Assembly (NCBI RefSeq): GCF_013372125.1
Contig: NZ_CP053826.1
Coordinates: forward strand, 1,550,001-1,614,000
DNA length: 64,000 nt
Direction of reading: 5' to 3'
From: Campylobacter curvus
GTDB taxonomy: Bacteria > Campylobacterota > Campylobacteria > Campylobacterales > Campylobacteraceae
Shown: one piece after another, positions 1 through 64,000 of the stretch
How positions within the stretch are numbered: the first letter of the stretch is position 1
Layout of the letters: the number at the start of each line of letters is the position of its first letter
The notes under the pieces: model-generated
Databases searched by the model: none
What the model saw: only the letters and a program-made list of their open reading frames with translations
Told to the model about the DNA's origin: nothing
Translations under genes and position numbers: made by a program

Positions 1-336
1 CAAGCGGCTAAAAGACGCATGATGCAAAACGTCCCGCAAGCTGATGTCGTGATAACAAATCCGACTCACTACGCCGTCGCCGTAATATACGACAAATCAA
101 AAGACAGTGCACCGGTCATTCTGGCGAAAGGCGTGGATATGATGGCTTTACAGATAAGAAAAATAGCTCTCGAACACGGAGTGCAAATTTACGAAAATCC
201 GCCGCTGGCACGCGAGCTTTACCGAGTCTGCGAGGTCGAAGACACTATACCAGCAGAGCTATTTCGAGCCGTAGCAGAGGTGCTAAGCTTTGTCTATACG
301 AGCAATATCAAGAAATTTGGCGACAAGCTGAAGTAA
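1..336 (+). CDS. flhB: Flagellar export apparatus protein FlhB, C-terminal part (gene cut by window edge)
   Basis: Only the last 111 codons are inside the window; the frame is open to base 1. The fragment carries the NPTH motif (bases 58-69) at which FlhB/YscU proteins cleave themselves between Asn and Pro. This is followed by the usual HYAVA stretch and the cytoplasmic FlhB-C fold with the PPLAREL segment. FlhB sits in the inner membrane at the base of the flagellar type III secretion system, and autocleavage switches export from rod/hook to filament substrates. The residues before NPTH (QAAKRRMMQNVPQADV) are those of full-length FlhB, not of the short FlhX paralogue that begins after the motif. 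It converges on the dicarboxylate transporter gene downstream. Confidence 0.9.
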   Translation, partial: QAAKRRMMQNVPQADVVITNPTHYAVAVIYDKSKDSAPVILAKGVDMMALQIRKIALEHGVQIYENPPLARELYRVCEVEDTIPAELFRAVAEVLSFVYTSNIKKFGDKLK

Positions 337-380
337 ATCCGGCTTTAAAATTTTACGTATAAAAGGCTTTGCTTTAATAA

Positions 381-414
381 GTCAAAAATAAAGGGGATTT
401 GTAGTAAAATCCCC
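381..414 (-). terminator. Intrinsic terminator of the dcu gene
   Basis: An 8-bp perfect stem GGGGATTT (393-400) / AAATCCCC (407-414) with a 6-base loop lies just past the transporter stop codon. Read on the minus strand it is followed by TTTATTTTT (381-392), a U-rich tail. It lies between convergent flhB and dcu. Confidence 0.7.
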
Positions 415-420
415 AAAATT

Positions 421-2091
421 CTATCCTAAATAGCCAAAAAGTCCGGCAAATATATAACCAAACACACAAGAGACGAACACGCCGATGAGTCCTGGCAGAA
501 TGAAGCTGTGGTTGATGACAAATTTACCGATGTGTGTCGTGCCTGAGCGGTCAAACTGAATGGCAGCAAGATCGCTTGGATATGTCGGCAGGATGTAGTA
601 GCCATAGCAAGCAGGTGCAAAGGCTAGGATGATCGCCGGATTAACACCGATATTTAGGGCTAACGGGACGAACGCCACGAGCGCAGCGGCTTGCGAATTT
701 ACAAATTTTGAGATGAGCAAAAGCATAACGGCGTAAGTCCAAGGATACTCCGTAACGACGCTACCAAGGGCTGCTTTCATCATCGGCGTATGCACGGCAA
801 ACATCGTCTCCGCCATCCACGAGATACCAAAGACGGCGACGAGCGCGATCATGCCCGAGCGGAAAATTTCATTTTTGCTGATCTTGCTCGCGTCTGTTTT
901 GGTGAAAATGATGATGAGCGAGCCAGCAAGCAGCATAAACATCTGAATGACATCGACCATGCCAAGATATGTTTTCTTTTTCATCATGTCTTTTACCGCG
1001 ATGCTCGCGTTTGCGATGGTTTCGTTCTTTTCGCCTGCGGTTATCATCACGCCGCCATTTTCAGCCTTGATACTTTGAGTGAGCTTGCCCTCGGCGTTGT
1101 AAATTTGAGCGCTCTCATACGCGGTCGCATTTTTCGCCTTGCTTTCTTTGACGTTTAGCGCAACTGTGCCGTCTTTTACAATGGCTACGATCTTGCCGTC
1201 TTTTATATTAAAGCTTTTGACCGCTTTACCGTCTACGACGACTTCTACGATCTGAGCGGGCGCGTTTTTATCCCAATGCGGGCGCAAATCTTTAAAGTAG
1301 CCAAGCAAAGCGACTACCAAAATTGCACCTAAAAATATCCACATCGCCGCCCACTGCGAGCCCGGGAGCTTCTTGCCAAGTAGCGTTGCAGAGTCGCCAT
1401 AGACGTAATTTTTAAATTCAGGATCTTTTAGCTTTTCTTGAAAAATTTCGTCTTTGTCGAGGTCTTTGCCACGAAACCAGCTAAAAATTCCTATCGCCAA
1501 AACACCGCAAAATGTCGAAGGGATCGTGATTTTAAGAAGATCAAGATACCCGTCAAAGCCGGCAAGCGGGCTTTTTGCATTTACTAAAAATGCCGTGAGT
1601 GTGACGACTGCGACGGAGACGGGGCTAGCGATGATACCCATTTGCGAGGCTATCGAGCTTGCCGCCATAGGTCGCTCCGGGCGGATATTATTTTTGATCG
1701 CGATGTCGTAGATGATCGGCAGCATCGTATAGACGACGTGTCCCGTGCCGCAAAGTATCGTCAAAAAGCACGTTACAAAAGGTGCAAGGATACTGACGTA
1801 TTTTGGGTTTTTACGTAGCACTCTTTCGGCGATTTGTAGCATCACATCAAGTCCGCCGCTCGCTTGCAGTGTCGCACTCGCGACAACGACGGCCAAGATC
1901 GTGAGCATGACGGCGATAGATGGCTTGCCAGGCTCGATACCAAAGCCAAAAACTAAAACGATGAGTCCGATACCGCCAAGCAAACCAAGCGCGATACCGC
2001 CCTTTTTCGCTCCGTAAAACAGACAAATCAAAACGATGATAAGCTGGATGGCAAACTGCGTGCCCTCGCTCAAATTCATGAGAAATTCCAT
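421..2091 (-). CDS. Anaerobic C4-dicarboxylate transporter, DcuA/DcuB family, with ~95-residue insert
   Basis: A multi-pass inner-membrane carrier of 556 residues; family members usually have about 440. The N-terminal half shows the family signature of closely packed hydrophobic helices, the Ala/Ser-rich [19 protein letters not shown] segment and the [15 protein letters not shown] and [12 protein letters not shown] loops. Dcu carriers exchange fumarate, malate or aspartate for succinate during fumarate respiration, which fits the flavin reductases at the far end of this window. Residues ~275-370 (bases ~982-1269) are a hydrophilic, Lys/Glu/Asn-rich block between two membrane helices and account for the extra length. 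AGGAGTCTAC precedes the ATG. DcuA and DcuB cannot be told apart by eye. Confidence 0.85.
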
Positions 2092-2124
2092 GTAGACTCC
2101 TAATTTAATATGAAGCTAATAACG

Positions 2125-2130
2125 ATTGTA
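2125..2130 (-). promoter_or_regulatory. Probable -10 box for the dcu gene
   Basis: On the minus strand TACAAT lies in the context TTGATACAATCG, 34 bases before the ATG, in an AT-rich gap of 96 bases between polA and dcu. Epsilonproteobacterial sigma-70 promoters need little more than a T-rich stretch and this box. Confidence 0.4.
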
Positions 2131-2187
2131 TCAATTAAAAATTAAAACTAAACTTATATTTTAAGAATATGATAAAATATTATATTT

Positions 2188-4827
2188 TTACTTCAACTCA
2201 CCCCAGTTTTTCGCTACGTTTAGCGACGTTTTTAGCGGCACGTTTAGCTTATAAATTTCTTGCATTATCTTTTGCGCGCTCTCGCCAAACTCCGCCGCAT
2301 GCTCGTCTGCGACTTCAAAGATCAGCTCGTCGTGGATTTGCAGCAGCATTTTTGCCCTCACGCTGCAAAGCGGGCGGATCTTTACCATCGCTAGCTTTAT
2401 GATGTCGGCCGCCGAGCCTTGAAATATCGTATTTACCGCCTCGCGCTCATACATCGCAGTCTGCATTGGCGTTGCGTTTGTGAAGTCAAAAAATCGCTTC
2501 CTACCAAGCAAAGTCCGCACGAAGCCCTCATTTTTCGCCGCCGTTTTGATACCCTCCAAAAAGCCCTTTATCGTAGGAAATGCCTTAAAATAGCGCTCTA
2601 TATACTCCTTCGCCTCGGCGCGCGAGATATTTACCTGCCCTGCTAGCTTGCTCGAACCCATACCGTAAATCAGACCAAAATTTATGCTCTTTGCTACGGC
2701 GCGGTTTTGCCCATCTGCGCTACCAAATATGCTTATCGCTGTGCGCGCGTGGATATCCTCGTCGTTTTCAAACGCCTTTAAAAGCGCCTCGTCGCGACTA
2801 AAATGCGCGAGCAGTCTAAGCTCGATCTGGCTGTAATCAAGCCCGACGAAGCTAAATCCCTCCTTCGCCTCAAAGGTCTCGCGTACGTCTTTTGCTAGCG
2901 TGCCACGAGCGGGGATATTTTGCAAATTTGGATTTTTGCTAGCTAGCCTGCCCGTGCTCGTTCCGGTCTGGATAAAATTCGTATATATCCTGCTATTTTC
3001 ATCTTTATTTGCTAAATTTAACAGCGGTTCGCAGTATGTGCTTTGCAGTTTGTAAAGCTCGCGGTATTCGAGTAGCTTTGAGATCACGGGGTGTGCGTCT
3101 ATGAGCTCAGCGAGCACCGCCTCATCGGTGCTGTAACCGGTTTTGGTCTTTTTTTTCACTGGCAGTTTCAAGTGCTCAAATAGCACAGCGCCAAGCTGCT
3201 TAACGGAGTTTATATTAAAATTTTCGCCCGTAAGCTCATAAATTTCGCTCGTTAAAATTTTGATTTTTGCGTCGTTTTGCAGGATCAAATTTTGCATTTT
3301 TTTCTTATTTATCGCGATGCCCTCGTTCTCCATATCAAAAAGCGTGAGGATAAAAGGAAACTCGTGTGCGTTTGCAAGCTCGATGAGCGCGGGGTCGAGC
3401 AAATTTAAAAAGCTTTTGTAAAATTTTAGTGTTATCCACGCGTCCTCAGCGGCGTATTTGGCGGCGTTTTCTAACGGCACGGACGCAAAGGTCTCACCAC
3501 GTCTCACCACGTCTTCAAATTTGATCGTATCGTAGTTATACAGCCGCTTAGCCAGCGCGTCCATACCCACAGCCTGCGACGGGTCGGCAAGCCACGCCAG
3601 CACCATCGTATCTTTAAAATTTACTGGCGGTTCGAGCCCTAAATTTCGCTTTACGACCTTGAAATCATATTTTAAATTTTGCCCGACGACGCAGCCTTTG
3701 TAAATTTGCCCCACTGCCCACGTAGCAAAGTCCGTGCCTACCTGCTTTGGCGCGCCAAGATAGCTATGAGCGACCGGCACGTAGTAGGCGTCCTCGTCGT
3801 TAAAACAAAAGCTAAACCCCACAAGCCTTGCGCTTTGCGTGTCGATGTCCGTAGTCTCGGTGTCAAAGGCGACGATGGTCTCCTCGGTGATGTTTGCTAG
3901 CAGGCTTTCGATCGCGCTCTCGTCAGTGAGTAAATTTGCATTGAAACCTAGCTTAAATTCGGCGTTTTCATCGCTGTTTTGAAGCGATTTTAGCACGCGG
4001 CTTAGATCAAATTCGCGCAGCATATCAGCGACTTTTAAAAGAGGATTTTGCTGCGGAAAGGGCGCGTGGGCAAAATCCACCATATCAGGCGCATCGTCAA
4101 AAAGCGTGGTGAGTCGCTTGCTCAAAAACGCGCTCTCGCGCCCGGCAGCGAGCATTTCGCGCGTGCGTTCGTTTCTAACGAGGGCTAAATTTTCATATAT
4201 CGCCTCTAAGCTGCCAAACTCGGCGAGCAGCTTTTTTGCCCCGACCGCGCCGATGCCTTTGACGCCTGGGATATTGTCCGAGCTATCGCCCGCGATCGCG
4301 AGAAAATCGCGAATTTGCTCTGGGCGGACGCCATATTTTTCCACGCAGCTTGCCGTGTCGTGGTCGATCTTGCTAAGCGGGCTATAAATGCTGACCTTGC
4401 CATCCTCGATGAGCTGATAAAGGTCCTTATCGTGCGTAACGACGCGCACGAACACATCCTGCGACTTAGCAAGCCTCACTGCCGTGGCGATGATGTCATC
4501 AGCCTCGTAGCCCTCGCGCGAGATAGCGCAAAGCCCCATTTTCTCGATCATCTCTATACAAACGGGAAGCTGTTCTTTTAGCGCGGCGGGGGCTTCGCTG
4601 CGGTTTGCTTTATAATCGCCTGCGATCTTGTGACGCAGCGTCTCGCCTTTGCCCTCAAGCGCAAAAATGATGTAGTCGCTTGGGAATTCGTTCTTTAAAT
4701 TTAAGATAAAATTTGCAAAGCCGCTTATCATCCCGCTTGGCCTCCCGTCGCGGTTTTTGAGGTTTGGCATGGCGTAGTAAAGCCTGAAAAAGAAGCCAAA
4801 AGTATCGATTATCGTGAGTGTTTTCAT
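2188..4827 (-). CDS. polA: DNA polymerase I
   Basis: An 879-residue three-domain polymerase for Okazaki fragment maturation and repair synthesis. Residues 1 to ~285 are the 5'-3' (FEN-type) nuclease with YEADD, the acidic cluster GDSSDN and a GVKGIG helix-hairpin-helix. Residues ~300-490 are the 3'-5' proofreading domain, and it looks active: FDTET, GQNLKYDFK and YAAED keep the metal-binding acids and the Tyr. The palm and fingers carry motif A (GLDYSQIELR), motif B (RAVAKSINFGLIYG) and motif C (IHDELIFEV). The ATG is preceded by AAAGGAAAAACG. The gene lies directly downstream of a decayed reading frame and is probably co-transcribed with it. Confidence 0.97.
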   Translation of the reverse strand: MKTLTIIDTFGFFFRLYYAMPNLKNRDGRPSGMISGFANFILNLKNEFPSDYIIFALEGKGETLRHKIAGDYKANRSEAPAALKEQLPVCIEMIEKMGLCAISREGYEADDIIATAVRLAKSQDVFVRVVTHDKDLYQLIEDGKVSIYSPLSKIDHDTASCVEKYGVRPEQIRDFLAIAGDSSDNIPGVKGIGAVGAKKLLAEFGSLEAIYENLALVRNERTREMLAAGRESAFLSKRLTTLFDDAPDMVDFAHAPFPQQNPLLKVADMLREFDLSRVLKSLQNSDENAEFKLGFNANLLTDESAIESLLANITEETIVAFDTETTDIDTQSARLVGFSFCFNDEDAYYVPVAHSYLGAPKQVGTDFATWAVGQIYKGCVVGQNLKYDFKVVKRNLGLEPPVNFKDTMVLAWLADPSQAVGMDALAKRLYNYDTIKFEDVVRRGETFASVPLENAAKYAAEDAWITLKFYKSFLNLLDPALIELANAHEFPFILTLFDMENEGIAINKKKMQNLILQNDAKIKILTSEIYELTGENFNINSVKQLGAVLFEHLKLPVKKKTKTGYSTDEAVLAELIDAHPVISKLLEYRELYKLQSTYCEPLLNLANKDENSRIYTNFIQTGTSTGRLASKNPNLQNIPARGTLAKDVRETFEAKEGFSFVGLDYSQIELRLLAHFSRDEALLKAFENDEDIHARTAISIFGSADGQNRAVAKSINFGLIYGMGSSKLAGQVNISRAEAKEYIERYFKAFPTIKGFLEGIKTAAKNEGFVRTLLGRKRFFDFTNATPMQTAMYEREAVNTIFQGSAADIIKLAMVKIRPLCSVRAKMLLQIHDELIFEVADEHAAEFGESAQKIMQEIYKLNVPLKTSLNVAKNWGELK

Positions 4828-4846
4828 CGTTTTTCCTTTGGCGTGA

Positions 4847-5098
4847 TTATGGCAAATTTGAGTTAAAATTTAGGTTAGGGTAAAGGCGAACATTTTTTAC
4901 AGAGTCAAGCCTGAAAACGATCATCAAAATTTGCAGCACCACAGCGGCGATCAATAAAAAATCATACCGCGGGATGGGCAAATTTAAGTAACGCGACGCA
5001 AAAAGTACGGCGAAAAACGAGCCGGCGAATACGCAAGCTCGGAGCTCTTTTAAGCCAAAGTGGAGGAAATTTAGCATGAAAAATTTTAGGGGGTGCAT
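4847..5098 (-). pseudogene. Remnant of a DUF817 membrane protein gene (N-terminal third only)
   Basis: The frame codes 83 residues. The first ~66 (LKELRACVFAGSFFAVLF, then LPIPRYDFLLIAAVVLQ) match what I know of the start of DUF817 (YoaT-like) membrane proteins, which run to about 270 residues. After VFRLDS the match is lost: the usual continuation with an ALFHLVGLALE-type helix is replaced by a short unrelated tail (VKNVRLYPNLNFNSNLP) and a stop 19 bases before polA. I read it as a gene cut by deletion, with polA now following. A genuinely short membrane protein is possible. It sits beside the AT-rich nuclease gene, so the locus has been rearranged. Assignment rests on memory of the family. 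Confidence 0.55.
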
Positions 5099-5112
5099 GG
5101 CTATTAATATAA

Positions 5113-6024
5113 CTAACCAAATATTCTAGAAGTCATTTGAATATCAGAATTAAATAGTAAATCTGGAGTTATGATTGTAGTATTTCCAAAATCAAATTTA
5201 AATCTAATCTTTACATAAGAAGTTATTGGCTTTATAGCTTGAATTTGTATTCTAAAAGGTGCTTTAGGATAGGCGTAAATAGGATCTTTAATTTCTATAG
5301 CATTCATAGTCTCCGTATTAAAATCATCAATTTTTAGATCGAGTGTAAATTTTTTAGTAACTTTTAAAATTCCAACAGGTTTTTCATAATATCCAGCTTT
5401 TGCTATAGGCAATAATGAACAAAAAGCATATATTGAATTTAACAAAATAGTATTTTGTGTATTATTCATAAAACTAAAATCAAAAATTGGAAGCTGGTTT
5501 CTGTTTTTAATATTTTGAAATTTAAACAAGAAATTATTATTTTGAGATTTTTTATATATTGATTTATTTAATACCTTTATATTAGCAATTTCAATGTTAG
5601 TATCCCTGATTGGATAATACTTGTTTAGTAAATTGCTAAATAAATATATATTATTATTTATATACTCCCAACTCCAAAATTTAACTTCAATTGTTCCTAT
5701 ATTTGTAAAAATTAGTCTATTTAGACAATCTTGTATCATAGTATCATTTTGTATAGTAGATGCAATAATGATATTCTTTGGCATTTTCCCTGATCTTAAA
5801 ATATTATTAATATCTTCAAATACTTCTTTAATAAATTTTGCTTTATATTTTTGGCTATTAATATCAAAATTTCTTAATTTACATTGACATACAGTATTCT
5901 TTTCGTAAGAAATAATGTCTATACCATTTTGAATTTGTCCATTGCGACCATACAAACTAAAACTCGTTGTATTATATAAAGAATTTAACAGATCACAAAC
6001 CATTTCTTCAAATAATTCCGACAT
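5113..6024 (-). CDS. Mrr-like PD-(D/E)XK nuclease-domain protein of unknown role
   Basis: The N-terminal ~110 residues look like a restriction-endonuclease-like (Mrr_cat) fold: an FEEMV..LL helix with Glu, then NGIDI (Asp), then a strand ending QCK. This gives the E-D-QxK catalytic set seen in Mrr enzymes and related type IV or defence nucleases. Residues ~110-165 resemble the end of that fold (IIIASTIQND, a WSWEYI strand). The last ~140 residues are beta-rich and unrecognised. Base composition is about 23-25% GC in sampled lines against ~45-50% in uvrA and polA, so it was probably acquired recently. The ATG at 6024 is taken as start; an in-frame TTG at 6048 would overlap the uvrA stop. No methyltransferase partner is adjacent. 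Confidence 0.6.
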   Translation of the reverse strand: MSELFEEMVCDLLNSLYNTTSFSLYGRNGQIQNGIDIISYEKNTVCQCKLRNFDINSQKYKAKFIKEVFEDINNILRSGKMPKNIIIASTIQNDTMIQDCLNRLIFTNIGTIEVKFWSWEYINNNIYLFSNLLNKYYPIRDTNIEIANIKVLNKSIYKKSQNNNFLFKFQNIKNRNQLPIFDFSFMNNTQNTILLNSIYAFCSLLPIAKAGYYEKPVGILKVTKKFTLDLKIDDFNTETMNAIEIKDPIYAYPKAPFRIQIQAIKPITSYVKIRFKFDFGNTTIITPDLLFNSDIQMTSRIFG

Positions 6025-6040
6025 CTTGGGTTTTGGTAGA

Positions 6041-8887
6041 TTATACAACTGAACTACTTTTTGAATTTTTCATCTCAACCAGTTCCCCCGCCAAAAATTC
6101 CCCGGTATAGCTCCCCGTCTTTTTGAAATTTTTAGCCACGTCCTTCACATTTCCAGAAGCGATTATTTTGCCGCCCTTTGCGCCGCCTTCGGGGCCCATA
6201 TCGACGATGTAGTCGCAGTTTTTGATGACATCCATATTGTGCTCGATGACAAAGACCGAGTTACCAAGCTCGACTAAATGATGTAGCACGCGCACGAGGC
6301 GATCAACGTCGGCAAAATGTAGCCCCGTGGTCGGCTCGTCAAGGATATATAGCGTATTTCCAGTGTCCGTGCGACTTAGCTCCTTTGCGAGTTTGACGCG
6401 CTGGGCTTCACCGCCACTTAGCGTGGTCGCATTTTGCCCGAGAGTGATGTAGCCTAGCCCCACGTCTTGCAGCGTTTTTAGCTTTTGATAAATTTTAGGC
6501 ACGGCTTTAAAAAATTCCAAAGCCTCGTCGATGCTCATATTTAGCACATCGGCGATCGATTTGCCTTTGTATAGGATTTCTAGCGTCTGCGCGTTATAGC
6601 GAGTGCCGCCGCATGCGTCGCACACGACATTTACGTCCGGCAAAAAGTGCATCTCGATCGTGATCTCGCCCTCTCCTTGGCACTTTTCGCAGCGTCCGCC
6701 CTTGACGTTGAAGCTAAATCTACCGATCTTGTAGCCTCTTAGTTTGGCTTCCTTGGTCTGCGCAAACAGTCCGCGGATCTCGTCCATCACGCCCGTATAG
6801 GTCGCAGGATTACTGCGCGGAGTGCGTCCGATCGGGCTTTGATCGAGGTAGATCACTTTGTCTAAATTTTCAAGTCCGCTTAAATTTACCCCAGCGACCT
6901 TTTTTACTTTCTTTGCGCGGTTTAGCTGCTCTTGGGCTTCTGGTAGCAGAGTTTGCAGCACCAAGGAGCTTTTACCAGAGCCGCTCACGCCGGTGATGCC
7001 GACTAAATTTCGCAGCGGAAAGCGCGCGGATAAATTTTTAATATTATTGATATTTACGTTTGAGATTTCCAGCCACTTTTCTTGCTTGCGGTTTTGACGG
7101 TAGTCGATCGTTTTCGTGCCGTTTAGATACTGCGCCGTCACGGTGTCAGAAGAGAGCAACTCCTTTACGCCACCTGCAAATATGACGCTGCCGCCAAATT
7201 TACCCGCTCCCTCGCCTATATCCACGACGAAGTCAGCCTCCTTTATCGTCTCTTTATCATGCTCCACGACGATCACGGAGTTGCCCTTGCTTTGCAGGTT
7301 TCGTAGCGTCTTGATAAGCTTTAACGTGTCGCGCTCGTGCAGACCGATACTTGGCTCATCGAGCACATACATCACGCCGCTTAGCCCGCTGCCGATCTGG
7401 CTTGCGATCCTGATACGTTGCGCTTCGCCGCCGCTAATAGTGCGTGCGTCGCGCCCCAAAGACAGGTAGCCAAGCCCCACATCAAAGAGAAAATAAAGCC
7501 TCTCGTTTATCTCTTTTAGTATCGGTGCGGCGATCATCTTGTCCTGCTCGCTAAAATACTCAAAATTTGCCCTATTTGAGAAAAACGCCGTGCTTTCCTC
7601 GATACTCATATCTAAAATTTCGCCGATCCCGCGCCCCGCGACCTTGACGGCGAGCGACTGAGGCTTCAAACGATGTCCGCCGCACGCCGAGCAAATTTTC
7701 TCGCTCATATACTCGTCAAAGTCTTTGTAGTCTTTTAGCAGATTGTGCGAGATTTTGACCGCGCCCTCGAATGCCCGCGTGATCTTGTGCCGCTTCCAGA
7801 AAAACTCGACCTCCTTTACGTTGCCGTAAAGCACGAGCCGTTTTTCATCTTCGCTTAGCTCATAATAAGGCTTGCTCACGTCGATGCCGTTTTGCTCGCA
7901 AAAAGCCAGCACGAATTTATAATAATAGCTCATATTGTAGCCATACAGCAGCTTTATCGCGCCGTTTTCGATGCTTTTTTCCTCGTCGATGACCTTGCTA
8001 AGATCGAGGCTATATCTGATGCCTAGCCCATCGCAGCTCTCGCACGCGCCCTTTGGCGAGTTGAAGCTAAAACTAAGCGGTTCAAGCGGCGTGAATGAAA
8101 TTTTACAGTCAAAACACGCCATATGCTCGCTGTAATGTATAAATTTCTCGCTTAAATTTAGCTCTTCGGCGTTTGTGATCTCCACTTCGACCTCGCCGTA
8201 GCTCTCTGTAAGCGCCTTTTCCACGTCTTGGGCGAGGCGGGCGGAGTTCTCGGAGCTCACCTCTAAGCGGTCGATGACGACTTTGATCGTGTGCTTTTTG
8301 GTCTTGCTTAGCTCGATCTCCTCGTCAAGTCGCACCATGACGCCATCGATCTGCGCGCGCACAAAGCCTTTGTTTCTTAAATTTTCTATCAGATCCGCCC
8401 ACGTGCCCTTTTTCTCTCGCACGAGCGGGGCGTAGAGCACGACCTTTGCACCTTGCGGGAGTTTTGAAATTTCGCTGATGATGTCGGCCGCGCTCATTTT
8501 GGAGATCGGCTTGCCACATTTGTGGCAGTGCTGGATACCTACGCGCGCGTAGAGCAGGCGCAGATAGTCGTAAATTTCAGTTATCGTGCCAACCGTAGAG
8601 CGCGGGTTTTTAGACGTCGTTTTTTGATCTATCGCGATTGCGGGTGTCAGACCCTCGATCTTATCGACATCGGGCTTTCCGACGCGGTCGAGAAACTGCC
8701 TCGCGTAGCTGCTTAGGCTCTCAATATATCGGCGCTGCCCCTCGGCGTAAAGCGTGTCAAAGGCAAGCGTGCTCTTGCCACTACCGCTAAGCCCCGTGAA
8801 AACCACGAGCTTGTTTTTTGGGATTTGCAAATTTATATTTTTTAGATTGTGCTCACGCGCACCCGTTATTTTTATAAAATCATTCAT
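6041..8887 (-). CDS. uvrA: Excinuclease ABC subunit A
   Basis: A 948-residue damage-recognition ATPase of nucleotide excision repair, which loads UvrB at lesions. It has two ABC ATPase modules: Walker A GLSGSGKS near the N-terminus and GVSGSGKSS in the second half, with ABC signatures TISGGEAQRI and TLSGGEAQRV. It also has three CxxC pairs forming zinc modules (for example CEKC with CDAC). Walker B motifs YVLDEPSIGLHERD and YILDEPTTGLHFAD are intact. The gene is divergent from the ferredoxin gene. The foreign-looking nuclease gene begins 16 bases after the uvrA stop. Confidence 0.97.
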   Translation of the reverse strand: MNDFIKITGAREHNLKNINLQIPKNKLVVFTGLSGSGKSTLAFDTLYAEGQRRYIESLSSYARQFLDRVGKPDVDKIEGLTPAIAIDQKTTSKNPRSTVGTITEIYDYLRLLYARVGIQHCHKCGKPISKMSAADIISEISKLPQGAKVVLYAPLVREKKGTWADLIENLRNKGFVRAQIDGVMVRLDEEIELSKTKKHTIKVVIDRLEVSSENSARLAQDVEKALTESYGEVEVEITNAEELNLSEKFIHYSEHMACFDCKISFTPLEPLSFSFNSPKGACESCDGLGIRYSLDLSKVIDEEKSIENGAIKLLYGYNMSYYYKFVLAFCEQNGIDVSKPYYELSEDEKRLVLYGNVKEVEFFWKRHKITRAFEGAVKISHNLLKDYKDFDEYMSEKICSACGGHRLKPQSLAVKVAGRGIGEILDMSIEESTAFFSNRANFEYFSEQDKMIAAPILKEINERLYFLFDVGLGYLSLGRDARTISGGEAQRIRIASQIGSGLSGVMYVLDEPSIGLHERDTLKLIKTLRNLQSKGNSVIVVEHDKETIKEADFVVDIGEGAGKFGGSVIFAGGVKELLSSDTVTAQYLNGTKTIDYRQNRKQEKWLEISNVNINNIKNLSARFPLRNLVGITGVSGSGKSSLVLQTLLPEAQEQLNRAKKVKKVAGVNLSGLENLDKVIYLDQSPIGRTPRSNPATYTGVMDEIRGLFAQTKEAKLRGYKIGRFSFNVKGGRCEKCQGEGEITIEMHFLPDVNVVCDACGGTRYNAQTLEILYKGKSIADVLNMSIDEALEFFKAVPKIYQKLKTLQDVGLGYITLGQNATTLSGGEAQRVKLAKELSRTDTGNTLYILDEPTTGLHFADVDRLVRVLHHLVELGNSVFVIEHNMDVIKNCDYIVDMGPEGGAKGGKIIASGNVKDVAKNFKKTGSYTGEFLAGELVEMKNSKSSSVV

Positions 8888-9020
8888 TTTCAGCCTTTTT
8901 GATATGCAAAATTTAATTTTTGCAATCTTTGATTTTAGCCAAAAAGGTGTAAAATTTTCATAAATTTAAGAGCTAAAATTTTATATTAAGAAGGTGCATT
9001 TATATCATTTTCAGCTTTTT

Positions 9021-9050
9021 TTGATATTCTACACAAAATTTTCAAAGGAG
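9021..9050 (+). promoter_or_regulatory. Promoter -10 region and RBS of the ferredoxin gene
   Basis: A T-run leads into TTGATATTCT, with the -10 TATTCT at 9025-9030. This is the epsilonproteobacterial pattern of T-stretch plus -10 without a clear -35. AAAGGAG (9044-9050) sits 5 bases before the ATG at 9056. Confidence 0.55.
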
Positions 9051-9055
9051 AAACC

Positions 9056-9340
9056 ATGTCAGTAAAGATCACAGACATTTGCATAAGCTGCGGCTCTTGC
9101 ATAGACGAATGCCCAGTAGAAGCTATCGTTGATGACAGTGACAACCCAACAGGAGAGGACACATACTACGTGTATGCAAACAAATGCGTAGAGTGCGTCG
9201 GCTACAACGACGAACCGGCCTGTGCCTCAGCCTGTCCGACCGACGGCTGTATCGTATGGGACAGCGTAGTAGCGGGCCAACCATCTCGTGAACAAATCGG
9301 CGCAGACCAACGCTTAGGCACGACAGCCGTCATCGCTTAA
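9056..9340 (+). CDS. 2[4Fe-4S] ferredoxin, Allochromatium/YfhL type
   Basis: A 94-residue electron carrier. The first cluster motif is CISCGSCIDECP (CxxCxxCxxxCP). The second is spread out as CVEC, eight residues, then CASACP (CxxC-x8-CxxxCP), which is the hallmark of the Alvin-type 2[4Fe-4S] ferredoxins with a low-potential cluster. A C-terminal tail of about 25 residues follows. It is acidic and cytoplasmic, and likely serves pyruvate or 2-oxoglutarate:acceptor oxidoreductases in this microaerophile. It has its own promoter and lies between uvrA (divergent) and ndk, the position held by a ferredoxin gene in C. jejuni. Confidence 0.92.
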   Translation: MSVKITDICISCGSCIDECPVEAIVDDSDNPTGEDTYYVYANKCVECVGYNDEPACASACPTDGCIVWDSVVAGQPSREQIGADQRLGTTAVIA

Positions 9341-9380
9341 AATTTTAGGCTCAAGTTTTGGGCCTATTTGATTTTTAAAC

Positions 9381-9395
9381 TTTTTTTGATATAAT
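9381..9395 (+). promoter_or_regulatory. Strong sigma-70 promoter of ndk
   Basis: TTTTTTTG (9381-9388) runs straight into TATAAT (9390-9395), a textbook epsilonproteobacterial promoter. The ATG lies 42 bases downstream of the -10. Confidence 0.75.
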
Positions 9396-9437
9396 TGCCA
9401 ACTTCATTAAAAACACTTTAACGTTAAGGGAAATTTT

Positions 9438-9851
9438 ATGCAAAGAACACTTTCTATCATCAAACCTGATGCCGTTAAGAAAAATGTCGTCGGAAAAATC
9501 ATAGATAGATTTGAAAGCAACGGGCTAAGGATCGCTGCTGCAAAGAAAGTAAAACTAAGCAAATGCGATGCAAAAGCGTTTTACGCCGTTCATAGCGAGA
9601 GACCGTTTTTCAACGATTTAGTCGAGTTCATGACGAGCGGACCAGTCGTGGTCATGGTGCTTGAGGGCGAAAATGCAGTAGCTAAAAACCGCGAGCTAAT
9701 GGGCGCGACAAATCCTAAAGAAGCTGCCGCTGGCACTATCAGAGCGGACTTTGCAGAGAGTATCGACGCAAATGCAGTCCATGGAAGCGATAGCCTAGAA
9801 AACGCTATAAACGAGATAAATTTTTTCTTTGCAGCAAGAGAAATTTGCTGA
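9438..9851 (+). CDS. ndk: Nucleoside diphosphate kinase
   Basis: A 137-residue enzyme that passes the gamma phosphate of ATP to other NDPs through a phosphohistidine. It opens with [13 protein letters not shown]. The active-site His lies in NAVHGSDS near residue 118, and the [16 protein letters not shown] stretch that lines the nucleotide site is intact. Length and motif order are standard. It is likely the first gene of a + strand run continuing into yceD and rpmF, and it has its own strong promoter. Confidence 0.97.
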
Positions 9852-9864
9852 TTAGGGCCAAATT

Positions 9865-10221
9865 TTGAAAATAGCGTTTGCGAAAGTCGCAAATAAAAAT
9901 ATTGATTTTGAATTAAAAGATAAAAATTTAAATTTTAGTGGAATTTTAAAGAGGCTTGATCCCAAGCTTGTCGAATGCCTCGGCAAAATGAAAGGCGAAA
10001 TTTCATATATCTGCGATAGATGCGGATGTGAAATGACGCTACCAGTCGATCAAGACATCAAGCTTGTTTTAAGCGACGGTGTTTATGTCGATAAAGAGAA
10101 CGAACTTAGCGATACGATGGAATTTTTTGACGGAGATATCGATTTAAACGAAGTTTTTAAAAGTGAATTAGAAGCTTTTAAGAGCGATTATTTTTATTGT
10201 GAAAATTGTAGAAATTTATAA
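9865..10221 (+). CDS. DUF177/YceD-family protein
   Basis: A 118-residue member of the YceD (DUF177) family, which almost always precedes rpmF and has been linked to 23S rRNA or large-subunit accumulation. The two CxxC pairs (CDRCGC in the middle, CENCRN at the end) are typical and may bind zinc. The start is TTG, 13 bases after the ndk stop; no ATG is in a better place. rpmF begins 12 bases after its stop, so ndk-yceD-rpmF-plsX-fabH look like one transcript. Confidence 0.85.
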   Translation: MKIAFAKVANKNIDFELKDKNLNFSGILKRLDPKLVECLGKMKGEISYICDRCGCEMTLPVDQDIKLVLSDGVYVDKENELSDTMEFFDGDIDLNEVFKSELEAFKSDYFYCENCRNL

Positions 10222-10233
10222 AAGGAGAACAAA

Positions 10234-10380
10234 ATGGCAGTACCAAAGCGAAGAGTGAGTCATTCTCGTGCAGCAAAACGCAGAACACACTACAAAGTTA
10301 CACTTCCAGTACCCGTAAAAGATAAAGACGGCTCATGGAAAATGCCTCATCGCATAAACAAAACAACCGGTGAATATTAA
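10234..10380 (+). CDS. rpmF: 50S ribosomal protein L32
   Basis: A 48-codon gene with AAAGGAGAACAAA before its ATG. The product begins [17 protein letters not shown], the L32 signature, and ends in NKTTGEY. It has no cysteines, so it is the zinc-free form of L32, as expected in this group. It lies tightly between yceD and plsX in the widely conserved yceD-rpmF-plsX-fabH order. Confidence 0.95.
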
Positions 10381-10384
10381 AAAA

Positions 10385-11374
10385 ATGATTCGCATTGCTA
10401 TTGACGCTATGGGTGGAGACTTCGGCCCCGAGCCTATAATCGCAGGCGTGATAGAAGCGCTAAAAGATACTAAATTTTCGGCCGTCCTCGTCGGAGATAG
10501 CAATGCCATAAAACCACTCATACCTGAAGTGTATCTAAAAAATATCACTTTTTTAGAGGCGGCTGAAGTCATTTCTATGGCCGAGGGCGCTACGGACGCT
10601 TTAAAACGTAAAGAGAGCAGCATCTATAAAGCGATAGAGCTTTTGAAAAACAAAGAGGTAGATGCAGTCGTTTCCGCAGGACATAGCGGTGCGACAATGA
10701 GCCTAGCCACACTAAGAGTCGGCAGACTCAAAAATGTCGCACGTCCTGCTATAGCTACCTTGATGCCAAATTCTAAAGAGTCCACGACTCTTGTTCTTGA
10801 TGTCGGGGCGAATGTGGATTGTAGGAGCGAACATTTATTTCAGTTTGCAGTGATGGGCGAAGCCTACGCTAAAGAAATTTTAAATCGCAAACTCCCTCGC
10901 GTAGGTCTTTTGTCAAACGGTGAAGAGTCCTGCAAAGGCAACGAGGTGAGCAAAGAGGCTTTCGAGCTTGTCTCAAGGCTTGACAGCTTCGTAGGTAATG
11001 CCGAGGGGAATCAAGTCTTTGACGGAAGCGTAGATGTCATAGTCTGCGACGGATTTATAGGCAACATCCTTTTAAAAACTAGCGAAGGCGTAGCCGATGC
11101 GATAGGCAAGATCATCAAAAAACAGGTCAAAAAATCGCCTCTTGCGATCGCTGGCTCAGTTTTGATGAAAAAGGTCTTTAGAACACTGAAAAAACAAGTC
11201 AGCTACGATGAATACGGCGGCGCACCACTACTTGGCATAAACGGCTGTGTCATCATAAGTCACGGCAAAAGCAATTCCAAGGCCATAAAAAATGCGATAT
11301 TCCAAGCGATAAATTTTGCGAATTCAAACATCAATAAAGTTATCGAAGAAGAACTCTCGCATTTTGCAAGATAA
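10385..11374 (+). CDS. plsX: Phosphate acyltransferase PlsX
   Basis: A 329-residue peripheral membrane enzyme that turns acyl-ACP into acyl-phosphate for PlsY, the first committed step to phosphatidic acid. The start chosen is the ATG at 10385, giving [16 protein letters not shown], the exact family N-terminus. A GTG 15 bases upstream would overlap the rpmF stop. [15 protein letters not shown] and the C-terminal [12 protein letters not shown] stretch are all present. Its partner plsY is 5.6 kb downstream, on the same strand. Confidence 0.95.
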
Positions 11375-11377
11375 AAT

Positions 11378-12382
11378 ATGCTAAAAGCTTCGCTGATATC
11401 CATAGCTTCATACGTTCCTAAAAAAATTTTAACGAATTTCGATCTTGAAAAGATGGTCGACACAAGCGATGAATGGATCGTAAAACGCACAGGTATAAAA
11501 GAGCGCCATATCGCAGAAGGCGAGATAACGAGCGGTCTTGGCACTAAAGCCGCCAAACTAGCCATAAAACGGGCAGGATTAGAAAAGTCCCAAATAGATG
11601 CGATCATCTGTGCTACGATGTCACCGGATCATCTTTGTATGCCATCCACCGCTTGTAAGATAGCCGCAAATTTAGGCCTGAACTACGGCATAACGGCATT
11701 TGATATAAGTGCGGCCTGCACGGGGTTCATCTATCTTTTACAGCTTGCAAATTCATTGATTAAAAGCGGAGCGAAAAAAAATGTTTTGATCGTGGGGGCC
11801 GAGAAGCTTAGCTCGGTAGTCGATTACACCGATAGAAGCACCTGCATACTTTTTGGAGATGGCGCCGGTGCGGCGATCATCAGCGCAAGTGATGAAAACG
11901 AGATAATCGATATCCACACCGCAAGCGACGGGACACAGTCGCATCTTTTGATAACTCCTGGCTGTGGCAGCGCATATCCGGCCAGCGATGAAACGCTGGC
12001 AAAAAGGCTAAATTTCATACATATGTCCGGCAACGAGGTCTTTAAGATCGCCGTTCAAACACTGACAAAAAGCGTCATCGAAATTTTAGAACAAAACAAT
12101 ATGACAAGCCGCGATATAGACTTTTTCGTGCCTCATCAGGCAAATATCCGTATCATAGAAGCGGTCAAACAACGCCTTGATTTTAAAGACGAGCAGTGCG
12201 CATTGACGATAGCAAAATACGGTAACACGAGCTCCGCATCGATACCGATGGCGATAAACGACGCTTATGAAAGCGGTCGCATCAAAAATGGCTCGACCTT
12301 ACTGCTTGACGCCTTTGGAGGTGGCTTCACCTGGGGCTCGGCTATATTAAAATTCGGTGGCAAAAATTTCGATCAAATTTGA
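11378..12382 (+). CDS. fabH: 3-oxoacyl-ACP synthase III (KAS III)
   Basis: A 334-residue thiolase-fold enzyme that starts fatty acid synthesis by condensing acetyl-CoA with malonyl-ACP. The Cys-His-Asn triad is visible in SAACTGF (Cys), VPHQANIRI (His) and YGNTSSAS (Asn). The typical [10 protein letters not shown] segment near residue 36 and GGGFTWGS at the end are present. It begins 3 bases after plsX and is evidently translated from the same mRNA. It is the last gene of the operon; the GC-rich structured repeat follows after about 95 bases. Confidence 0.96.
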
Positions 12383-12476
12383 AATTTAGCCAAAATATAA
12401 AATCTCACCAAATCCGGCTATCAAAATTTCAAAACAAACTACGATTATCTAAAATTTTAGGTTCTGTTACAATAAA

Positions 12477-12711
12477 TCATTGACGCTTGCTTCGCAAACC
12501 CTGTTCGCTCCAGGAGCGACCTGGCACGGACGCGAACAGCGTTTGTGCGGGAGCGAGTAGCCGAACATATAGCACGATTTACGCGGTCAGCTACCGCTTC
12601 CCTGTCCTCGTAGCGAAGTCTCGTTACGAGTGCGTAGCACGAAGTAAAAATCGGCGGCGATAGCGTCGCTTCACAAGGTTTGACTTTGCTTCGAACGCTG
12701 AAAATCAATGA
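12477..12711. repeat. GC-rich dispersed hairpin repeat, copy A
   Basis: The gap between fabH and ahpC (12383-12812) holds no convincing gene. It contains a ~235-bp element bounded by an inverted pair TCATTGA (12477-12483) / TCAATGA (12705-12711). A further inner pair is CAAACC (12495-12500) / GGTTTG (12677-12682). Inside are nested inverted repeats such as CTGTTCGC / GCGAACAG. Bases 12642-12690 match, with roughly 44 of 50 identities counted by eye, the reverse complement of 36851-36900 (copy B). It is GC-rich against AT-rich flanks. It may be a non-autonomous mobile element or a structured RNA; no transposase is present. Confidence 0.6.
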
Positions 12712-12769
12712 AATATTTTAATAGAGCAAAATTTTATAATATTTTTATCTTATTTTAAAGTTTTAGCGA

Positions 12770-12775
12770 TATAAT
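12770..12775 (+). promoter_or_regulatory. -10 box of ahpC
   Basis: TATAAT in the context TTTTAGCGATATAATTTTGC lies 37 bases before the ahpC ATG, just outside the right end of the hairpin repeat. Confidence 0.6.
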
Positions 12776-12812
12776 TTTGCAACTAATAAATTTTATTATA
12801 AGGAGAACAGAA

Positions 12813-13412
12813 ATGTTAGTAACAAAAAAAGCACCTGATTTCACAGCTGCAGCAGTTTTAGGCAACAATCAAATCGTAAATGATTTCAACCTATATAAAA
12901 ATATCGGTGAGAAGGGCGCGGTCGTATTTTTCTACCCGATGGACTTCACCTTCGTTTGCCCAAGCGAGATCATCGCGTTTGACAAAAGATATGACGAATT
13001 CAAGGCTCGTGGTATCGAAGTAATCGGTGTTTCATGCGACAATCAATTCTCACACTTCGCATGGAAAGAAACTCCGGTAAATAAAGGTGGTATCGGCAAA
13101 GTGCGCTTCCCGATAGTTGCCGATATGACAAAATCTATCGCTCGCGGTTTTGATGTGCTTCTTGAGGACGCCGGTGTCGCACTTCGCGGCTCATTTTTGC
13201 TAGACAAAGACGGCACTGTCCGCCACGCAGTCATCAACGACCTTCCGCTAGGTAGAAACATCGACGAGATGATCCGTATGGTCGATACGATGCTATTTAC
13301 GAACGAGCACGGCGAGGTTTGCCCTGCAGGCTGGCACAAAGGTGATGAGGGCATGAAGCCAAGCACCGAGGGCGTAGCCAACTATCTTTCACACAACGAA
13401 AACAAACTTTAA
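12813..13412 (+). CDS. ahpC: Typical 2-Cys peroxiredoxin AhpC/Tsa
   Basis: A 199-residue peroxidase that reduces H2O2, organic peroxides and peroxynitrite. The peroxidatic Cys is in DFTFVCPSEI and the resolving Cys in GEVCPAGW near the C-terminus, so it is a typical dimeric 2-Cys enzyme. The start is the ATG at 12813, preceded by AAGGAGAACAGAA; an upstream extension in frame is AT-rich and non-conserved. It has its own promoter and terminator. In Campylobacter ahpC is under peroxide/iron control (PerR, CosR), and genes for both regulators are in this window. Confidence 0.96.
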   Translation: MLVTKKAPDFTAAAVLGNNQIVNDFNLYKNIGEKGAVVFFYPMDFTFVCPSEIIAFDKRYDEFKARGIEVIGVSCDNQFSHFAWKETPVNKGGIGKVRFPIVADMTKSIARGFDVLLEDAGVALRGSFLLDKDGTVRHAVINDLPLGRNIDEMIRMVDTMLFTNEHGEVCPAGWHKGDEGMKPSTEGVANYLSHNENKL

Positions 13413-13415
13413 TAA

Positions 13416-13440
13416 AAAAGGCGGAGCTCTCCGCCTTTTA
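13416..13440 (+). terminator. Intrinsic terminator of ahpC
   Basis: AAAGGCGG, then AGCTCT, then CCGCCTTTTA starts 4 bases after the ahpC stop: a GC-rich 8-bp stem with a U tail. Confidence 0.85.
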
Positions 13441-13518
13441 AACCAAATTCACCAAATAAATCTTTAATATAAATTTCAATATGATACCATTTCATGAATA
13501 ATCGATTTGGAGAAATTT

Positions 13519-14601
13519 ATGGAATTCAAAGGACGACAAGAGCTTGCTACAAGCTGCACGGAGATCATCTCAAATTTTAAAAGCGACTTTATAAATGACG
13601 GCGTGAATTTTTGCAAAAGGGCAAATTTGGACGTTTCAAACGAGCAACTAAAAGCAGCGCTTGAAAATATATTTGACTCGCTTTTACTGCAAGATCCAAA
13701 CGCACAGTCACTTTATAAAGAGCTCGAAAATGCGGTCAAAGGGAAGTGTGAACGCAGCGATCTTTTAAATTTCATATTTTTAAATTTGATCTTAAAATTT
13801 AACGACTGTCATCAAAACCCCATACACCTAAGCTACTTCATCTACGCCGTAGAACGCCTAACAGACATCCTAAATCACGCCTCGCCAAAGGATGAAACGA
13901 GCTATGTAGCGATGGACCAAACGAATTCGTTTTTATTTGAAGATCCTATAAACACATTTTCGCGGATGAAAACAGCCAAAGCAAAGCCTGAATTTCTAAA
14001 TTTATACGACGGAGTCAATATAAAACACGAGGCGCAAATTTTAGACGTGCAAGAAGACAGTGTAGTCTTTGGCGTAGATATCATGCAGATTTTAGCTATG
14101 AAGCAAGAGGGTAACGGCTTCATCCTGCCAAACGAATATTTCCCCAAGCATCTAAAATCGGACATCTCGGACTTTAGCATAGCCGATAAAAGCGTGACAC
14201 TTTCAAATTTCTCCCGCATATCCAAAATGAACGCGAATCTGCGAAAATTCCAGCGCGTCCATCCGAACAAATTTACAAAAGTCCTACTAAAAAACGATAG
14301 AGCCGAGCTTCACGGCAACCTCTACGATATCTCTGACGGCGGGCTTAGCGTGCTTAGCTCCGAGTCAGCGGACTTTAAAGACGGCGAAGACATAGAAGCG
14401 TTTTTCGAGCTTATGATACCTCAAACTACGCCACAAAACGTCCATCTAAAGCTACGCCTCATTACCGAGCTGGCATACAAAGGCTACATCAGATACTGCA
14501 TGCAAATAATCGGCGAGAGTCAAATAGTGCAGGAATTTACGAGTGCACGCGTCCAAGAGACGCTAGACGAGCTGCGAGCGCGCATCAGCCTCTATCAATA
14601 A
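13519..14601 (+). CDS. PilZ-domain (c-di-GMP receptor) protein
   Basis: A 360-residue cytoplasmic protein. The C-terminal part has the PilZ signature: RKFQR (RxxxR, residues ~242-246), then DISDGG (D/NxSxxG, ~270-275), together the c-di-GMP binding site. Before it is a beta-rich stretch (~165-235) that may be a YcgR-like N domain. The first ~150 residues are helical and unrecognised. The start is the ATG at 13519 with GGAG 6 bases upstream; an earlier TTG at 13507 is less likely. The HerA-like ATPase gene begins 9 bases after its stop, so the two are probably co-translated. No diguanylate cyclase is nearby. Confidence 0.8.
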   Translation: MEFKGRQELATSCTEIISNFKSDFINDGVNFCKRANLDVSNEQLKAALENIFDSLLLQDPNAQSLYKELENAVKGKCERSDLLNFIFLNLILKFNDCHQNPIHLSYFIYAVERLTDILNHASPKDETSYVAMDQTNSFLFEDPINTFSRMKTAKAKPEFLNLYDGVNIKHEAQILDVQEDSVVFGVDIMQILAMKQEGNGFILPNEYFPKHLKSDISDFSIADKSVTLSNFSRISKMNANLRKFQRVHPNKFTKVLLKNDRAELHGNLYDISDGGLSVLSSESADFKDGEDIEAFFELMIPQTTPQNVHLKLRLITELAYKGYIRYCMQIIGESQIVQEFTSARVQETLDELRARISLYQ

Positions 14602-14610
14602 GGACGTCAA

Positions 14611-16905
14611 ATGAAAAGCATACAAGAAAATTTAAAGCTCTTTTACATCGGCCTAAAAGACAAAGAGCCGTTTTTTTATAAAAACAAAGACCTCACGACT
14701 CACGCAGCTATCATCGGCATGACCGGTAGCGGTAAGACCGGGCTTGGTATCACTTTACTAGAAGAGGCCTGCATAGACAACATTCCCTCCATCATCATCG
14801 ATCCTAAGGGAGATATGACGAATTTAGCCCTCACCTTCCCCGATATGAGCGCTGATGATTTTCGACCTTATATCGATGAAAACGAGGCGGCAAATAAGGG
14901 ACTAAGCGTAGATGAGTGCGCCAAAAAAGAGAGTGAAATTTGGAGAGAGGGCATAGAGGCGAGCTATCAAAATTTAGAACGCGTGAAGCTTTTAAAAGAC
15001 AGTGTCGATCTTACTATCTACACACCAAAAAGCTCCGCCGGCGTGGGTGTAGCCTTGCTTAGCGACTTTGCCCGCCCAAATTTAAGCGACGAGGAGAGCT
15101 TTAGCAACTATATAAATTCGCTCGCCGCTTCGGTGCTATCTTTGATCGGCATAAACGACGAGGATATGAGCTCAAAAGAGCAGCTTTTAGTAGCTAGCAT
15201 ATTTGATGCGAAATTTAAAGAAGGTCGCGATGTCACGCTAGAGGAGCTAATCGGCTTCATCGCCAATCCTCCATTTAAAAAGATCGGCGTATTTGACGTA
15301 GATACTTTTTATCCCGGCGATCAGCGTATGAAGCTTGCTATGAAGATAAACACGCTCATAGCAAGCCCTAGTTTCAAGGGCTGGAGCGAGGGTGTGAAGC
15401 TTGATATCTCAAAGATGCTCTTTGACGAAAACGGCAAGGCAAAATGCAATATCTTCACCATCTCGCACCTAAGCAATAGCGAGCGGATGTTTTTCGTGAC
15501 GCTTCTTCTAAACGAGATCATCGCCTGGATGCGAACGACCGAGGGCACGAGCTCGCTAAGAGCGATCCTTTACATGGATGAAATTTTCGGCTTTTTCCCG
15601 CCAAATGGCAATCCGCCGTCCAAAACGCCGATGCTAACGCTCTTAAAACAAGCCCGCGCTTTTGGCATAGGCTGCGTTTTGAGCACTCAAAACCCGGTCG
15701 ATCTTGACTACAAAGGCCTTAGCAACATCGGCACGTGGTTTATAGGCAGGCTCCAAACCGCACAGGACAAGGCTCGCGTGATAGACGGCCTTACCGGTAT
15801 CTCGGGCTCAGCGGCAAATAAGGCGCAGCTTGAAAATATGATCTCAAATTTAGCCAAGCGAAGCTTTTTGCTCAAAAACATCAACGAAGACGGTCTAAAC
15901 ATCATCGGCACGCGCTGGGCGTTAAGCTATCTAAAAGGTCCTTTAAGCCACGAGCAAATTTCAAATTTGATGCGAGAGAAAAAAGACGGCCTGCAAGCCA
16001 TAAAAGCTAAAAAAGCAGATCTAAAAAGCGCGCCAAAGCCGATACTATCAAACGAGATCGAGCAAATTTACAGCGCCCAAGCGAGCGAAATTTTGACCCC
16101 AAATTTACTGGCTACCGCCAAAGTGCGCTTTTACGACACAAAAAAAGGCATCGATGCGGTGAAGCAAATTTCATATATTTACGCACTGGACGAAAACGAC
16201 AAGAGCGCGGACTGGACGCAAGCTAGCGAAGATACCGAGCTAAATTTAAGGACTGACGCCAAGGAGGACGCCAGCTATGAAATTTTGCCCGGCTTTGTGG
16301 CAAACGCTAAAAATTTCAACGATATAAAACGCGATTTTAAGGAATTCGTATTTAGAAATTATAAACTTGAAATTTTCGAGGCGATGGGCATCAGCTCAAA
16401 ACCGACAGAGGATAAAGAGCAGTTTTTCGTGCGTTTACAAGATCGCTGCAATGAAATTTTAGAGGAAAAAACCGCCGAGCTTACGGCAAAATTTGAAAAA
16501 GAAAAGGCTAAACTCGAAGAAAAGCTGAACAAAGCCCTAGTCAAGCTTGATAAAGAGCAAAAAGATATGACCGCAAGCGGGCTGGATGTGGCGATAAATA
16601 TCGGTGCCAGCATCATAGGCGCGCTTTTTGGCAACAAACTGCTTTCACGCTCAAATGCCACTAAGATCGCCTCAAGCGCAAGAAGCGCAAACCGCGTGCT
16701 AAAAGAGCGAAGCGACGTGAAGCTAAGCGAGCAAAGCGTAAATGAGATAAACGCGCAAATAGACGAGCTGACAGGCTCTTTCGAGCAGCAAGCGCAGGCG
16801 CTAAAAGAGGCTAACGACATCAAAAATATCACGCTAAACGAGGTGCAAATTTCACCCAAAAAGAGCGATATTTATGACGAGAAAGTCGTGCTTTTGTGGA
16901 GATGA
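14611..16905 (+). CDS. HerA/VirB4-superfamily ATPase (DUF853/YjgR-like)
   Basis: A 764-residue P-loop ATPase. Walker A is GMTGSGKT (residues 36-43), followed by IIIDPKGDMTNLA. Walker B is YMDEIFGFFPP near residue 325. A STQNPVDLDYKGLSN motif of the sensor type seen in HerA-FtsK proteins follows. This order fits the HerA-like family called DUF853, whose function is unclear. Residues ~615-660 form a Lys/Glu-rich coiled coil, followed by a Gly/Ala/Ile segment (VAINIGASIIGALFGNKL) that may touch a membrane. Classical HerA works with NurA nuclease in end resection, and other HerA-like ATPases act in phage defence; no nuclease partner is adjacent. AAGGACGTCAA precedes the ATG. Confidence 0.8.
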   Translation: MKSIQENLKLFYIGLKDKEPFFYKNKDLTTHAAIIGMTGSGKTGLGITLLEEACIDNIPSIIIDPKGDMTNLALTFPDMSADDFRPYIDENEAANKGLSVDECAKKESEIWREGIEASYQNLERVKLLKDSVDLTIYTPKSSAGVGVALLSDFARPNLSDEESFSNYINSLAASVLSLIGINDEDMSSKEQLLVASIFDAKFKEGRDVTLEELIGFIANPPFKKIGVFDVDTFYPGDQRMKLAMKINTLIASPSFKGWSEGVKLDISKMLFDENGKAKCNIFTISHLSNSERMFFVTLLLNEIIAWMRTTEGTSSLRAILYMDEIFGFFPPNGNPPSKTPMLTLLKQARAFGIGCVLSTQNPVDLDYKGLSNIGTWFIGRLQTAQDKARVIDGLTGISGSAANKAQLENMISNLAKRSFLLKNINEDGLNIIGTRWALSYLKGPLSHEQISNLMREKKDGLQAIKAKKADLKSAPKPILSNEIEQIYSAQASEILTPNLLATAKVRFYDTKKGIDAVKQISYIYALDENDKSADWTQASEDTELNLRTDAKEDASYEILPGFVANAKNFNDIKRDFKEFVFRNYKLEIFEAMGISSKPTEDKEQFFVRLQDRCNEILEEKTAELTAKFEKEKAKLEEKLNKALVKLDKEQKDMTASGLDVAINIGASIIGALFGNKLLSRSNATKIASSARSANRVLKERSDVKLSEQSVNEINAQIDELTGSFEQQAQALKEANDIKNITLNEVQISPKKSDIYDEKVVLLWR

Positions 16906-16966
16906 TTTAAAAAACGTCAGTGAAATTTTACTATCATCACGATTTTTAAACGCATAAAGGTAAAAA

Positions 16967-17581
16967 ATGAATGAAAATTTGATGCTTTATTTGATAGCTT
17001 ATTTGCTCGGCGGAGTGCCGTTCGGACTGATATTTGGCAAAATTTTCGCCAAAGTGGATATAACTACCGAGGGTAGCGGCAGTATCGGTGCGACAAACGT
17101 TTTACGCGTATTAAAGCAGCACGATCCAAAACTCGCCAAAAAAATAGCCGTCTTGACTGTCGTTTTTGACGTCCTAAAAGGCGTAGCGCCTATCTTGATC
17201 GCTCGCGCCTTCGATGTTAGCCAAAGCGTGCTTTGGGGTATGGCGGTGCTTAGCGTAGTCGGACACTGCTTCTCGCCATTTTTGAAATTTGAAGGAGGTA
17301 AAGGTGTAGCAACGGGTGCTGGCGTGATAGCCTGCTTTTTGCCTATCGAGATCGCGATAGCCCTTCTGGCGTGGTTTTTGATCGGTAAAATTTTAAAGAT
17401 AAGCTCCCTTGCCTCGCTTGGTGCGCTTGCGGCGCTCATCATCGCTAGCTTCATCTTGCATCCTGATATGAACGGCATCCATAGCCATGCACCGCTTTTG
17501 ATCATCGCATTTTTGGTAGTTTATAAACACCTACCAAATATCAAGCGCCTATTAAGCGGGACGGAACAAAAAGTGATATGA
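16967..17581 (+). CDS. plsY: Acyl-phosphate:glycerol-3-phosphate acyltransferase PlsY
   Basis: A 204-residue integral membrane enzyme that takes acyl-phosphate made by PlsX and acylates glycerol-3-phosphate to lysophosphatidate. Family loops are clear: GGVPFGLIFGK near the N-terminus, GSGSIGATNVLRV, and the glycine-rich FEGGKGVATGAGV. Five hydrophobic segments fit the known topology. The start has AAAGG upstream. Its stop overlaps the folB start by 4 bases (ATGA), so the pair is translationally coupled. Confidence 0.95.
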   Translation: MNENLMLYLIAYLLGGVPFGLIFGKIFAKVDITTEGSGSIGATNVLRVLKQHDPKLAKKIAVLTVVFDVLKGVAPILIARAFDVSQSVLWGMAVLSVVGHCFSPFLKFEGGKGVATGAGVIACFLPIEIAIALLAWFLIGKILKISSLASLGALAALIIASFILHPDMNGIHSHAPLLIIAFLVVYKHLPNIKRLLSGTEQKVI

Positions 17582-17904
17582 GCCAAAAAATCACGACGCT
17601 CATCAAAGATCATGAGTTTGAAACGATCATCGGGATGCTTGACTTTGAGCGCATTACTCCTCAAAAAGTGCGTATGAACGCCAGTTTTTGCAGTAGCGGA
17701 TTCATCGACTATGTCAGCGTGATAGAATTTATAGAAAAATTTTACAACGAGCGAAAATTTAAAAGTGTCGAAGAGTCGCTTGAAGCTACTTCAAAGGCTT
17801 TAAAAGAAAATTTTAAGGATCTGATTTCCTTAAATTTAGAAATTTTAAAAATCGAAATCCTGAAAAATGCGACGGTCGGTGCGAAAATAGAATCCGTTTA
17901 TTAA
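17578..17904 (+). CDS. folB: Dihydroneopterin aldolase (FolB family)
   Basis: A 108-residue T-fold protein for folate synthesis (dihydroneopterin to 6-hydroxymethyl-dihydropterin plus glycolaldehyde). It keeps the short strand IIGMLDFERITPQKVRMN, the YVSVIEFIEKF helix and the EILK strand. It is somewhat short and divergent, so the call leans on the position between plsY and cosR, which matches a folB gene beside cosR in C. jejuni as I recall. It overlaps plsY by 4 bases. Confidence 0.75.
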   Translation: MSQKITTLIKDHEFETIIGMLDFERITPQKVRMNASFCSSGFIDYVSVIEFIEKFYNERKFKSVEESLEATSKALKENFKDLISLNLEILKIEILKNATVGAKIESVY

Positions 17905-17944
17905 AAATTTATTAAAGTATCTTGAAGTCCTGCTTAATTTATGA

Positions 17945-17950
17945 TATAAT
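17945..17950 (+). promoter_or_regulatory. -10 box of the cosR-kinase operon
   Basis: TATAAT in the context TTTATGATATAATCCCC lies 31 bases before the cosR ATG; AAGGAAAAAAA is the ribosome binding site. Confidence 0.6.
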
Positions 17951-17980
17951 CCCCTACAAATTTTAGTTTAAGGAAAAAAA

Positions 17981-18652
17981 ATGCGTATCTTGATAGTAGA
18001 AGACGAAGTGACGCTAAACAAGACGATTGCAGAGGGGCTGCAAGAATTCGGCTACCAGACGGATAGCTCGGAGAATTTCAAGGATGCCGAATACTACATC
18101 GGCATAAGAAATTACGACCTGGTTTTGACAGACTGGATGCTCCCAGACGGTGACGGAGTCGATCTCATAAACGTCATAAAACATAAATCTCCACGCACAT
18201 CAGTAGTCGTGATCTCTGCAAAAGACGACAAAGACAGCGAGATAAAAGCGCTTCGCGCCGGAGCGGATGACTACATTAGAAAACCGTTTGACTTTGATGT
18301 TTTGGTAGCGCGCCTAGAGGCCAGACTAAGATTTGGCGGCACCAACATCATAAAAATCGACGATCTTATAATCAATCCTGACGAGGAAAAGATCACATAT
18401 CTTGGCCGTGACATCGAGCTAAAAGGCAAGCCGTTCGAGGTCTTGACACACCTTGCTCGCCACTCCGATCAGATCGTCTCTAAAGAGCAACTCCTTGACG
18501 CCATCTGGGAAGAGCCTGAGCTAGTCACTCCAAACGTGATCGAAGTAGCGATCAATCAAATCCGCCAAAAAATGGACAAACCGCTAAATATCTCAACTAT
18601 CGAAACAGTAAGAAGACGCGGATATAGATTTTGCTTTCCCAAAAAAGCTTAA
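17981..18652 (+). CDS. cosR: OmpR-family response regulator, CosR/HsrA orthologue with phosphoacceptor Asp
   Basis: A 223-residue regulator: receiver domain (1-~115) then winged-helix DNA-binding domain (~125-220). The second half (for example KPFEVLTHLARHSDQIVSK and ETVRRRGYRF) is nearly what I remember of C. jejuni CosR, the oxidative-stress regulator, and the flanking folB also agrees. In C. jejuni and H. pylori these are orphan, atypical regulators; C. jejuni CosR has Asn where Asp would be phosphorylated. Here the motif reads LVLTDWMLPDGDG with Asp at residue 51, an acidic pocket (E7, D8, E9) and Lys in RKPFD, so the receiver looks able to accept phosphate. The histidine kinase gene overlaps its 3' end by 22 bases. 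Confidence 0.9.
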   Translation: MRILIVEDEVTLNKTIAEGLQEFGYQTDSSENFKDAEYYIGIRNYDLVLTDWMLPDGDGVDLINVIKHKSPRTSVVVISAKDDKDSEIKALRAGADDYIRKPFDFDVLVARLEARLRFGGTNIIKIDDLIINPDEEKITYLGRDIELKGKPFEVLTHLARHSDQIVSKEQLLDAIWEEPELVTPNVIEVAINQIRQKMDKPLNISTIETVRRRGYRFCFPKKA

Positions 18653-19923
18653 GAAATAGATTTATACTGCAATTAGCCTCCGCATCGATGATGCTGATTG
18701 CAGTTATTTCAGTAATGTTATATTACTACATCAGGGTCACCGTCTTTGAGACGGTCATCCAAGAGCTCAGCCACGAAGCTAACCAAATAATAACCAATCC
18801 TCAAAAATACAATCCTTTAAATTTGCAAAATTTCATCATACAAGAGCCAAATCAAACCGAAACCTTAGTGCAAATAAAGCAAGGTCAGCTTACTCAGAAA
18901 AAGCCCTATTTCTCGCTATTTCAAAATGGAGAGCAAAGCTTTACTACGCTAGCGCATCCATATATCGATGATGATTCTTATATGATACTTAAAAAAGAGA
19001 CGACATTGCAAAGCAAGATCGTCGAGCAAATTTTCGTAGACATCATCATCGTAAATGCCACGGCGATACTGCTCGTGCTTTTTTACGCACTATTTTTATC
19101 AAGGATGCTTCTGCTACCTATAAGAACGCTGTCTGCGAAGCTGACAAAGCTTGACGAGAAATTTTTAAAAGAGATAGATATCAAAAGCCTGCCTGATGAA
19201 TTTTACCCGCTTGGCAACAGCATAAATAAGCTCATATTGCGTATCAAAACGTTCGTAGAGTATCAAAAAGAGCTTTTTGTCGGCGTTGCGCACGAGTTGA
19301 AAACGCCGCTTGCCGTCATGAAGACCAAAAACGAAGTGACCCTCATAAAAACAAGAGAGAGCGAAAAATATATCGAAGCGCTAAGATCGAACAACGAAGC
19401 GATAAACAATATGAACAGCATGATAAGCTCGGTGCTAGAGATCGGACGCCAGGAGGGAGCGCAGTTTGAAGAGCCCGTAAATACAGACATCATAGGCTTT
19501 TTAAACAAACTTGGCAACAACTTTCAAATTTTGGCTCGCGCAGAAGAAAAGAACATCATCATGTCCCTGCAGCCTGAAATTTTAAACATGAAGATCCAAA
19601 CCACGCTACTCACTCACGTCATACAAAATTTCGTCCAAAACGCTATAAAATTTTCACCCAAGGACTCAAATATCACTATCCTTTCAAGGACCGAAAAAAA
19701 CAGCTTCATCATCGAGGTTATCGACGAAGGTATCGGTATCGACGAGAGTAAGGACCTTTTTGCGCCGTTTAAAAGATTTGGCGATAAAGGCGGAGCCGGG
19801 CTTGGGCTATTTCTAGCAAAGGGAGCGGCGCAAGCTCTTGGCGGTAGCGTCGCTATCAAAAACCGCAAGGACGGCAAAAGCGGCGCGGTCTCTACCCTCA
19901 CACTACCTATAAAAATCAATTAG
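18631..19923 (+). CDS. Membrane sensor histidine kinase, probable CosR partner
   Basis: A 430-residue kinase. Basic N-terminus, a membrane helix (~12-33), a periplasmic sensor of ~110 residues without recognised fold, a second helix (~133-155) and a HAMP-like linker. HisKA has the phosphorylatable His in FVGVAHELKTPLAV. The HATPase_c has N-box QNFVQNAIKFSP, G1 DEGIGID and G2 GGAGLGLFLAKG. All catalytic motifs are intact. The start is a TTG at 18631 inside the last codons of cosR; the next in-frame ATG lies within the first membrane helix. Overlap with cosR makes it the obvious kinase for that regulator. C. jejuni, as I recall, has no kinase gene here. Confidence 0.88.
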   Translation: MLSQKSLRNRFILQLASASMMLIAVISVMLYYYIRVTVFETVIQELSHEANQIITNPQKYNPLNLQNFIIQEPNQTETLVQIKQGQLTQKKPYFSLFQNGEQSFTTLAHPYIDDDSYMILKKETTLQSKIVEQIFVDIIIVNATAILLVLFYALFLSRMLLLPIRTLSAKLTKLDEKFLKEIDIKSLPDEFYPLGNSINKLILRIKTFVEYQKELFVGVAHELKTPLAVMKTKNEVTLIKTRESEKYIEALRSNNEAINNMNSMISSVLEIGRQEGAQFEEPVNTDIIGFLNKLGNNFQILARAEEKNIIMSLQPEILNMKIQTTLLTHVIQNFVQNAIKFSPKDSNITILSRTEKNSFIIEVIDEGIGIDESKDLFAPFKRFGDKGGAGLGLFLAKGAAQALGGSVAIKNRKDGKSGAVSTLTLPIKIN

Positions 19924-19931
19924 GAAATTTC

Positions 19932-21380
19932 ATGGCAAAACGCACCGCTGTAATAGATCTAGGCTCAAATTCCATGCGAATGGCGATATTTGAGCGCACT
20001 TCTCGCTGGGCGTTTTTCATACTGGGCGAATACAAAATGCGCGTGCGCCTAGGCGAAGGTGGCTATGATAGTAGCAACGAAATATCCGAAAAATCGATGC
20101 AAAAAGCGTATGAAGCGCTAGCGGAATTTAAAAATATCTCAAAAAGCTACAAATGCACCAAAATTTTATGCGTCGGCACCTCAGCACTTAGAGATGCGCC
20201 AAATTCCGCTCAGTTCATCTCGATGATACGTAAAAAACTGGGCATCGGCATAAGGGTCATCGACGGCAAAGCCGAGGCCACTTACGGAGCGATCGCAGCC
20301 AAAAATCTGCTATGTCCCCTAGATGAGGGCGTCACGATAGATATCGGCGGCGGCTCGACCGAGCTAGCCCGCATAAGCGGCGGCAAAATCGTCGATACCA
20401 TATCGCTCGACGTGGGCACGGTGCGTGTAAAGGAGCTATTTTTTGACAGTAAAAATACCGCCAAACTGCCAAACTTCCTGGCGCAAATCACGGCAAAAAT
20501 ACCTGCAAATTTCAAATGCCAAAATTTGATAGCCATCGGCGGAAGCCTAAGGGCCATCTCAGGCGCCATAATGAGCGGCTCAGGCTATCCGTTAGCGACG
20601 CTTCACGGCTTTTGCTATAAGCTTAGCGAGCAAAAAAATTTCATCCAAAGCATCGCCGACTCGAGCGTTTTGGAGCTCAATAAATTCCCGATCAAAAAGG
20701 ACAGATACGATACGATACGCGAAGGGGCGCATATATTTTTAGCGATTAGCGGCGCACTTGAGGCCAAAAACATCTACACGAGCGGCGTTGGTGTGAGGGA
20801 GGGTGTATTTTTGAGCGACTTCTTGCGCCCTAGCATGAAATTCCCGCAAAATTTTAACCCGAGCGTAAAAAGCCTGCAAGATCGCTTTATGCTCACGGAC
20901 AACAAAGCCGTCACAAGATATGCAAAAGAGATATTTTTGTCCCTAAGCAAGATCCACAAGCTAAAAGATGAGCATCTAAACGCATTGCTAGTGGCCTCAA
21001 AGCTTTACAATGTCGGGCAAGACATAGGATTTTACGGGGATCACAAAAACTCGGCATACATCATCCTAAATGGCTTAAATTTCGGATTTTCACACGAGCA
21101 AAAGGCGCTGATCGCAGCGATAATCGGCACTAACGGCAAAAAGATCATTTATGAATTCGAGCGATATAAAAATTTACTCCCAAAACCAGAATGCATAAGA
21201 TGGTTAAGCTTTATGCTCTCGCTCGCAAAAGCGCTTAATATAAACTGCGCGGCGGCTAAGCTCGGGTTTGAATTTACCGGCCATACGCTTAAAATTTATG
21301 GAGCTAAAAATCTAGCGATGGCTAAAGACGAGATAAAAAAGATAGCAAAGCCTGAAATTTTCGCTATTTCGTTTGTTTAA
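19932..21380 (+). CDS. Ppx/GppA family phosphatase
   Basis: A 482-residue ASKHA-fold enzyme acting on polyphosphate and/or pppGpp. It has VIDLGSNSMRMAIF at the N-terminus (phosphate loop 1), GTSALRDA, and TIDIGGGSTELARI (loop 2), plus a C-terminal HD-like helical region (~310-480). GppA and Ppx activities cannot be separated from sequence. It starts 8 bases after the kinase stop with AGGA upstream, so cosR-kinase-ppx may be one transcript. Polyphosphate and ppGpp both affect stress survival in Campylobacter, which suits co-expression with CosR. Confidence 0.9.
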   Translation: MAKRTAVIDLGSNSMRMAIFERTSRWAFFILGEYKMRVRLGEGGYDSSNEISEKSMQKAYEALAEFKNISKSYKCTKILCVGTSALRDAPNSAQFISMIRKKLGIGIRVIDGKAEATYGAIAAKNLLCPLDEGVTIDIGGGSTELARISGGKIVDTISLDVGTVRVKELFFDSKNTAKLPNFLAQITAKIPANFKCQNLIAIGGSLRAISGAIMSGSGYPLATLHGFCYKLSEQKNFIQSIADSSVLELNKFPIKKDRYDTIREGAHIFLAISGALEAKNIYTSGVGVREGVFLSDFLRPSMKFPQNFNPSVKSLQDRFMLTDNKAVTRYAKEIFLSLSKIHKLKDEHLNALLVASKLYNVGQDIGFYGDHKNSAYIILNGLNFGFSHEQKALIAAIIGTNGKKIIYEFERYKNLLPKPECIRWLSFMLSLAKALNINCAAAKLGFEFTGHTLKIYGAKNLAMAKDEIKKIAKPEIFAISFV

Positions 21381-21406
21381 ATTCAACAAGGTCTAATTAG
21401 CGGCGC

Positions 21407-22276
21407 CTAGTTCATGCTCATTTTATCTTTGTAGTTGTTGAGGCTGTTTTGGCGCTCTTGTAAAAATGCGCCCAGTTTCTTTTTATTTTCCTCGAAAAAC
21501 GCCGTGAAGTCCTGCTCGTTTTGTATCTTGTCCTCACCAAAGCTATCAAGCATCACGTTTGAGCTACCTACGAGCACCAAATAGCGCCTATTTTCGTAGC
21601 TTAGAAGCATGAGTTTGTTCACGCGATCGAGCGGTTTTTCATAGATTACGTTTACGTCGTTGTTTTGATTTTTTAGTAGCCAGTTTATAGATTTCGTGCT
21701 GTTTGGCTCGCTACTTTTTGCATTTGCAAAGCCGCTAAATTCGCTCTTGCTGACCATGATCTTTTTAAATATGAACAAAAATATCAAAAGCGCTAGCAAA
21801 ACGCCAAGCACGATGAAATATCTCGCATCGACGATAGGCTCGGGCTCGCTTTGCAGCGCTTGAGTCGGTGGCTCGATCTTTGCGCTGGCTTGTGGCATAT
21901 TTGCGACCTGTGAGGCTGTATTTTTAGGGCTTACTCGTATGCGAAGTCCGAATCCATCGGTCGTTTTAGAGGCGTTTACGATGATAGCATCTTGAGATTT
22001 TAGGTTTAGGATCAGTGAATTTTGCTTTGGTTCGATGTCTAGCTCTTGAACGATTTTAGAATTTATATTCTTATTGACGCTTTGCTCGTAGCTTAGAGAA
22101 TTTAAGATGAGCGAAGTCGTGTTCTTCTCGCGTTTTTGAAAGATATTGCCCTCATAAGGTGCGTCAAAACTAAGCATTATATCTACGCGGTCCGTACGCT
22201 CATAGATGTTATAGGTAAGCAAATTTGAGGCAAATATCGGTAGCATCGTACTCAAAAATAATAAAATAAATCTCAT
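21407..22276 (-). CDS. fliO: FliO-like flagellar export protein with long periplasmic domain
   Basis: A 289-residue protein with a signal peptide (ILLFLSTMLPIFAS) and a periplasmic beta-rich region of ~120 residues with AMIN-like character. One membrane helix follows (~152-171, FIVLGVLLALLIFLFIFKK). A cytoplasmic part contains RVNKLMLLSYENRRYLVLVG, the short FliO-like pattern. FliO assists assembly of the FliP/Q/R export gate. Position helps: it overlaps fliN by 4 bases, as does the membrane-protein gene beside fliN in C. jejuni. The long periplasmic extension is typical of epsilonproteobacterial FliO as far as I know. The fliO symbol is moderately sure. Confidence 0.65.
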   Translation of the reverse strand: MRFILLFLSTMLPIFASNLLTYNIYERTDRVDIMLSFDAPYEGNIFQKREKNTTSLILNSLSYEQSVNKNINSKIVQELDIEPKQNSLILNLKSQDAIIVNASKTTDGFGLRIRVSPKNTASQVANMPQASAKIEPPTQALQSEPEPIVDARYFIVLGVLLALLIFLFIFKKIMVSKSEFSGFANAKSSEPNSTKSINWLLKNQNNDVNVIYEKPLDRVNKLMLLSYENRRYLVLVGSSNVMLDSFGEDKIQNEQDFTAFFEENKKKLGAFLQERQNSLNNYKDKMSMN

Positions 22277-22590
22277 AAAAGCTCTTTTTTAAAGTATTGT
22301 ATGACTGATTTAGAGTCTAAAATTTCATTGATCCTTATGGCTAAATTTTTCTCATAGACCATCACTTCGCCCTTACCGAAAATTCTATTGTTTATATAAA
22401 GCTCGACGCTCTCGCCGGCCGGTTTTTCAAGGTCGATGACCGAACCCGCTTCAAATTTCAAAAGCTCGTTTATGCTGATCGTGGTCGTGCCAAGCTCGGC
22501 GATGAAGTCCACGCTGATATCCATCAGCTCGTCATAACTCTTAAAAAGTCCCAGCTGTTCTAAAGTCTCTATCGCGCCGTCTTCGTTCAT
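22273..22590 (-). CDS. fliN: Flagellar motor switch protein FliN
   Basis: A 105-residue SpoA-fold protein forming the base of the C-ring and binding cargo for export. The core ELGTTTISINELLKFEAGSVI and the VELYINNRIFGKGEVMVYEKNLAIRI strand set are typical SpoA. The length equals C. jejuni FliN. ATGA overlaps join it to the CheX-like gene upstream and fliO downstream. Confidence 0.95.
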   Translation of the reverse strand: MNEDGAIETLEQLGLFKSYDELMDISVDFIAELGTTTISINELLKFEAGSVIDLEKPAGESVELYINNRIFGKGEVMVYEKNLAIRINEILDSKSVIQYFKKELL

Positions 22591-23006
22591 ACTCTGTTAT
22601 AGCCTATTTGAAATGTTCGATTTTTCATTTTATACACAAATTTTTCTTCAAGTTTGATGCGAAACACATCGACTTCGCCTAAAAATTCCGGCGTCCCGAG
22701 CTTATATGCATTGTTTTCACGCTCATTTAGCAGGTTTTTGGCTTTGCCGATGATTTGATTTGCTATCTCCTTGCAAAGATCGTCCAAATCGCCTCCGTCG
22801 ATATCGCTATGACCAAAAAACGCCTCCATGAAAAGCTTTAGCGTATCTTTTTTGAAAAACAGATAAAAGTGGTATTCGCTTTTGCCCTTATAAACGGGTA
22901 TGCTAGCACCATAGACCCCTTTACCGATGCTCGCACCGCTTTTTACCTCAAACCCCAAAGTGTCCGTGCAAAGATACCTAGTCGCGGCATCTATAACCTC
23001 TTTCAT
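22587..23006 (-). CDS. CheX-like (CheC/CheX family) chemotaxis phosphatase homologue
   Basis: A 139-residue protein. The helix DLDDLCKEIANQIIGKAKNLLNE fits the conserved CheX E-x2-N phosphatase motif (Glu and Asn three apart in KEIANQI). The flanking strands also resemble CheX (FYLFFKKDTLKLFMEAFF). CheX removes phosphate from CheY-P. Overlap with fliN ties it to the motor switch and suggests local CheY-P control at the C-ring. A gene of unnamed function precedes fliN in C. jejuni in the same way. It could also be a structural partner of FliN. Confidence 0.7.
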   Translation of the reverse strand: MKEVIDAATRYLCTDTLGFEVKSGASIGKGVYGASIPVYKGKSEYHFYLFFKKDTLKLFMEAFFGHSDIDGGDLDDLCKEIANQIIGKAKNLLNERENNAYKLGTPEFLGEVDVFRIKLEEKFVYKMKNRTFQIGYNRV

Positions 23007-23083
23007 GTCCTTCCTTAAAATCCAAAATTAGCTTTTATTATACTTTGCATTTACTAAATTCGCTCTAAAATTTATAAACGTTT

Positions 23084-23833
23084 TCAAAAAAGCTTGCCTA
23101 TCTGACTAATGAGCTCGTCTCCACTAAATTTAGCCGTGAGCCTTACGATCTGCGTGCCGATGATCGCACCGTCGGCGTAGGATTTGACTAAATTTGCGTC
23201 TTGCGCATTTTTCACGCCAAAGCCCACGGCCACGGGCAGATCGCTTTTTTGCTTTAAGCTAGCGACTAGGCTTTTTAGCCGCTCCTCGCTGGCCCTTTGC
23301 GACCCGCTCACGCCGATAGCCCCCAGCGCGTAGATGAAGCCTGAGCCCATGCTTAAAATTTTGTCCGCTCTGCCGGCTGACGTCACGCTGATGAGTGGGA
23401 TGAGATCAAGCTTAAATTTATCGCACAGCGCTCGCACCTCCTCGCACTCTTCAAAGGGCAGATCGGGGATGATAAAGCCGCTAATGCCGACCTCGCCGGA
23501 ACGCTTGATAAATTTCTCCACGCCATAAGCAAAGACGATATTGTAATACACCAAAAAAACGATCGGCTTTTTCACGTCCGCCTTGACCTCGTTCAAAATT
23601 TCAAAGATCGTATCGGTATTTACGCCCTTTGCCGCGGTCTCAAAGCTCGCCTGGGCGATGAGCTTGCCGTCTGCTAAGGGGTCGGAGTATGGTATGCCAA
23701 GCTCCAATAGATCAAGCGAGCTGGCGTCTAAATTTAGCAAAAACTCTTTCGTGTGCTCTAAACTTGGGTAGCCAGCGACTATGTAGCCGATGTTTGCTTT
23801 TTTGCCCTCAAATGCGCGCGCGATCTTATCCAT
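23084..23833 (-). CDS. trpA: Tryptophan synthase alpha chain
   Basis: A 249-residue TIM barrel that cleaves indole-3-glycerol phosphate and channels indole to TrpB. Catalytic Glu is in [16 protein letters not shown] and Asp in [10 protein letters not shown]. The phosphate loop [11 protein letters not shown] is present. The ATG overlaps the trpB stop by 8 bases. It is the last gene of the trp operon. Confidence 0.97.
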
Positions 23834-25007
23834 AAATTTTTCCTTTCTCGTAGCTCATCACGGTGTTCATGTCCTTGTCACCTCTGCCGGAGACATTTAC
23901 GACGATCGTTTTTTTGCCGCTTAGCGTCGGGCAGAGCTTCGCTAGATACGCCAGCGCGTGCGAGCTCTCGATCGCCGGGATGATGCCTTCAAGTCGGCTA
24001 GTGAGCTTCAAAGCTTCGATACACTCGTCATCCGTCACGCCCTCGTAATGCGCCCTTTTGATGTCGTGTAGGTGCGAGTGCTCCGGGCCGACACCCGGGT
24101 AGTCAAGCCCCGCCGAGATACTATGCACGGGGGCGATCATACCGTAGCTATCCTGCAAGACGATGGTTTTCATACCGTGGATGATACCCTCGCGCCCCTT
24201 TGTGAGCGTGGCTGCGTGATATGGCGTGTCCGCTCCCAGTCCCGCCGCCTCGACGCCGATCAAATGCACATCCGTATCGTCCAAAAACGCACTGAAAATA
24301 CCTATCGCGTTACTGCCACCGCCCACGCAGGCGACGATATAGTCGGGCTTTACGTCATATTGGGCCAGCTGCTCTTTGGTCTCGCGCCCGATGACGCTTT
24401 GCAGGTCGCGCACGATCTTTGGATACGGGTGCGGGCCGACCGCCGAGCCGATGATGTAAAATGCGCTTTCTATCTCATTTACCCACGCCTGAATCGCCGC
24501 CGTGGTCGCTTCTTTGAGCGTTTTTAGCCCCTCTTCGATGCTGATAACGTTTGCGCCAAGTAGCTGCATCCTAAACGCATTTAACTGCTGACGCGCCACA
24601 TCGGTCGCGCCCATATACACGTCGCACTCTAAGCCCAAAAGTGCCGCCGCAGTCGCGCTCGCCACGCCGTGCTGCCCCGCTCCGGTCTCAGCCAGTACCT
24701 TTTTTTTACCCATTTTTTGAGCGAGTAGAGCTTGTCCCAGCGCATTATTGATCTTGTGCGCGCCCGTGTGGTTTAGATCCTCACGCTTTAAATAAATTTC
24801 ATGCCCATAGTGCGCGCTTAGGCGTTTAGCGTGATATAGCGGGCTTGGGCGACCGACATAGTGCTTTAAAAGATCGTCCAGCTCCGCCTTAAACTCGCTC
24901 GTTTTGGCGATTTTTTCATACGCCTCTTCCAGCTCGTTTAACGCAAACATCACGGTTTCGGGTACGAACTGCCCGCCAAATTTTCCAAAATATGCTTTTT
25001 TATTCAC
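23826..25007 (-). CDS. trpB: Tryptophan synthase beta chain
   Basis: A 393-residue PLP enzyme joining indole and serine. The PLP Lys is in [13 protein letters not shown], the phosphate-binding glycine loop is [12 protein letters not shown], and [10 protein letters not shown] is intact, all typical of TrpB1. The start codon is GTG at 25007 with AAGGA upstream. It is separated from trpF by 246 bases, unusual within this otherwise tight operon, and has a possible internal promoter. Confidence 0.97.
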
Positions 25008-25083
25008 TTTTTGTCCTTTTTGAATTTGTGTCTTTTAAATGCTTCGCAAGCTTATCTTATTTTTGGCTATTACCAAAACATAC

Positions 25084-25089
25084 ATTATA
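25084..25089 (-). promoter_or_regulatory. Possible internal promoter for trpBA
   Basis: On the minus strand a perfect TATAAT occurs in CTAAAAATATAATGTATG, 77 bases upstream of the trpB GTG and downstream of the hairpin/G4 element. It could let trpBA be expressed independently of the upstream genes. Confidence 0.4.
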
Positions 25090-25147
25090 TTTTTAGATTT
25101 GATACACGCCACAGACGCTGTTTGCGTCCTTAAATGCACTTATTCAA

Positions 25148-25210
25148 GGGGAGGAAGGGGCTCTACTTACGAAGCGTCTCCCCTTCCTCCCCTTTGACCC
25201 CTCTAACCCC
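25148..25210 (-). promoter_or_regulatory. G-quadruplex motif overlapping a perfect 13-bp hairpin in the trpF-trpB spacer
   Basis: On the plus strand 25180-25210 is CCCC-TTCCT-CCCC-TTTGA-CCCC-TCTAA-CCCC, so the trp mRNA carries four GGGG runs with loops of exactly 5 bases. The two 3'-most G-runs, GGGGAGGAAGGGG in the mRNA (plus-strand 25180-25192), are perfectly complementary to CCCCTTCCTCCCC encoded at 25148-25160, with a 19-base loop. Hairpin and quadruplex therefore compete for the same bases. No U-tract follows, so it is not a simple terminator. Confidence 0.75.
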
Positions 25211-25228
25211 ACTGCACGTTCAAAGTTG

Positions 25229-25245
25229 CTGTCGCGTTGCGACAG
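25229..25245. repeat. Small perfect stem-loop just after trpF
   Basis: CTGTCGC-GTT-GCGACAG, a 7-bp GC-rich stem with a 3-base loop, 9 bases beyond the trpF stop. It could stabilise the 3' end of the upstream trp mRNA. Confidence 0.5.
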
Positions 25246-25253
25246 GTTTAAAT

Positions 25254-25874
25254 TTAATGCTCTGCCAAAGCAATATTTATCAACCCCAAAATCCTCTCTA
25301 TCTTGCTTGGAATTTTCATCAGATTTTCATCTTCCACGCGAGAGTTTATATCTAAAATTTTAGGCTTAAATTTTATCGCTTCCAGCACGTTATCTTCGCC
25401 GATACCGCCAGCCAGCGCGAAGCTAAATGGCTTTACGCCCCTTAAAATTTCCCAGTTAAATTTGACCCCGTTTCCGCCTAAATTTTCGCCTTTACAGTCA
25501 AAAAGCGGCAGGTCATAATGCCTAAAATCCAGCTTTGGCAGCTCATCTTTCACACTAAACACCCGCCAAATTTGCACGCCTAAATCCTTTAAATTCGCGT
25601 GCAAATTTTCGCTTGGCTCGTCATAAATTTGCGCCGCGTCAAGCCCTGCAAATTCGCAAATTTCCATTATCTCGCACTCGCTTTGTCCGGCAAAGACCCC
25701 GACGCAAAGCTTGCCATTTTCGTGCGCTATATGCGCTATCTCGCGAGCCGTTTTCATACCCACTTGGCGCAGGCTTTTTGCAAAGATGACACCTAGAAAA
25801 TCGACCGCCAAAGCCGCCACGCTTGCCGCCTCGCTAGCCATTTTTATCCCGCAAATTTTAATAAGTGGTCTCAA
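25254..25874 (-). CDS. trpF: Phosphoribosylanthranilate isomerase
   Basis: A 206-residue TIM barrel for the Amadori rearrangement of PRA to CdRP. It starts with LIKICGIK (catalytic Cys), carries VGVFAGQ, QIYDEP and the Asp-containing DINSRVED near the C-terminus, and FALAGGIGEDNV forms the phosphate site. The start is 2 bases after the trpGD stop. No trpC (IGP synthase) gene lies in this operon, so that step must be encoded elsewhere. Confidence 0.94.
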   Translation of the reverse strand: MRPLIKICGIKMASEAASVAALAVDFLGVIFAKSLRQVGMKTAREIAHIAHENGKLCVGVFAGQSECEIMEICEFAGLDAAQIYDEPSENLHANLKDLGVQIWRVFSVKDELPKLDFRHYDLPLFDCKGENLGGNGVKFNWEILRGVKPFSFALAGGIGEDNVLEAIKFKPKILDINSRVEDENLMKIPSKIERILGLINIALAEH

Positions 25875-25876
25875 AT

Positions 25877-27484
25877 TTAGCCCCCGATATACTCTTGAAA
25901 ATAGCGATAAATTTTACCGCTATTTATCGCGTCTATGATGAGCGGCTTCGCGTCATTTGGCGTCTTGACGATGTCTGCGGTATAGAGCGCAAACATCGCA
26001 TTTAGCAGCACGATGTCAAATTTCGCCCCGCTCTCCTCGCCTTTTAATATCCGCACTAAAATTTCGGCGTTTTCTTCTGGCGAGCCGCCCTCGATGTCGC
26101 CGTGAAATGCGCGCTTGAAGCCAAATTGTTCGGGCGTGATCTTATACTCCAAAATTTTGCCGTCCTTCACCTCGTGTATCAGCGTCTCGTCGCACAGCGC
26201 GATCTCGTCCATACCGTCCATGCCATGCACGACGAGCGCATGCTGCCTGCCAAGTCGCAGCAAGGTCTGCGCCATCAGCTCATTGACCTCTTCGAGGTAG
26301 TTGCCGGCAAGTTGGTATTTCAGTCCTAAATTTGGATTTAGAAGAGGTCCTAGCATATTAAAGACAGTGCCGATTTTTAGGCGTTCGCGCACCTCTTTGA
26401 CCTCGGCTGTGATCTTGTGAAAAAGCGGCGCGTGAAAAAACGTCAGCCCTTTTTCGCGTAGCCTTGCGCGGTTTTCCTCGATACTACCGGTAATCGGCAC
26501 GTTTAAAATTTTTAGCACGTCGCTACTGCCGCTTTGGCTCGTGATCGCCTTGTTTCCGTGCTTTGCGACCTTCACGCCAAGGGCTGCTGCGATGAAAGCG
26601 ACAGTCGTTGAGATGTTTATCGTTTTTAGCTTATCCCCGCCTGTGCCCACGATGTCGAAGATGTCGCCGCGATCCACGTAAGTCGTCGAGTATTTTAGGA
26701 TATTTTGCACGAAAGCTGCGAGACTATCGGCGTAGAGGCTCTTTTCGCTAATGAGCACCAAAAGTCCCGCCAGCTGCACGATGTCGCACTCTTTGTCGTT
26801 TATCGCGCGGCAGATCACCTCGTAGTCGCTGCTTTCAAGTGGAAAGCCCTTTTGCAGCTTCGTCATAAACGGCGATAAATTCGCCGTTCGCGGCTCTTTT
26901 GGTGCAGGTTTTTCCTCTGCGCTCTTTAAATTTATAAAATTTTCGATGATCTTTTTGCCGTATTGCGTGAAGTAGCTCTCGGGGTGAAACTGGATGCCAA
27001 AAACGGGTCGGCTGGCCTCGCGAAGTGCCATCACTACGCCATCATCGCTCATCGCAAGCGGCTTTAAATTTGACGGGAGCTCATCCACGTAAAGCGAGTG
27101 GTAGCGCATGACTTCAAATTTAGTCGGCAAGCCCGAAAACAAGGGCTCTGCCTCGCTTACCTCGATCATTGAGGTTTTGCCGTGATAGGGCTTTTCTAGC
27201 CGCTTTATCGCAGCCCCTGCCACAAGAGCTATCGCCTGATGTCCCAAACAAATACCCAAAATAGGCACGTCAAGGTCGCTTTTTAAAATTTCAAGGCAAA
27301 CGCCGCTATCCTTTGGATGCTTTGGCCCCGGGCTTAAAATTATCTTGCTAGGGCGCATTTTGCGGATCTCTTCGAGTGTGATCTTGTCGTTTCGCACGCT
27401 CAGCACCTCTTCGTTTGTCAGCTCACGCACGTATTGCTCGACGTTGAAGACGAAGCTGTCGTAGTTGTCGATAAGTAATATCAA
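25877..27484 (-). CDS. trpD: TrpGD fusion: anthranilate synthase glutaminase plus anthranilate phosphoribosyltransferase
   Basis: A 535-residue fusion. Residues 1 to ~190 are a class I glutaminase: LLIDNYDSFVFN, nucleophile Cys in LGICLGHQ, and His/Glu in GIQFHPES. Residues ~205-535 are TrpD: FDIVGTGGDKLKTINIS (PRPP loop), KHGNKAITSQSGSSD and FNMLGPLLNPN. The start is taken as TTG at 27484 because AAAAGGAG (27490-27497) lies 5 bases upstream and translation begins MILLIDNYDS as in other TrpG; the longer open frame to 27514 lacks such a site. The same fusion occurs in C. jejuni. Confidence 0.95.
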   Translation of the reverse strand: MILLIDNYDSFVFNVEQYVRELTNEEVLSVRNDKITLEEIRKMRPSKIILSPGPKHPKDSGVCLEILKSDLDVPILGICLGHQAIALVAGAAIKRLEKPYHGKTSMIEVSEAEPLFSGLPTKFEVMRYHSLYVDELPSNLKPLAMSDDGVVMALREASRPVFGIQFHPESYFTQYGKKIIENFINLKSAEEKPAPKEPRTANLSPFMTKLQKGFPLESSDYEVICRAINDKECDIVQLAGLLVLISEKSLYADSLAAFVQNILKYSTTYVDRGDIFDIVGTGGDKLKTINISTTVAFIAAALGVKVAKHGNKAITSQSGSSDVLKILNVPITGSIEENRARLREKGLTFFHAPLFHKITAEVKEVRERLKIGTVFNMLGPLLNPNLGLKYQLAGNYLEEVNELMAQTLLRLGRQHALVVHGMDGMDEIALCDETLIHEVKDGKILEYKITPEQFGFKRAFHGDIEGGSPEENAEILVRILKGEESGAKFDIVLLNAMFALYTADIVKTPNDAKPLIIDAINSGKIYRYFQEYIGG

Positions 27485-27565
27485 AATTTCTCCTTTTGGC
27501 TCATACCGACTCACGATATTTCGCCTTTAAATCATTTTTATTATTTTTAATCTCTCACATTCGCG

Positions 27566-28855
27566 CTAAAATTTATCTTGACCTACGATCTGGCTCGCAT
27601 TATTTTTAAACACATTTACCACGCTCGCACGTTTATGGCAAATTTCGGCGTATTCGCGCTCGCTTTGCGAGTCATACACGATACCTGCGCCAGCCCCTAC
27701 GAACACGTCGCTATTTCCGTCAGCACGCGGCACAAAGATCGCACTTCTAATCAAGATCGCCATTTGCACGTCGCCGTTAAAATGCAAAAACCCGATACCT
27801 CCGCCGTAGATATTTCTAGCACCGGTTTCCAGCTCGCTTATGATCTGCATGGCGCGGATTTTGGGCGTCCCGCTAAGCGTACCGGCAGGAAATACGCTCC
27901 TTATCACGTCAAACATGTCAAGCTCCTGCTTTTTCACGCCATAAACCTCGCTTGCGATGTGCATCACGCTCTCGTAATACTGAATATGCATAGGATTTTT
28001 CACGACCACGCTTTTTGCATTTGAGACGCGTCCGATGTCGTTGCGGGCGAGGTCGATCAGCATTTTATGCTCGGCGAGCTCCTTTTCGTCGTTTATCAGC
28101 TCATTTTTTAGCCTCTCATCATCGTTAGCATCGACGCCGCGAGGTCTCGTGCCAGCGATCGGCGCTACGAAAATTTGAGAATTTTTCATCTCGAAAACGA
28201 GCTCAGGAGATGAGCCCACGACATCGCCGTAAGGTGTAGGAAAATGAAACATATAAGGGCTCGGGTTTGCCACGCTTAGCTTTTTATAAAATTCAAAACT
28301 ATCCATATCAGTGAGGATATGTAGCTGTTTGCCAAGCACGACTTGAAATATATCGCCGCTTTTTAGATACTCTTTTGCAATGCCTACGATGCTTTCAAAG
28401 TGTTTCTTTTCTGCCTCTAGGTCGGTTTTTATCTTAAATTTGCTCTGCTTTTTTGGCGTATCGACCGGCTTTAAAGCGAGCAAAAAGTCATAATACCTCG
28501 CCGTGTCACCATAAAACGTATAAATTTTACTCATTTTATCAAAGTGCAAATACGCCTTTGCGTCGGCATATATAAATTTTGGAAATTCATACAAAGGCGG
28601 CTTTTGCTCGCCTATCTCCTCAAAATACCTCACGCCCTCGTAGGCAAATACGCCAAAAAGTCCACCAAAAGGAGCGATATTTTTGTCACGATTCGTATCA
28701 AAATATCCTCTAAGCCCGTTCAGATCGGTATCATCTGCATCTATATACTCACAGTCGATGCCGACGATCGTTTGCGTCTTATCCTCCGCCAGATAGCTAT
28801 TTTTAAATCTCCGCCTTATCGCCTCGTAGTAAAACAGCGGTTCGTATAAAAGCAT
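27566..28855 (-). CDS. trpE: Anthranilate synthase component I
   Basis: A 429-residue chorismate-utilising enzyme with a shortened N-terminal region compared with ~500-residue relatives. Chorismate-site motifs are intact: GSSPELVFEM, IAGTRPRGVD, DLARNDIGRVS, FPAGTLSGTPKIRAM and GGGIGFLHF. A NSYLAED segment near residue 20 stands where the Trp-binding LLES motif lies in other TrpE, so feedback inhibition is possible but altered. It is the first gene of trpE-GD-F-B-A. Its ATG is only 26 bases from the -10, so there is no room for a leader-peptide attenuator. Confidence 0.95.
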   Translation of the reverse strand: MLLYEPLFYYEAIRRRFKNSYLAEDKTQTIVGIDCEYIDADDTDLNGLRGYFDTNRDKNIAPFGGLFGVFAYEGVRYFEEIGEQKPPLYEFPKFIYADAKAYLHFDKMSKIYTFYGDTARYYDFLLALKPVDTPKKQSKFKIKTDLEAEKKHFESIVGIAKEYLKSGDIFQVVLGKQLHILTDMDSFEFYKKLSVANPSPYMFHFPTPYGDVVGSSPELVFEMKNSQIFVAPIAGTRPRGVDANDDERLKNELINDEKELAEHKMLIDLARNDIGRVSNAKSVVVKNPMHIQYYESVMHIASEVYGVKKQELDMFDVIRSVFPAGTLSGTPKIRAMQIISELETGARNIYGGGIGFLHFNGDVQMAILIRSAIFVPRADGNSDVFVGAGAGIVYDSQSEREYAEICHKRASVVNVFKNNASQIVGQDKF

Positions 28856-28873
28856 GTTCGTCCTAAATTTTGA

Positions 28874-28894
28874 TTTTGCCTATTATAGGCAAAA
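28874..28894 (-). promoter_or_regulatory. trp promoter: -10 box inside a 21-bp perfect inverted repeat (putative operator)
   Basis: TTTTGCCTAT-T-ATAGGCAAAA is a perfect palindrome with 10-bp arms. On the minus strand it contains TATAAT (28882-28887), preceded by TTTTTTGCC, a typical promoter. A regulator bound here would block the polymerase directly. Confidence 0.65.
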
Positions 28895-28989
28895 AAGCCT
28901 TTAAATTTTAAAAATTTTCGCCTTGCCTGCGATTTTTACACAAGTTTCAAACTCATTTTGATAAAATTTGACATTTTAAAGGATGGATT

Positions 28990-29730
28990 ATGCTTTTTGT
29001 CGGTTTGCTCGTCGTTGGCGTGGTAGTCGGGTTCATCTCGGGATTTTTTGGCATCGGAGGCGGCACGGTCGTGGTTCCCGTGATGCTAGCACTGGGATAT
29101 GACATAAAATCAGCCGTAGGCATCAGTATCATGCAGATGCTCTTTGGTGCGATCTTTGGCTCGTTCATAAACTATAAAGCCGGTCTTTTAAAGATAGGCA
29201 GAGGCGTTTATCTGGGGCTTGGCGGGCTTTTTGGAGCCAGCACGAGCGGCTACATCATAAGCATAGCGCCTGAAATTTTACTAGAAAGCATACTCTTAGC
29301 CACTTTCATATTTTCCATCATCAGGCTCTATCTGACGCCGACGAACGAGGCGCAAACGCCAAATGATTCAAAATTCCTACTCTTTTTAGTCGGCTTTTTC
29401 GTAGGTGCGATCGCCATTAGCGTAGGCATCGGTGGAGCGGTCTTCATAACGCCTATACTTGTTGGATTTTTGGGATATGATATGAAAAAGGCCATCTCGA
29501 TGGGCGTATTTTTCGTTATGTTCGCGTCGCTATCGGGGTTTATCTCTATGGCGTATCACGGGCACGTGCAGTATCTTGAGGGCGCATTTTTGGGAGTTGG
29601 AGCGCTTGGGGGGGTCTATTTTGGCACGAAAACGACTCACAAAACGGACAAAAAAGCGCTTAAAAAATGGTTTTTGCTGCTTTATGTAGTGATGATCGCA
29701 TTGATGCTTAAAAAGATGCTTTTAAATTAA
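28990..29730 (+). CDS. TauE/SafE-family sulfite/organosulfonate exporter-like membrane protein
   Basis: A 246-residue polytopic protein made of two homologous halves, each opening with a Gly-rich helix: GFISGFFGIGGGTVVVPVML and GAIAISVGIGGAVFITPILV. These are the family signatures. About seven or eight hydrophobic segments. Substrates of this family include sulfite and sulfonates, but none can be assigned. It is divergent from trpE and has a plausible TAAAAT -10 (28962-28967). It converges on the regulatory-domain methyltransferase. Confidence 0.85.
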   Translation: MLFVGLLVVGVVVGFISGFFGIGGGTVVVPVMLALGYDIKSAVGISIMQMLFGAIFGSFINYKAGLLKIGRGVYLGLGGLFGASTSGYIISIAPEILLESILLATFIFSIIRLYLTPTNEAQTPNDSKFLLFLVGFFVGAIAISVGIGGAVFITPILVGFLGYDMKKAISMGVFFVMFASLSGFISMAYHGHVQYLEGAFLGVGALGGVYFGTKTTHKTDKKALKKWFLLLYVVMIALMLKKMLLN

Positions 29731-29752
29731 AGGCTCTCCCGGAGTCAAACCT

Positions 29753-31222
29753 CTAAATTTGCTCTAAAAAATACGCTTTGCTAAGCTTATTTTCAAGCTG
29801 ACTCACAAATTTAAGCGCATTTGGCACACTAAGCTCGCTTGCGATGTCCTCAAGGCTGATTTTCCCGTCAAATTTAAGCGCCACGCTCGCTTCAAGCCTA
29901 TCAAGCGCGACCTTTAAATTTAGCCCGTCAGCTAGCAATATCACAGGCTCATCGGTCTTTGCAAAATAGCTAAGATAGCCCGCCACGCGAGGCCTTAGCC
30001 TGCTCTTACCATCCTGGTATCTCACGCTTTTTAGGGCGTTTGCAGAGATTTTTACATTTTGAGTCGCAAAGACCTCCATGAGCTGCATGAACGTAGTCTG
30101 AGCGTCTTGACCCGTGCATTGCAGCAGATCGTCTAAATTTAGACTATCAGGATATGCGTCAACCAGGGCCTTTTGCACTTCGTTTGCAGGATCGCTTAAA
30201 TTCAGCGCGAAATTTAGCCTGCTAAGCTCTTTCATGCCAAGCTCAATATCAAGATCATCACTGCCATTAAGGCGCTCTTTATGTATCACTAGGCTTTTTC
30301 TAAACGAGCGGTTGAGCAAAAAGTCGTTCATCTGCTCCTTTTGTATGCGGCTTGGATAGTTTCTGGCGATATGTGCGTCAAAGCGGTAGATGCCAAGCAC
30401 ACTTCTAAATATATCATCAAGCGAGCAGTCAAGTAGGTAGTAAAGTCCGTTTTGCCCGAGCTTTTTGGCAAATTTATAAAAATATGTCGGGTCGTTACAG
30501 ATCTCTAAAAAATCATGTAAGACATAATAATCATTGCCTTTTTTTATGATATTTTGCAAGAAATTTAGCTGCGTAGCCAGTAGTTGAGTGCTGTCGCGAT
30601 AAACCTTGTCCGTAGCGCTTTGAGCGTTAAATTTCAGATAATCTTGCAAGAAATCAAGCTCTCGTTTTGAAATTTCAAGCTTTTTTGCCCCGCTTGTTTG
30701 AGAGTCGCTTGCAAAGAGCATGAAATCGCGCAAAACATCAAGGCTCTTCCAGCCTGGATAGATGTTATAAGAGATATAGGCCACGCCGTTTGCGGACAAT
30801 AGTAGCTTCACTGCGCGCAAAAGCGCCTCTTTGACGCTATCATCTACCCAGCTATAAACGCCGTGAGTGATGATGTAGTCAAATTTCCCAAGCTTTTTCG
30901 CCTCGTTTTCATCAAGCTTTAAGATGTCAAGCTCCATGAGGCTGAAATTTCCTATCCCCATATCTTTGGCGATTTTGTTTCCTGTGCTTACTTGAGTGCT
31001 TGAGATATCGATGCCAACGACATCAGCGCGCTCGTTGTGAACGGCAAAGGGTAGGATGTTGCCACCATACGAGCAGCCAAACTCAAGTACTCTGGCCTCC
31101 GCTGGGGTGGGCGGATTTAGCCCAAGAAACCGGGCTATCGCGTGTATCCTAACAGGCGAACAATCGCTAAAAGCGGCCGAGAAATAAGGTACTTCGTCAT
31201 AATATTCTTTTACATCGCTCAT
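29753..31222 (-). CDS. Class I SAM methyltransferase with regulatory domain
   Basis: A 489-residue protein. Residues ~35-165 are a Rossmann methyltransferase: motif I VLEFGCSYGGN, acidic residue in VVGIDIS, DYIITHGVYSWV (motif IV region) and VAYISYNIYPGWK. The next ~90 residues match the methyltransferase regulatory domain (MethyTransf_Reg). The C-terminal part is helical with repeated short acidic segments. Such proteins are common in epsilonproteobacteria with unknown substrate. Its ATG overlaps the stop of the DNA methyltransferase gene upstream (ATGA). Confidence 0.75.
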   Translation of the reverse strand: MSDVKEYYDEVPYFSAAFSDCSPVRIHAIARFLGLNPPTPAEARVLEFGCSYGGNILPFAVHNERADVVGIDISSTQVSTGNKIAKDMGIGNFSLMELDILKLDENEAKKLGKFDYIITHGVYSWVDDSVKEALLRAVKLLLSANGVAYISYNIYPGWKSLDVLRDFMLFASDSQTSGAKKLEISKRELDFLQDYLKFNAQSATDKVYRDSTQLLATQLNFLQNIIKKGNDYYVLHDFLEICNDPTYFYKFAKKLGQNGLYYLLDCSLDDIFRSVLGIYRFDAHIARNYPSRIQKEQMNDFLLNRSFRKSLVIHKERLNGSDDLDIELGMKELSRLNFALNLSDPANEVQKALVDAYPDSLNLDDLLQCTGQDAQTTFMQLMEVFATQNVKISANALKSVRYQDGKSRLRPRVAGYLSYFAKTDEPVILLADGLNLKVALDRLEASVALKFDGKISLEDIASELSVPNALKFVSQLENKLSKAYFLEQI

Positions 31223-32319
31223 TTTGATCCGATCTTTTTTAAAATATATAAAAATTCCGTCACGTGCAGGCTTCTGCTGCCTAAATTCCTACTGCCACGA
31301 AATGCGTTGTATCTTTGCTCCAAGACCTTGAGCTCGCCGAATTTCGTGAGGTTTCGCTCGAAGCTCTCGCGCTCGATGAAGCCCTCGGAGTTAAACGAGA
31401 TGATGATAAATTTTGCCTTTAGCTTGCCCACAAGCTCGAAAAAGCTCTGCTCGGCGGCGGATTTTTTATTATACACGGACTTGTTCCAGCCCTTTGCGAT
31501 GCCAGATACCCTTGAGATGCTCTGCGGACGTTCATTTTTTGCTATCAAATTCAGCATGAAATAATTCGAGCTATAAGGGTGCTGATTGTAAGGAGGATCG
31601 AGATACACGACGTCCATTTGCTCTAGCTCGCCCGCCAGGTCGTTCGCGTCTTTTTGACAGACCGCAAAGGGCACGTTGAATTTTGAAAATATCGGCATCG
31701 GCAAAGATATGCGCCCCATTATGCGCCCCAGTGCGTTTTTACCCTCGCCGCCAAACTGTCCGATACCGCTTTTGTTTTTATAAAAGCCCTTAAAAACGCC
31801 GCTCGTGTTCGCCTTAGTGCTCGCCTCGTATAAAAGCGGAGCGATGAAAAAGCGCCTGATCACTTCTGGTAAATTTTCTATCTGAGCCCTTGCAGTGTCG
31901 ATATAAAGGGCGTTTTCTTTGGTGTAAAAGACCCTGTCCTCGCGCCTTATATCGTCTTGATCTTTTGGTGCGTAAAGCTCGCTTACAAATCCGCTTTGCG
32001 GATTTGATTTTATATTTTCAAGCAAAATTTCATGCCACCTGCCAAGCTCTTTTAGCTTCCTAGCGCTTACGTTTGCGAGGTAGCACTCGTTTGTTATCTT
32101 GGAGTAAAGCTCAAGGTCGTTAGCCACCAAAAAGCTAGAGTGGCGCTTTAAAAACCTAGCCACGATGCCAGAGCCCGAAAACAGGTCCACACACCTTAGC
32201 TTGTCACGGCCAAGCTCGTCTTTTGCGCACTTAAGACCTTGTTCGATGAAGCCAAGTAGCGCGCGTTTGTTGCCAAGATACGTGAGGATTTGCTTGCTTA
32301 GATACTCCTGATTTTCCAT
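31219..32319 (-). CDS. Orphan DNA adenine-N6 methyltransferase (D12 type)
   Basis: A 366-residue enzyme. The SAM-binding motif reads VDLFSGSGIVARF and the catalytic motif DPPYNQHPYSSNYF, in the FxGxG-before-DPPY order of D12/alpha-type adenine methyltransferases. LGNKRALLGFIE near the start corresponds to the usual motif X. The start is the ATG at 32319, one base after the serC stop; an upstream TTG at 32340 would overlap serC. No restriction gene is adjacent, so it is more likely a regulatory or solitary methylase than half of a restriction system. The recognition sequence cannot be read from this. Confidence 0.8.
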   Translation of the reverse strand: MENQEYLSKQILTYLGNKRALLGFIEQGLKCAKDELGRDKLRCVDLFSGSGIVARFLKRHSSFLVANDLELYSKITNECYLANVSARKLKELGRWHEILLENIKSNPQSGFVSELYAPKDQDDIRREDRVFYTKENALYIDTARAQIENLPEVIRRFFIAPLLYEASTKANTSGVFKGFYKNKSGIGQFGGEGKNALGRIMGRISLPMPIFSKFNVPFAVCQKDANDLAGELEQMDVVYLDPPYNQHPYSSNYFMLNLIAKNERPQSISRVSGIAKGWNKSVYNKKSAAEQSFFELVGKLKAKFIIISFNSEGFIERESFERNLTKFGELKVLEQRYNAFRGSRNLGSRSLHVTEFLYILKKIGSK

Positions 32320-32320
32320 C

Positions 32321-33400
32321 TTAGCCGTTTTTTCTAGCAAATTCTTTCATGAATTGCACTAAAATTTTGACATTTTCTTCGCTCACGGCGTTGTAAATAG
32401 ACGCGCGGATACCGCCAAGATGTCGGTGTCCTTTCAGGCCTAGCATGCCGGCCTCTTCGGCCTGAGCGACAAATTTGGGCTCGAGCTCGCAGGATGCGGC
32501 GATATTAAAGCTCACGTTCATGTCAGAGCGACTATCGAGCCTTGCGTGTCCTTTGTAAAAGCCGCCTGAGCTATCGATAGTATCGTAAATGAGCGCCGCT
32601 TTTTTGGCATTTTTCTTTTGTATCTGGCTAAGACCACCTTGATCAAGTAGCCACTGCATCGTTAAATTTAGCAGATATATCCCGAATGTCGGAGGCGTGT
32701 TGTAAAGCGATTTGGCCTCGGCGTGTGTTTTATAGCGTAAAAATATCGGTACGTTCGGGCTGCTCGTGCGATCTATCAGATCTTTTCTTATTATCACGAT
32801 GGTGACTCCGCTAGGACCGGCGTTTTTCTGCGCTCCGCCGTAAAGTAGGCCGATGTTTGAAAAATCAAGCGGCCTAGCGAAAAAATCGCTCGAAGCGTCG
32901 ATGACTAGGGGAGATTTGGTCTTTGGCAAGGCCTTATACTGCGTGCCGTAGATGGTGTTGTTGCTACAAATGTAGGCAAAATCGGCATCATCGCTAAATT
33001 TCACCTCGGGGATCATAGCGAAATTCTCACTCTCGCTGCTTGCCACTATGCTTGGGCTGATGCCTAGAGTCTGCGCCTCTTTTATGGCTTTATTCGTCCA
33101 AACGCCCGTATTTGCGTATTCGGCCTTGCCGCCTTGATAGAGGTTCATCGGTATCATCGAAAACTGCAGATGCGCTCCGCCTTGCAAAAATAAAATTTCA
33201 TACTCTTCGCCGATGCCGTAAAGTGCGCGGATCTTATCCATCGCTCCAAAATGCACCTCTTCAAAAATTTTGCTCCTGTGGCTTATCTCCATTATAGAAA
33301 AGCCCTTGTTTTGGTAGTTCGTAAGCTCGCTTTGCGCGTGCTTTAGCACCTCTAAAGGCAGCGCGCTAGGTCCTGCGCTAAAGTTTATTTTCCTATTCAT
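32321..33400 (-). CDS. serC: Phosphoserine aminotransferase
   Basis: A 359-residue class V aminotransferase that makes phosphoserine (and can serve pyridoxal synthesis). It begins [11 protein letters not shown]; the PLP Lys is in [13 protein letters not shown], and [13 protein letters not shown] closes the family pattern. The ATG at 33400 is used because AGGAG lies 6 bases upstream; a GTG two codons earlier is too close to that site. SerB, the next step, is encoded at 50.7-51.4 kb. Confidence 0.96.
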
Positions 33401-33411
33401 ATTCACTCCTT

Positions 33412-34575
33412 TTATAAAATTTTAGCCGTTTTATGCGTGCTTTGAGATATCAGCCACACCTCATCACCCGCTTTTAACGCCTCAAGTGTTACGTTTTTGC
33501 CGTCCGTCCTTACCTCGATGAGATCTTTTGTGCTTTCAAAGAAGATTTCGCGCATCTCATAGGCTTTTTCAAGTGATTTTAGATCAGAGCTCAGCTTTAA
33601 AATTTTGCTTGAAATGAGGCTATTTAGCACCGTTTGCTTGTTTTTTATCTCGCTAAATTTTAGCTTTATGCGCGCTTTGATGGCGTTTGTGGAAAATTTC
33701 GAGGCTAAAATTTCAAGACGGCTTTTTTTATTTGCGAGTTTAAGACCGATAACGCCTCTAAGCTCGTCTTCGAGCTTATCGATATACTGCAAAAAGGCCT
33801 CGCTATCAGGCAAGATGTCAAGCATCGCGGCACTTGGCGTCAGAGCTCTGCGATCAGCCACGAAGTCGCTTATGACGTAGTCTATCTCGTGCCCTATGGC
33901 GCTTACTACGGGCGTGGCGGCGTCATATATGGCTCTAGCCAGTCCCTCGTCGTTAAAGCACCACAGATCCTCTCTACTGCCTCCGCCGCGCGCTAAGACT
34001 ATCACGTCGGCTCCGCTAAGATCGGCCTTTTTAAGCGCTCTAATAAGCGAGCTTGGCGCATTTTCGCCCTGAGTGAGCGCATTAAAGATCAAAATTTTAC
34101 TGAGCTTCCAGCGCGTCGAGACGACTTTTAGCATGTCTTGTAGCGCCGCGGACGTAGAGGAAGTGATAAGCGCGATACGCTTTGGCAAGCGAGGGATAGG
34201 CTTTTTATGGCTTATTTCAAAAAATCCCTCGCGCTCCAAACGCTCCTTTAACTGCCTAAAAGCAAGCTCGAGCTCGCCCTCGCCGTCAGGACGCAACGTC
34301 GTAGCTACGAGCTGATACGAGCCGCTTAGCGTATAGAGCGAGACCTTGCCGTAGATCACGACCTTCATCGCGTCTGTCACGTCAAATTTCAGCTTAGCGT
34401 TATTCATCTTATACATCACCGCCGAAACGGCCGCTTTTTCGTCCTTTAGCGTGAAATACCAATGCCCCGAGCTATGCTTTGTAAGGCGCGAAATTTCGCC
34501 CTTTACCTCGACATAGTCAAATGTCGTCTCAAGCAGGCTTTTGGCCTGTTCGTTAAGCTCGCTGACACTTAGCAT
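33412..34575 (-). CDS. xseA: Exodeoxyribonuclease VII large subunit
   Basis: A 387-residue single-strand nuclease subunit. The N-terminal OB fold ([22 protein letters not shown]) binds DNA. The catalytic region follows with [15 protein letters not shown] and [19 protein letters not shown] helical coil then leads to a short C-terminal segment (KAGDEVWL). The start is the ATG at 34575 ([10 protein letters not shown]), matching the usual N-terminus; the frame stays open upstream to 34620 but would overlap ubiE. The partner XseB gene is not in view. It is shorter than the ~450-residue E. coli form, as in other campylobacters. Confidence 0.93.
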
Positions 34576-34609
34576 GAAACGACCTTTGAGGCTAAATTTT
34601 CGCGTATTA

Positions 34610-35353
34610 TCATCGCGCACTCTTGTTCGTATCTAGCGACGCCTCGCGCACCTTTTTAGCGATAAAAAGCGTCGAGATATCCATGCTAAAGCCTTTGCAA
34701 AGCTGCATCTCAAAGCCGGCCTCCTCGAGCTCCTCGCAAAAACTTTTGGCGTCCAGGAAATTTTCGATCGAGCTTGGCAGATAGAGGTAGGCCTCTTTGT
34801 TTTTTGAGATCGCGCCGCCGATACGAGGCAAAATTTTGCTTAGATAAAAGTCTCTTAGGCTCGTGATCAGCCCTTTTTTAGAGCGTTTGGTAAATTCTAA
34901 GACCACGACGTATCCGCCCATTTTTAAAATGCGGTTGAATTCCGCTAACGCTGCCTTTCGCTCGACGACGTTTCGTATGCCGTAGCTGATGCTTAAAATT
35001 TCGCCAAACCCGCTCTTTAGCCCGGTCTCATCCGCATAAGCCTCGATAAATTTAAAATTTGGGAATTTTTCTTTGGCCTTGCTTAGCATGCCGCTTGATG
35101 GATCTACGCCCACGAGCTCATCGATCTTCACGCCAAATTCCGCGGACATCTGCGACCAAAGCCCCATCATATCGCCCGTACCGCAAGCAACGTCGATGAT
35201 ATTTATGTTTTTGTTCCTAAAAATATTCAGCATGTATTTACACGCGTATTTTCGCCAGCTGACGTCTATGCCAAGGCTCAAGACGCGGTTTGCGATGTCG
35301 TAAGTAGGTGCGATCTGGTTGAACATATCGACGATTTTTTCTTGTTTTTGCAT
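34610..35353 (-). CDS. ubiE: Demethylmenaquinone/ubiquinone C-methyltransferase
   Basis: A 247-residue SAM methyltransferase of quinone biosynthesis. It shows MFNQIAPTYDIANRVLSLG near the N-terminus, motif I VACGTGDMM, and SYGIRNVVERKAAL and VVLEFTKRSK of the UbiE family. Campylobacter uses menaquinone made by the futalosine route, so demethylmenaquinone is the likely substrate. It is the second gene of a run that starts with the CYTH-CHAD gene. Confidence 0.94.
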   Translation of the reverse strand: MQKQEKIVDMFNQIAPTYDIANRVLSLGIDVSWRKYACKYMLNIFRNKNINIIDVACGTGDMMGLWSQMSAEFGVKIDELVGVDPSSGMLSKAKEKFPNFKFIEAYADETGLKSGFGEILSISYGIRNVVERKAALAEFNRILKMGGYVVVLEFTKRSKKGLITSLRDFYLSKILPRIGGAISKNKEAYLYLPSSIENFLDAKSFCEELEEAGFEMQLCKGFSMDISTLFIAKKVREASLDTNKSAR

Positions 35354-35368
35354 AAGTTTTTATGACCT

Positions 35369-36778
35369 TTAAATATAATAAATTTTTAAATTTCGTGAAA
35401 TTTTGCGAGTTTGACGGATAAATTTCACCCGTTTTTTCAAGATCTCCTCGCGCAGTTTATAAATTTGCTTGTAAATTTTGTTTTGGATCTTGCTTGAGGG
35501 CTCACTTTGAGGGATCTTGTCCAAGATCTCAAGCCAAACGTCGCGGTCTTGAAGCTCGCCAAAGAGCTCTTGCATGAGCTTTAGGCGGTTTTGATATTTT
35601 TTAAATCCCACTATCTCAAAAACGCCCGAAAAGCTCTCCAAAACGTATCTGAGACGCTTAAAATCGATGCGGATCTTATGAAAATTTTCGTTCACGCTCT
35701 CATCGCTCAAAGCCCAAATTTTACGCTCTATGCTCACTAGCTGCGACCTTATACGATAAGCAGCGAGCCTCGCTAAAGCGGCGTTTGCGAGCTTTGCTTT
35801 ATAAAAGTCGCTCTCCTCGGCTAAAAATAGCTCCCACTCTCTTAAAAAATCGGTATTCGACTCGTCGTTTAGGTGCTTTTTGACGTTTTCGTGCTCGACA
35901 TCTCTTGCCTTTGAGACGAGATAAACGAGCTCGTCCGCGTTTTTTTGCGTCTTTAAAAATTCCAAAAACACATCAAGGTCGCGCTTTTTGTTGGTGGAGT
36001 TGGCTAAAATTTTAAATTTCTCACTAAAAAAGCCGCTCACCCTCTCGTCAAAAACCCCTTCAAAGCTTTTTAACAAGGAGCGCGTTTTCCTCAAATTTAC
36101 GCGAAGCTGATGAAGCGCCTCGTCATCACCGCCTTTTAGATATCCGCTTTTATGATCCTCGATGATTTTTAAAATTTTAAAAAACAATACCCGTAGCGCA
36201 TCGGCGGCTTTGATATTTGGCATGAAATTTAGCTCTATATCGTGCTCTTTTATCACTCTAAACGCGGCATTTGCGTCAAAATTTTCCGCTGCGTTGCCGT
36301 GAAGGGCGATATACTTGTTTTTATATCTTTGATCGCAAGTAACGTCGGCCTCAATGAAATTTCGCAGGAATTTCGGTAGGTTGAAATAAACCGCCTCGGC
36401 CTCGTCTTTAAACTCTACTTCAAGCGTGCAAAGCCCCTCTTGTGCACCTTTAAAAACATCGATATTGCAAGGGTTGTTGTTTAGTTTAAAAAGATAGCGG
36501 TCTTTGTAAATAGGCGCGCCGATGTGGCTTTTAAAGGCGTTTTTGAACTCCTTTTTGTCGCATTCGCACTCGTTTTCCTCACGAACAAGGTCTTTGCCGA
36601 TCTTGATCGTTTTAATGAATTTCGCGTCTTCGCTTCGGTAGCGAACCTCTTCGTTGTCGGTGATTTTCGTATAAAACTGAAGTATTTCGAGGCGTTTAAA
36701 GCTAACGCCCTCGGTGCTTAAAAATTCAAGGATCTGCGAATTTTTAAGCAAAAATTTGCGCTCTATCTCCAAACCCAC
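35369..36778 (-). CDS. CYTH-CHAD domain protein (inorganic triphosphatase-like)
   Basis: A 469-residue protein. The CYTH domain (1-~190) starts with the ExExK metal/phosphate motif as LEIERKFLL (E4, E6, K8) and keeps YRSEDAKFIKTIK and LEVEFKDE. The CHAD domain (~200-469) is helical with conserved His and basic residues, as in ALHQLRVNLRKTRS and FHKIRIDFKRLRYVLE. CYTH enzymes hydrolyse triphosphates such as tripolyphosphate; CHAD domains bind polyphosphate. With Ppx/GppA (19.9-21.4 kb), this gives two polyphosphate-related proteins in the window. Confidence 0.88.
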   Translation of the reverse strand: MGLEIERKFLLKNSQILEFLSTEGVSFKRLEILQFYTKITDNEEVRYRSEDAKFIKTIKIGKDLVREENECECDKKEFKNAFKSHIGAPIYKDRYLFKLNNNPCNIDVFKGAQEGLCTLEVEFKDEAEAVYFNLPKFLRNFIEADVTCDQRYKNKYIALHGNAAENFDANAAFRVIKEHDIELNFMPNIKAADALRVLFFKILKIIEDHKSGYLKGGDDEALHQLRVNLRKTRSLLKSFEGVFDERVSGFFSEKFKILANSTNKKRDLDVFLEFLKTQKNADELVYLVSKARDVEHENVKKHLNDESNTDFLREWELFLAEESDFYKAKLANAALARLAAYRIRSQLVSIERKIWALSDESVNENFHKIRIDFKRLRYVLESFSGVFEIVGFKKYQNRLKLMQELFGELQDRDVWLEILDKIPQSEPSSKIQNKIYKQIYKLREEILKKRVKFIRQTRKISRNLKIYYI

Positions 36779-36822
36779 AGCTATCTCCTGAAATTTTTAT
36801 ATCGGCTCTTTTCTAACTAAGT

Positions 36823-36955
36823 GTTGATTTTTAAAACTTTAAATATTCTAGCAAAGTCAAATCTTACGAAACGACGCTATCGCCACCGATTTTTCACTTC
36901 GCTATCGCTCGTGAAGCAAATAAGATTTGCAAAGCGCTTATTTTAAACCATCAAT
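36823..36955. repeat. Dispersed hairpin repeat, copy B
   Basis: In the 225-base gap between perR and the CYTH-CHAD gene. Bases 36851-36900 are the inverted counterpart of 12642-12690 (copy A). Its stem is CAAATCTT (36858-36865) / AAGATTTG (36922-36929), at the same place where copy A has CAAACC / GGTTTG. It is shorter than copy A. Nothing else is visible in this gap. Confidence 0.6.
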
Positions 36956-37003
36956 GCTTTGTTAAAAAGGCTTGTATATTTTATCAGGTTGTGGCTTAAA
37001 TTG

Positions 37004-37414
37004 CTATCCGCAGTGTTTGCAACTTTTAACGCTGGCGACCACGTTCAAGCGATCTATTATGTTGCCTAGCTTTCGCTCCAGCGCCTCTTGATATTTGCCA
37101 AGCTCGGCATCCTCGTAGCTAAGATCCTCTACATGCCCGCAAGTCTCGCAAACTACGTGGATATGAGGATATTCGTAGATATCGTATCGCGGTTTTTGAT
37201 TGACGATATTTACCTCGACGACTAGCCCTTCGTCCTTTAAAGTGTTTAAATTTTTATAAACGGTCGCCAAGGAAACGGACGGATTTTCTTTTAAAATTTC
37301 GTCATAAAGCTCGTCGATCGTGGGATGCATGTGACGATCTAAGATCCTAAGGACGCTTAGACGCTGCGGTGTGACTTTTAGCCCGGACTGCTTCAATAAT
37401 GATACGTATTGCAT
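37004..37414 (-). CDS. perR: Fur-family peroxide regulator PerR
   Basis: A 136-residue metalloregulator. Winged helix with KVTPQRLSVLRIL and SLATVYKNLNTLKDEGLV, then the metal region PHIHVVCETCG and the second zinc pair in SCKHCG. The length and HIHVVC pattern fit Campylobacter PerR rather than the longer Fur with its HHDH motif. PerR represses catalase and ahpC-type genes when iron-loaded and is inactivated by peroxide. The ATG at 37414 has AAGGA 6 bases upstream; a TTG one codon earlier is not needed. The gene order dxs-perR is that of C. jejuni. Confidence 0.85.
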   Translation of the reverse strand: MQYVSLLKQSGLKVTPQRLSVLRILDRHMHPTIDELYDEILKENPSVSLATVYKNLNTLKDEGLVVEVNIVNQKPRYDIYEYPHIHVVCETCGHVEDLSYEDAELGKYQEALERKLGNIIDRLNVVASVKSCKHCG

Positions 37415-37470
37415 CAATTTTCCTTTTTTTAGGCAAATATTAGCAAATTTAACTTTAAACGTTACTTTAT

Positions 37471-37486
37471 TAATTAATATTAATTA
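37471..37486. promoter_or_regulatory. Perfect 16-bp AT palindrome upstream of perR (possible PerR/Fur operator)
   Basis: TAATTAATATTAATTA is self-complementary, overlaps the dxs stop codon and lies about 57 bases before the perR ATG. AT-rich palindromes of this kind resemble Fur/PerR operators, and PerR is often autoregulated. The sequence composition makes chance occurrence fairly easy. Confidence 0.35.
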
Positions 37487-39309
37487 TCGTCTAGTAATTT
37501 TTGGGCTATTTGTTCGGCGCTTATGCCTAAATTTCGCTCGACATCGGCGGTGCTGCCATGCGGGATGAAAGCGTCGTCATATTCAAAGCTTTTCACGCTG
37601 ACGTCTAAAATTTTATTCTCTTGCAAAAATGCACTTAAAATTTCACCGATACCACCTTTTTTAGCGCTGTCACTTATGACATACCATTTTTTGCATTTAT
37701 CCGCCAGCTCTAACAAAAGCTCACTGTCAAGCGGCTTTGCAAATACAAGATCAATAAGCGTCGCATCGATGCCGGGGCTTATTAAATTTCGCACCGCATT
37801 TGCCTTACCTACGCCGTTTCCATAGCCTATAAGCGCCACTTCGCCGCGACCCTTGACTAAAATTTCGCCTTTGCCAAGCCTTAGGTCTTTAGCCTCGAAC
37901 TCGTTTGCTAAAATAAACGCCCCTCTAGGATATCTAAACGCGCTGACGCCCTTGTAAGCGTAGGCGAATTCCATCGCCATTTTCATGCTCCGCTCGCACC
38001 TTGGTGCAAACATCACAACATTTGGTATGGCGTTAAAAAAACTTATGTCAAAAGCTCCTTGGTGCGTCTCGCCGTCCTCGCCTACGATGCCTGCGCGGTC
38101 CATCGCAAAGGTCATATTTGAGTTCATTATACAAGCATCATGTATGAGCTGGTCGTAAGCGCGCTGCATAAATGTCGAGTAGATCGCTACAAAGGGCTTA
38201 AAACCCTCCTTAGCCATCGCAGCCATCGATGTCACGGCGTGCTGCTCGGCGATAGCCACATCCCAAAAGCGATCGGGAAATCTTTCTATAAGCGCGTCCA
38301 TGCCCGTGCCCGTGGGCATCGCCGCCGTCACTCCGACGATATCCTCGTGCTCGCCTGCCATTTTAAGCAAATGCTCGCTAAAGATGGCGGTGGCTGATTT
38401 GTTGCTTTGCTTTTTGATAAATTCGCCGCTTTTTAGATCAAACGGCCCGACCCCGTGCCAATTGGCATAATACCCTTCGGCAAATTCATATCCCTTGCCC
38501 TTTAAGGTCTGCACATGCACGATGACCGGCTTTTTCATCGATCTTGCGGTCTCAAACGTGCTGATAAGCGAGCCAAGATCATGCCCGTCCACCGGGCCTA
38601 TATACTCAAGCCCCAGCTCCTCAAAAAACATACCAGGCGTGATGAGGCGTATGCCCTCCTCCATCCTGCGCGCCATATATGCGGCGGAGTCTGGCATATA
38701 GCTTAAAAATTTCTCGACACGGCCTTTAAATTTTTGATAAAACTGTCCCGCCATCATTTGGCTTAGGTATTTACTGAGCGCTCCGATAGGCTTTGAGATA
38801 CTCATCTCGTTGTCGTTTAGGATTATCACGCACGGATATTTACGGTCTCCAAGCTCGTTTAGCGCCTCGTAAGCCATGCCCCCGCTAAGAGAGCCGTCTC
38901 CTATGACAGCTACCGGCAGGCGCTGCTCGTGCTTTAAATTTATAGCCTTTGCAGCTCCGACAGCCAGAGAGATCGAGGTCGAGCTATGCCCTGCGATGAA
39001 ATAGTCAAATTTGCTCTCGCTTGGCTTCGTGTAGCCGCTTATACCGCCAAATTTACGAAGACTTTCAAAGCTTTCCCAGCGGTCCGTTAAGAGTTTATGC
39101 GCGTAGCTTTGGTGGCTCACGTCAAATATAAAGGGATCGTTTTTCGCGTCAAAAACATAGTGCATAGCCACGATGATCTCGACTGCACCGATGTTTGAGC
39201 TAAGATGCCCGCCGTTTTTGCTCACAGTGGTCAAAATTTTATCCCTGAGCTTATGACAAAGCTCCTCAAGGCCGCTTAAATCCAAATTTTTAACGTTCAA
39301 GTCCGTCAT
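37480..39309 (-). CDS. dxs: 1-deoxy-D-xylulose-5-phosphate synthase
   Basis: A 609-residue thiamine diphosphate enzyme making DXP from pyruvate and glyceraldehyde-3-phosphate for isoprenoids. The ThDP site GDGSLSGGMAYEALN and a downstream NDNEMSI are intact; HQSYAHKLLT, DGHD and DRAGIVGEDGETHQGAFD mark the family. The start is the ATG at 39309, whose A overlaps the fliH stop (TGATG), so it is coupled to the flagellar genes. The same fliH-dxs junction is known from C. jejuni. Confidence 0.96.
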   Translation of the reverse strand: MTDLNVKNLDLSGLEELCHKLRDKILTTVSKNGGHLSSNIGAVEIIVAMHYVFDAKNDPFIFDVSHQSYAHKLLTDRWESFESLRKFGGISGYTKPSESKFDYFIAGHSSTSISLAVGAAKAINLKHEQRLPVAVIGDGSLSGGMAYEALNELGDRKYPCVIILNDNEMSISKPIGALSKYLSQMMAGQFYQKFKGRVEKFLSYMPDSAAYMARRMEEGIRLITPGMFFEELGLEYIGPVDGHDLGSLISTFETARSMKKPVIVHVQTLKGKGYEFAEGYYANWHGVGPFDLKSGEFIKKQSNKSATAIFSEHLLKMAGEHEDIVGVTAAMPTGTGMDALIERFPDRFWDVAIAEQHAVTSMAAMAKEGFKPFVAIYSTFMQRAYDQLIHDACIMNSNMTFAMDRAGIVGEDGETHQGAFDISFFNAIPNVVMFAPRCERSMKMAMEFAYAYKGVSAFRYPRGAFILANEFEAKDLRLGKGEILVKGRGEVALIGYGNGVGKANAVRNLISPGIDATLIDLVFAKPLDSELLLELADKCKKWYVISDSAKKGGIGEILSAFLQENKILDVSVKSFEYDDAFIPHGSTADVERNLGISAEQIAQKLLDDN

Positions 39310-40136
39310 CACTCACCAACTAAACTCTTGAGCTTTTCCAACCTCGTCTCTATCGTAGCGTCGATATTTCCGCCTTCGCTGATGATGACTACGCCGCCTT
39401 TGCTTATAGCATCGTCCGGACTTATTTTTATGTGATCGTTTTTTGCAAACTGAGCCGTGAGATACTCGCTATCGCTGGGATTTACCTTGATCTGGATATT
39501 TTTCGCATCGCCTAGATCGCGCACGAGCGAGCTTGCCAAGGTGTGAGCTATCACGCTTGAATTTGCCGAAATTTCCTTTGATATGACCTCTTTTGCGATA
39601 TTTATCGCAGCCCCGCCAAGCTCATCCTCGCTCTTTTTTAAAAATTCGTCAAATTTATCGTATTGATCGCTGAGCTTTTGCACGGACGAGCTAAAACGAG
39701 CCTCCAGCTCTTTTACCTGCGCTTCGTAAGCTTCATTGGCCTGTGCCAGGCCCTCGTTTTTACCGTCCTCTTTCGCGCGTGCGACTTCGGCTTCGAGGCG
39801 TTTATTGAATTCACTCTCTTGATTTTCGATCTGCATTTGAAGTTTGATGATGTTGCCGCTTAGCTCGTCGGTCTTTTTTAGCAGCTCCTCTACGAAATTC
39901 GAGTCAAATCCGCCGTGATTTTGGCTTTGGGGCTGCGAGCTTGGCATTTGATTTTGTAAATTCGGTGAAATTTTAGGCTCTTGCTTGATGTTTTCATGCT
40001 GGATATCTTCGCCATTTTCATCGCTTTTTTGCGTTGAAATTTGCTCGGCTCTTTGATCGCTTCCAAGCACCTTGAACCTATAGTTTTCTATAAAATGTGC
40101 CGACGAATTTTCGCCGTTTATGACGCTGCTTTTCAT
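39309..40136 (-). CDS. fliH: Flagellar export ATPase regulator FliH
   Basis: A 275-residue stator-like partner of FliI ATPase. The N-terminal ~90 residues are low-complexity and Gln/Asn/Ser-rich. The middle (~90-170) is a coiled coil with ELSGNIIKLQMQIENQESEFNK. The C-terminal domain (VISKEISANSSVIAHTL, IQIKVNPSDSEYL) is the V-ATPase E-subunit-like fold. It overlaps fliG by 4 bases and dxs by 1. Confidence 0.9.
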   Translation of the reverse strand: MKSSVINGENSSAHFIENYRFKVLGSDQRAEQISTQKSDENGEDIQHENIKQEPKISPNLQNQMPSSQPQSQNHGGFDSNFVEELLKKTDELSGNIIKLQMQIENQESEFNKRLEAEVARAKEDGKNEGLAQANEAYEAQVKELEARFSSSVQKLSDQYDKFDEFLKKSEDELGGAAINIAKEVISKEISANSSVIAHTLASSLVRDLGDAKNIQIKVNPSDSEYLTAQFAKNDHIKISPDDAISKGGVVIISEGGNIDATIETRLEKLKSLVGE

Positions 40137-41164
40137 TCTATCATCTCATCTGCTTCGCCGACTTGGAAGACTCCTTGATCGGCTAGAGTTTGGACGGTCT
40201 CGACAATGCGGCGCTGCGCCTCCTCGACATCTTTTACACGAACGGCGCCGAGGTATTGCATCTCCTCGTTGAAGGCTTCGGCGGCGCGCTGAGACATATT
40301 GCTTAAAAATTTCTCTTTTATAGCGTCGCTTGAGCCCTTAAATGCGACCATGAGATCCTTTTTGTCGACATTTTTGAGTATCTCTCTGATAGCAGTCGCG
40401 TTGAGGTTGATGATATCTTCAAATGTAAACATAAGCTCTTTGATCGTCGTAGCGAGCTTATCATCAGCCGCTTCGATGCGCTCGATAGTCGTTTTACTGG
40501 CCTTTTGACCGAGTCGGTTGAGCACTTCCGCCACCGCTCTTGGACCGCCGACCTCGACCTTGTAGGAGGTGAGGCTCTCGAGCTTGCCTTCGAGCACGGT
40601 AGAGACGCGCTTGATGACTGAAGGGCTGATGTCGCCTAGATTTGCCATCCTGATGATCACCTCGCCTCTAAGCTCGTCTGAAAAATAGCTAAGCGTCTCG
40701 GCCGCACTAGTCGCGTCCATGTGGGCTAGGATGAGCGCGATCGTCTGCGGGTGCTCTTTGACGATGAAATCGGCTAGTTGCTGAGGCTTTATCTTGCCAA
40801 GATAGCCAAAGCTTTTGGTATTTTCCATGCTTTTGGCAAGCTTGTCTAAAATTTTCTGTGCAGCCTCCGGACCAAACGTGCGGTATAAAATTTCCTTTGC
40901 ATACTCCAAACCGCCGCTTCTCATGTATTGATTTGACTGCATGAGGGCGTAAAATTCCTCTAAAACGGCAGCGGCTACTTGCTTATCTATATTTCTGGCG
41001 GTCGCTATGTAGCCTGAAATTTCAGTGATGACATCGACATCCATATGCGAAAAGATAAGGCTCGTGGCCTCCTCGCCGAGCTGTATGAGCAAAATAGCGA
41101 TCTTTTCTGGCATCGAAAGATCGTCATATACGATTTTTTGCTGATCGGTTAGTTTTATAGACAT
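40133..41164 (-). CDS. fliG: Flagellar motor switch protein FliG
   Basis: A 343-residue C-ring protein giving torque. The N-terminal domain binds FliF. The middle has the EHPQTIALILAHM (EHPQT) motif. The C-terminal torque helix carries charged residues in MFTFEDIINL and KDLMVAFKGSSDAIKEKFLSN. The start is ATG at 41164, sharing one base with the fliF stop. All expected domains are present. Confidence 0.97.
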   Translation of the reverse strand: MSIKLTDQQKIVYDDLSMPEKIAILLIQLGEEATSLIFSHMDVDVITEISGYIATARNIDKQVAAAVLEEFYALMQSNQYMRSGGLEYAKEILYRTFGPEAAQKILDKLAKSMENTKSFGYLGKIKPQQLADFIVKEHPQTIALILAHMDATSAAETLSYFSDELRGEVIIRMANLGDISPSVIKRVSTVLEGKLESLTSYKVEVGGPRAVAEVLNRLGQKASKTTIERIEAADDKLATTIKELMFTFEDIINLNATAIREILKNVDKKDLMVAFKGSSDAIKEKFLSNMSQRAAEAFNEEMQYLGAVRVKDVEEAQRRIVETVQTLADQGVFQVGEADEMIE

Positions 41165-42867
41165 CAAATTTCCTTACGCAGGTTAAAATCGTTGTCGTTC
41201 TTGACCATCTCTTGGAGCAAATTGGCTATCTCCTCGCTACGTTCAAGTATGACCGTTTTCATCTTTTCAAGCAGCACGTCGTATCGCAGCTCGTCCTCAT
41301 TAAAATCGCCGCTAATGCCAAGCTGCTCCTCGACTTTCTTGCGAGCGGCCTTAAATTTCTCGAGCGTATCCTCGGCGTCGATCTCGATATCTTCAAGCTC
41401 GTCTTGTGGTAGCGGCTCGTCCTCATCCTTGGCCTCTTCAAGCATTTTTTGCATGAACGGCACGATGACCTTTTTGTAAAAGATATAAAGTAGCAAGGCA
41501 GCAAAAATGTATTTTAGTAACGGCACGAACGGCAGGATATAGTTATGCATAAAGCCGTCCATCCTCTGGCTGGTGCTTATATCCTTGGCCAGCTTGAACT
41601 CGAAATTATCAAGCGTGACCTCATCGCCGCGCTGCGCGCTATAGCCGATGGCTTGCTTGATGAGGTTTGTGATGGAGTCTTTTTGCGCTTGCGTGAGAGC
41701 GACGTATTCGATATCGCCGGTCGGGTTGCCAGCTTCGTCTTTTTTAGGCTGATAAAGTCCGTCCACGACTACGGCCGCACTTACTCTAACGATGCTTGCA
41801 AACTGGCCTTTGATGTTGGTTATCTTCTTTGAAATTTCATAATTAGTCTGCTGCGAGCTTTTGTTGTATTGCTCTTTTATATTGCTGTCGCTCAGCCCTT
41901 GCACCGGGCCGATGTTGCTTACTGCACCAGGTACGCCTTGGATCTCGTTTGGTGCGCTGCCTTGGCGCTTTTCTTCGATATTGCTCTCGCTTCTTACGAC
42001 GTTGTTAGGATCGTATGTCTCGCTTTGGCTATCTTTTTTGTCAAAATCAAAGTCGATATTCACCTTGGCCACGACGCGATCAGTCCCACCCACGATAGGG
42101 GCTAGGACGTTTATGATCTTTTGCTCGTAGTTCGTTTCGAATTCTCTTTTATAGCGGATCTGCTGAGCTATCATATCGCTGTCAAATTCACCGTCTTCCT
42201 CGCCAAGTGCGACGCCGTCTTGATTGACGATCTTGACATTTTCGGTGTTTAGGTTAGTGACTGCGGCGGCTACGAGGTTTTTGATACCAAAAATTTGCTT
42301 GGCGCTAAGACTCACACCAGGCTTTAGCTCGACCACGATAGAAGCGGTCGGAGGCGACTGACGCTCGGTAAATACGCTCTCTTTTGGTATAGCGATACGA
42401 ACGGTAGCTTTTTGTATGGAGGATAAGCTCTCGATAGTGCGTGCCAGCTCGCCTTCGAGCGCACGCTGAAATTTCACGCGCTGCTCGGCGTCTGTCGAGC
42501 CAAATTCTTGTTTATCGAAAATTTCAAAGCCGATCTTGCTCTCTTTTGGGATACCTAGCGTGGCAACGGCGATACGCTCTTTATAAACATCGCCTGTTGG
42601 TACTAATATCGTGCCTTCGTTGGCAAGCTTGTAGCTCACGCTGTCTTTGTTTAGTTGATCGATGATGAGCGCCGAGTCGTTAGGGCTGATATTTTCAAAC
42701 AAAACACTATAGCCGGCGTATGTGTCGCCTTTCATATCCTTATAAATGCTCAAAAATACCAAAAATCCGACGACAACGACGATAGAGCCCGCCGCGACTA
42801 TCTTTTGCCTTAGCGAAAGCTTTTGATAAACCTGACTGATTTGATGAAGTAATGCCTTAAAATCCAT
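41164..42867 (-). CDS. fliF: Flagellar MS-ring protein FliF
   Basis: A 567-residue membrane protein forming the MS-ring. The first helix is ~25-45, followed by two ring-building motifs in the periplasm (SVLFENISPNDSALIIDQL and KIGFEIFDKQEFG), and a second helix near residue 445. The cytoplasmic C-terminus, acidic in the middle, binds FliG. The start lies 4 bases after the hisC stop, so the MS-ring is co-transcribed with amino-acid genes. Confidence 0.96.
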   Translation of the reverse strand: MDFKALLHQISQVYQKLSLRQKIVAAGSIVVVVGFLVFLSIYKDMKGDTYAGYSVLFENISPNDSALIIDQLNKDSVSYKLANEGTILVPTGDVYKERIAVATLGIPKESKIGFEIFDKQEFGSTDAEQRVKFQRALEGELARTIESLSSIQKATVRIAIPKESVFTERQSPPTASIVVELKPGVSLSAKQIFGIKNLVAAAVTNLNTENVKIVNQDGVALGEEDGEFDSDMIAQQIRYKREFETNYEQKIINVLAPIVGGTDRVVAKVNIDFDFDKKDSQSETYDPNNVVRSESNIEEKRQGSAPNEIQGVPGAVSNIGPVQGLSDSNIKEQYNKSSQQTNYEISKKITNIKGQFASIVRVSAAVVVDGLYQPKKDEAGNPTGDIEYVALTQAQKDSITNLIKQAIGYSAQRGDEVTLDNFEFKLAKDISTSQRMDGFMHNYILPFVPLLKYIFAALLLYIFYKKVIVPFMQKMLEEAKDEDEPLPQDELEDIEIDAEDTLEKFKAARKKVEEQLGISGDFNEDELRYDVLLEKMKTVILERSEEIANLLQEMVKNDNDFNLRKEI

Positions 42868-42871
42868 ATCT

Positions 42872-43969
42872 TCACTTTAAATTTTGCTTTAATTCTTCAA
42901 AAACCCTATCGTTTTGCCACGACTGGCCGATCGTGATACGAAACGCATTTAGTTTATAGCTTTTTAAATCCCTCAAAATTATACCCTTTTTTAGCATGTT
43001 TTGAGAAATTTCGCTCGCGCTTTGTTTGTCAAATTTAAACGTTATGAAATTCGTGTAGCTGGGGATGAACTCTATATCTGCTTCGCGTGCAAAGGCCTCG
43101 TAGCGCGCCATTTGTTTGAGATTATTCTCAAGCGTTTTAGTGACGAATTCCTCATCTTTTAGCGCTTCGATCGCAGCTTTTAGGCTAAGGGTCGTGATGT
43201 TAAAAGGCGCTCTAAGCTTGCCAAGCTCGCTTATGATGCTCTCCTTGGCGATGCCGTATCCTACGCGCATGCCGCCAAGCCCGTAAGCCTTTGAAAACGT
43301 CCCGAGGTAGATCACGTTTTCAAATTTCAAAATTTCACTTGGTTCGATGCCTTTTTTAGCGTCTTTGAATTTTGCGAATTCATTATACGCGCAGTCAAGC
43401 ACGACAAGCACGTCCTCATCGATACGCTTTAAAAACTCATACACCTCTTTTGTATCCAGACACTCACCAAGAGGGTTGTTTGGCAGGCATAAAAATATCA
43501 CCGAAATTTCATCTTTATGCGCCTCGTAAATTTCTAAGAATTCAGCCAGATCGTGCTCTTGCAACCTCGTGCGGTAAATTTTAGAGCCCACTTGCTTGGC
43601 GTAAATTTCATACATCGCAAAGGTCACGCCAGCCATCAAGACGGCACTTTTAGGATTTGCCTTTGCGTGCAGGCAAAATTCTATTATCTGGTCGCTTCCC
43701 GAGCCGATTATTATATTTTTAGCGCCCACGCCAAATTTAGCCCCAAGCGCCTCTTTTAGCTCGAAATAGCTGTCATCAGGATACAAAAACGCATTTGAGG
43801 CTGCGCTTTTTATCGCCTCTACTACGTGCGGGCTGGTGCCAAAAGGGTTTTCGTTGCTGGCAAGCTTGATCACGTCTTTGGCCTCTATGCCAAATTCTCT
43901 AACGACAAGCTCGATAGGCTTGCCCGCCTCGTAATTTACAAGTCCGGCTAAATTTTCATTAAATTTCAT
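42872..43969 (-). CDS. hisC: Histidinol-phosphate aminotransferase
   Basis: A 365-residue class I/II aminotransferase. It shows [15 protein letters not shown], the PLP Lys in [18 protein letters not shown] and the phosphate Arg in AFRITIG. It probably also serves as an aromatic aminotransferase after PheA, which is encoded directly upstream; this is inference from context. The ATG at 43969 shares one base with the pheA stop. Confidence 0.93.
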
Positions 43970-45048
43970 CACTCATCTCCGTTTAGATAACTTCCAAGCC
44001 AAGTCACTTCAGCACCACACTCTTTTATCGCCTCAAAGGCGTTTCGCACTCTCTCGTCATCGATATGTCCCTCAAAATCCAGATAAAACACAGACTTGAA
44101 CTCTCGCTGCTTGATAGGGCGCGACTCAAGCTTTGTTATGTTTATGTTTTCGTTTTTGAAAATTTGCAGCAGATCCACGAGACTGCCCGGCTTATGATCG
44201 GTCTTTGCCAGGATCGAGGTCTTTGAGTTTTCGCTCCTTGCATTTTTAAAGTCGCTTAAGATGAAAAACCGCGTCCTGTTGGCCATATTGTCCTCGATCG
44301 TCTCGTAAAGGATAGGCACGTTGTGAATTTTAGCCGCTATCTTGGAGCAAATCGCAGCCGAATCAGCCTGCATATACGCTAAATGTGCAGCCTCGGCGGT
44401 AGATCTGGCAGGGACGAATTCTATATCAGAAAGCATATGATCGTCTAAAAATTTACGGCATTGATTGTAGCCTTGGGGATGCGAATATATACGCTTTATA
44501 TCCTTTAAATTTTCACTGATGCTAACGAAGCTATGGTGGATATCGAGATAAAGCTCGGCGACTATCTTGATGCCTTCAAATTTCCTCAGACAATCAAGCG
44601 TAGTGCCTACTGCGCCTTCGGTGTTGTTCTCGATCGGCACGACGCCGTATTTGGCTTCTTTTTGCACGAGCTTCGTAAATACAGCCTCGATAGTAGCTAG
44701 CGGCAGATACGAGCTCATCGCACCAAATCTACTCTCCGCGGCCTGATGCGTATATGTGCCCTCCGGCCCCAAGTAAGCTATCTTTTGAGGCGATTCGAGG
44801 TTTCTGCTGACGGCAAAAATTTCAAGATAGATGGCCTCGATGGCGGCTTTATTAAGTGAGCCGTCCTTGCTCTCGTTTATGAGGCGGCTTATGATGGCTC
44901 GCTCGCGTTCTGGCCTATAAATGGGCGCGCCGCTGGTTTGTTTTAGTTTGCCTATCTTTTTGACGAATTCCATCCTCTCGTTGAGCTTCGTCAAGATAAG
45001 ATCGTCGATCACGTCAATTTGCTTTCGCAAGTCGTTAAGCTCTTGCAT
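43969..45048 (-). CDS. pheA: Bifunctional chorismate mutase / prephenate dehydratase
   Basis: A 359-residue enzyme of phenylalanine synthesis. Residues 1-~85 are an AroQ chorismate mutase ([19 protein letters not shown]). Residues ~95-270 are prephenate dehydratase ([21 protein letters not shown] with the catalytic Thr). Residues ~280-359 are an ACT domain with the ESRP motif for Phe feedback. It sits 8 bases after lysA and overlaps hisC. Confidence 0.96.
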
Positions 45049-45056
45049 TTTCGCCC

Positions 45057-46256
45057 TTATATGAATTCTTTTTCAAGCGCGATTATATCCTCGAAATTTT
45101 CGCGCTTTCTAATCAGCCTGTGAGCTTTGTCCTGCACCGCGACTTCGGCTGCACGCGCACGAGAGTTGTAGTTTGAACTCATACTAAACCCATAAGCTCC
45201 GGCACTTTTTATAACGATGATATCGCCGCTCTCGCAAGCGGGCAAATTTAAATTTTTAGCGAAAAAATCGCCGCTCTCACAGATAGGTCCGACCACGTCG
45301 CAAGCCCCCGCACTAGTGTTTTTACCCACGACGCTTATACCGTGATAGGCGCCATATAGGCTTGGACGTATGAGATCGTTCATCGCTCCGTCTACGATGA
45401 TGAAGCGCTTTTGTTTGTTGAATTTCTCGTATAAAACGCTGGTTAGAAAATATCCGGCGTTTCCCACGATGAAGCGTCCTGGCTCGCAGACTATCGTAAC
45501 GTCCTGACCGCCAAGCTTAGCTAAGATCCCTTGTGCGTAGTCGTATAGACTGATGTCGGTCTCGTTTTGATAGATAATGCCTATGCCGCCACCCACATCA
45601 AAGAATTTTATATCTATCTCAAGTGCTTTTAGCTCGCGCATCAGCTCGCTCACGATGCCTGCAGCCTCGATGATAGGCTCAATATTCGTTAGCTGCGAGC
45701 CGATATGAAAATGCACTCCCACGGGCTCGAGAGCGGCGGAATTTTTTGCATGGATATACATTTTTTTTGCAGTGTTTATATCGACGCCAAATTTATTTTC
45801 ATTTAGCCCTGTCGAGATATAAGGATGAGTTTTGGCGTCTACGTCAGGATTTACGCGGATACTTATACGAGCCTTTAAATTTAGCTTTTTTGCGATATCT
45901 TCGAGGCGATACATCTCGGCCTCGCTCTCTAAATTTATCATCAAGATATCGCTTTTTAGCGCTTCTTCTAGCTCATCATCGCGTTTACCTACGCCGCTTA
46001 GGATAATCTGATATTTTTTAGCCCCGGCTAAGAGCGCTCGCCTGACCTCGCCGATACTGACACAATCAAATCCCGCCCCAAGAGATGCCAAAAGCTTTAA
46101 AACGCTTAAATTCGAATTTGCCTTAACGGCATAGCAGATTAGGGATTTTCTAGCTGAAAATGCGTTTTTTAGCATATTGTAGCGGTTTGTTATGTAGTCA
46201 AAATCATAAACGTAAAGCGGAGTGCCGTATTCGCGAGCTAGTTCATTAAAATCCAT
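45057..46256 (-). CDS. lysA: Diaminopimelate decarboxylase
   Basis: A 399-residue fold-type III PLP enzyme making lysine. The PLP Lys is in ICYAVKANSNLSVL, HFHIGSQLTN and GGGIGIIY follow, EPGRFIVGNAG binds phosphate, and GPICESGDFFAK carries the dimer-interface Cys. The standard length is met. A promoter of its own is seen directly upstream. Confidence 0.97.
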   Translation of the reverse strand: MDFNELAREYGTPLYVYDFDYITNRYNMLKNAFSARKSLICYAVKANSNLSVLKLLASLGAGFDCVSIGEVRRALLAGAKKYQIILSGVGKRDDELEEALKSDILMINLESEAEMYRLEDIAKKLNLKARISIRVNPDVDAKTHPYISTGLNENKFGVDINTAKKMYIHAKNSAALEPVGVHFHIGSQLTNIEPIIEAAGIVSELMRELKALEIDIKFFDVGGGIGIIYQNETDISLYDYAQGILAKLGGQDVTIVCEPGRFIVGNAGYFLTSVLYEKFNKQKRFIIVDGAMNDLIRPSLYGAYHGISVVGKNTSAGACDVVGPICESGDFFAKNLNLPACESGDIIVIKSAGAYGFSMSSNYNSRARAAEVAVQDKAHRLIRKRENFEDIIALEKEFI

Positions 46257-46283
46257 AAAAACAGCCTTTGTTAAAATGGCTTG

Positions 46284-46289
46284 ATTTTA
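46284..46289 (-). promoter_or_regulatory. -10 box of lysA and the following operon
   Basis: On the minus strand TTTTTTTTG runs into TAAAAT, the strongest promoter-like signal between lptG and lysA. It would drive lysA-pheA-hisC-fliF-fliG-fliH-dxs. Confidence 0.6.
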
Positions 46290-46290
46290 C

Positions 46291-46312
46291 AAAAAAAATG
46301 CCAAAATTTGGC
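46291..46312 (-). terminator. Compact hairpin plus T-tract after lptG
   Basis: GCCAAAATTTGGC (46300-46312) directly follows the lptG stop on the minus strand and is followed by eight T. The stem is only 5-6 bp, so termination would be weak. The T-tract doubles as the upstream element of the lysA promoter. Confidence 0.4.
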
Positions 46313-47383
46313 TTAACGATGGGTTTTTAAGAGATATATGCCGTATGCAAAAAGCAAAATCACAGGCAAAACGATGCCAAATTCAGGTAAGATGACCGAG
46401 CTTTGCGCAAATCTGGTCAAAACGAACAAGACCCCCCAGATCACGAGCGTGATGACGACAAAGATGAAGCTAGCGAACGCGAGGTTGAAAAATCGTCCGG
46501 TCACAGGCAGATGATAGTAAAGTACGAGTATCAAAAACGGCGCGAAAAACGGCGCGATAGCAAGGCTGTAAAAGGCTGATTTTACGCTATCAAGCTCGAC
46601 GCCCTCGTTTTTAAACGTAAAGATAAAATCAAGCGTATCTGGTATGCTAAATCTTGCGCCGTCAGCGGCGTTCGCACTTTCGATGCTTTTTGGCTTAAAG
46701 CCGCTAAGCGCGTCGAGCTCGTCAAAATTTTGCACGCTAAGCCCTTTTTGTCCGAGGCGTAGATCGTTTGGGAGTAAGGTTTGATTCACATCTTGTAGCT
46801 GCCAGTGGTTATTTTTAAATTTAGCCCCGTCCGCAAAAGTGGTCGATAAAAGATCGATGCCGTTTATGTCAAATATCCTGACGTCTTTTGCATTTTTTTG
46901 CGAGGCGCTGAGCTCTTTTATGTATATGAATTTGCCCTCAAATTTCAAAAAAGAGTCCGTCGTACTCTTTGAAAAGCTCATATTCTTGGCGATACTTTTT
47001 TGATAATCATAAGCGTATGCAAACGGCGTGCAGTTTAGCCCGACATACAAAAACGTGACGGCAAGGGCGATGAAAAATGGTGGCAAGATGAGCCTGTTTT
47101 TGCTGACCCCTAGCGCATAAAAGCTCACGAGCTCGTTTGATCGCACCATGTTTATGTGCGAGATGATGAGGGCGAACACGAGCGAGATAGGCATGACGTA
47201 AGATACCGCAGAAAGCGATGTGAGGCCTACGTAAAGTAGCTGAAGGTTGGCGGAATTTGGCAGGTCTTTTAAATTTGTCAGCAGATCGATACCTACGTAA
47301 AAGAGCTCGAGCGCGAAAAATACTATCAAAAACGACTTTAGATATACCCAGCCGACGTATCTTGCGTAGAGGTTTAGCTTCAC
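46313..47383 (-). CDS. lptG: LPS export permease, LptF/LptG family (YjgP/YjgQ)
   Basis: A 356-residue inner-membrane subunit of the LPS transport complex. Three N-terminal membrane helices (~15-110), a periplasmic jelly-roll-like domain (~120-270) and three C-terminal helices give the LptF/G topology. The motif [17 protein letters not shown] is the cytoplasmic coupling helix that meets LptB. The start is GTG at 47383, overlapping the pth stop by 4 bases. LptF and LptG look alike; LptG is the better guess. Confidence 0.85.
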
Positions 47384-47925
47384 AAAACGCCCTTTTTGAT
47401 AGTAAATTTTTGAGCTACGCTTTCGATGTCGCTTTTTATGAGCTCATTTACGGCTTGTGCACCATATTCTAAAATTTCAGCTAAATGCTCTTTTTCCTCG
47501 GGGCTAAATTCGCCAAGCACGAAATTTGCCGCGTTGCCACTTCGTCCGATGCCGATACGAACGCGCTCGTAGTCGTTTCCTATCAAAGCATCGATGGATC
47601 TTATGCCGTTGTGGCCGCCGCTACTACCGCCTTTTTTAAATTTCATCGCGCCAAAAGGCAGATCGATATCGTCATGTATAACGATGATACGCTGCGGTTT
47701 ATAAAAATCATTGACGGCTTTGACGCTATTGCCGCTTAAATTCATAAAAGTAGTCGGCTTTAGCAGGAGTAAATTTGAATATTTAAAAAGCTCGCCTTGA
47801 AATTTAGAGGAGCTAACATCGGTGAAATTTGAATTTTTAAGCGCATCTATAAGCATGAAGCCTATATTATGGCGTGTGTTTTCGTATTTTGAGGTGGGAT
47901 TTCCCAATCCCACTATAAGCGTCAT
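47380..47925 (-). CDS. pth: Peptidyl-tRNA hydrolase
   Basis: A 181-residue enzyme that frees tRNA from stalled peptidyl-tRNA. It keeps [19 protein letters not shown] with the catalytic His, the [12 protein letters not shown] motif, the Asp in [11 protein letters not shown] and [13 protein letters not shown]. It is 11 bases after rplY, a very common pairing (rplY-pth). Confidence 0.97.
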
Positions 47926-47936
47926 CTAAGCCCTTT

Positions 47937-48473
47937 TTACTTAGCTTTTATGACCCCAAGAACGGCGACACGATCGGCATCTACTATGCTGACGCCGGCA
48001 GGTGCTGTTATATCGCGAACCAAAATAGTATCGTCGACATCAAGCTTGCTGACATCTATGTCGAATGAATTTGGTAAATTTTCAGCAGTGCATTTTACGC
48101 AAAGCCTTCTTTTTGACTGGATCAAAACACCCTTATTTTTAAGGCCGACAGGCGTACCGATAGGATTTACAGGGATCATATATTTTGATAAAACGCCAGG
48201 AAGCGCTACTTTTAGATCGACGTGTTTAAGGTCATTTGTGACGACGTCTCTTTGATAATCAACGATGACGACGTTATAAACTTTGCCGCCAACCTTTACG
48301 TCAAACGCAAGGGTCTCTTTCTTGCGAGCCTCTTTTATAAAGTCGTTGACTTTAAAAGCCGCCGCAACATTCTCTAATCCCTTACCGTAAATGTTCGCGA
48401 TTAGATAACCATCTCTTCTCAAAGCCTTTGCAGACTTCTTACCGATACTCTCTCTAACGATACCTTCTAACAT
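47937..48473 (-). CDS. rplY: 50S ribosomal protein L25 (CTC/general stress form)
   Basis: A 178-residue 5S-rRNA-binding protein of the long CTC type: an L25 domain (~1-90, with [16 protein letters not shown]) plus a C-terminal beta domain (~95-178). C. jejuni has the same long form. It heads the operon rplY-pth-lptG. Confidence 0.93.
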
Positions 48474-48502
48474 CGTTGTCCTTTCGTAAAAAATAGAGGC
48501 TG

Positions 48503-48508
48503 ATTGTA
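48503..48508 (-). promoter_or_regulatory. -10 box of rplY
   Basis: TACAAT on the minus strand in TTTTAGCTACAATCAG lies 29 bases upstream of the rplY ATG; GAAAGGACAACG is the ribosome binding site. Confidence 0.5.
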
Positions 48509-48538
48509 GCTAAAACTTTATAAATTTCAGATAAAGCT

Positions 48539-49747
48539 TCAATCTATCTCTTTTAGCGCGATCACGTCTCTTTGTATGCTTTTGGCAAACGGATTTTTGC
48601 TGTTTTGAGCCTGAGCGCTCTCTTCTTTGGCTAAATTCACATTTTTGATCTTGATCTCAAGGTCGCTTCGTTTCGTAGCCTTTTCCAAAGCCTCCGCAGC
48701 ACTGATAGTGTCGCTTTCGTAAAGCTCTAATAAATGCTGATCGAAAGTTTGCATGCCGTAAGTGTTCTTGCTCTCTGCGATCGCTGTATAGATATCATCG
48801 CTCTTGCCTTCGGTGATGATCTCTTTTATGCGGGCGTTATTTATGAGCACCTCGACTGCAGGGCGTCTAGTATTGTTTATGGTTCGCACCAAACGCTGGG
48901 AGATGATAGCGTCCAAAACAGAAGCCAGCATCACCTTTACACGGTGCTGATCGCTCTTACCAAACATGCTAACTATCCTATTCACGCTCTCTTTAGCATC
49001 TAGCGTATGTAACGTAGAGAGCACGAGGTGTCCGGTCTCAGCCGCATGCATCGCAGTCTCTATCGTCTCAAGATCACGCATCTCGCCTACTAATATGATA
49101 TCAGGATCCTCCCTTAACGAGGCGCGCAGGGCGTCTGAGAAATTTAGCGCGTCTTGCCCGATGGAGCGCTGATTGATTATGCTTTGCTCGTCGTTATAGA
49201 CGTATTCTATCGGATCTTCTATCGTGATTATGTGACGCTTTTTGGTCTTGTTTATGCGGTTTATCATGCTGGCAAGCGTCGTTGTCTTGCCGCTTCCGGT
49301 AGGCCCTGTGACTAAGATGATGCCTCTGTTTGCGTTATCGCAAATTTTTTCTATCACCCTTGGAAGGTGTAGCTCTTTAATCTGTGGGATTCTAGCCGGG
49401 ATGACCCTAAAAACCGCCGAGACTCCGTCCATCTGAAAAAACATATTCGCACGAAAACGGTAGTCTTCATTTAGCTTGTAGGTAAAATCGACGTTCCTGT
49501 TTGCCACCAGGTCTTTAAAATTTGTCCTAAGCAGCTCCTTTGCAAGCGTCAGGCCATCGTCTTTACTCAAAATTTCATCGCTCATCGTGACGATCTCACC
49601 GTTAAATCGCCCGCGTATGAAGCTACCGGACTTAACATGCAGATCGCTACCTCCATTGTCTATGAGGCGCTGCAAATATACATTTAGCTTATCACGAAGC
49701 TTGAAGTCAAGCTCGTTTATATTGATCTCAGCAGATTGCGCGTTCAT
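48539..49747 (-). CDS. PilT-like type II/IV secretion ATPase
   Basis: A 402-residue hexameric ATPase of the PilT/PilU family. Motifs: Walker A TGPTGSGKTTT, Asp box TIEDPIEYVY, Walker B DPDIILVGEMRDLET and His box TGHLVLSTLHTLDA. The N-terminal PAS-like region includes GGSDLHVKSG. PilT normally depolymerises type IV pili, but no pilin or pilus assembly gene is in this window. It overlaps tal by 4 bases and ends a long - strand run. It might act in retraction, DNA uptake or a type II-like system. Confidence 0.9.
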   Translation of the reverse strand: MNAQSAEININELDFKLRDKLNVYLQRLIDNGGSDLHVKSGSFIRGRFNGEIVTMSDEILSKDDGLTLAKELLRTNFKDLVANRNVDFTYKLNEDYRFRANMFFQMDGVSAVFRVIPARIPQIKELHLPRVIEKICDNANRGIILVTGPTGSGKTTTLASMINRINKTKKRHIITIEDPIEYVYNDEQSIINQRSIGQDALNFSDALRASLREDPDIILVGEMRDLETIETAMHAAETGHLVLSTLHTLDAKESVNRIVSMFGKSDQHRVKVMLASVLDAIISQRLVRTINNTRRPAVEVLINNARIKEIITEGKSDDIYTAIAESKNTYGMQTFDQHLLELYESDTISAAEALEKATKRSDLEIKIKNVNLAKEESAQAQNSKNPFAKSIQRDVIALKEID

Positions 49748-50742
49748 TGCAGTGTTTTCATGATATCGTCAAATGCTACGACAAACTGCTTTAGTCCGTC
49801 GTTTAAAAGCTCTTTATAGACCCCGTTCATATCGATACCGGTATTTTTTACCACTTCAAAAAAGCTTGCGATATTTTCTTTGCCAGGGGCTTCTTTAGGA
49901 GCGGCTTTTTCTTTTATAAATTCTCTTATAGTATCGATCGGAGCGGTATTTATGCAGTTTTTATACATCAGCTCTCTTACGTAGTGATCGGCTCTTAGCG
50001 CACCGCCCTTTACTCCGGTGCTTGCAAAAAGCGTCCTTACGTTATTTAGGGCTCTATCCTCGATGATATGATAGATATTTGCCGCGTTCATTATGCCTAT
50101 TTGTGCTGTGGGAAGGCTGTTTTGAGCCATTTTTTCATCAAGGAGCCTATCAAAGCGGCTAACGAACACGCTTATCACGCCTTTTGGTAAGGTCGTGTTC
50201 ATAAAGCGTTTTTCATAAATTTTAGTACCCGCTTCAAAGGCGTCAAGGCAAGATTTAGCCTGCTCTGGCGAGAAAACAAGCGTCGCATTCATGCTTATGC
50301 CTCTAGCCATCAGCGTACTCATCGCCTCAAAGCCCTCTTTCGTGGCAGGGATTTTTATCATCACATTTGGCATGTTTATCAGACTATAAAGCCTCACGCC
50401 CTCTTCTATCGTGCCTGCCGTATCGCCGCTTAAATTTGGATCGACCTCGATACTGACAAAGCCGTCGTCATCGTCGGCGAAATTTTTAAGTAGCCTGCAA
50501 GCTGCCATTTTTATATCTTGCGTAGCTAAAATTTCATACATATCCTTCGGATGTCGTTTGCCACTTGCAAGGATGACGTCTTTATACGCTTTAGAGGTCG
50601 AAAAGGCCGCTTTAAATATAGCCGGATTGCTGGTCGCGCCGTTTATGACACCGTTTGCAAGTAGCCTCAAAAACTCGCCGTCAATAAATTCTCGTTCGAT
50701 AAAATCACACCAAAGTGAAAATTTCACATCTTTGTCATACAT
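49744..50742 (-). CDS. tal: Transaldolase
   Basis: A 332-residue (beta/alpha)8 aldolase of the non-oxidative pentose phosphate route. Schiff-base Lys in VMIKIPATKEGFE, with SNPAIF near the N-terminus and SIEVDPNLSGD. The length fits the larger TalB-like form common in campylobacters, where it supplies erythrose-4-phosphate to the aromatic pathway (pheA, trp genes here). Confidence 0.93.
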   Translation of the reverse strand: MYDKDVKFSLWCDFIEREFIDGEFLRLLANGVINGATSNPAIFKAAFSTSKAYKDVILASGKRHPKDMYEILATQDIKMAACRLLKNFADDDDGFVSIEVDPNLSGDTAGTIEEGVRLYSLINMPNVMIKIPATKEGFEAMSTLMARGISMNATLVFSPEQAKSCLDAFEAGTKIYEKRFMNTTLPKGVISVFVSRFDRLLDEKMAQNSLPTAQIGIMNAANIYHIIEDRALNNVRTLFASTGVKGGALRADHYVRELMYKNCINTAPIDTIREFIKEKAAPKEAPGKENIASFFEVVKNTGIDMNGVYKELLNDGLKQFVVAFDDIMKTLQ

Positions 50743-50746
50743 ATCT

Positions 50747-51373
50747 TTACCTTACAAATTTTAAAATTTCTCGTAAATCTTTTACATCGACGCAGTGAGT
50801 CGCGGCTCTTTTTAAAATTTCTTTCGCGCAAAAGGCTATTTTCAGGTCTGAGCGCTCAAACATAGAGATATCGTTCGCACCGTCTCCGATACACATCGTC
50901 TCACTCGGGCTAAAATTTAGTAAATTTTGCACGCGTTTTAGCATATCGCCCTTTGAGCTGCCAAACATCATCTCGCCCCCGACAAGGCCGCTTAGGACGC
51001 CATCTTTATGGTGCAAGATATTTGCAAAGCTCTCGTCAAAGCCTAGCTTTTTTTGCATCGCATCTGTAGCCAAATGAAAACCGCCGCTAAAAATAACGAC
51101 TCTGATATTTTTGCTTTTTAGCTCGGCTATAAGCTGCGCCGCTCCGTTCATCGGCGGTAAATTTTCACAAATTTCACGTGCCATGGCAAGGGGCATGCCT
51201 TTTAAAAAAGAGACTCGTTTACTCAAGCTCTCGAAAAAATCAAGCTCGCCCGCCATCGCTCTTTTGGTTATCTTTGATACCTCATCACCCACACCGTAAG
51301 CGCCGGCGAGACTATCTATCGTCTCGCCGTCCATTATCGTCGAGTCAAAGTCAAAGACGCAAAGCTTTATCAA
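50747..51373 (-). CDS. serB: Phosphoserine phosphatase
   Basis: A 208-residue HAD phosphatase: nucleophile motif VFDFDSTIMDGE (DxDxT form), VVIFSGGFH (motif II), GDGANDISMF (motif IV). It makes serine from phosphoserine produced by SerC. It lacks the N-terminal ACT domain of larger SerB proteins. Gene order cheW-serB-tal equals that of C. jejuni. Confidence 0.94.
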   Translation of the reverse strand: MIKLCVFDFDSTIMDGETIDSLAGAYGVGDEVSKITKRAMAGELDFFESLSKRVSFLKGMPLAMAREICENLPPMNGAAQLIAELKSKNIRVVIFSGGFHLATDAMQKKLGFDESFANILHHKDGVLSGLVGGEMMFGSSKGDMLKRVQNLLNFSPSETMCIGDGANDISMFERSDLKIAFCAKEILKRAATHCVDVKDLREILKFVR

Positions 51374-51382
51374 AATTTAGCC

Positions 51383-51880
51383 CTAAAAATCACGCTTTAA
51401 AAGGCTTTCTACTTTCAAGATAGTAAGGATATTTTGATCGCGCTTACCGATGCCGTATATCATGCCTTTATCTTTTACTAAAGTTTCTGGTGGCGGATCA
51501 ATCCTGTTTCTGTTTATCCTGATGGCCTCCGTTAGGCGGTCTATCACGAAGCCCGCAATGTTGTCCTCGTCTTTCATCACGATATATCGCGTGCTGGCAC
51601 TTTGCTTCGTGACATTTAGAGAAAAGCGCTTACGCAGATCTATAAGAGGGATGACGTTTCCACGCAAGTTGAATACGCCAAGGACATAATCGGGCACGCT
51701 AGGAACGCGTGTAAATTCTATGGGTTTTATTATCTCTTGGATATTTAAGATCGGTATAGCATACTCCTCTTCGCCTACGACAAAGCCTACGAGCTGAACT
51801 ATATCATCGCTGTTTTTCGTCTCGGGGCCGCTTATTTGCTCCTTTTGCTTACTTAGAACTTGGCTTAATTTATCATTCAT
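51383..51880 (-). CDS. cheW: Chemotaxis coupling protein CheW
   Basis: A 165-residue adaptor linking receptors to CheA. The SH3-like fold shows VGFVVGEEEYAIPILNIQEII, GVFNLRGNVIPLIDLR and IAGFVIDRLTEAIRI. It follows cheA by 9 bases. Confidence 0.96.
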   Translation of the reverse strand: MNDKLSQVLSKQKEQISGPETKNSDDIVQLVGFVVGEEEYAIPILNIQEIIKPIEFTRVPSVPDYVLGVFNLRGNVIPLIDLRKRFSLNVTKQSASTRYIVMKDEDNIAGFVIDRLTEAIRINRNRIDPPPETLVKDKGMIYGIGKRDQNILTILKVESLLKRDF

Positions 51881-51889
51881 AGCTCACCT

Positions 51890-54247
51890 CTAACCTAATT
51901 TTATATTTTTTCTAACGACATTTTCAAGATACTCGGCCGAATAAGGTTTGGTTATATACTCGGTCATGCCTACCTCTACGCCGCGAAGTCTGTCCGTCTT
52001 TGACGTCCTTGAAGTAACGGCTATTAGCGGCAACGTGCGGTATTTTGAATACTTGCGAATTTCACCTGCTAGCGTGTAGCCGTCCATCCTTGGCATCTCG
52101 ATATCTATGAGCACCGCATCGAAAGCATGCTCGCCGGATTTTATGATGTTAAGCGCTTCGACGCCGTTTGTCGCCTCGACTACGGTCACTCCAGTCGGCT
52201 CTAGAGCCTTTTGCATGATACTTCTATCCATTTTTGAGTCATCTACGATGAGCACTTTGTAATCGCTCGGTTTTTCTTTGACCTTTGACGCCTCGTCCAT
52301 CTCGGCTCTGATATTTACTTTGATATCCTTAGCCATTTCCATCATAGCGCCAACGTCGATGATGAGAGTGACTCGTCCGTCGCCTCTGATCGTAGCTCCT
52401 GCTATGCCAGGTATGTTTTGTAGATAATCGCCCATTGACTTGATGACGATCTCTTCTTGTCCTACGAGCGTATCTACGATGATACCAAGTTTAGCCTCGG
52501 CGACACCGATGATGACGACATAGGTTTGATCTCCACCGTCAAAGACCTTGCTAACGCCAAATACATCCGAAAGGCGCACGAGCGAAAGCACCTCGTCTCG
52601 CAAGCGAAGGACGTTTTTACCGTCGATCGTATAGATATCATCGATCGGCACACGAACCGTTTCAAGAACACTCGCAAGCGGGATAGCGTAAAATTCTTCC
52701 TGAGTTCCCACGAGCAATGATTGGATGATCGCGAGCGTGAGAGGAATTTTAAGCTTCATCACGGTGCCTTTACCGACCTCGCTCTCGATATCGATGATAC
52801 CGTTTAGTTTTTCGATATTGGTCTTGACGACATCCATGCCTACGCCACGTCCGGAAACGTTCGTGACCTTGGCAGCCGTAGAAAAGCCCGGCTTGAAGAT
52901 GAGACCAAACGCCTCTTTCTCGCTCATCGCATCGGCCTCACGCTCCGTGATGATGCCTTTTTCGATAGATTTTGCCTTGAGCATATCAGCGTCAAGCCCC
53001 TTACCGTCATCGACGATCTCGACAACGATATGGTTGCCCTCGTTATAGGCTTTTAGCTGAACGGTACCTTTCTCACTCTTTCCGGCAGCCTTTCTGGTCT
53101 CAGGATCTTCGATGCCGTGATCGCATGAATTTCTGATGATATGCACCAGCGGATCGCCGATCTCTTCGACGATAGACTTGTCAAGCTCGGTCTCCTCACC
53201 TGAAATTTCAAGGTCGATCTGTTTGCCAAGCTCGCGGCTAAGATCCCTTATCATACGCGGGAATTTATTAAACACTTTGGCGATCGGAAGCATCCTGGTC
53301 TTCATGACCGCAAGCTGGATGTCGGTAGTCACGAGGCTTAGGCTGGAGACCACTTGGTTTAGCTCCTCTAAGAATTTCTCGCCCTCGTAGCGCTCCTCGA
53401 CATCATCATAAATTTTAAGCAGCCTGTTTTTACCAAGGACCAGCTCGCCGATGAGATTCATCAAGTGGTCTAGGCGTTTGACCTCGACGCGGATGGTTTG
53501 CTCTTGAGCTATCGCACCGCCGCTAACTGCAGGCACCTTTTTATCGGCGTCTTTTTCTTTTGACGCAGGTGCGGCCTTAGGCGCAGGCGCAGGAGTCGGT
53601 TTTGGCGCTGCGCTTTCTGCAGCTGCCGCAGGTTTTGTGCCTCCTGCTTTAGATGCGCGGCGTGCTTGATCCTCGGCCTTTCTAACTTTTAAAAGACGCT
53701 CTATCTCAGCCTCGACCTCATCGTCGCTAAGCTTTGAAAGATCGGCATCGTCGATATCGTGATGCTCTTCAGTCGTCGCTTGGGCTGGCTCTTCTGGTGT
53801 CGGCGCTGGCTCGGACGGCGCGGCAGGAGCGCTAGGCTCGGCAGCAGACGGCGCTTCGCCCTCTGAAATTTGCGTCAAACGGGCGCATATATTTTTGATA
53901 TCTATGCCGGCATCAGTGTCGTTGCCATGATCGCGGATACTATGCAATAATCCCTTCATCATATCCACAGACTCGAGTACCACGTCCATGACATCAGGCG
54001 TCATCTTGAGCTCTTCTTTTCTAGCTTTGTTGAGCACGTCCTCCATATGGTGCGTAAGCTCGGTCAAAACGTCGAAATTTAAAAACGATGAGCTACCTTT
54101 TACCGTGTGAGCCACGCGGAAAATTCTATTTAAAAGCTCAAGGTCTTCAGGGTTGGCCTCAAGCTCGACGAGATCGTGATCTATCTGCTCAATAAGTTCG
54201 AAAGCTTCTATCAAGAAGTCTTCCATTATTTCTTTCATATCATCCAT
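51890..54247 (-). CDS. cheA: Chemotaxis histidine kinase CheA with fused receiver domain
   Basis: A 785-residue protein: HPt domain (phospho-His in FRVAHTVKGSSSFL, near residue 48); a long Ala/Pro/Glu-rich linker (~135-245); a dimerisation helix pair (VKRLDHLMNLIGELVLGKNRLL); HATPase_c with HIIRNSCDHGIED, VDDGKGLDAD and GRGVGMDVV; a CheW-like domain; and a C-terminal receiver (~660-785) with phosphoacceptor Asp in VLIDIEMPRMD. CheA with a receiver fused is standard in epsilonproteobacteria, where the receiver may act as a phosphate sink. Confidence 0.97.
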   Translation of the reverse strand: MDDMKEIMEDFLIEAFELIEQIDHDLVELEANPEDLELLNRIFRVAHTVKGSSSFLNFDVLTELTHHMEDVLNKARKEELKMTPDVMDVVLESVDMMKGLLHSIRDHGNDTDAGIDIKNICARLTQISEGEAPSAAEPSAPAAPSEPAPTPEEPAQATTEEHHDIDDADLSKLSDDEVEAEIERLLKVRKAEDQARRASKAGGTKPAAAAESAAPKPTPAPAPKAAPASKEKDADKKVPAVSGGAIAQEQTIRVEVKRLDHLMNLIGELVLGKNRLLKIYDDVEERYEGEKFLEELNQVVSSLSLVTTDIQLAVMKTRMLPIAKVFNKFPRMIRDLSRELGKQIDLEISGEETELDKSIVEEIGDPLVHIIRNSCDHGIEDPETRKAAGKSEKGTVQLKAYNEGNHIVVEIVDDGKGLDADMLKAKSIEKGIITEREADAMSEKEAFGLIFKPGFSTAAKVTNVSGRGVGMDVVKTNIEKLNGIIDIESEVGKGTVMKLKIPLTLAIIQSLLVGTQEEFYAIPLASVLETVRVPIDDIYTIDGKNVLRLRDEVLSLVRLSDVFGVSKVFDGGDQTYVVIIGVAEAKLGIIVDTLVGQEEIVIKSMGDYLQNIPGIAGATIRGDGRVTLIIDVGAMMEMAKDIKVNIRAEMDEASKVKEKPSDYKVLIVDDSKMDRSIMQKALEPTGVTVVEATNGVEALNIIKSGEHAFDAVLIDIEMPRMDGYTLAGEIRKYSKYRTLPLIAVTSRTSKTDRLRGVEVGMTEYITKPYSAEYLENVVRKNIKLG

Positions 54248-54256
54248 GTTTCACCT

Positions 54257-55210
54257 CTATTTCGCAGATTTGGAGTGTGCTTCTATGACTTTGAGCACCT
54301 CTTGATAAAATACGCTTGCATCAAATTTAGTAAGATATGCCGCACCGCCGGCCTCTTTGCTCTTCATCTCGCTAAATTCGTTACTTAGCGACGAGTTAAA
54401 GACAATCGGGATATCTTTGAACCTCTCATCGTCTTTAACGTTTGCGGCAAAGCGATATCCGTCCATTTGCGGCATCTCGATATCGCTTAGTATGACGCGA
54501 AGCTCTTGCGAGATATTTTCGCCAAATCTTTGATAAAGCTCGTCCAAGCGCTCCAAGCCCTCGACTCCGTTTTTAGCTTCGACTACTGTTAGTCCCATCT
54601 TTTCAAGCGCGTCTTTTACGAGTTTTCTGGCTGTTGAGCTGTCATCTAGCACGAGCGCTATGCCTTTTATCTTTTTGTCCTCGTCTATCTCGACATCGAT
54701 CTGTGGAGAGTAAATTCCAAGCTCCTCGACGATGCTTTCAAGATCGAGTATCAACAGTACTTCGTCGTTTTCTATACGCGTTACGCCTGTTATCTTGCCT
54801 TTATCGAGTGCACCGGCTCCAGCTGCGAAATTTGCAGGCTCGATATCACCCCAGTTGATCCTGCGGATCCTTTTTGCCTCGTGCACGATAAAGCCGATCA
54901 AAATTCCGCTGAATTCCGCGATTATCACGCGAGGTTTTATCACGACGCCCTCGGTAGGCTCGGTTATATTCATCCATCTAGCCAGGTTTATAACCGGTAT
55001 CACGACTCCGCGCAGATCGAAGATCCCCTCGATATACTCCGGAACGCCCGGAAGCTCAGTGAGATTTGGCATCTTAATGATCTCGCGCACCTTTGCGACA
55101 TTGACGCCGTATATTCCCTCATATACTTTGTTATCAGTCTTTTTAAAGATACGAAAATCGACAAGTTCCATCTCGTTTGAGCCCGTTTTTAATACGCTGT
55201 CTCCAAACAT
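54257..55210 (-). CDS. cheV: Chemotaxis protein CheV (CheW-receiver)
   Basis: A 317-residue adaptor: CheW domain (~15-165, with GIFDLRGVVIPVINLARW) and receiver (~185-310) with phosphoacceptor Asp in VILSDIEMPQMDGY and Lys in YLTKFDAS. CheV couples receptors to CheA and tunes adaptation. The ATG at 55210 shares one base with the upstream stop and has AAAGGACAT before it. It is transcribed with cheA and cheW. Confidence 0.95.
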   Translation of the reverse strand: MFGDSVLKTGSNEMELVDFRIFKKTDNKVYEGIYGVNVAKVREIIKMPNLTELPGVPEYIEGIFDLRGVVIPVINLARWMNITEPTEGVVIKPRVIIAEFSGILIGFIVHEAKRIRRINWGDIEPANFAAGAGALDKGKITGVTRIENDEVLLILDLESIVEELGIYSPQIDVEIDEDKKIKGIALVLDDSSTARKLVKDALEKMGLTVVEAKNGVEGLERLDELYQRFGENISQELRVILSDIEMPQMDGYRFAANVKDDERFKDIPIVFNSSLSNEFSEMKSKEAGGAAYLTKFDASVFYQEVLKVIEAHSKSAK

Positions 55211-55971
55211 CAATGTCCTTTCAAACTCTTTCGAGCAAATTGAATTTTTTCATTGGCGTATTCTACTACAAAAAAACTTCGGTCGCATGCAAAAACAGGT
55301 AAATTTATATAAAATTTATTGTTAATGCTAAAAATTTTGCCTTGGTGATAGTGTCCTTCTATCACGATACGAGCCTCGTAATGGCGCATCTTTGGTGCTA
55401 TAAAGGCCGAAAAATTTGAAATTTCATAGTCAAGCTTTTTGGATTTAAGCTTGGTTAAAATCGCATTTGAAATCTTAAAATTCAATATCCTATCCATGAA
55501 ATTCATGATCTTCAAAAACCATTTCAACCTCAAAAAAAGCAGTGCATATTTGGTTATGGGCGGCAAAAAGATATCTCCATGCGCGATAGCGACGCTATTT
55601 TCATCTTGTGTCTTGAAATTTGCCGGCTGCTTTTGGATAGGGAAAATTTCCACGTTTTTAAAGATAGGCGCGAGGCCAAAGTCGTGATTGCCCTCGATGT
55701 AAAATACCCGTATCTTTTGCGCGATCTTATTTATAAGCGCGATATGCTCGGCGTAAATTTTGACCGTATTGTCCGCGTAGCCGCAAAGAAAGTCAAACAT
55801 ATCGCCCATCAAAAAAAGCTGCGAAGCGATGATGCGCCCCTCATCGAGGGCGTGCAAAAACTCTAAAAAGCCGTCCCGCCCTGCGGCTAAATTTTCATGA
55901 GCGTCCGCGATGAATACCGCACCCTCTTTTATGCAACGCTCGCCTTGCGAATTTTGCCTTTTCGCGTCCAA
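55210..55971 (-). CDS. Calcineurin-like phosphoesterase, LpxH-like (UDP-2,3-diacylglucosamine diphosphatase family)
   Basis: A 253-residue metallophosphoesterase. Metal-binding motifs run FIADAHEN (D-x-H), LMGDMFDFLCGY (GDxxD), IEGNHDFGLA (GNHD), AIAHGDIF (H) and EGHYHQGK (GHxH), the LpxH order. LpxH removes UMP from UDP-2,3-diacylglucosamine in lipid A synthesis; lpxB, the next step, is two genes upstream, which supports this. The start is taken as TTG at 55971 because AGGAG lies 5 bases upstream; an earlier TTG at 55986 would overlap argC. Confidence 0.78.
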   Translation of the reverse strand: MDAKRQNSQGERCIKEGAVFIADAHENLAAGRDGFLEFLHALDEGRIIASQLFLMGDMFDFLCGYADNTVKIYAEHIALINKIAQKIRVFYIEGNHDFGLAPIFKNVEIFPIQKQPANFKTQDENSVAIAHGDIFLPPITKYALLFLRLKWFLKIMNFMDRILNFKISNAILTKLKSKKLDYEISNFSAFIAPKMRHYEARIVIEGHYHQGKIFSINNKFYINLPVFACDRSFFVVEYANEKIQFARKSLKGH

Positions 55972-55979
55972 ATACGCTC

Positions 55980-56990
55980 CTAACAAAACTGGCTGATCAT
56001 AGGAAGCGCCAAATTTTCATCAAGCCCGCACATCAAATTTGCATTTGCGATCGCTTGCGAGCTGGCGCCTCTTAGCAGATTATCGATGGCTGAATTTATG
56101 AAAATTTTGCCCTCGTGAGTAAAGGCCGTGATATCGCAAAAATGCGTTCCCGCCACGTTTTTTATCTGCACGACTTCATCTCTTACGCGGATAAATCGCT
56201 CGTTTTTGTAAAATTCTCCGAGCACCTCAAGCGGCTTTATATCTTCAACTAGCCTTGCATACGCGCTTACTAGCATGCCTCTGGTGATAGGCAAGAGATG
56301 TGGCACGAAAAGCGTGCTGATATCGCTTCCAGCGGCGTTTGAGAGATGAAATTTTATCTCGTCGGTGTGCCTGTGGTTTATCGGATTATAAGCGTTCGCG
56401 TTTTCATTGACGCTCACAAAATGGCTGCTCGCGCTTAGCTTTTTGCCGGCTCCGCTCACGCCGCTTTTTGCGTCTATCACGACGCCAAAATCAAGATCTA
56501 TGAATTTTAAAAACGGCAACACCGCCAGTATCGAAGCGGTCGGGTAGCAGCCCGGGTTTGCGACCAGGTTTGCGCCCTTTATACGCTCGCGGTTTAGCTC
56601 CACCAGCCCGTAAACGGCGCGGGCTAAATTCTGCACGTCCAAATGCTCGCAGTAGTTTTTCTCGTAAAGCTCGCGGCTAAGACGATAATCCGCCGACAAA
56701 TCGACCACCTTCACGCCAAGGCTCAAAAGCTGCTTGGCGTATCTCATCGCCTCTTGATGAGGCAGAGCTAAAAACACCACCTCGCAGCGCTTGGCGGCCT
56801 CTTTTGCGTCGGCTCTATGCACGTCAAGGTCCAAAACGCCCCTTAACGACGGGAAAATTTCATCTATTTTAGCTTCGCTGCTGGCAGCTAGATAGCTCAT
56901 CTTGAAATTTGGATGGGCTAAAAGTAGCCTGATAAGCTCAAAGCCCGTATAGCCGCTGACTCCGATTATACCGACGTTGATAGCTCGCAT
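55980..56990 (-). CDS. argC: N-acetyl-gamma-glutamyl-phosphate reductase
   Basis: A 336-residue NADPH enzyme of arginine synthesis. Rossmann start VGIIGVSGYTGFELIRLL, catalytic Cys in VANPGCYPTAS, and INHRHTDEI with the conserved His. It is one base after greA. Its place among envelope and chemotaxis genes has no obvious logic. Confidence 0.95.
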   Translation of the reverse strand: MRAINVGIIGVSGYTGFELIRLLLAHPNFKMSYLAASSEAKIDEIFPSLRGVLDLDVHRADAKEAAKRCEVVFLALPHQEAMRYAKQLLSLGVKVVDLSADYRLSRELYEKNYCEHLDVQNLARAVYGLVELNRERIKGANLVANPGCYPTASILAVLPFLKFIDLDFGVVIDAKSGVSGAGKKLSASSHFVSVNENANAYNPINHRHTDEIKFHLSNAAGSDISTLFVPHLLPITRGMLVSAYARLVEDIKPLEVLGEFYKNERFIRVRDEVVQIKNVAGTHFCDITAFTHEGKIFINSAIDNLLRGASSQAIANANLMCGLDENLALPMISQFC

Positions 56991-56991
56991 C

Positions 56992-57480
56992 TTAGTCTCC
57001 GAAATTTATAGGCTTGTAGCAAACTTCCACGACCTCTACATCGCTCCTGCCGTTTGGTAAATTTAGCGCGACCTCATCGCCCTCGGCTTTGCCTAAAAGC
57101 TGTCTGGCAAGGGGCGATTTTATCGAGATCAGTCCGCGATCAAGGTTGCTTTCAGAGATGCCCACGATCGTGTAAGTATGCTCTATCTCGGTCTCTACGT
57201 CCATTATCGTCACGCTCGAGCCAAAGCGCACGCGATCATGCTCGTAGCTACTCGGGTCGATGACTTCGGCATTTGCTAGCAGAGTGCTAAGCTCGGCGAT
57301 ACGCGTATCTATGAAGGCTTGTTTTTCTTTTGCCGCGTGATACTCGGCGTTTTCTTTCAGATCGCCGTGGCTTCTGGCGATATCTATCTCTATCACGATC
57401 TGCGGGCGCTGCACTTGGCGCAGGTCCTTTAGCTCGGCTTCTATCTTTTCATATCCGTAAATCGTCATCGGTTCGTTCAT
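56992..57480 (-). CDS. greA: Transcription elongation factor GreA
   Basis: A 162-residue factor that rescues backtracked RNA polymerase. The N-terminal coiled coil has the functional acidic tip in [14 protein letters not shown]; the C-terminal domain contains [19 protein letters not shown]. Between lpxB and argC, 3 bases and 1 base apart. Confidence 0.96.
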
Positions 57481-57483
57481 TTT

Positions 57484-58527
57484 TCACTCCAAATTTTGAT
57501 TTTTTAAAATTTTGACCACGTTTTTGGCACTGCCATGGCCTAGATACGCCCGTAGCTCCTCGCAGCCGCTTAAAAATTTCGCCCTGTCGCAACGCTCATA
57601 GGCACTCAGTAGATTCCGTGCGGTCGCGTCCTCTTGAATAAATTCCTCGTGCAAGGCGGGCTTTTGCATAAAGTCAAACATGATGTTGGCAAGCCCGGCA
57701 TGCTTTACCTTTACAAATCTCCTCGCGATAAAAACGTCGATAGCCTTGGCTTTATAGGCCAAAACAAAAGGTGTGCCGATAAGCGCGGCCTCAAGCGTGG
57801 CGGTCCCGGAGCAGATAAAGGCAAATTCGCTTTCAATAAGTGCGCTTGGCGTGTCGGTAACGATCTCAAACCCGCTCACATCGCCATAAAGCTCGTCTAT
57901 CTTTCCTAACAAAAAAGGCGGCACGACGAGTAGTTTTTTAGCGTCGATATCTCTTGCCAGCTCTTTGTAAATAGGCATCAGCCGCGTGATCTCGGACTTT
58001 CTTGAGCCGGGCAAAAACGCGACCTTGCCGCTTCGCTCAAGCGCCGTTTTTCTCACCTTTATCTCATCAAGCAGCGGATGGCCCACGTATGTCGCGCGGT
58101 CGTAAAATTTCGCGTCAAACGGCAAGATCGAAGCCAAATGATCGCAATACCTCTGCACGATCACTACGCGTTTAGGCTTCCACGCCCAAACCTGCGGCAA
58201 GATGTAATATGTGATCGGCGTTTTTATGCAGGCTTCCTTTATCGCGCGCGCTAGAGGCAGGTTAAAGGCCGGGCTGTCTATCAGCAGCACCGCATCGACC
58301 TCTTTGGCAAACTCTTTCATTTGCTTCATCGCGCGTTTGGCTTTAAAGATGAGAGGCAAAATCTCGACAAAGCCCATCGCCGAAAACTCGCTGCTTTTCA
58401 TATATGGCGAGCCTAAATTTTCGCTGAAGATACCGACTAGCTCGTAAGGCTCGTCAAAATTTGCAAGTATCTCTTTGAGGTGTAAATTTGCCGAGGGCTC
58501 AAGGGCGCAAACTAAAATTTTTCTCAT
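57484..58527 (-). CDS. lpxB: Lipid-A-disaccharide synthase
   Basis: A 347-residue GT-B glycosyltransferase joining UDP-2,3-diacylglucosamine and lipid X. It shows ALEPSANLHLKEIL near the start, LIDSPAFNLPLA, YYILPQVWAWKPKR, FLPGSRKSEI and CSGTATLEAALIGTPFVLAYK, all LpxB motifs. It works just after LpxH in Raetz-pathway order. Confidence 0.95.
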   Translation of the reverse strand: MRKILVCALEPSANLHLKEILANFDEPYELVGIFSENLGSPYMKSSEFSAMGFVEILPLIFKAKRAMKQMKEFAKEVDAVLLIDSPAFNLPLARAIKEACIKTPITYYILPQVWAWKPKRVVIVQRYCDHLASILPFDAKFYDRATYVGHPLLDEIKVRKTALERSGKVAFLPGSRKSEITRLMPIYKELARDIDAKKLLVVPPFLLGKIDELYGDVSGFEIVTDTPSALIESEFAFICSGTATLEAALIGTPFVLAYKAKAIDVFIARRFVKVKHAGLANIMFDFMQKPALHEEFIQEDATARNLLSAYERCDRAKFLSGCEELRAYLGHGSAKNVVKILKNQNLE

Positions 58528-58561
58528 TAAAGATCCTCGTTTGAGCCCGAAACGCTCGCTC

Positions 58562-59065
58562 TCACAAGCTCACCTTGACACCCATTTGAGCGAGGATATC
58601 GAGCAGATCCTCTTGCTTTAGCTCGCCCTCGTGGATGGTGTAAAGATGCTTTGAGGGGTCGTTTTTAGCGTAGATCTTTTGTAAATTTAAAGAACGCTCT
58701 AAAATTTCACTAGGCTCAAACGCCGAGCCGTCGGCATTTATAAAAATTTGCGTCGGGATAAATTTAACGGGCAAATTTTTCGCGAGCTCCGGCCTCTTGC
58801 CGATGTCCGCAAAATGCAGTATAGCCTTGCCCTGAAGCGCTTTGTTCAGCCGCTCTAAAGTAGGTCTCATTTTTACGCAATACTCGCAATCATCAGCGCC
58901 AAAGTCCAAGATAGCGGGCATTTTTTTAGATTTTATGTATTTCATATCCACGCTCGTGATGTCAAGCGGGATAGCGTTTTTATCGTAGTTCATCGTGCTT
59001 TTCTCGTCGTTGCAGCCACAAAAAACGACCGCACAAAAAAGCAAAATTTTAAAAATTTTAAACAT
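58562..59065 (-). CDS. Thioredoxin-fold lipoprotein
   Basis: A 167-residue exported protein. N-terminus MFKIFKILLFCAVV then FCGC, a probable lipobox with Cys as anchor. The mature part is a thioredoxin fold with CxxC active site CEYC in DFGADDCEYCVKM and cis-Pro in KFIPTQIFI. It likely reduces periplasmic disulfides or helps cytochrome maturation. The ATG at 59065 is used since GGAGAG precedes it; an ATG 15 bases earlier lacks such a site. Confidence 0.78.
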   Translation of the reverse strand: MFKIFKILLFCAVVFCGCNDEKSTMNYDKNAIPLDITSVDMKYIKSKKMPAILDFGADDCEYCVKMRPTLERLNKALQGKAILHFADIGKRPELAKNLPVKFIPTQIFINADGSAFEPSEILERSLNLQKIYAKNDPSKHLYTIHEGELKQEDLLDILAQMGVKVSL

Positions 59066-59205
59066 AAGGCTCTCCGTCATATTTCACGAGATTATACGCA
59101 AATTTTCTTTAAATTCTAAAAATCGGCTCTAGCTACGTTTTTGCCTTGTTTTACCCAGACCTAACAAAAGCTGTGCTAAAATCCCCAAAAATTTAAAGGC
59201 GGAAT

Positions 59206-59976
59206 TTGAAAGAAATTTTAATCACAAACGACGATGGTTTCGAGGCTAAGGGGCTTCACGAGCTTGCCGGTGCACTAAGGCAGATCCCTGACGTAAATGT
59301 GACGATAGTCGCTCCAAGCTCCGAAAAATCAGCCTGCGCTCACTCCCTCACGCTCACAAAGCCGCTTCGCTTCATCAAGATCGACGACAACTTTTTCAAG
59401 CTTGACGACGCTACGCCCAGCGACTGCGTCTATTTGGCACTCCACGCACTCTATCAAAAAAAGCCCGATCTCGTGATCTCGGGCATAAATCACGGCGCAA
59501 ATTTAGGCGAGGACATCACCTATTCGGGCACTTGCGGAGCGGCGATGGAGGGCGTTTTACAGGGCATAAAGAGCATCGCTTTCTCGCAATTTTATAAAAA
59601 CAACTCCATCGAAGAGCTTGGCTTTTCTTTAGCTTGCCAGATCGTGAAATTTATCGTTCCGCGCGTACTGGAGGGTGAAATTTGCCTGCCGCAAAGGCAG
59701 TTTTTAAACGTCAATATCCCGGCCGTGGCGGCCAGAGACTTCAAAGGATACAAGGTAGCGCCTGCCGGTCGTCGCTGCTACGCCACTCACGCGACGCTAA
59801 ATCGCAACCCGCGCGGAGTCGAGTATTACTGGCTGGGCAACGCCGCACTTGACTACGAAGAGGAGCAGATAAGCGACATCAGCGTGATAAACGACGGCTT
59901 TGCCAGCCTCACGCCTATACAGCTTGACATGACGGCGCATGCGAGCCTGGAAAATTTAAAAAAGAGCTTTCAATGA
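59206..59976 (+). CDS. surE: 5'/3'-nucleotidase SurE
   Basis: A 256-residue survival protein and nucleoside monophosphatase. It opens ILITNDDGFEAKG, with Asp-Asp metal ligands; APSSEKSACAHSLT and SGINHGANLGEDITYSGTCGAAMEG complete the metal site. The start is TTG with AAAGGCGG upstream; no ATG fits better. A TAAAAT -10 lies at 59177-59182. It overlaps tcdA by 4 bases. Confidence 0.95.
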   Translation: MKEILITNDDGFEAKGLHELAGALRQIPDVNVTIVAPSSEKSACAHSLTLTKPLRFIKIDDNFFKLDDATPSDCVYLALHALYQKKPDLVISGINHGANLGEDITYSGTCGAAMEGVLQGIKSIAFSQFYKNNSIEELGFSLACQIVKFIVPRVLEGEICLPQRQFLNVNIPAVAARDFKGYKVAPAGRRCYATHATLNRNPRGVEYYWLGNAALDYEEEQISDISVINDGFASLTPIQLDMTAHASLENLKKSFQ

Positions 59977-60632
59977 ACGATGCCATCGATAGATACACAC
60001 GCGTGCGCTGGCTGTTTGGTGATGAAAATTTTGACAGACTAAAACGCGCAAAGGTGCTAGTTTGCGGTGTAGGCGGTGTGGGCGGCATGTGCATGGACGC
60101 GCTTGCTAGAAGCGGCGTGGGCGAGATAACGGCAATCGATAAAGACGTATTTGACGTGACAAATCAAAATCGCCAAATTTATAGCGAGGCCGTAGGTGCG
60201 GTCAAGGTCGGCGAATTTGCAAAAAGATATGAGTGCGTGCATGCCGTAAAAGAGCTGATGACACCTGAATTCATAGCAAAATTTAGCTTTGATGAATTTG
60301 ACGTCGTCATCGATGCGATCGATGATATGAGTGCAAAGATCGCGCTGGCAAACGCCGTAGATACGTCAAAATTCATAGCCTCAATGGGCGGGGCTAAGAG
60401 GATCGATCCTGCCAAGATCAAGATCGCTAGCGTGTGGAAGACCTCGGTCGATCCACTCGCCAGGAAATACCGCTACGAGCTTAAAAGATCGGGCTTTAAG
60501 GGGGATTTTGAGGTGGTATTTTCGACCGAAGCGCCGCTTTGCAAGCCGCTTGGCAGCTTCATGGGCGTGACCGCGTGCTTCGGGCTAAATTTAGCCAGCC
60601 TTGCGGTGAGGAAAATTTTAAATTTGGCTTGA
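59973..60632 (+). CDS. tcdA: tRNA threonylcarbamoyladenosine dehydratase (CsdL/TcdA, ThiF fold)
   Basis: A 219-residue E1-like enzyme that cyclises t6A to ct6A in tRNAs for ANN codons. ATP site GVGGVGGMCMDALARSGVG, Arg/Asn in NQNRQIY, and DAIDDMSAKIAL. It is shorter than the E. coli protein (about 268). The stop codon is inside a perfect palindrome. Confidence 0.85.
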   Translation: MNDAIDRYTRVRWLFGDENFDRLKRAKVLVCGVGGVGGMCMDALARSGVGEITAIDKDVFDVTNQNRQIYSEAVGAVKVGEFAKRYECVHAVKELMTPEFIAKFSFDEFDVVIDAIDDMSAKIALANAVDTSKFIASMGGAKRIDPAKIKIASVWKTSVDPLARKYRYELKRSGFKGDFEVVFSTEAPLCKPLGSFMGVTACFGLNLASLAVRKILNLA

Positions 60633-60650
60633 GACCGGTCTCAAGCCAAA
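60623..60650. terminator. 28-bp perfect palindrome between convergent tcdA and the flavoprotein gene
   Basis: TTTGGCTTGAGACC (60623-60636) is followed directly by its reverse complement (60637-60650). As RNA it gives a 12-bp stem with a CCGG loop in either direction. It includes the tcdA stop codon. There is no long U-tract on either side. Confidence 0.55.
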
Positions 60651-60656
60651 CTAAAT

Positions 60657-62213
60657 TTAGATATTCTCCCCTGCGACCATGCCAAACACCATACAATCAG
60701 CCATACTCATCGTGCCAAGCCTGCTAGCTCCATGCACGCCGCCGGTGATCTCGCCCGCCGCGTAAAGCCCCGCGATCGGCTCTTGCGTAGTTGCCGAGAT
60801 GACCTGCGCCTTGGTGTTTATCTCCACGCCGCCCATGCAGTATAAAATCTTTGGCGTGCTTAGGCTGGCGTAAAACGGCGGTTTTGAAACGTCGATGCCC
60901 TGCACGTCATCTTTTTTAAGCGGCTTGCCAAATTCCGGATCTTTGCCCGCTTTTACGTATTCGTTGAAGTCCTTGACGGTCTTTAAAAACGGTTCGACCG
61001 GGATGTTGTAGGCTTTGGCGAGCTCTTCGAGCGTGTCAAATTTCTTTATCGAGCCCGCCTCTACGCCTTTTGAGGTATAGGCAGGGCTGTTTATATCGAC
61101 TGCGGCTTGATCGCAGATGTTTACGGGATAGTTGTCGTTTTTCTCGCTCTCAGCCATCACTTTAAATATCGCGTCGCATTTGATCTTGCGCCCTGCGTGC
61201 TCGTTCATGAAGCGCTTGCCCGTTTTCGCATCGACACTTAGTCCGTAGTCGTTGCTGCAGTGGTTCGTAAAGAGTGCCGAGGTGCCAAAGCCCTTTTCTG
61301 TCGGGTTGGTGTAGGGATTTAGCTGTATCCAGCTAAGCTGCAAGGGATTTGCACCAAGCTTCATAGCGGCTATGAGCGCTCCTGCGGTGGCTCCCGGTTG
61401 GCTCACGGTATCGATGTTTGTCTTTAGATACGGCACTTGTTGCGCGCGAAACCACTTATCCGAGCTGTATCCGCCGGCGGCTAAAATGACGCCCTTTTTC
61501 GCACCGAAGCGCTTTACGTCGCCGCTTTTGTTTTCCTTATCGTCGCTTGCCGCGTTATTTTCAAATTTATAGTTTTCCCTAGCCACTATGCCTACGACGC
61601 GGCCGCTGTCATCCACAATGAAATCATCGAATTTCGTTCGCTTTTTCACGGTCGCGTTCGCGTTTTCTTCTATCAGCTTGTGCATCGGCTGGATGTAGCC
61701 CGAGCCGCTGGAGTTTTTAGCCTGCACGGCTCGCTTTAGCGAGTGGCCGCTAGATGAGATCACCTTGCCCGAGAACTCGACGCCGATGCTTTTTAGGTAT
61801 TCAAAAGCGTCGTTGGCGCGCTCATAGATCACGCTCAGCAAATCGACATGGTTTAAATTTAGCCCGTCTTTTAGGCAGTCGGCGATGAAAACCTCTTTGC
61901 TATCCTTTATGCCCGCAGCTTTTTGAAATTCGCTGTTTGGCACGCACATATTTCCAGCGTTGATGACGGAATTTCCGCCTGCACGCCCCATTTTCTCGAC
62001 CATCAGCACTTTTAAGCCGCGCTTTAAAGCCTGAAGCGTCGCCATCGAACCTGCAAAGCCCGAGCCTATGACGATGACATCGTATTCTTCGTCGAATTTC
62101 ACGTCCTTTGCACTCTCTATCGCTCCGGCCTGCACGCTGCCAAGTGCTATCGCACCGGCACCTACGAGGCTCATCTTTAGCACATCACGCCTTGAAACAT
62201 CGCTTCGTTTCAT
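60657..62213 (-). CDS. Tat-exported FAD-dependent reductase (flavocytochrome c / fumarate-reductase-like), paralogue 1
   Basis: A 518-residue periplasmic flavoprotein. Twin-arginine signal SRRDVLK (residues 7-13) then an Ala/Gly helix. FAD-binding VIGSGFAG and VEKMGRAGGNSVINAGN follow, and TGGVHGASRLG closes the fold. There is no haem motif, so electrons must come from a separate cytochrome. Against Shewanella flavocytochrome c3, the catalytic Arg region is TNHCSNDYG (no Arg), the HPT-like site is LNPYT and the HHTMGG-like site is YCMGG. It is therefore unlikely to be an ordinary fumarate reductase. It is related to the next gene and transcribed in the same direction, 209 bases apart. Confidence 0.85.
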   Translation of the reverse strand: MKRSDVSRRDVLKMSLVGAGAIALGSVQAGAIESAKDVKFDEEYDVIVIGSGFAGSMATLQALKRGLKVLMVEKMGRAGGNSVINAGNMCVPNSEFQKAAGIKDSKEVFIADCLKDGLNLNHVDLLSVIYERANDAFEYLKSIGVEFSGKVISSSGHSLKRAVQAKNSSGSGYIQPMHKLIEENANATVKKRTKFDDFIVDDSGRVVGIVARENYKFENNAASDDKENKSGDVKRFGAKKGVILAAGGYSSDKWFRAQQVPYLKTNIDTVSQPGATAGALIAAMKLGANPLQLSWIQLNPYTNPTEKGFGTSALFTNHCSNDYGLSVDAKTGKRFMNEHAGRKIKCDAIFKVMAESEKNDNYPVNICDQAAVDINSPAYTSKGVEAGSIKKFDTLEELAKAYNIPVEPFLKTVKDFNEYVKAGKDPEFGKPLKKDDVQGIDVSKPPFYASLSTPKILYCMGGVEINTKAQVISATTQEPIAGLYAAGEITGGVHGASRLGTMSMADCMVFGMVAGENI

Positions 62214-62399
62214 AATCCGCTCCTTATGAGAAAATTTGTATCAAATTTAAAGCTAAGTCTAGCACTCAAATGTTAAAAATGGTTTAAATTTATCGCGTAT
62301 AAAAAAGATAAAAAGCTTTCGCGTATCGAGAAAGAATTTTTAGATATTGCACTGCAAAAGGGATGATCAGTATGTTTTATTGTTTGGACGGTTAATTAT

Positions 62400-62422
62400 C
62401 AAGAGGCGATTTACGCCTCTTG
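62400..62422 (-). terminator. Hairpin directly after the second flavoprotein gene
   Basis: CAAGAGGCG-ATTTA-CGCCTCTTG, a perfect 9-bp stem, starts immediately after the stop codon at 62423 on the minus strand; the tail (ATAATTAA) is AT-rich but not a T-run. The rest of the 62214-62422 gap is AT-rich and shows no gene. Confidence 0.6.
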
Positions 62423-63949
62423 TTATATATTTTCTCCAGCTATCATACCAAAGGCTAGGCAGCTTAGCGTGCCGATATTTCCGAGTCTGCTAAGTCCCCA
62501 AACTCCACCCGTGACTTCACCGGCTGCATAAAGACCATCTATAGGTTTATTATCAAAACCTAAAACTTGAGCTTTTTCATTGATCGTTAATCCGCCCATC
62601 GTGCTGTGAAGCTTAGGAGTACCGCGCATAGCGTAAAATGGCGGCTTGGTTATCGTAATACCTTTTGTTATCTCTATTGGTTTTTTAAAGTCATCATCTT
62701 TGCCGCTTTTTACAAAACTATTATACCTCTCAACCTCATTCAAAAATGGCTGAACTTCAATCTTATAATTTTTCGCCAAAGCTTCAAGCGTATCGAATTT
62801 CTTTACGATACCACTTTGCATAGTTCTTTCTAAAACGCCATCTTTTAGCATAGCTGCACCATCACTATCCATTATGTGTATAGGATAATTTTCATCGCTA
62901 CCTATCACATTAAACATCGCTTCGCTAACGATCCTTCTTGAGGCAAGCTCATTTACATATCGCTTGCCCGTTTTTGCATTTACCGACATACCATAAGTAA
63001 AGCAACCCGAAGCAAACGGGCTTCCTATGCCATTACCTTTTTCATCGGGACATTTTACATGGCTATATAAAATTTGACCTACCAAAATCGGCATAGCTCC
63101 CAACTTAAACCCTTCTATCATCGCTCCTGCACTAGATCCCGGGTGATTTGTGCTATCGGTAGTCGGCACTATCGCAGGATTTTGAACTTGCCTAAAAATT
63201 TTATCATTTGAAAATCCACCACTTGCTAGGATAACACCGTTTTTTACTTTTATAAATTTCTTGTCTCCTTCTAAATTTTGCGTATCGTCGTGGAAAAGTT
63301 TGGCATCGAATTTATAATTTTCTCTTATGGCTACGCCTATGATCTTGCCACTTTCATCGATAATAAATTTATCAAATTTAGTTCTGGTTCTTATCTGTGC
63401 GTTTGGCATATCTTTTATGACATTTGCAAAAGGCTGTATGATACCAGAACCACTTTCATTTTCGGTATGATACGACCTTGCCACACTATGTCCTCCCGCA
63501 AAATAAAGCTTATCCGAAAATTTAGCTCCATTTTCTACGGCAAATTTAAAAGTATCCATATCTCTATCGACTAAAACGTTTACAAGAGAGGGATGGTTTA
63601 CCTTACCGGCACTTAAAATATCTTTCACGAATAGCTCTTTACTATCTTTAATCCCATCACGTTTTTGAAGATCGTTATTATGCACAGCGATTTGGCCACC
63701 ATTTATTACAGAGTTGCCACCGACTCGCCCCATTTTTTCGACCACTAATACGTTTTTACCTCTCTTAGCGGCCGATATTGCCGCAGCAAGCCCTGCAAAA
63801 CCGGAGCCAACAATAACAACGTCGAATTCTTCATCAAATTTGACGTCTTTTTGATTTAATGCCGCTTGTGTATCTAGCCCGCTTAATGCAAGCATACCCG
63901 CACCAGCCACACTCATTTTGACGAAATTTCTCCTAGAGATACTTGACAT
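62423..63949 (-). CDS. Tat-exported FAD-dependent reductase (flavocytochrome c / fumarate-reductase-like), paralogue 2
   Basis: A 508-residue paralogue of the preceding protein. The ATG at 63949 has AAAGGAG upstream and gives the twin-arginine signal SRRNFVK (residues 5-11); the frame stays open beyond this to the window edge but that is non-conserved. FAD motifs VGSGFAGLAAA and GGNSVINGGQ, and TGGVWGLSRLG near the end. It keeps a His in the HSTMGG motif, unlike paralogue 1, but also lacks the catalytic Arg (SGCFTYG). Codon use and GC are lower than in paralogue 1. Likely a periplasmic respiratory reductase fed by a cytochrome outside the window. Confidence 0.85.
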   Translation of the reverse strand: MSSISRRNFVKMSVAGAGMLALSGLDTQAALNQKDVKFDEEFDVVIVGSGFAGLAAAISAAKRGKNVLVVEKMGRVGGNSVINGGQIAVHNNDLQKRDGIKDSKELFVKDILSAGKVNHPSLVNVLVDRDMDTFKFAVENGAKFSDKLYFAGGHSVARSYHTENESGSGIIQPFANVIKDMPNAQIRTRTKFDKFIIDESGKIIGVAIRENYKFDAKLFHDDTQNLEGDKKFIKVKNGVILASGGFSNDKIFRQVQNPAIVPTTDSTNHPGSSAGAMIEGFKLGAMPILVGQILYSHVKCPDEKGNGIGSPFASGCFTYGMSVNAKTGKRYVNELASRRIVSEAMFNVIGSDENYPIHIMDSDGAAMLKDGVLERTMQSGIVKKFDTLEALAKNYKIEVQPFLNEVERYNSFVKSGKDDDFKKPIEITKGITITKPPFYAMRGTPKLHSTMGGLTINEKAQVLGFDNKPIDGLYAAGEVTGGVWGLSRLGNIGTLSCLAFGMIAGENI

Positions 63950-64000
63950 GACTACTCCTTTAAGATATAAAAAGATAAATTTACATGGATAATAATTCAA

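What the first reader, a model, noticed from the sequence alone, without database searches (positions are those of the whole stretch)
17981..19923. CosR orthologue with a phosphorylatable Asp51 and an overlapping histidine kinase gene
Seen: receiver motif LVLTDWMLPDGDG with Asp at 51, intact acidic pocket and Lys, and a full kinase gene (HELKTP, N/G1/G2 boxes) starting inside the last 22 bases of cosR. Known: in C. jejuni, CosR is an orphan, atypical regulator with Asn at that position, and H. pylori HsrA is likewise atypical. Inference: this lineage keeps the ancestral two-component form, and the kinase was lost as the receiver lost its Asp in C. jejuni. That would make CosR signal-responsive here.
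Basis: partly seen in the sequence, partly recalled or inferred. Interest (0 to 1): 0.75.

Follow-up and report, generated by a model that had tools for sequence, protein, structure and literature searches.

The report
Known CosR-CosS two-component pair
This is the CosR regulator with its partner sensor kinase CosS, a pair published in 2014; a wider genome census suggests that where the pair broke up, the kinase went first and the regulator's phosphorylation site later.

Summary
In detail: cosR (17981-18652) has Asp51 and an intact phosphorylation pocket, and a histidine kinase gene (18631-19923, TTG start) overlaps its last 22 bases. It is not new: Hwang et al. 2014 (PMC3938529) named the kinase CosS, showed it beside cosR in C. 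curvus and others, contrasted Asp51 with the Asn/Ser of C. jejuni, C. lari and C. coli, and showed phosphotransfer in C. fetus. Of 276 Campylobacterota genomes read, 151 have Asp51 and CosS, 99 neither, 26 Asp51 without CosS, 0 CosS without Asp51. The paired form looks ancestral, at least outside family f4. Joint loss of kinase and Asp is not what the data suggest: four groups (g7 of Campylobacteraceae, two Helicobacteraceae groups including H. cinaedi, and family f4) keep Asp51 with no CosS found, and the Asp51-less helicobacters do not form one clade without the H. cinaedi group (AU p 0.0005). Kinase first, receiver surface next, Asp51 last fits best, but the sign test over independent pairs is not significant (p 0.125-0.25), and C. 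jejuni's own lineage does not resolve the order. The core is known; the order of loss and the kinase-less Asp51 groups are modest additions.

The parts
17981..18652 (+). cosR, OmpR/PhoB-type response regulator, 223 aa
   Evidence: ORF and translation; Pfam PF00072 89.7 bits and PF00486 73.5 bits; best solved chain 8uvx_B, E 2e-127, 'DNA-binding response regulator' (that this is C. jejuni CosR is recalled)
18131..18133 (+). codon of the phospho-acceptor Asp51 (GAC)
   Evidence: sequence; aligned with E7, D8, S79, K101 over 280 loci
18631..19923 (+). cosS, sensor histidine kinase, 430 aa from a TTG start
   Evidence: ORF; HisKA 33.1 and HATPase_c 66.2 bits over cut-off, HAMP 21.0 under its cut-off of 25; 608.5 bits to the CosS profile A1, of whose 25 rows it is one
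18631..18652 (+). 22-nt overlap of cosS with the 3' end of cosR
   Evidence: sequence; same first-start position in 110 of 149 loci
19291..19293 (+). codon of the presumed phospho-donor His221 in HELKTP
   Evidence: sequence; invariant in 25 aligned CosS (whose first row begins one codon earlier and numbers it 222)
17922..17950 (+). sigma-70-like promoter TTGAAG-17-TATAAT upstream of cosR
   Evidence: read by eye; no promoter scan was run
17578..17904 (+). upstream neighbour, folB-like (name recalled)
   Evidence: ORF; ORFs of similar size and sequence stand before cosR in many loci printed
19932..21380 (+). downstream neighbour, ppx/gppA-like (name recalled)
   Evidence: ORF; ORFs with a similar start lie downstream of cosR in many loci printed

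Best explanation
An ordinary, ancestral two-component system, CosS-CosR. CosS is a membrane kinase (by eye, two hydrophobic stretches with about 100 residues between them; no predictor was run) that autophosphorylates on His221 and passes the phosphate to Asp51 of CosR, which then alters its grip on promoters. The two genes are probably co-transcribed and translationally coupled through the overlap. Across Campylobacterota the kinase has been lost several times; in most such lineages the receiver's surface and then Asp51 decayed while the DNA-binding domain stayed nearly unchanged, giving the phosphorylation-independent CosR of C. jejuni and HsrA of H. pylori. Shown here: gene anatomy, conservation, distribution, no CosS found elsewhere in the kinase-less genomes searched. 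Shown by others in C. fetus: phosphotransfer. Inferred: that the same happens in this species, the signal, and the order of loss.
For: Anatomy. Census: places; loci; counts: Asp51+CosS 151, neither 99, Asp51 only 26, CosS only 0, of 276 genomes (of 397 in which CosR was found). CosS sought genome-wide with profile A1: none in the 99 nor in the 26; best other kinase 148.4 bits, against 380.9-615.1 bits for CosS. The CosS-bearing genomes have the full pocket EDDSK (in family f5 their CosS-paired or first copy). Named set: 45 both, 23 neither, 11 Asp51 only, 0 CosS only, of 79 loci (39 of the 80 coincide with the census). Phosphotransfer and C. curvus synteny: PMC3938529.
Against: No phosphotransfer is shown for this species. 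The association is phylogenetically clustered: on the rpoB tree only 5-7 independent pairs exist, none opposite, sign test p 0.125-0.25, not significant. The order of loss cannot be resolved in the C. jejuni lineage, whose nearest sampled relative (g6) has both. A regain of Asp51 in the H. cinaedi group instead of parallel losses is not excluded. cosS knock-out in C. fetus had little effect (PMC3938529).
Confidence: 0.92

Rival explanations
1. Asp and kinase were lost together, or Asp first: once Asp51 mutates, the kinase is useless and is deleted.
For: 99 of 276 genomes lack both, and the C. jejuni lineage (g2) shows both lost with no intermediate. The sign test does not exclude chance.
Against: 26 genomes in four groups lack CosS but keep Asp51; none of 276 has CosS without Asp51. 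The H. cinaedi group (g34) lies inside a clade that otherwise lacks both; holding the ten Asp51-less rows together is rejected (AU p 0.0005; the group was chosen after the tree was seen).
Confidence: 0.12
2. CosS is a kinase for another regulator and its place beside cosR is an accident of synteny.
For: cosS knock-out in C. fetus had little phenotype, and C. fetus CosR bound C. jejuni CosR targets weakly (PMC3938529).
Against: Co-occurrence with Asp51, recurring overlap, and phosphotransfer to C. fetus CosR in vitro (PMC3938529).
Confidence: 0.03

Closest known systems
CosR-CosS of Campylobacter fetus (Hwang et al. 2014, PMC3938529)
   Same: gene order cosR-cosS, Asp51, His kinase motifs; the paper's Fig. 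1B legend lists C. curvus 525.92 and C. concisus with the same arrangement
   Different: no difference in kind found; phosphotransfer not shown for this species
CosR of C. jejuni (Cj0355c)
   Same: orthologue; in 37 genomes of its genus code g2 99.9% of the 75 most conserved DNA-binding columns are kept
   Different: Asn or Ser at 51 in 38 of 38 g2 genomes read and no CosS found in them; receiver keeps 78.5% of the 54 conserved columns
HsrA/HP1043 of Helicobacter pylori
   Same: orthologue, essential OmpR-type regulator (PMC9449129, passages)
   Different: deletion around residue 51 in 6 of 11 g19 loci, no CosS; that these six are the H. pylori type is my inference

Membership tests
CosR-CosS two-component system | OmpR-type regulator with receiver and winged-helix output domains | tested here: met
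CosR-CosS two-component system | Asp51 and intact phosphorylation pocket | tested here: met
   E7 D8 D51 S79 K101
CosR-CosS two-component system | histidine kinase with HisKA and HATPase_c directly downstream on the same strand | tested here: met
CosR-CosS two-component system | kinase orthologous to CosS of other genera, not just any kinase | tested here: met
   37-62% identity to 24 kinases that follow cosR in other genera; the best kinase in the 99 Asp51-less genomes reaches 141.6 bits to the profile, CosS 380.9 or more. C. fetus CosS itself was not fetched by name
CosR-CosS two-component system | phosphotransfer from CosS to CosR Asp51 | not testable with these tools
   phosphotransfer shown for the C. 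fetus pair in PMC3938529
atypical orphan CosR/HsrA | no Asp at position 51 and no partner kinase | tested here: not met

The most novel reading that the evidence does not exclude
In lineages that lost CosS but keep a complete phosphorylation pocket (17 species: g7, g33 and the H. cinaedi group g34), CosR is still phosphorylated by some other donor, or Asp51 has taken a second, phosphate-free role. The graded series (conserved receiver columns kept: CosS genera 98.5%, g7 99.4%, g33 94.4%, g34 80.6%, Asp51-less 52-80%) would be a natural record of how a two-component regulator turns into a phosphorylation-independent one: kinase first, docking surface next, Asp last.
Probability: 0.4. Interest if true: 0.5.

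Novelty: already known. Interest (0 to 1): 0.27.

Why it matters
CosR/HsrA is essential in C. jejuni and H. pylori and is discussed as a drug target (PMC9449129, passages), yet how it receives signals is unknown (PMC10936212, passages). The pair in this genome shows the kinase-driven state, but that was published in 2014. What the census adds is a usable evolutionary series: groups that lost the kinase while keeping the full phosphorylation pocket are the place to ask whether an essential regulator can be fed phosphate from elsewhere, or how it becomes independent of phosphate.

Tried and rejected
A displaced CosS in the Asp51 genomes that lack an adjacent kinase was sought genome-wide: found for G133 (3.5 kb downstream, after an opposite-strand ORF) and G348 (another contig), so these were recounted as CosS-bearing; also recounted were G145 (425-base gap) and G131 (frame opens 187 bases upstream), which the adjacency window (-100 to +300) had missed. 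Not found in g7 (3 of 3), g33 (3 of 3), g34 (11 of 11), f4 (9 of 9). The best kinases of G231 and G354 (g7) and of G223 (f4) have an ORF beside them that reads by eye as an OmpR-type regulator, so I rejected them as a hidden CosS; the best kinase of G319 (g7) was not looked at.

A decayed cosS was sought with 25 CosS proteins in up to 1.5 kb behind cosR in the kinase-less groups: one hit at E 0.013 (G371), taken as chance. g7 as an intermediate beneath the C. jejuni clade was rejected: on the rpoB tree g7 groups with f10 and g8, away from g2. A first rpoB tree had two rows in a wrong frame and was replaced.

Limits and dropped rows. CosR was found in 397 of 397 genomes; residue 51 and context were read in 276 of these. 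Of 280 CosR loci, four second copies in family f5 (G394, G117, G007, G348) were left out of the 276-genome count; they keep Asp51 but have altered pockets. G173, whose cosR is split over two frames, counts as Asp51-less by its first piece, and was left out. L444 (42 bases downstream only) was left out of the named set. One genome (G365) gave no rpoB match, so the tree has 59 of 60. Profile searches listed matches at E 1e-20 or better and, in large genomes, scored at most 25 candidates of the first look. No structure prediction was run.

Full report
What is there. The window lies in a single-contig genome of 1,974,918 bases. cosR is 17981-18652, 223 aa, Asp51 at 18131-18133. The ORF 18631-19923 overlaps it by 22 nt and encodes a 430-aa histidine kinase from a TTG start (Pfam).

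It is in print. PMC3938529 (abstract, Introduction and whole Results and Discussion read) named the kinase CosS, showed it downstream of cosR in C. fetus, C. concisus, C. curvus and C. hominis, reported cosS homologues in Wolinella, Arcobacter, Sulfurospirillum and H. pullorum, noted Asp51 in non-thermotolerant and Asn or Ser in thermotolerant species, and showed phosphotransfer from C. fetus CosS to C. fetus CosR but not to C. jejuni CosR. PMC10936212 and PMC8231278 (passages) repeat the distribution.

CosR was found in 397 of 397 Campylobacterota genomes. Residue 51 and context were read for 276 of these. Result: Asp51 with CosS 151; neither 99; Asp51 without CosS 26; CosS without Asp51 0. 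In 149 of the 151 the kinase follows cosR within 430 bases; in the other two it lies 3.5 kb away (G133) or on another contig (G348). The 99 are g2 (38 genomes; C. coli, C. bilis and records labelled C. jejuni), nine Helicobacteraceae genera (50), one genome of g9 (G034) and g52 of family f3 (10) (names by 100% cosR match). A profile search found no CosS in any of the 99 or the 26: best other kinase 148.4 bits, against 380.9 or more for CosS.

A second, named set (the best 80 of 436 relatives) gives 45 both, 23 neither, 11 Asp51 only, 0 CosS only, of 79. It is not independent: 39 of 80 have the same cosR as a census locus.

The exceptions. Asp51 without CosS: g7 of Campylobacteraceae (3 of 3, not named), g33 (3 of 3, among them Helicobacter sp. 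15-1451), g34 (11 of 11, among them H. cinaedi, H. marmotae, H. japonicus, H. magdeburgensis, H. labetoulli), and family f4 (9 of 9, not named). In g7, g33 and g34 the whole pocket EDDSK is intact; in f4 residue 8 is Lys or Arg in all nine, so that pocket is probably dead although Asp51 aligns. Whether g7 contradicts the statement of PMC3938529 that all validly described non-thermotolerant Campylobacter taxa have cosS I could not establish, as g7 has no name; the tree puts it with f10 (Sulfurospirillum) and g8.

Order of loss. On an rpoB tree of 59 genomes the fewest changes are 7 for CosS and 5 for Asp51. The H. cinaedi group g34 sits beside g30 inside a clade of 12 helicobacter rows that all lack CosS (support 100/99); a tree that holds the 10 Asp51-less rows together without g34 is rejected (p-AU 0.000456). 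If CosS was lost once at the base of that clade, Asp51 outlived it and was then lost several times; a regain in g34 is the alternative. The group was named after the tree was seen, which weakens the p-value. The sign test over independent pairs is not significant (5-7 pairs, none opposite, p 0.125-0.25). For C. jejuni's own lineage the order is open, since its sister g6 has both.

Receiver decay. Of 54 receiver columns conserved (95% or more) in 49 CosS-bearing genera, CosS genomes keep 98.5%, g7 99.4%, g33 94.4%, g34 80.6%, g2 78.5%, g52 75.9%, f4 56.2%, the other Asp51-less groups 52-80%; the 75 conserved DNA-binding columns stay at 90-100% in every group except f4 (82%) and the single G348 (88%). 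So the receiver of g34 has decayed about as far as that of the C. jejuni genus although its phosphorylation pocket is complete. This fits kinase loss, then surface drift, then Asp loss. The columns were chosen on CosS genomes, so those score high by construction.

What it does here. Most likely CosS phosphorylates CosR on Asp51 in response to an unknown signal. Because cosS could be knocked out in C. fetus while cosR apparently could not (PMC3938529), the signal probably tunes an otherwise essential regulator.

Is the added part new? Searches of the held library listed no paper whose title or abstract start deals with the order of loss or with CosS-less Asp51 helicobacters; I opened only the papers named here, and subscription journals are mostly not held. 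A 2025 review on pseudo-receivers (PMC12632262, passages) says such receivers seem to have evolved many times and that in GlnR and RamR the Asp serves dimer formation and not phosphorylation, a precedent for Asp51 kept without a kinase.

Noticed in passing
L218, L224, L230, L232 (G394, G117, G007, G348): Four family f5 genomes carry a second, kinase-less CosR copy that keeps Asp51 but differs at residues of the acidic pocket and the Lys.
   Followed up: partly
L169 (G173), around 3555-4270: cosR of one g2 genome lies in two overlapping frames; for an essential gene an assembly error is likely.
   Followed up: no
L398, 1813-2475: Helicobacter labacensis CosR shows Asp at 51 but Arg at 8 and Ala at 79, where its gastric relatives have Gly or Ser at 51; possibly a chance return to Asp.
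   Followed up: no
L394, 4001-4663: A cave MAG labelled Helicobacter cetorum has Asp51 and no CosS behind cosR, and its cosR is nearest to family f13; the label looks wrong.
   Followed up: partly
L280, after 4269: In G133 (f7) a roughly 3 kb ORF on the opposite strand stands between cosR and cosS.
   Followed up: partly
window 18631-18652: The first residues of CosS are encoded by the same bases as the end of CosR, so the recurring N-terminal motif and TTG start of CosS are partly dictated by CosR.
   Followed up: partly
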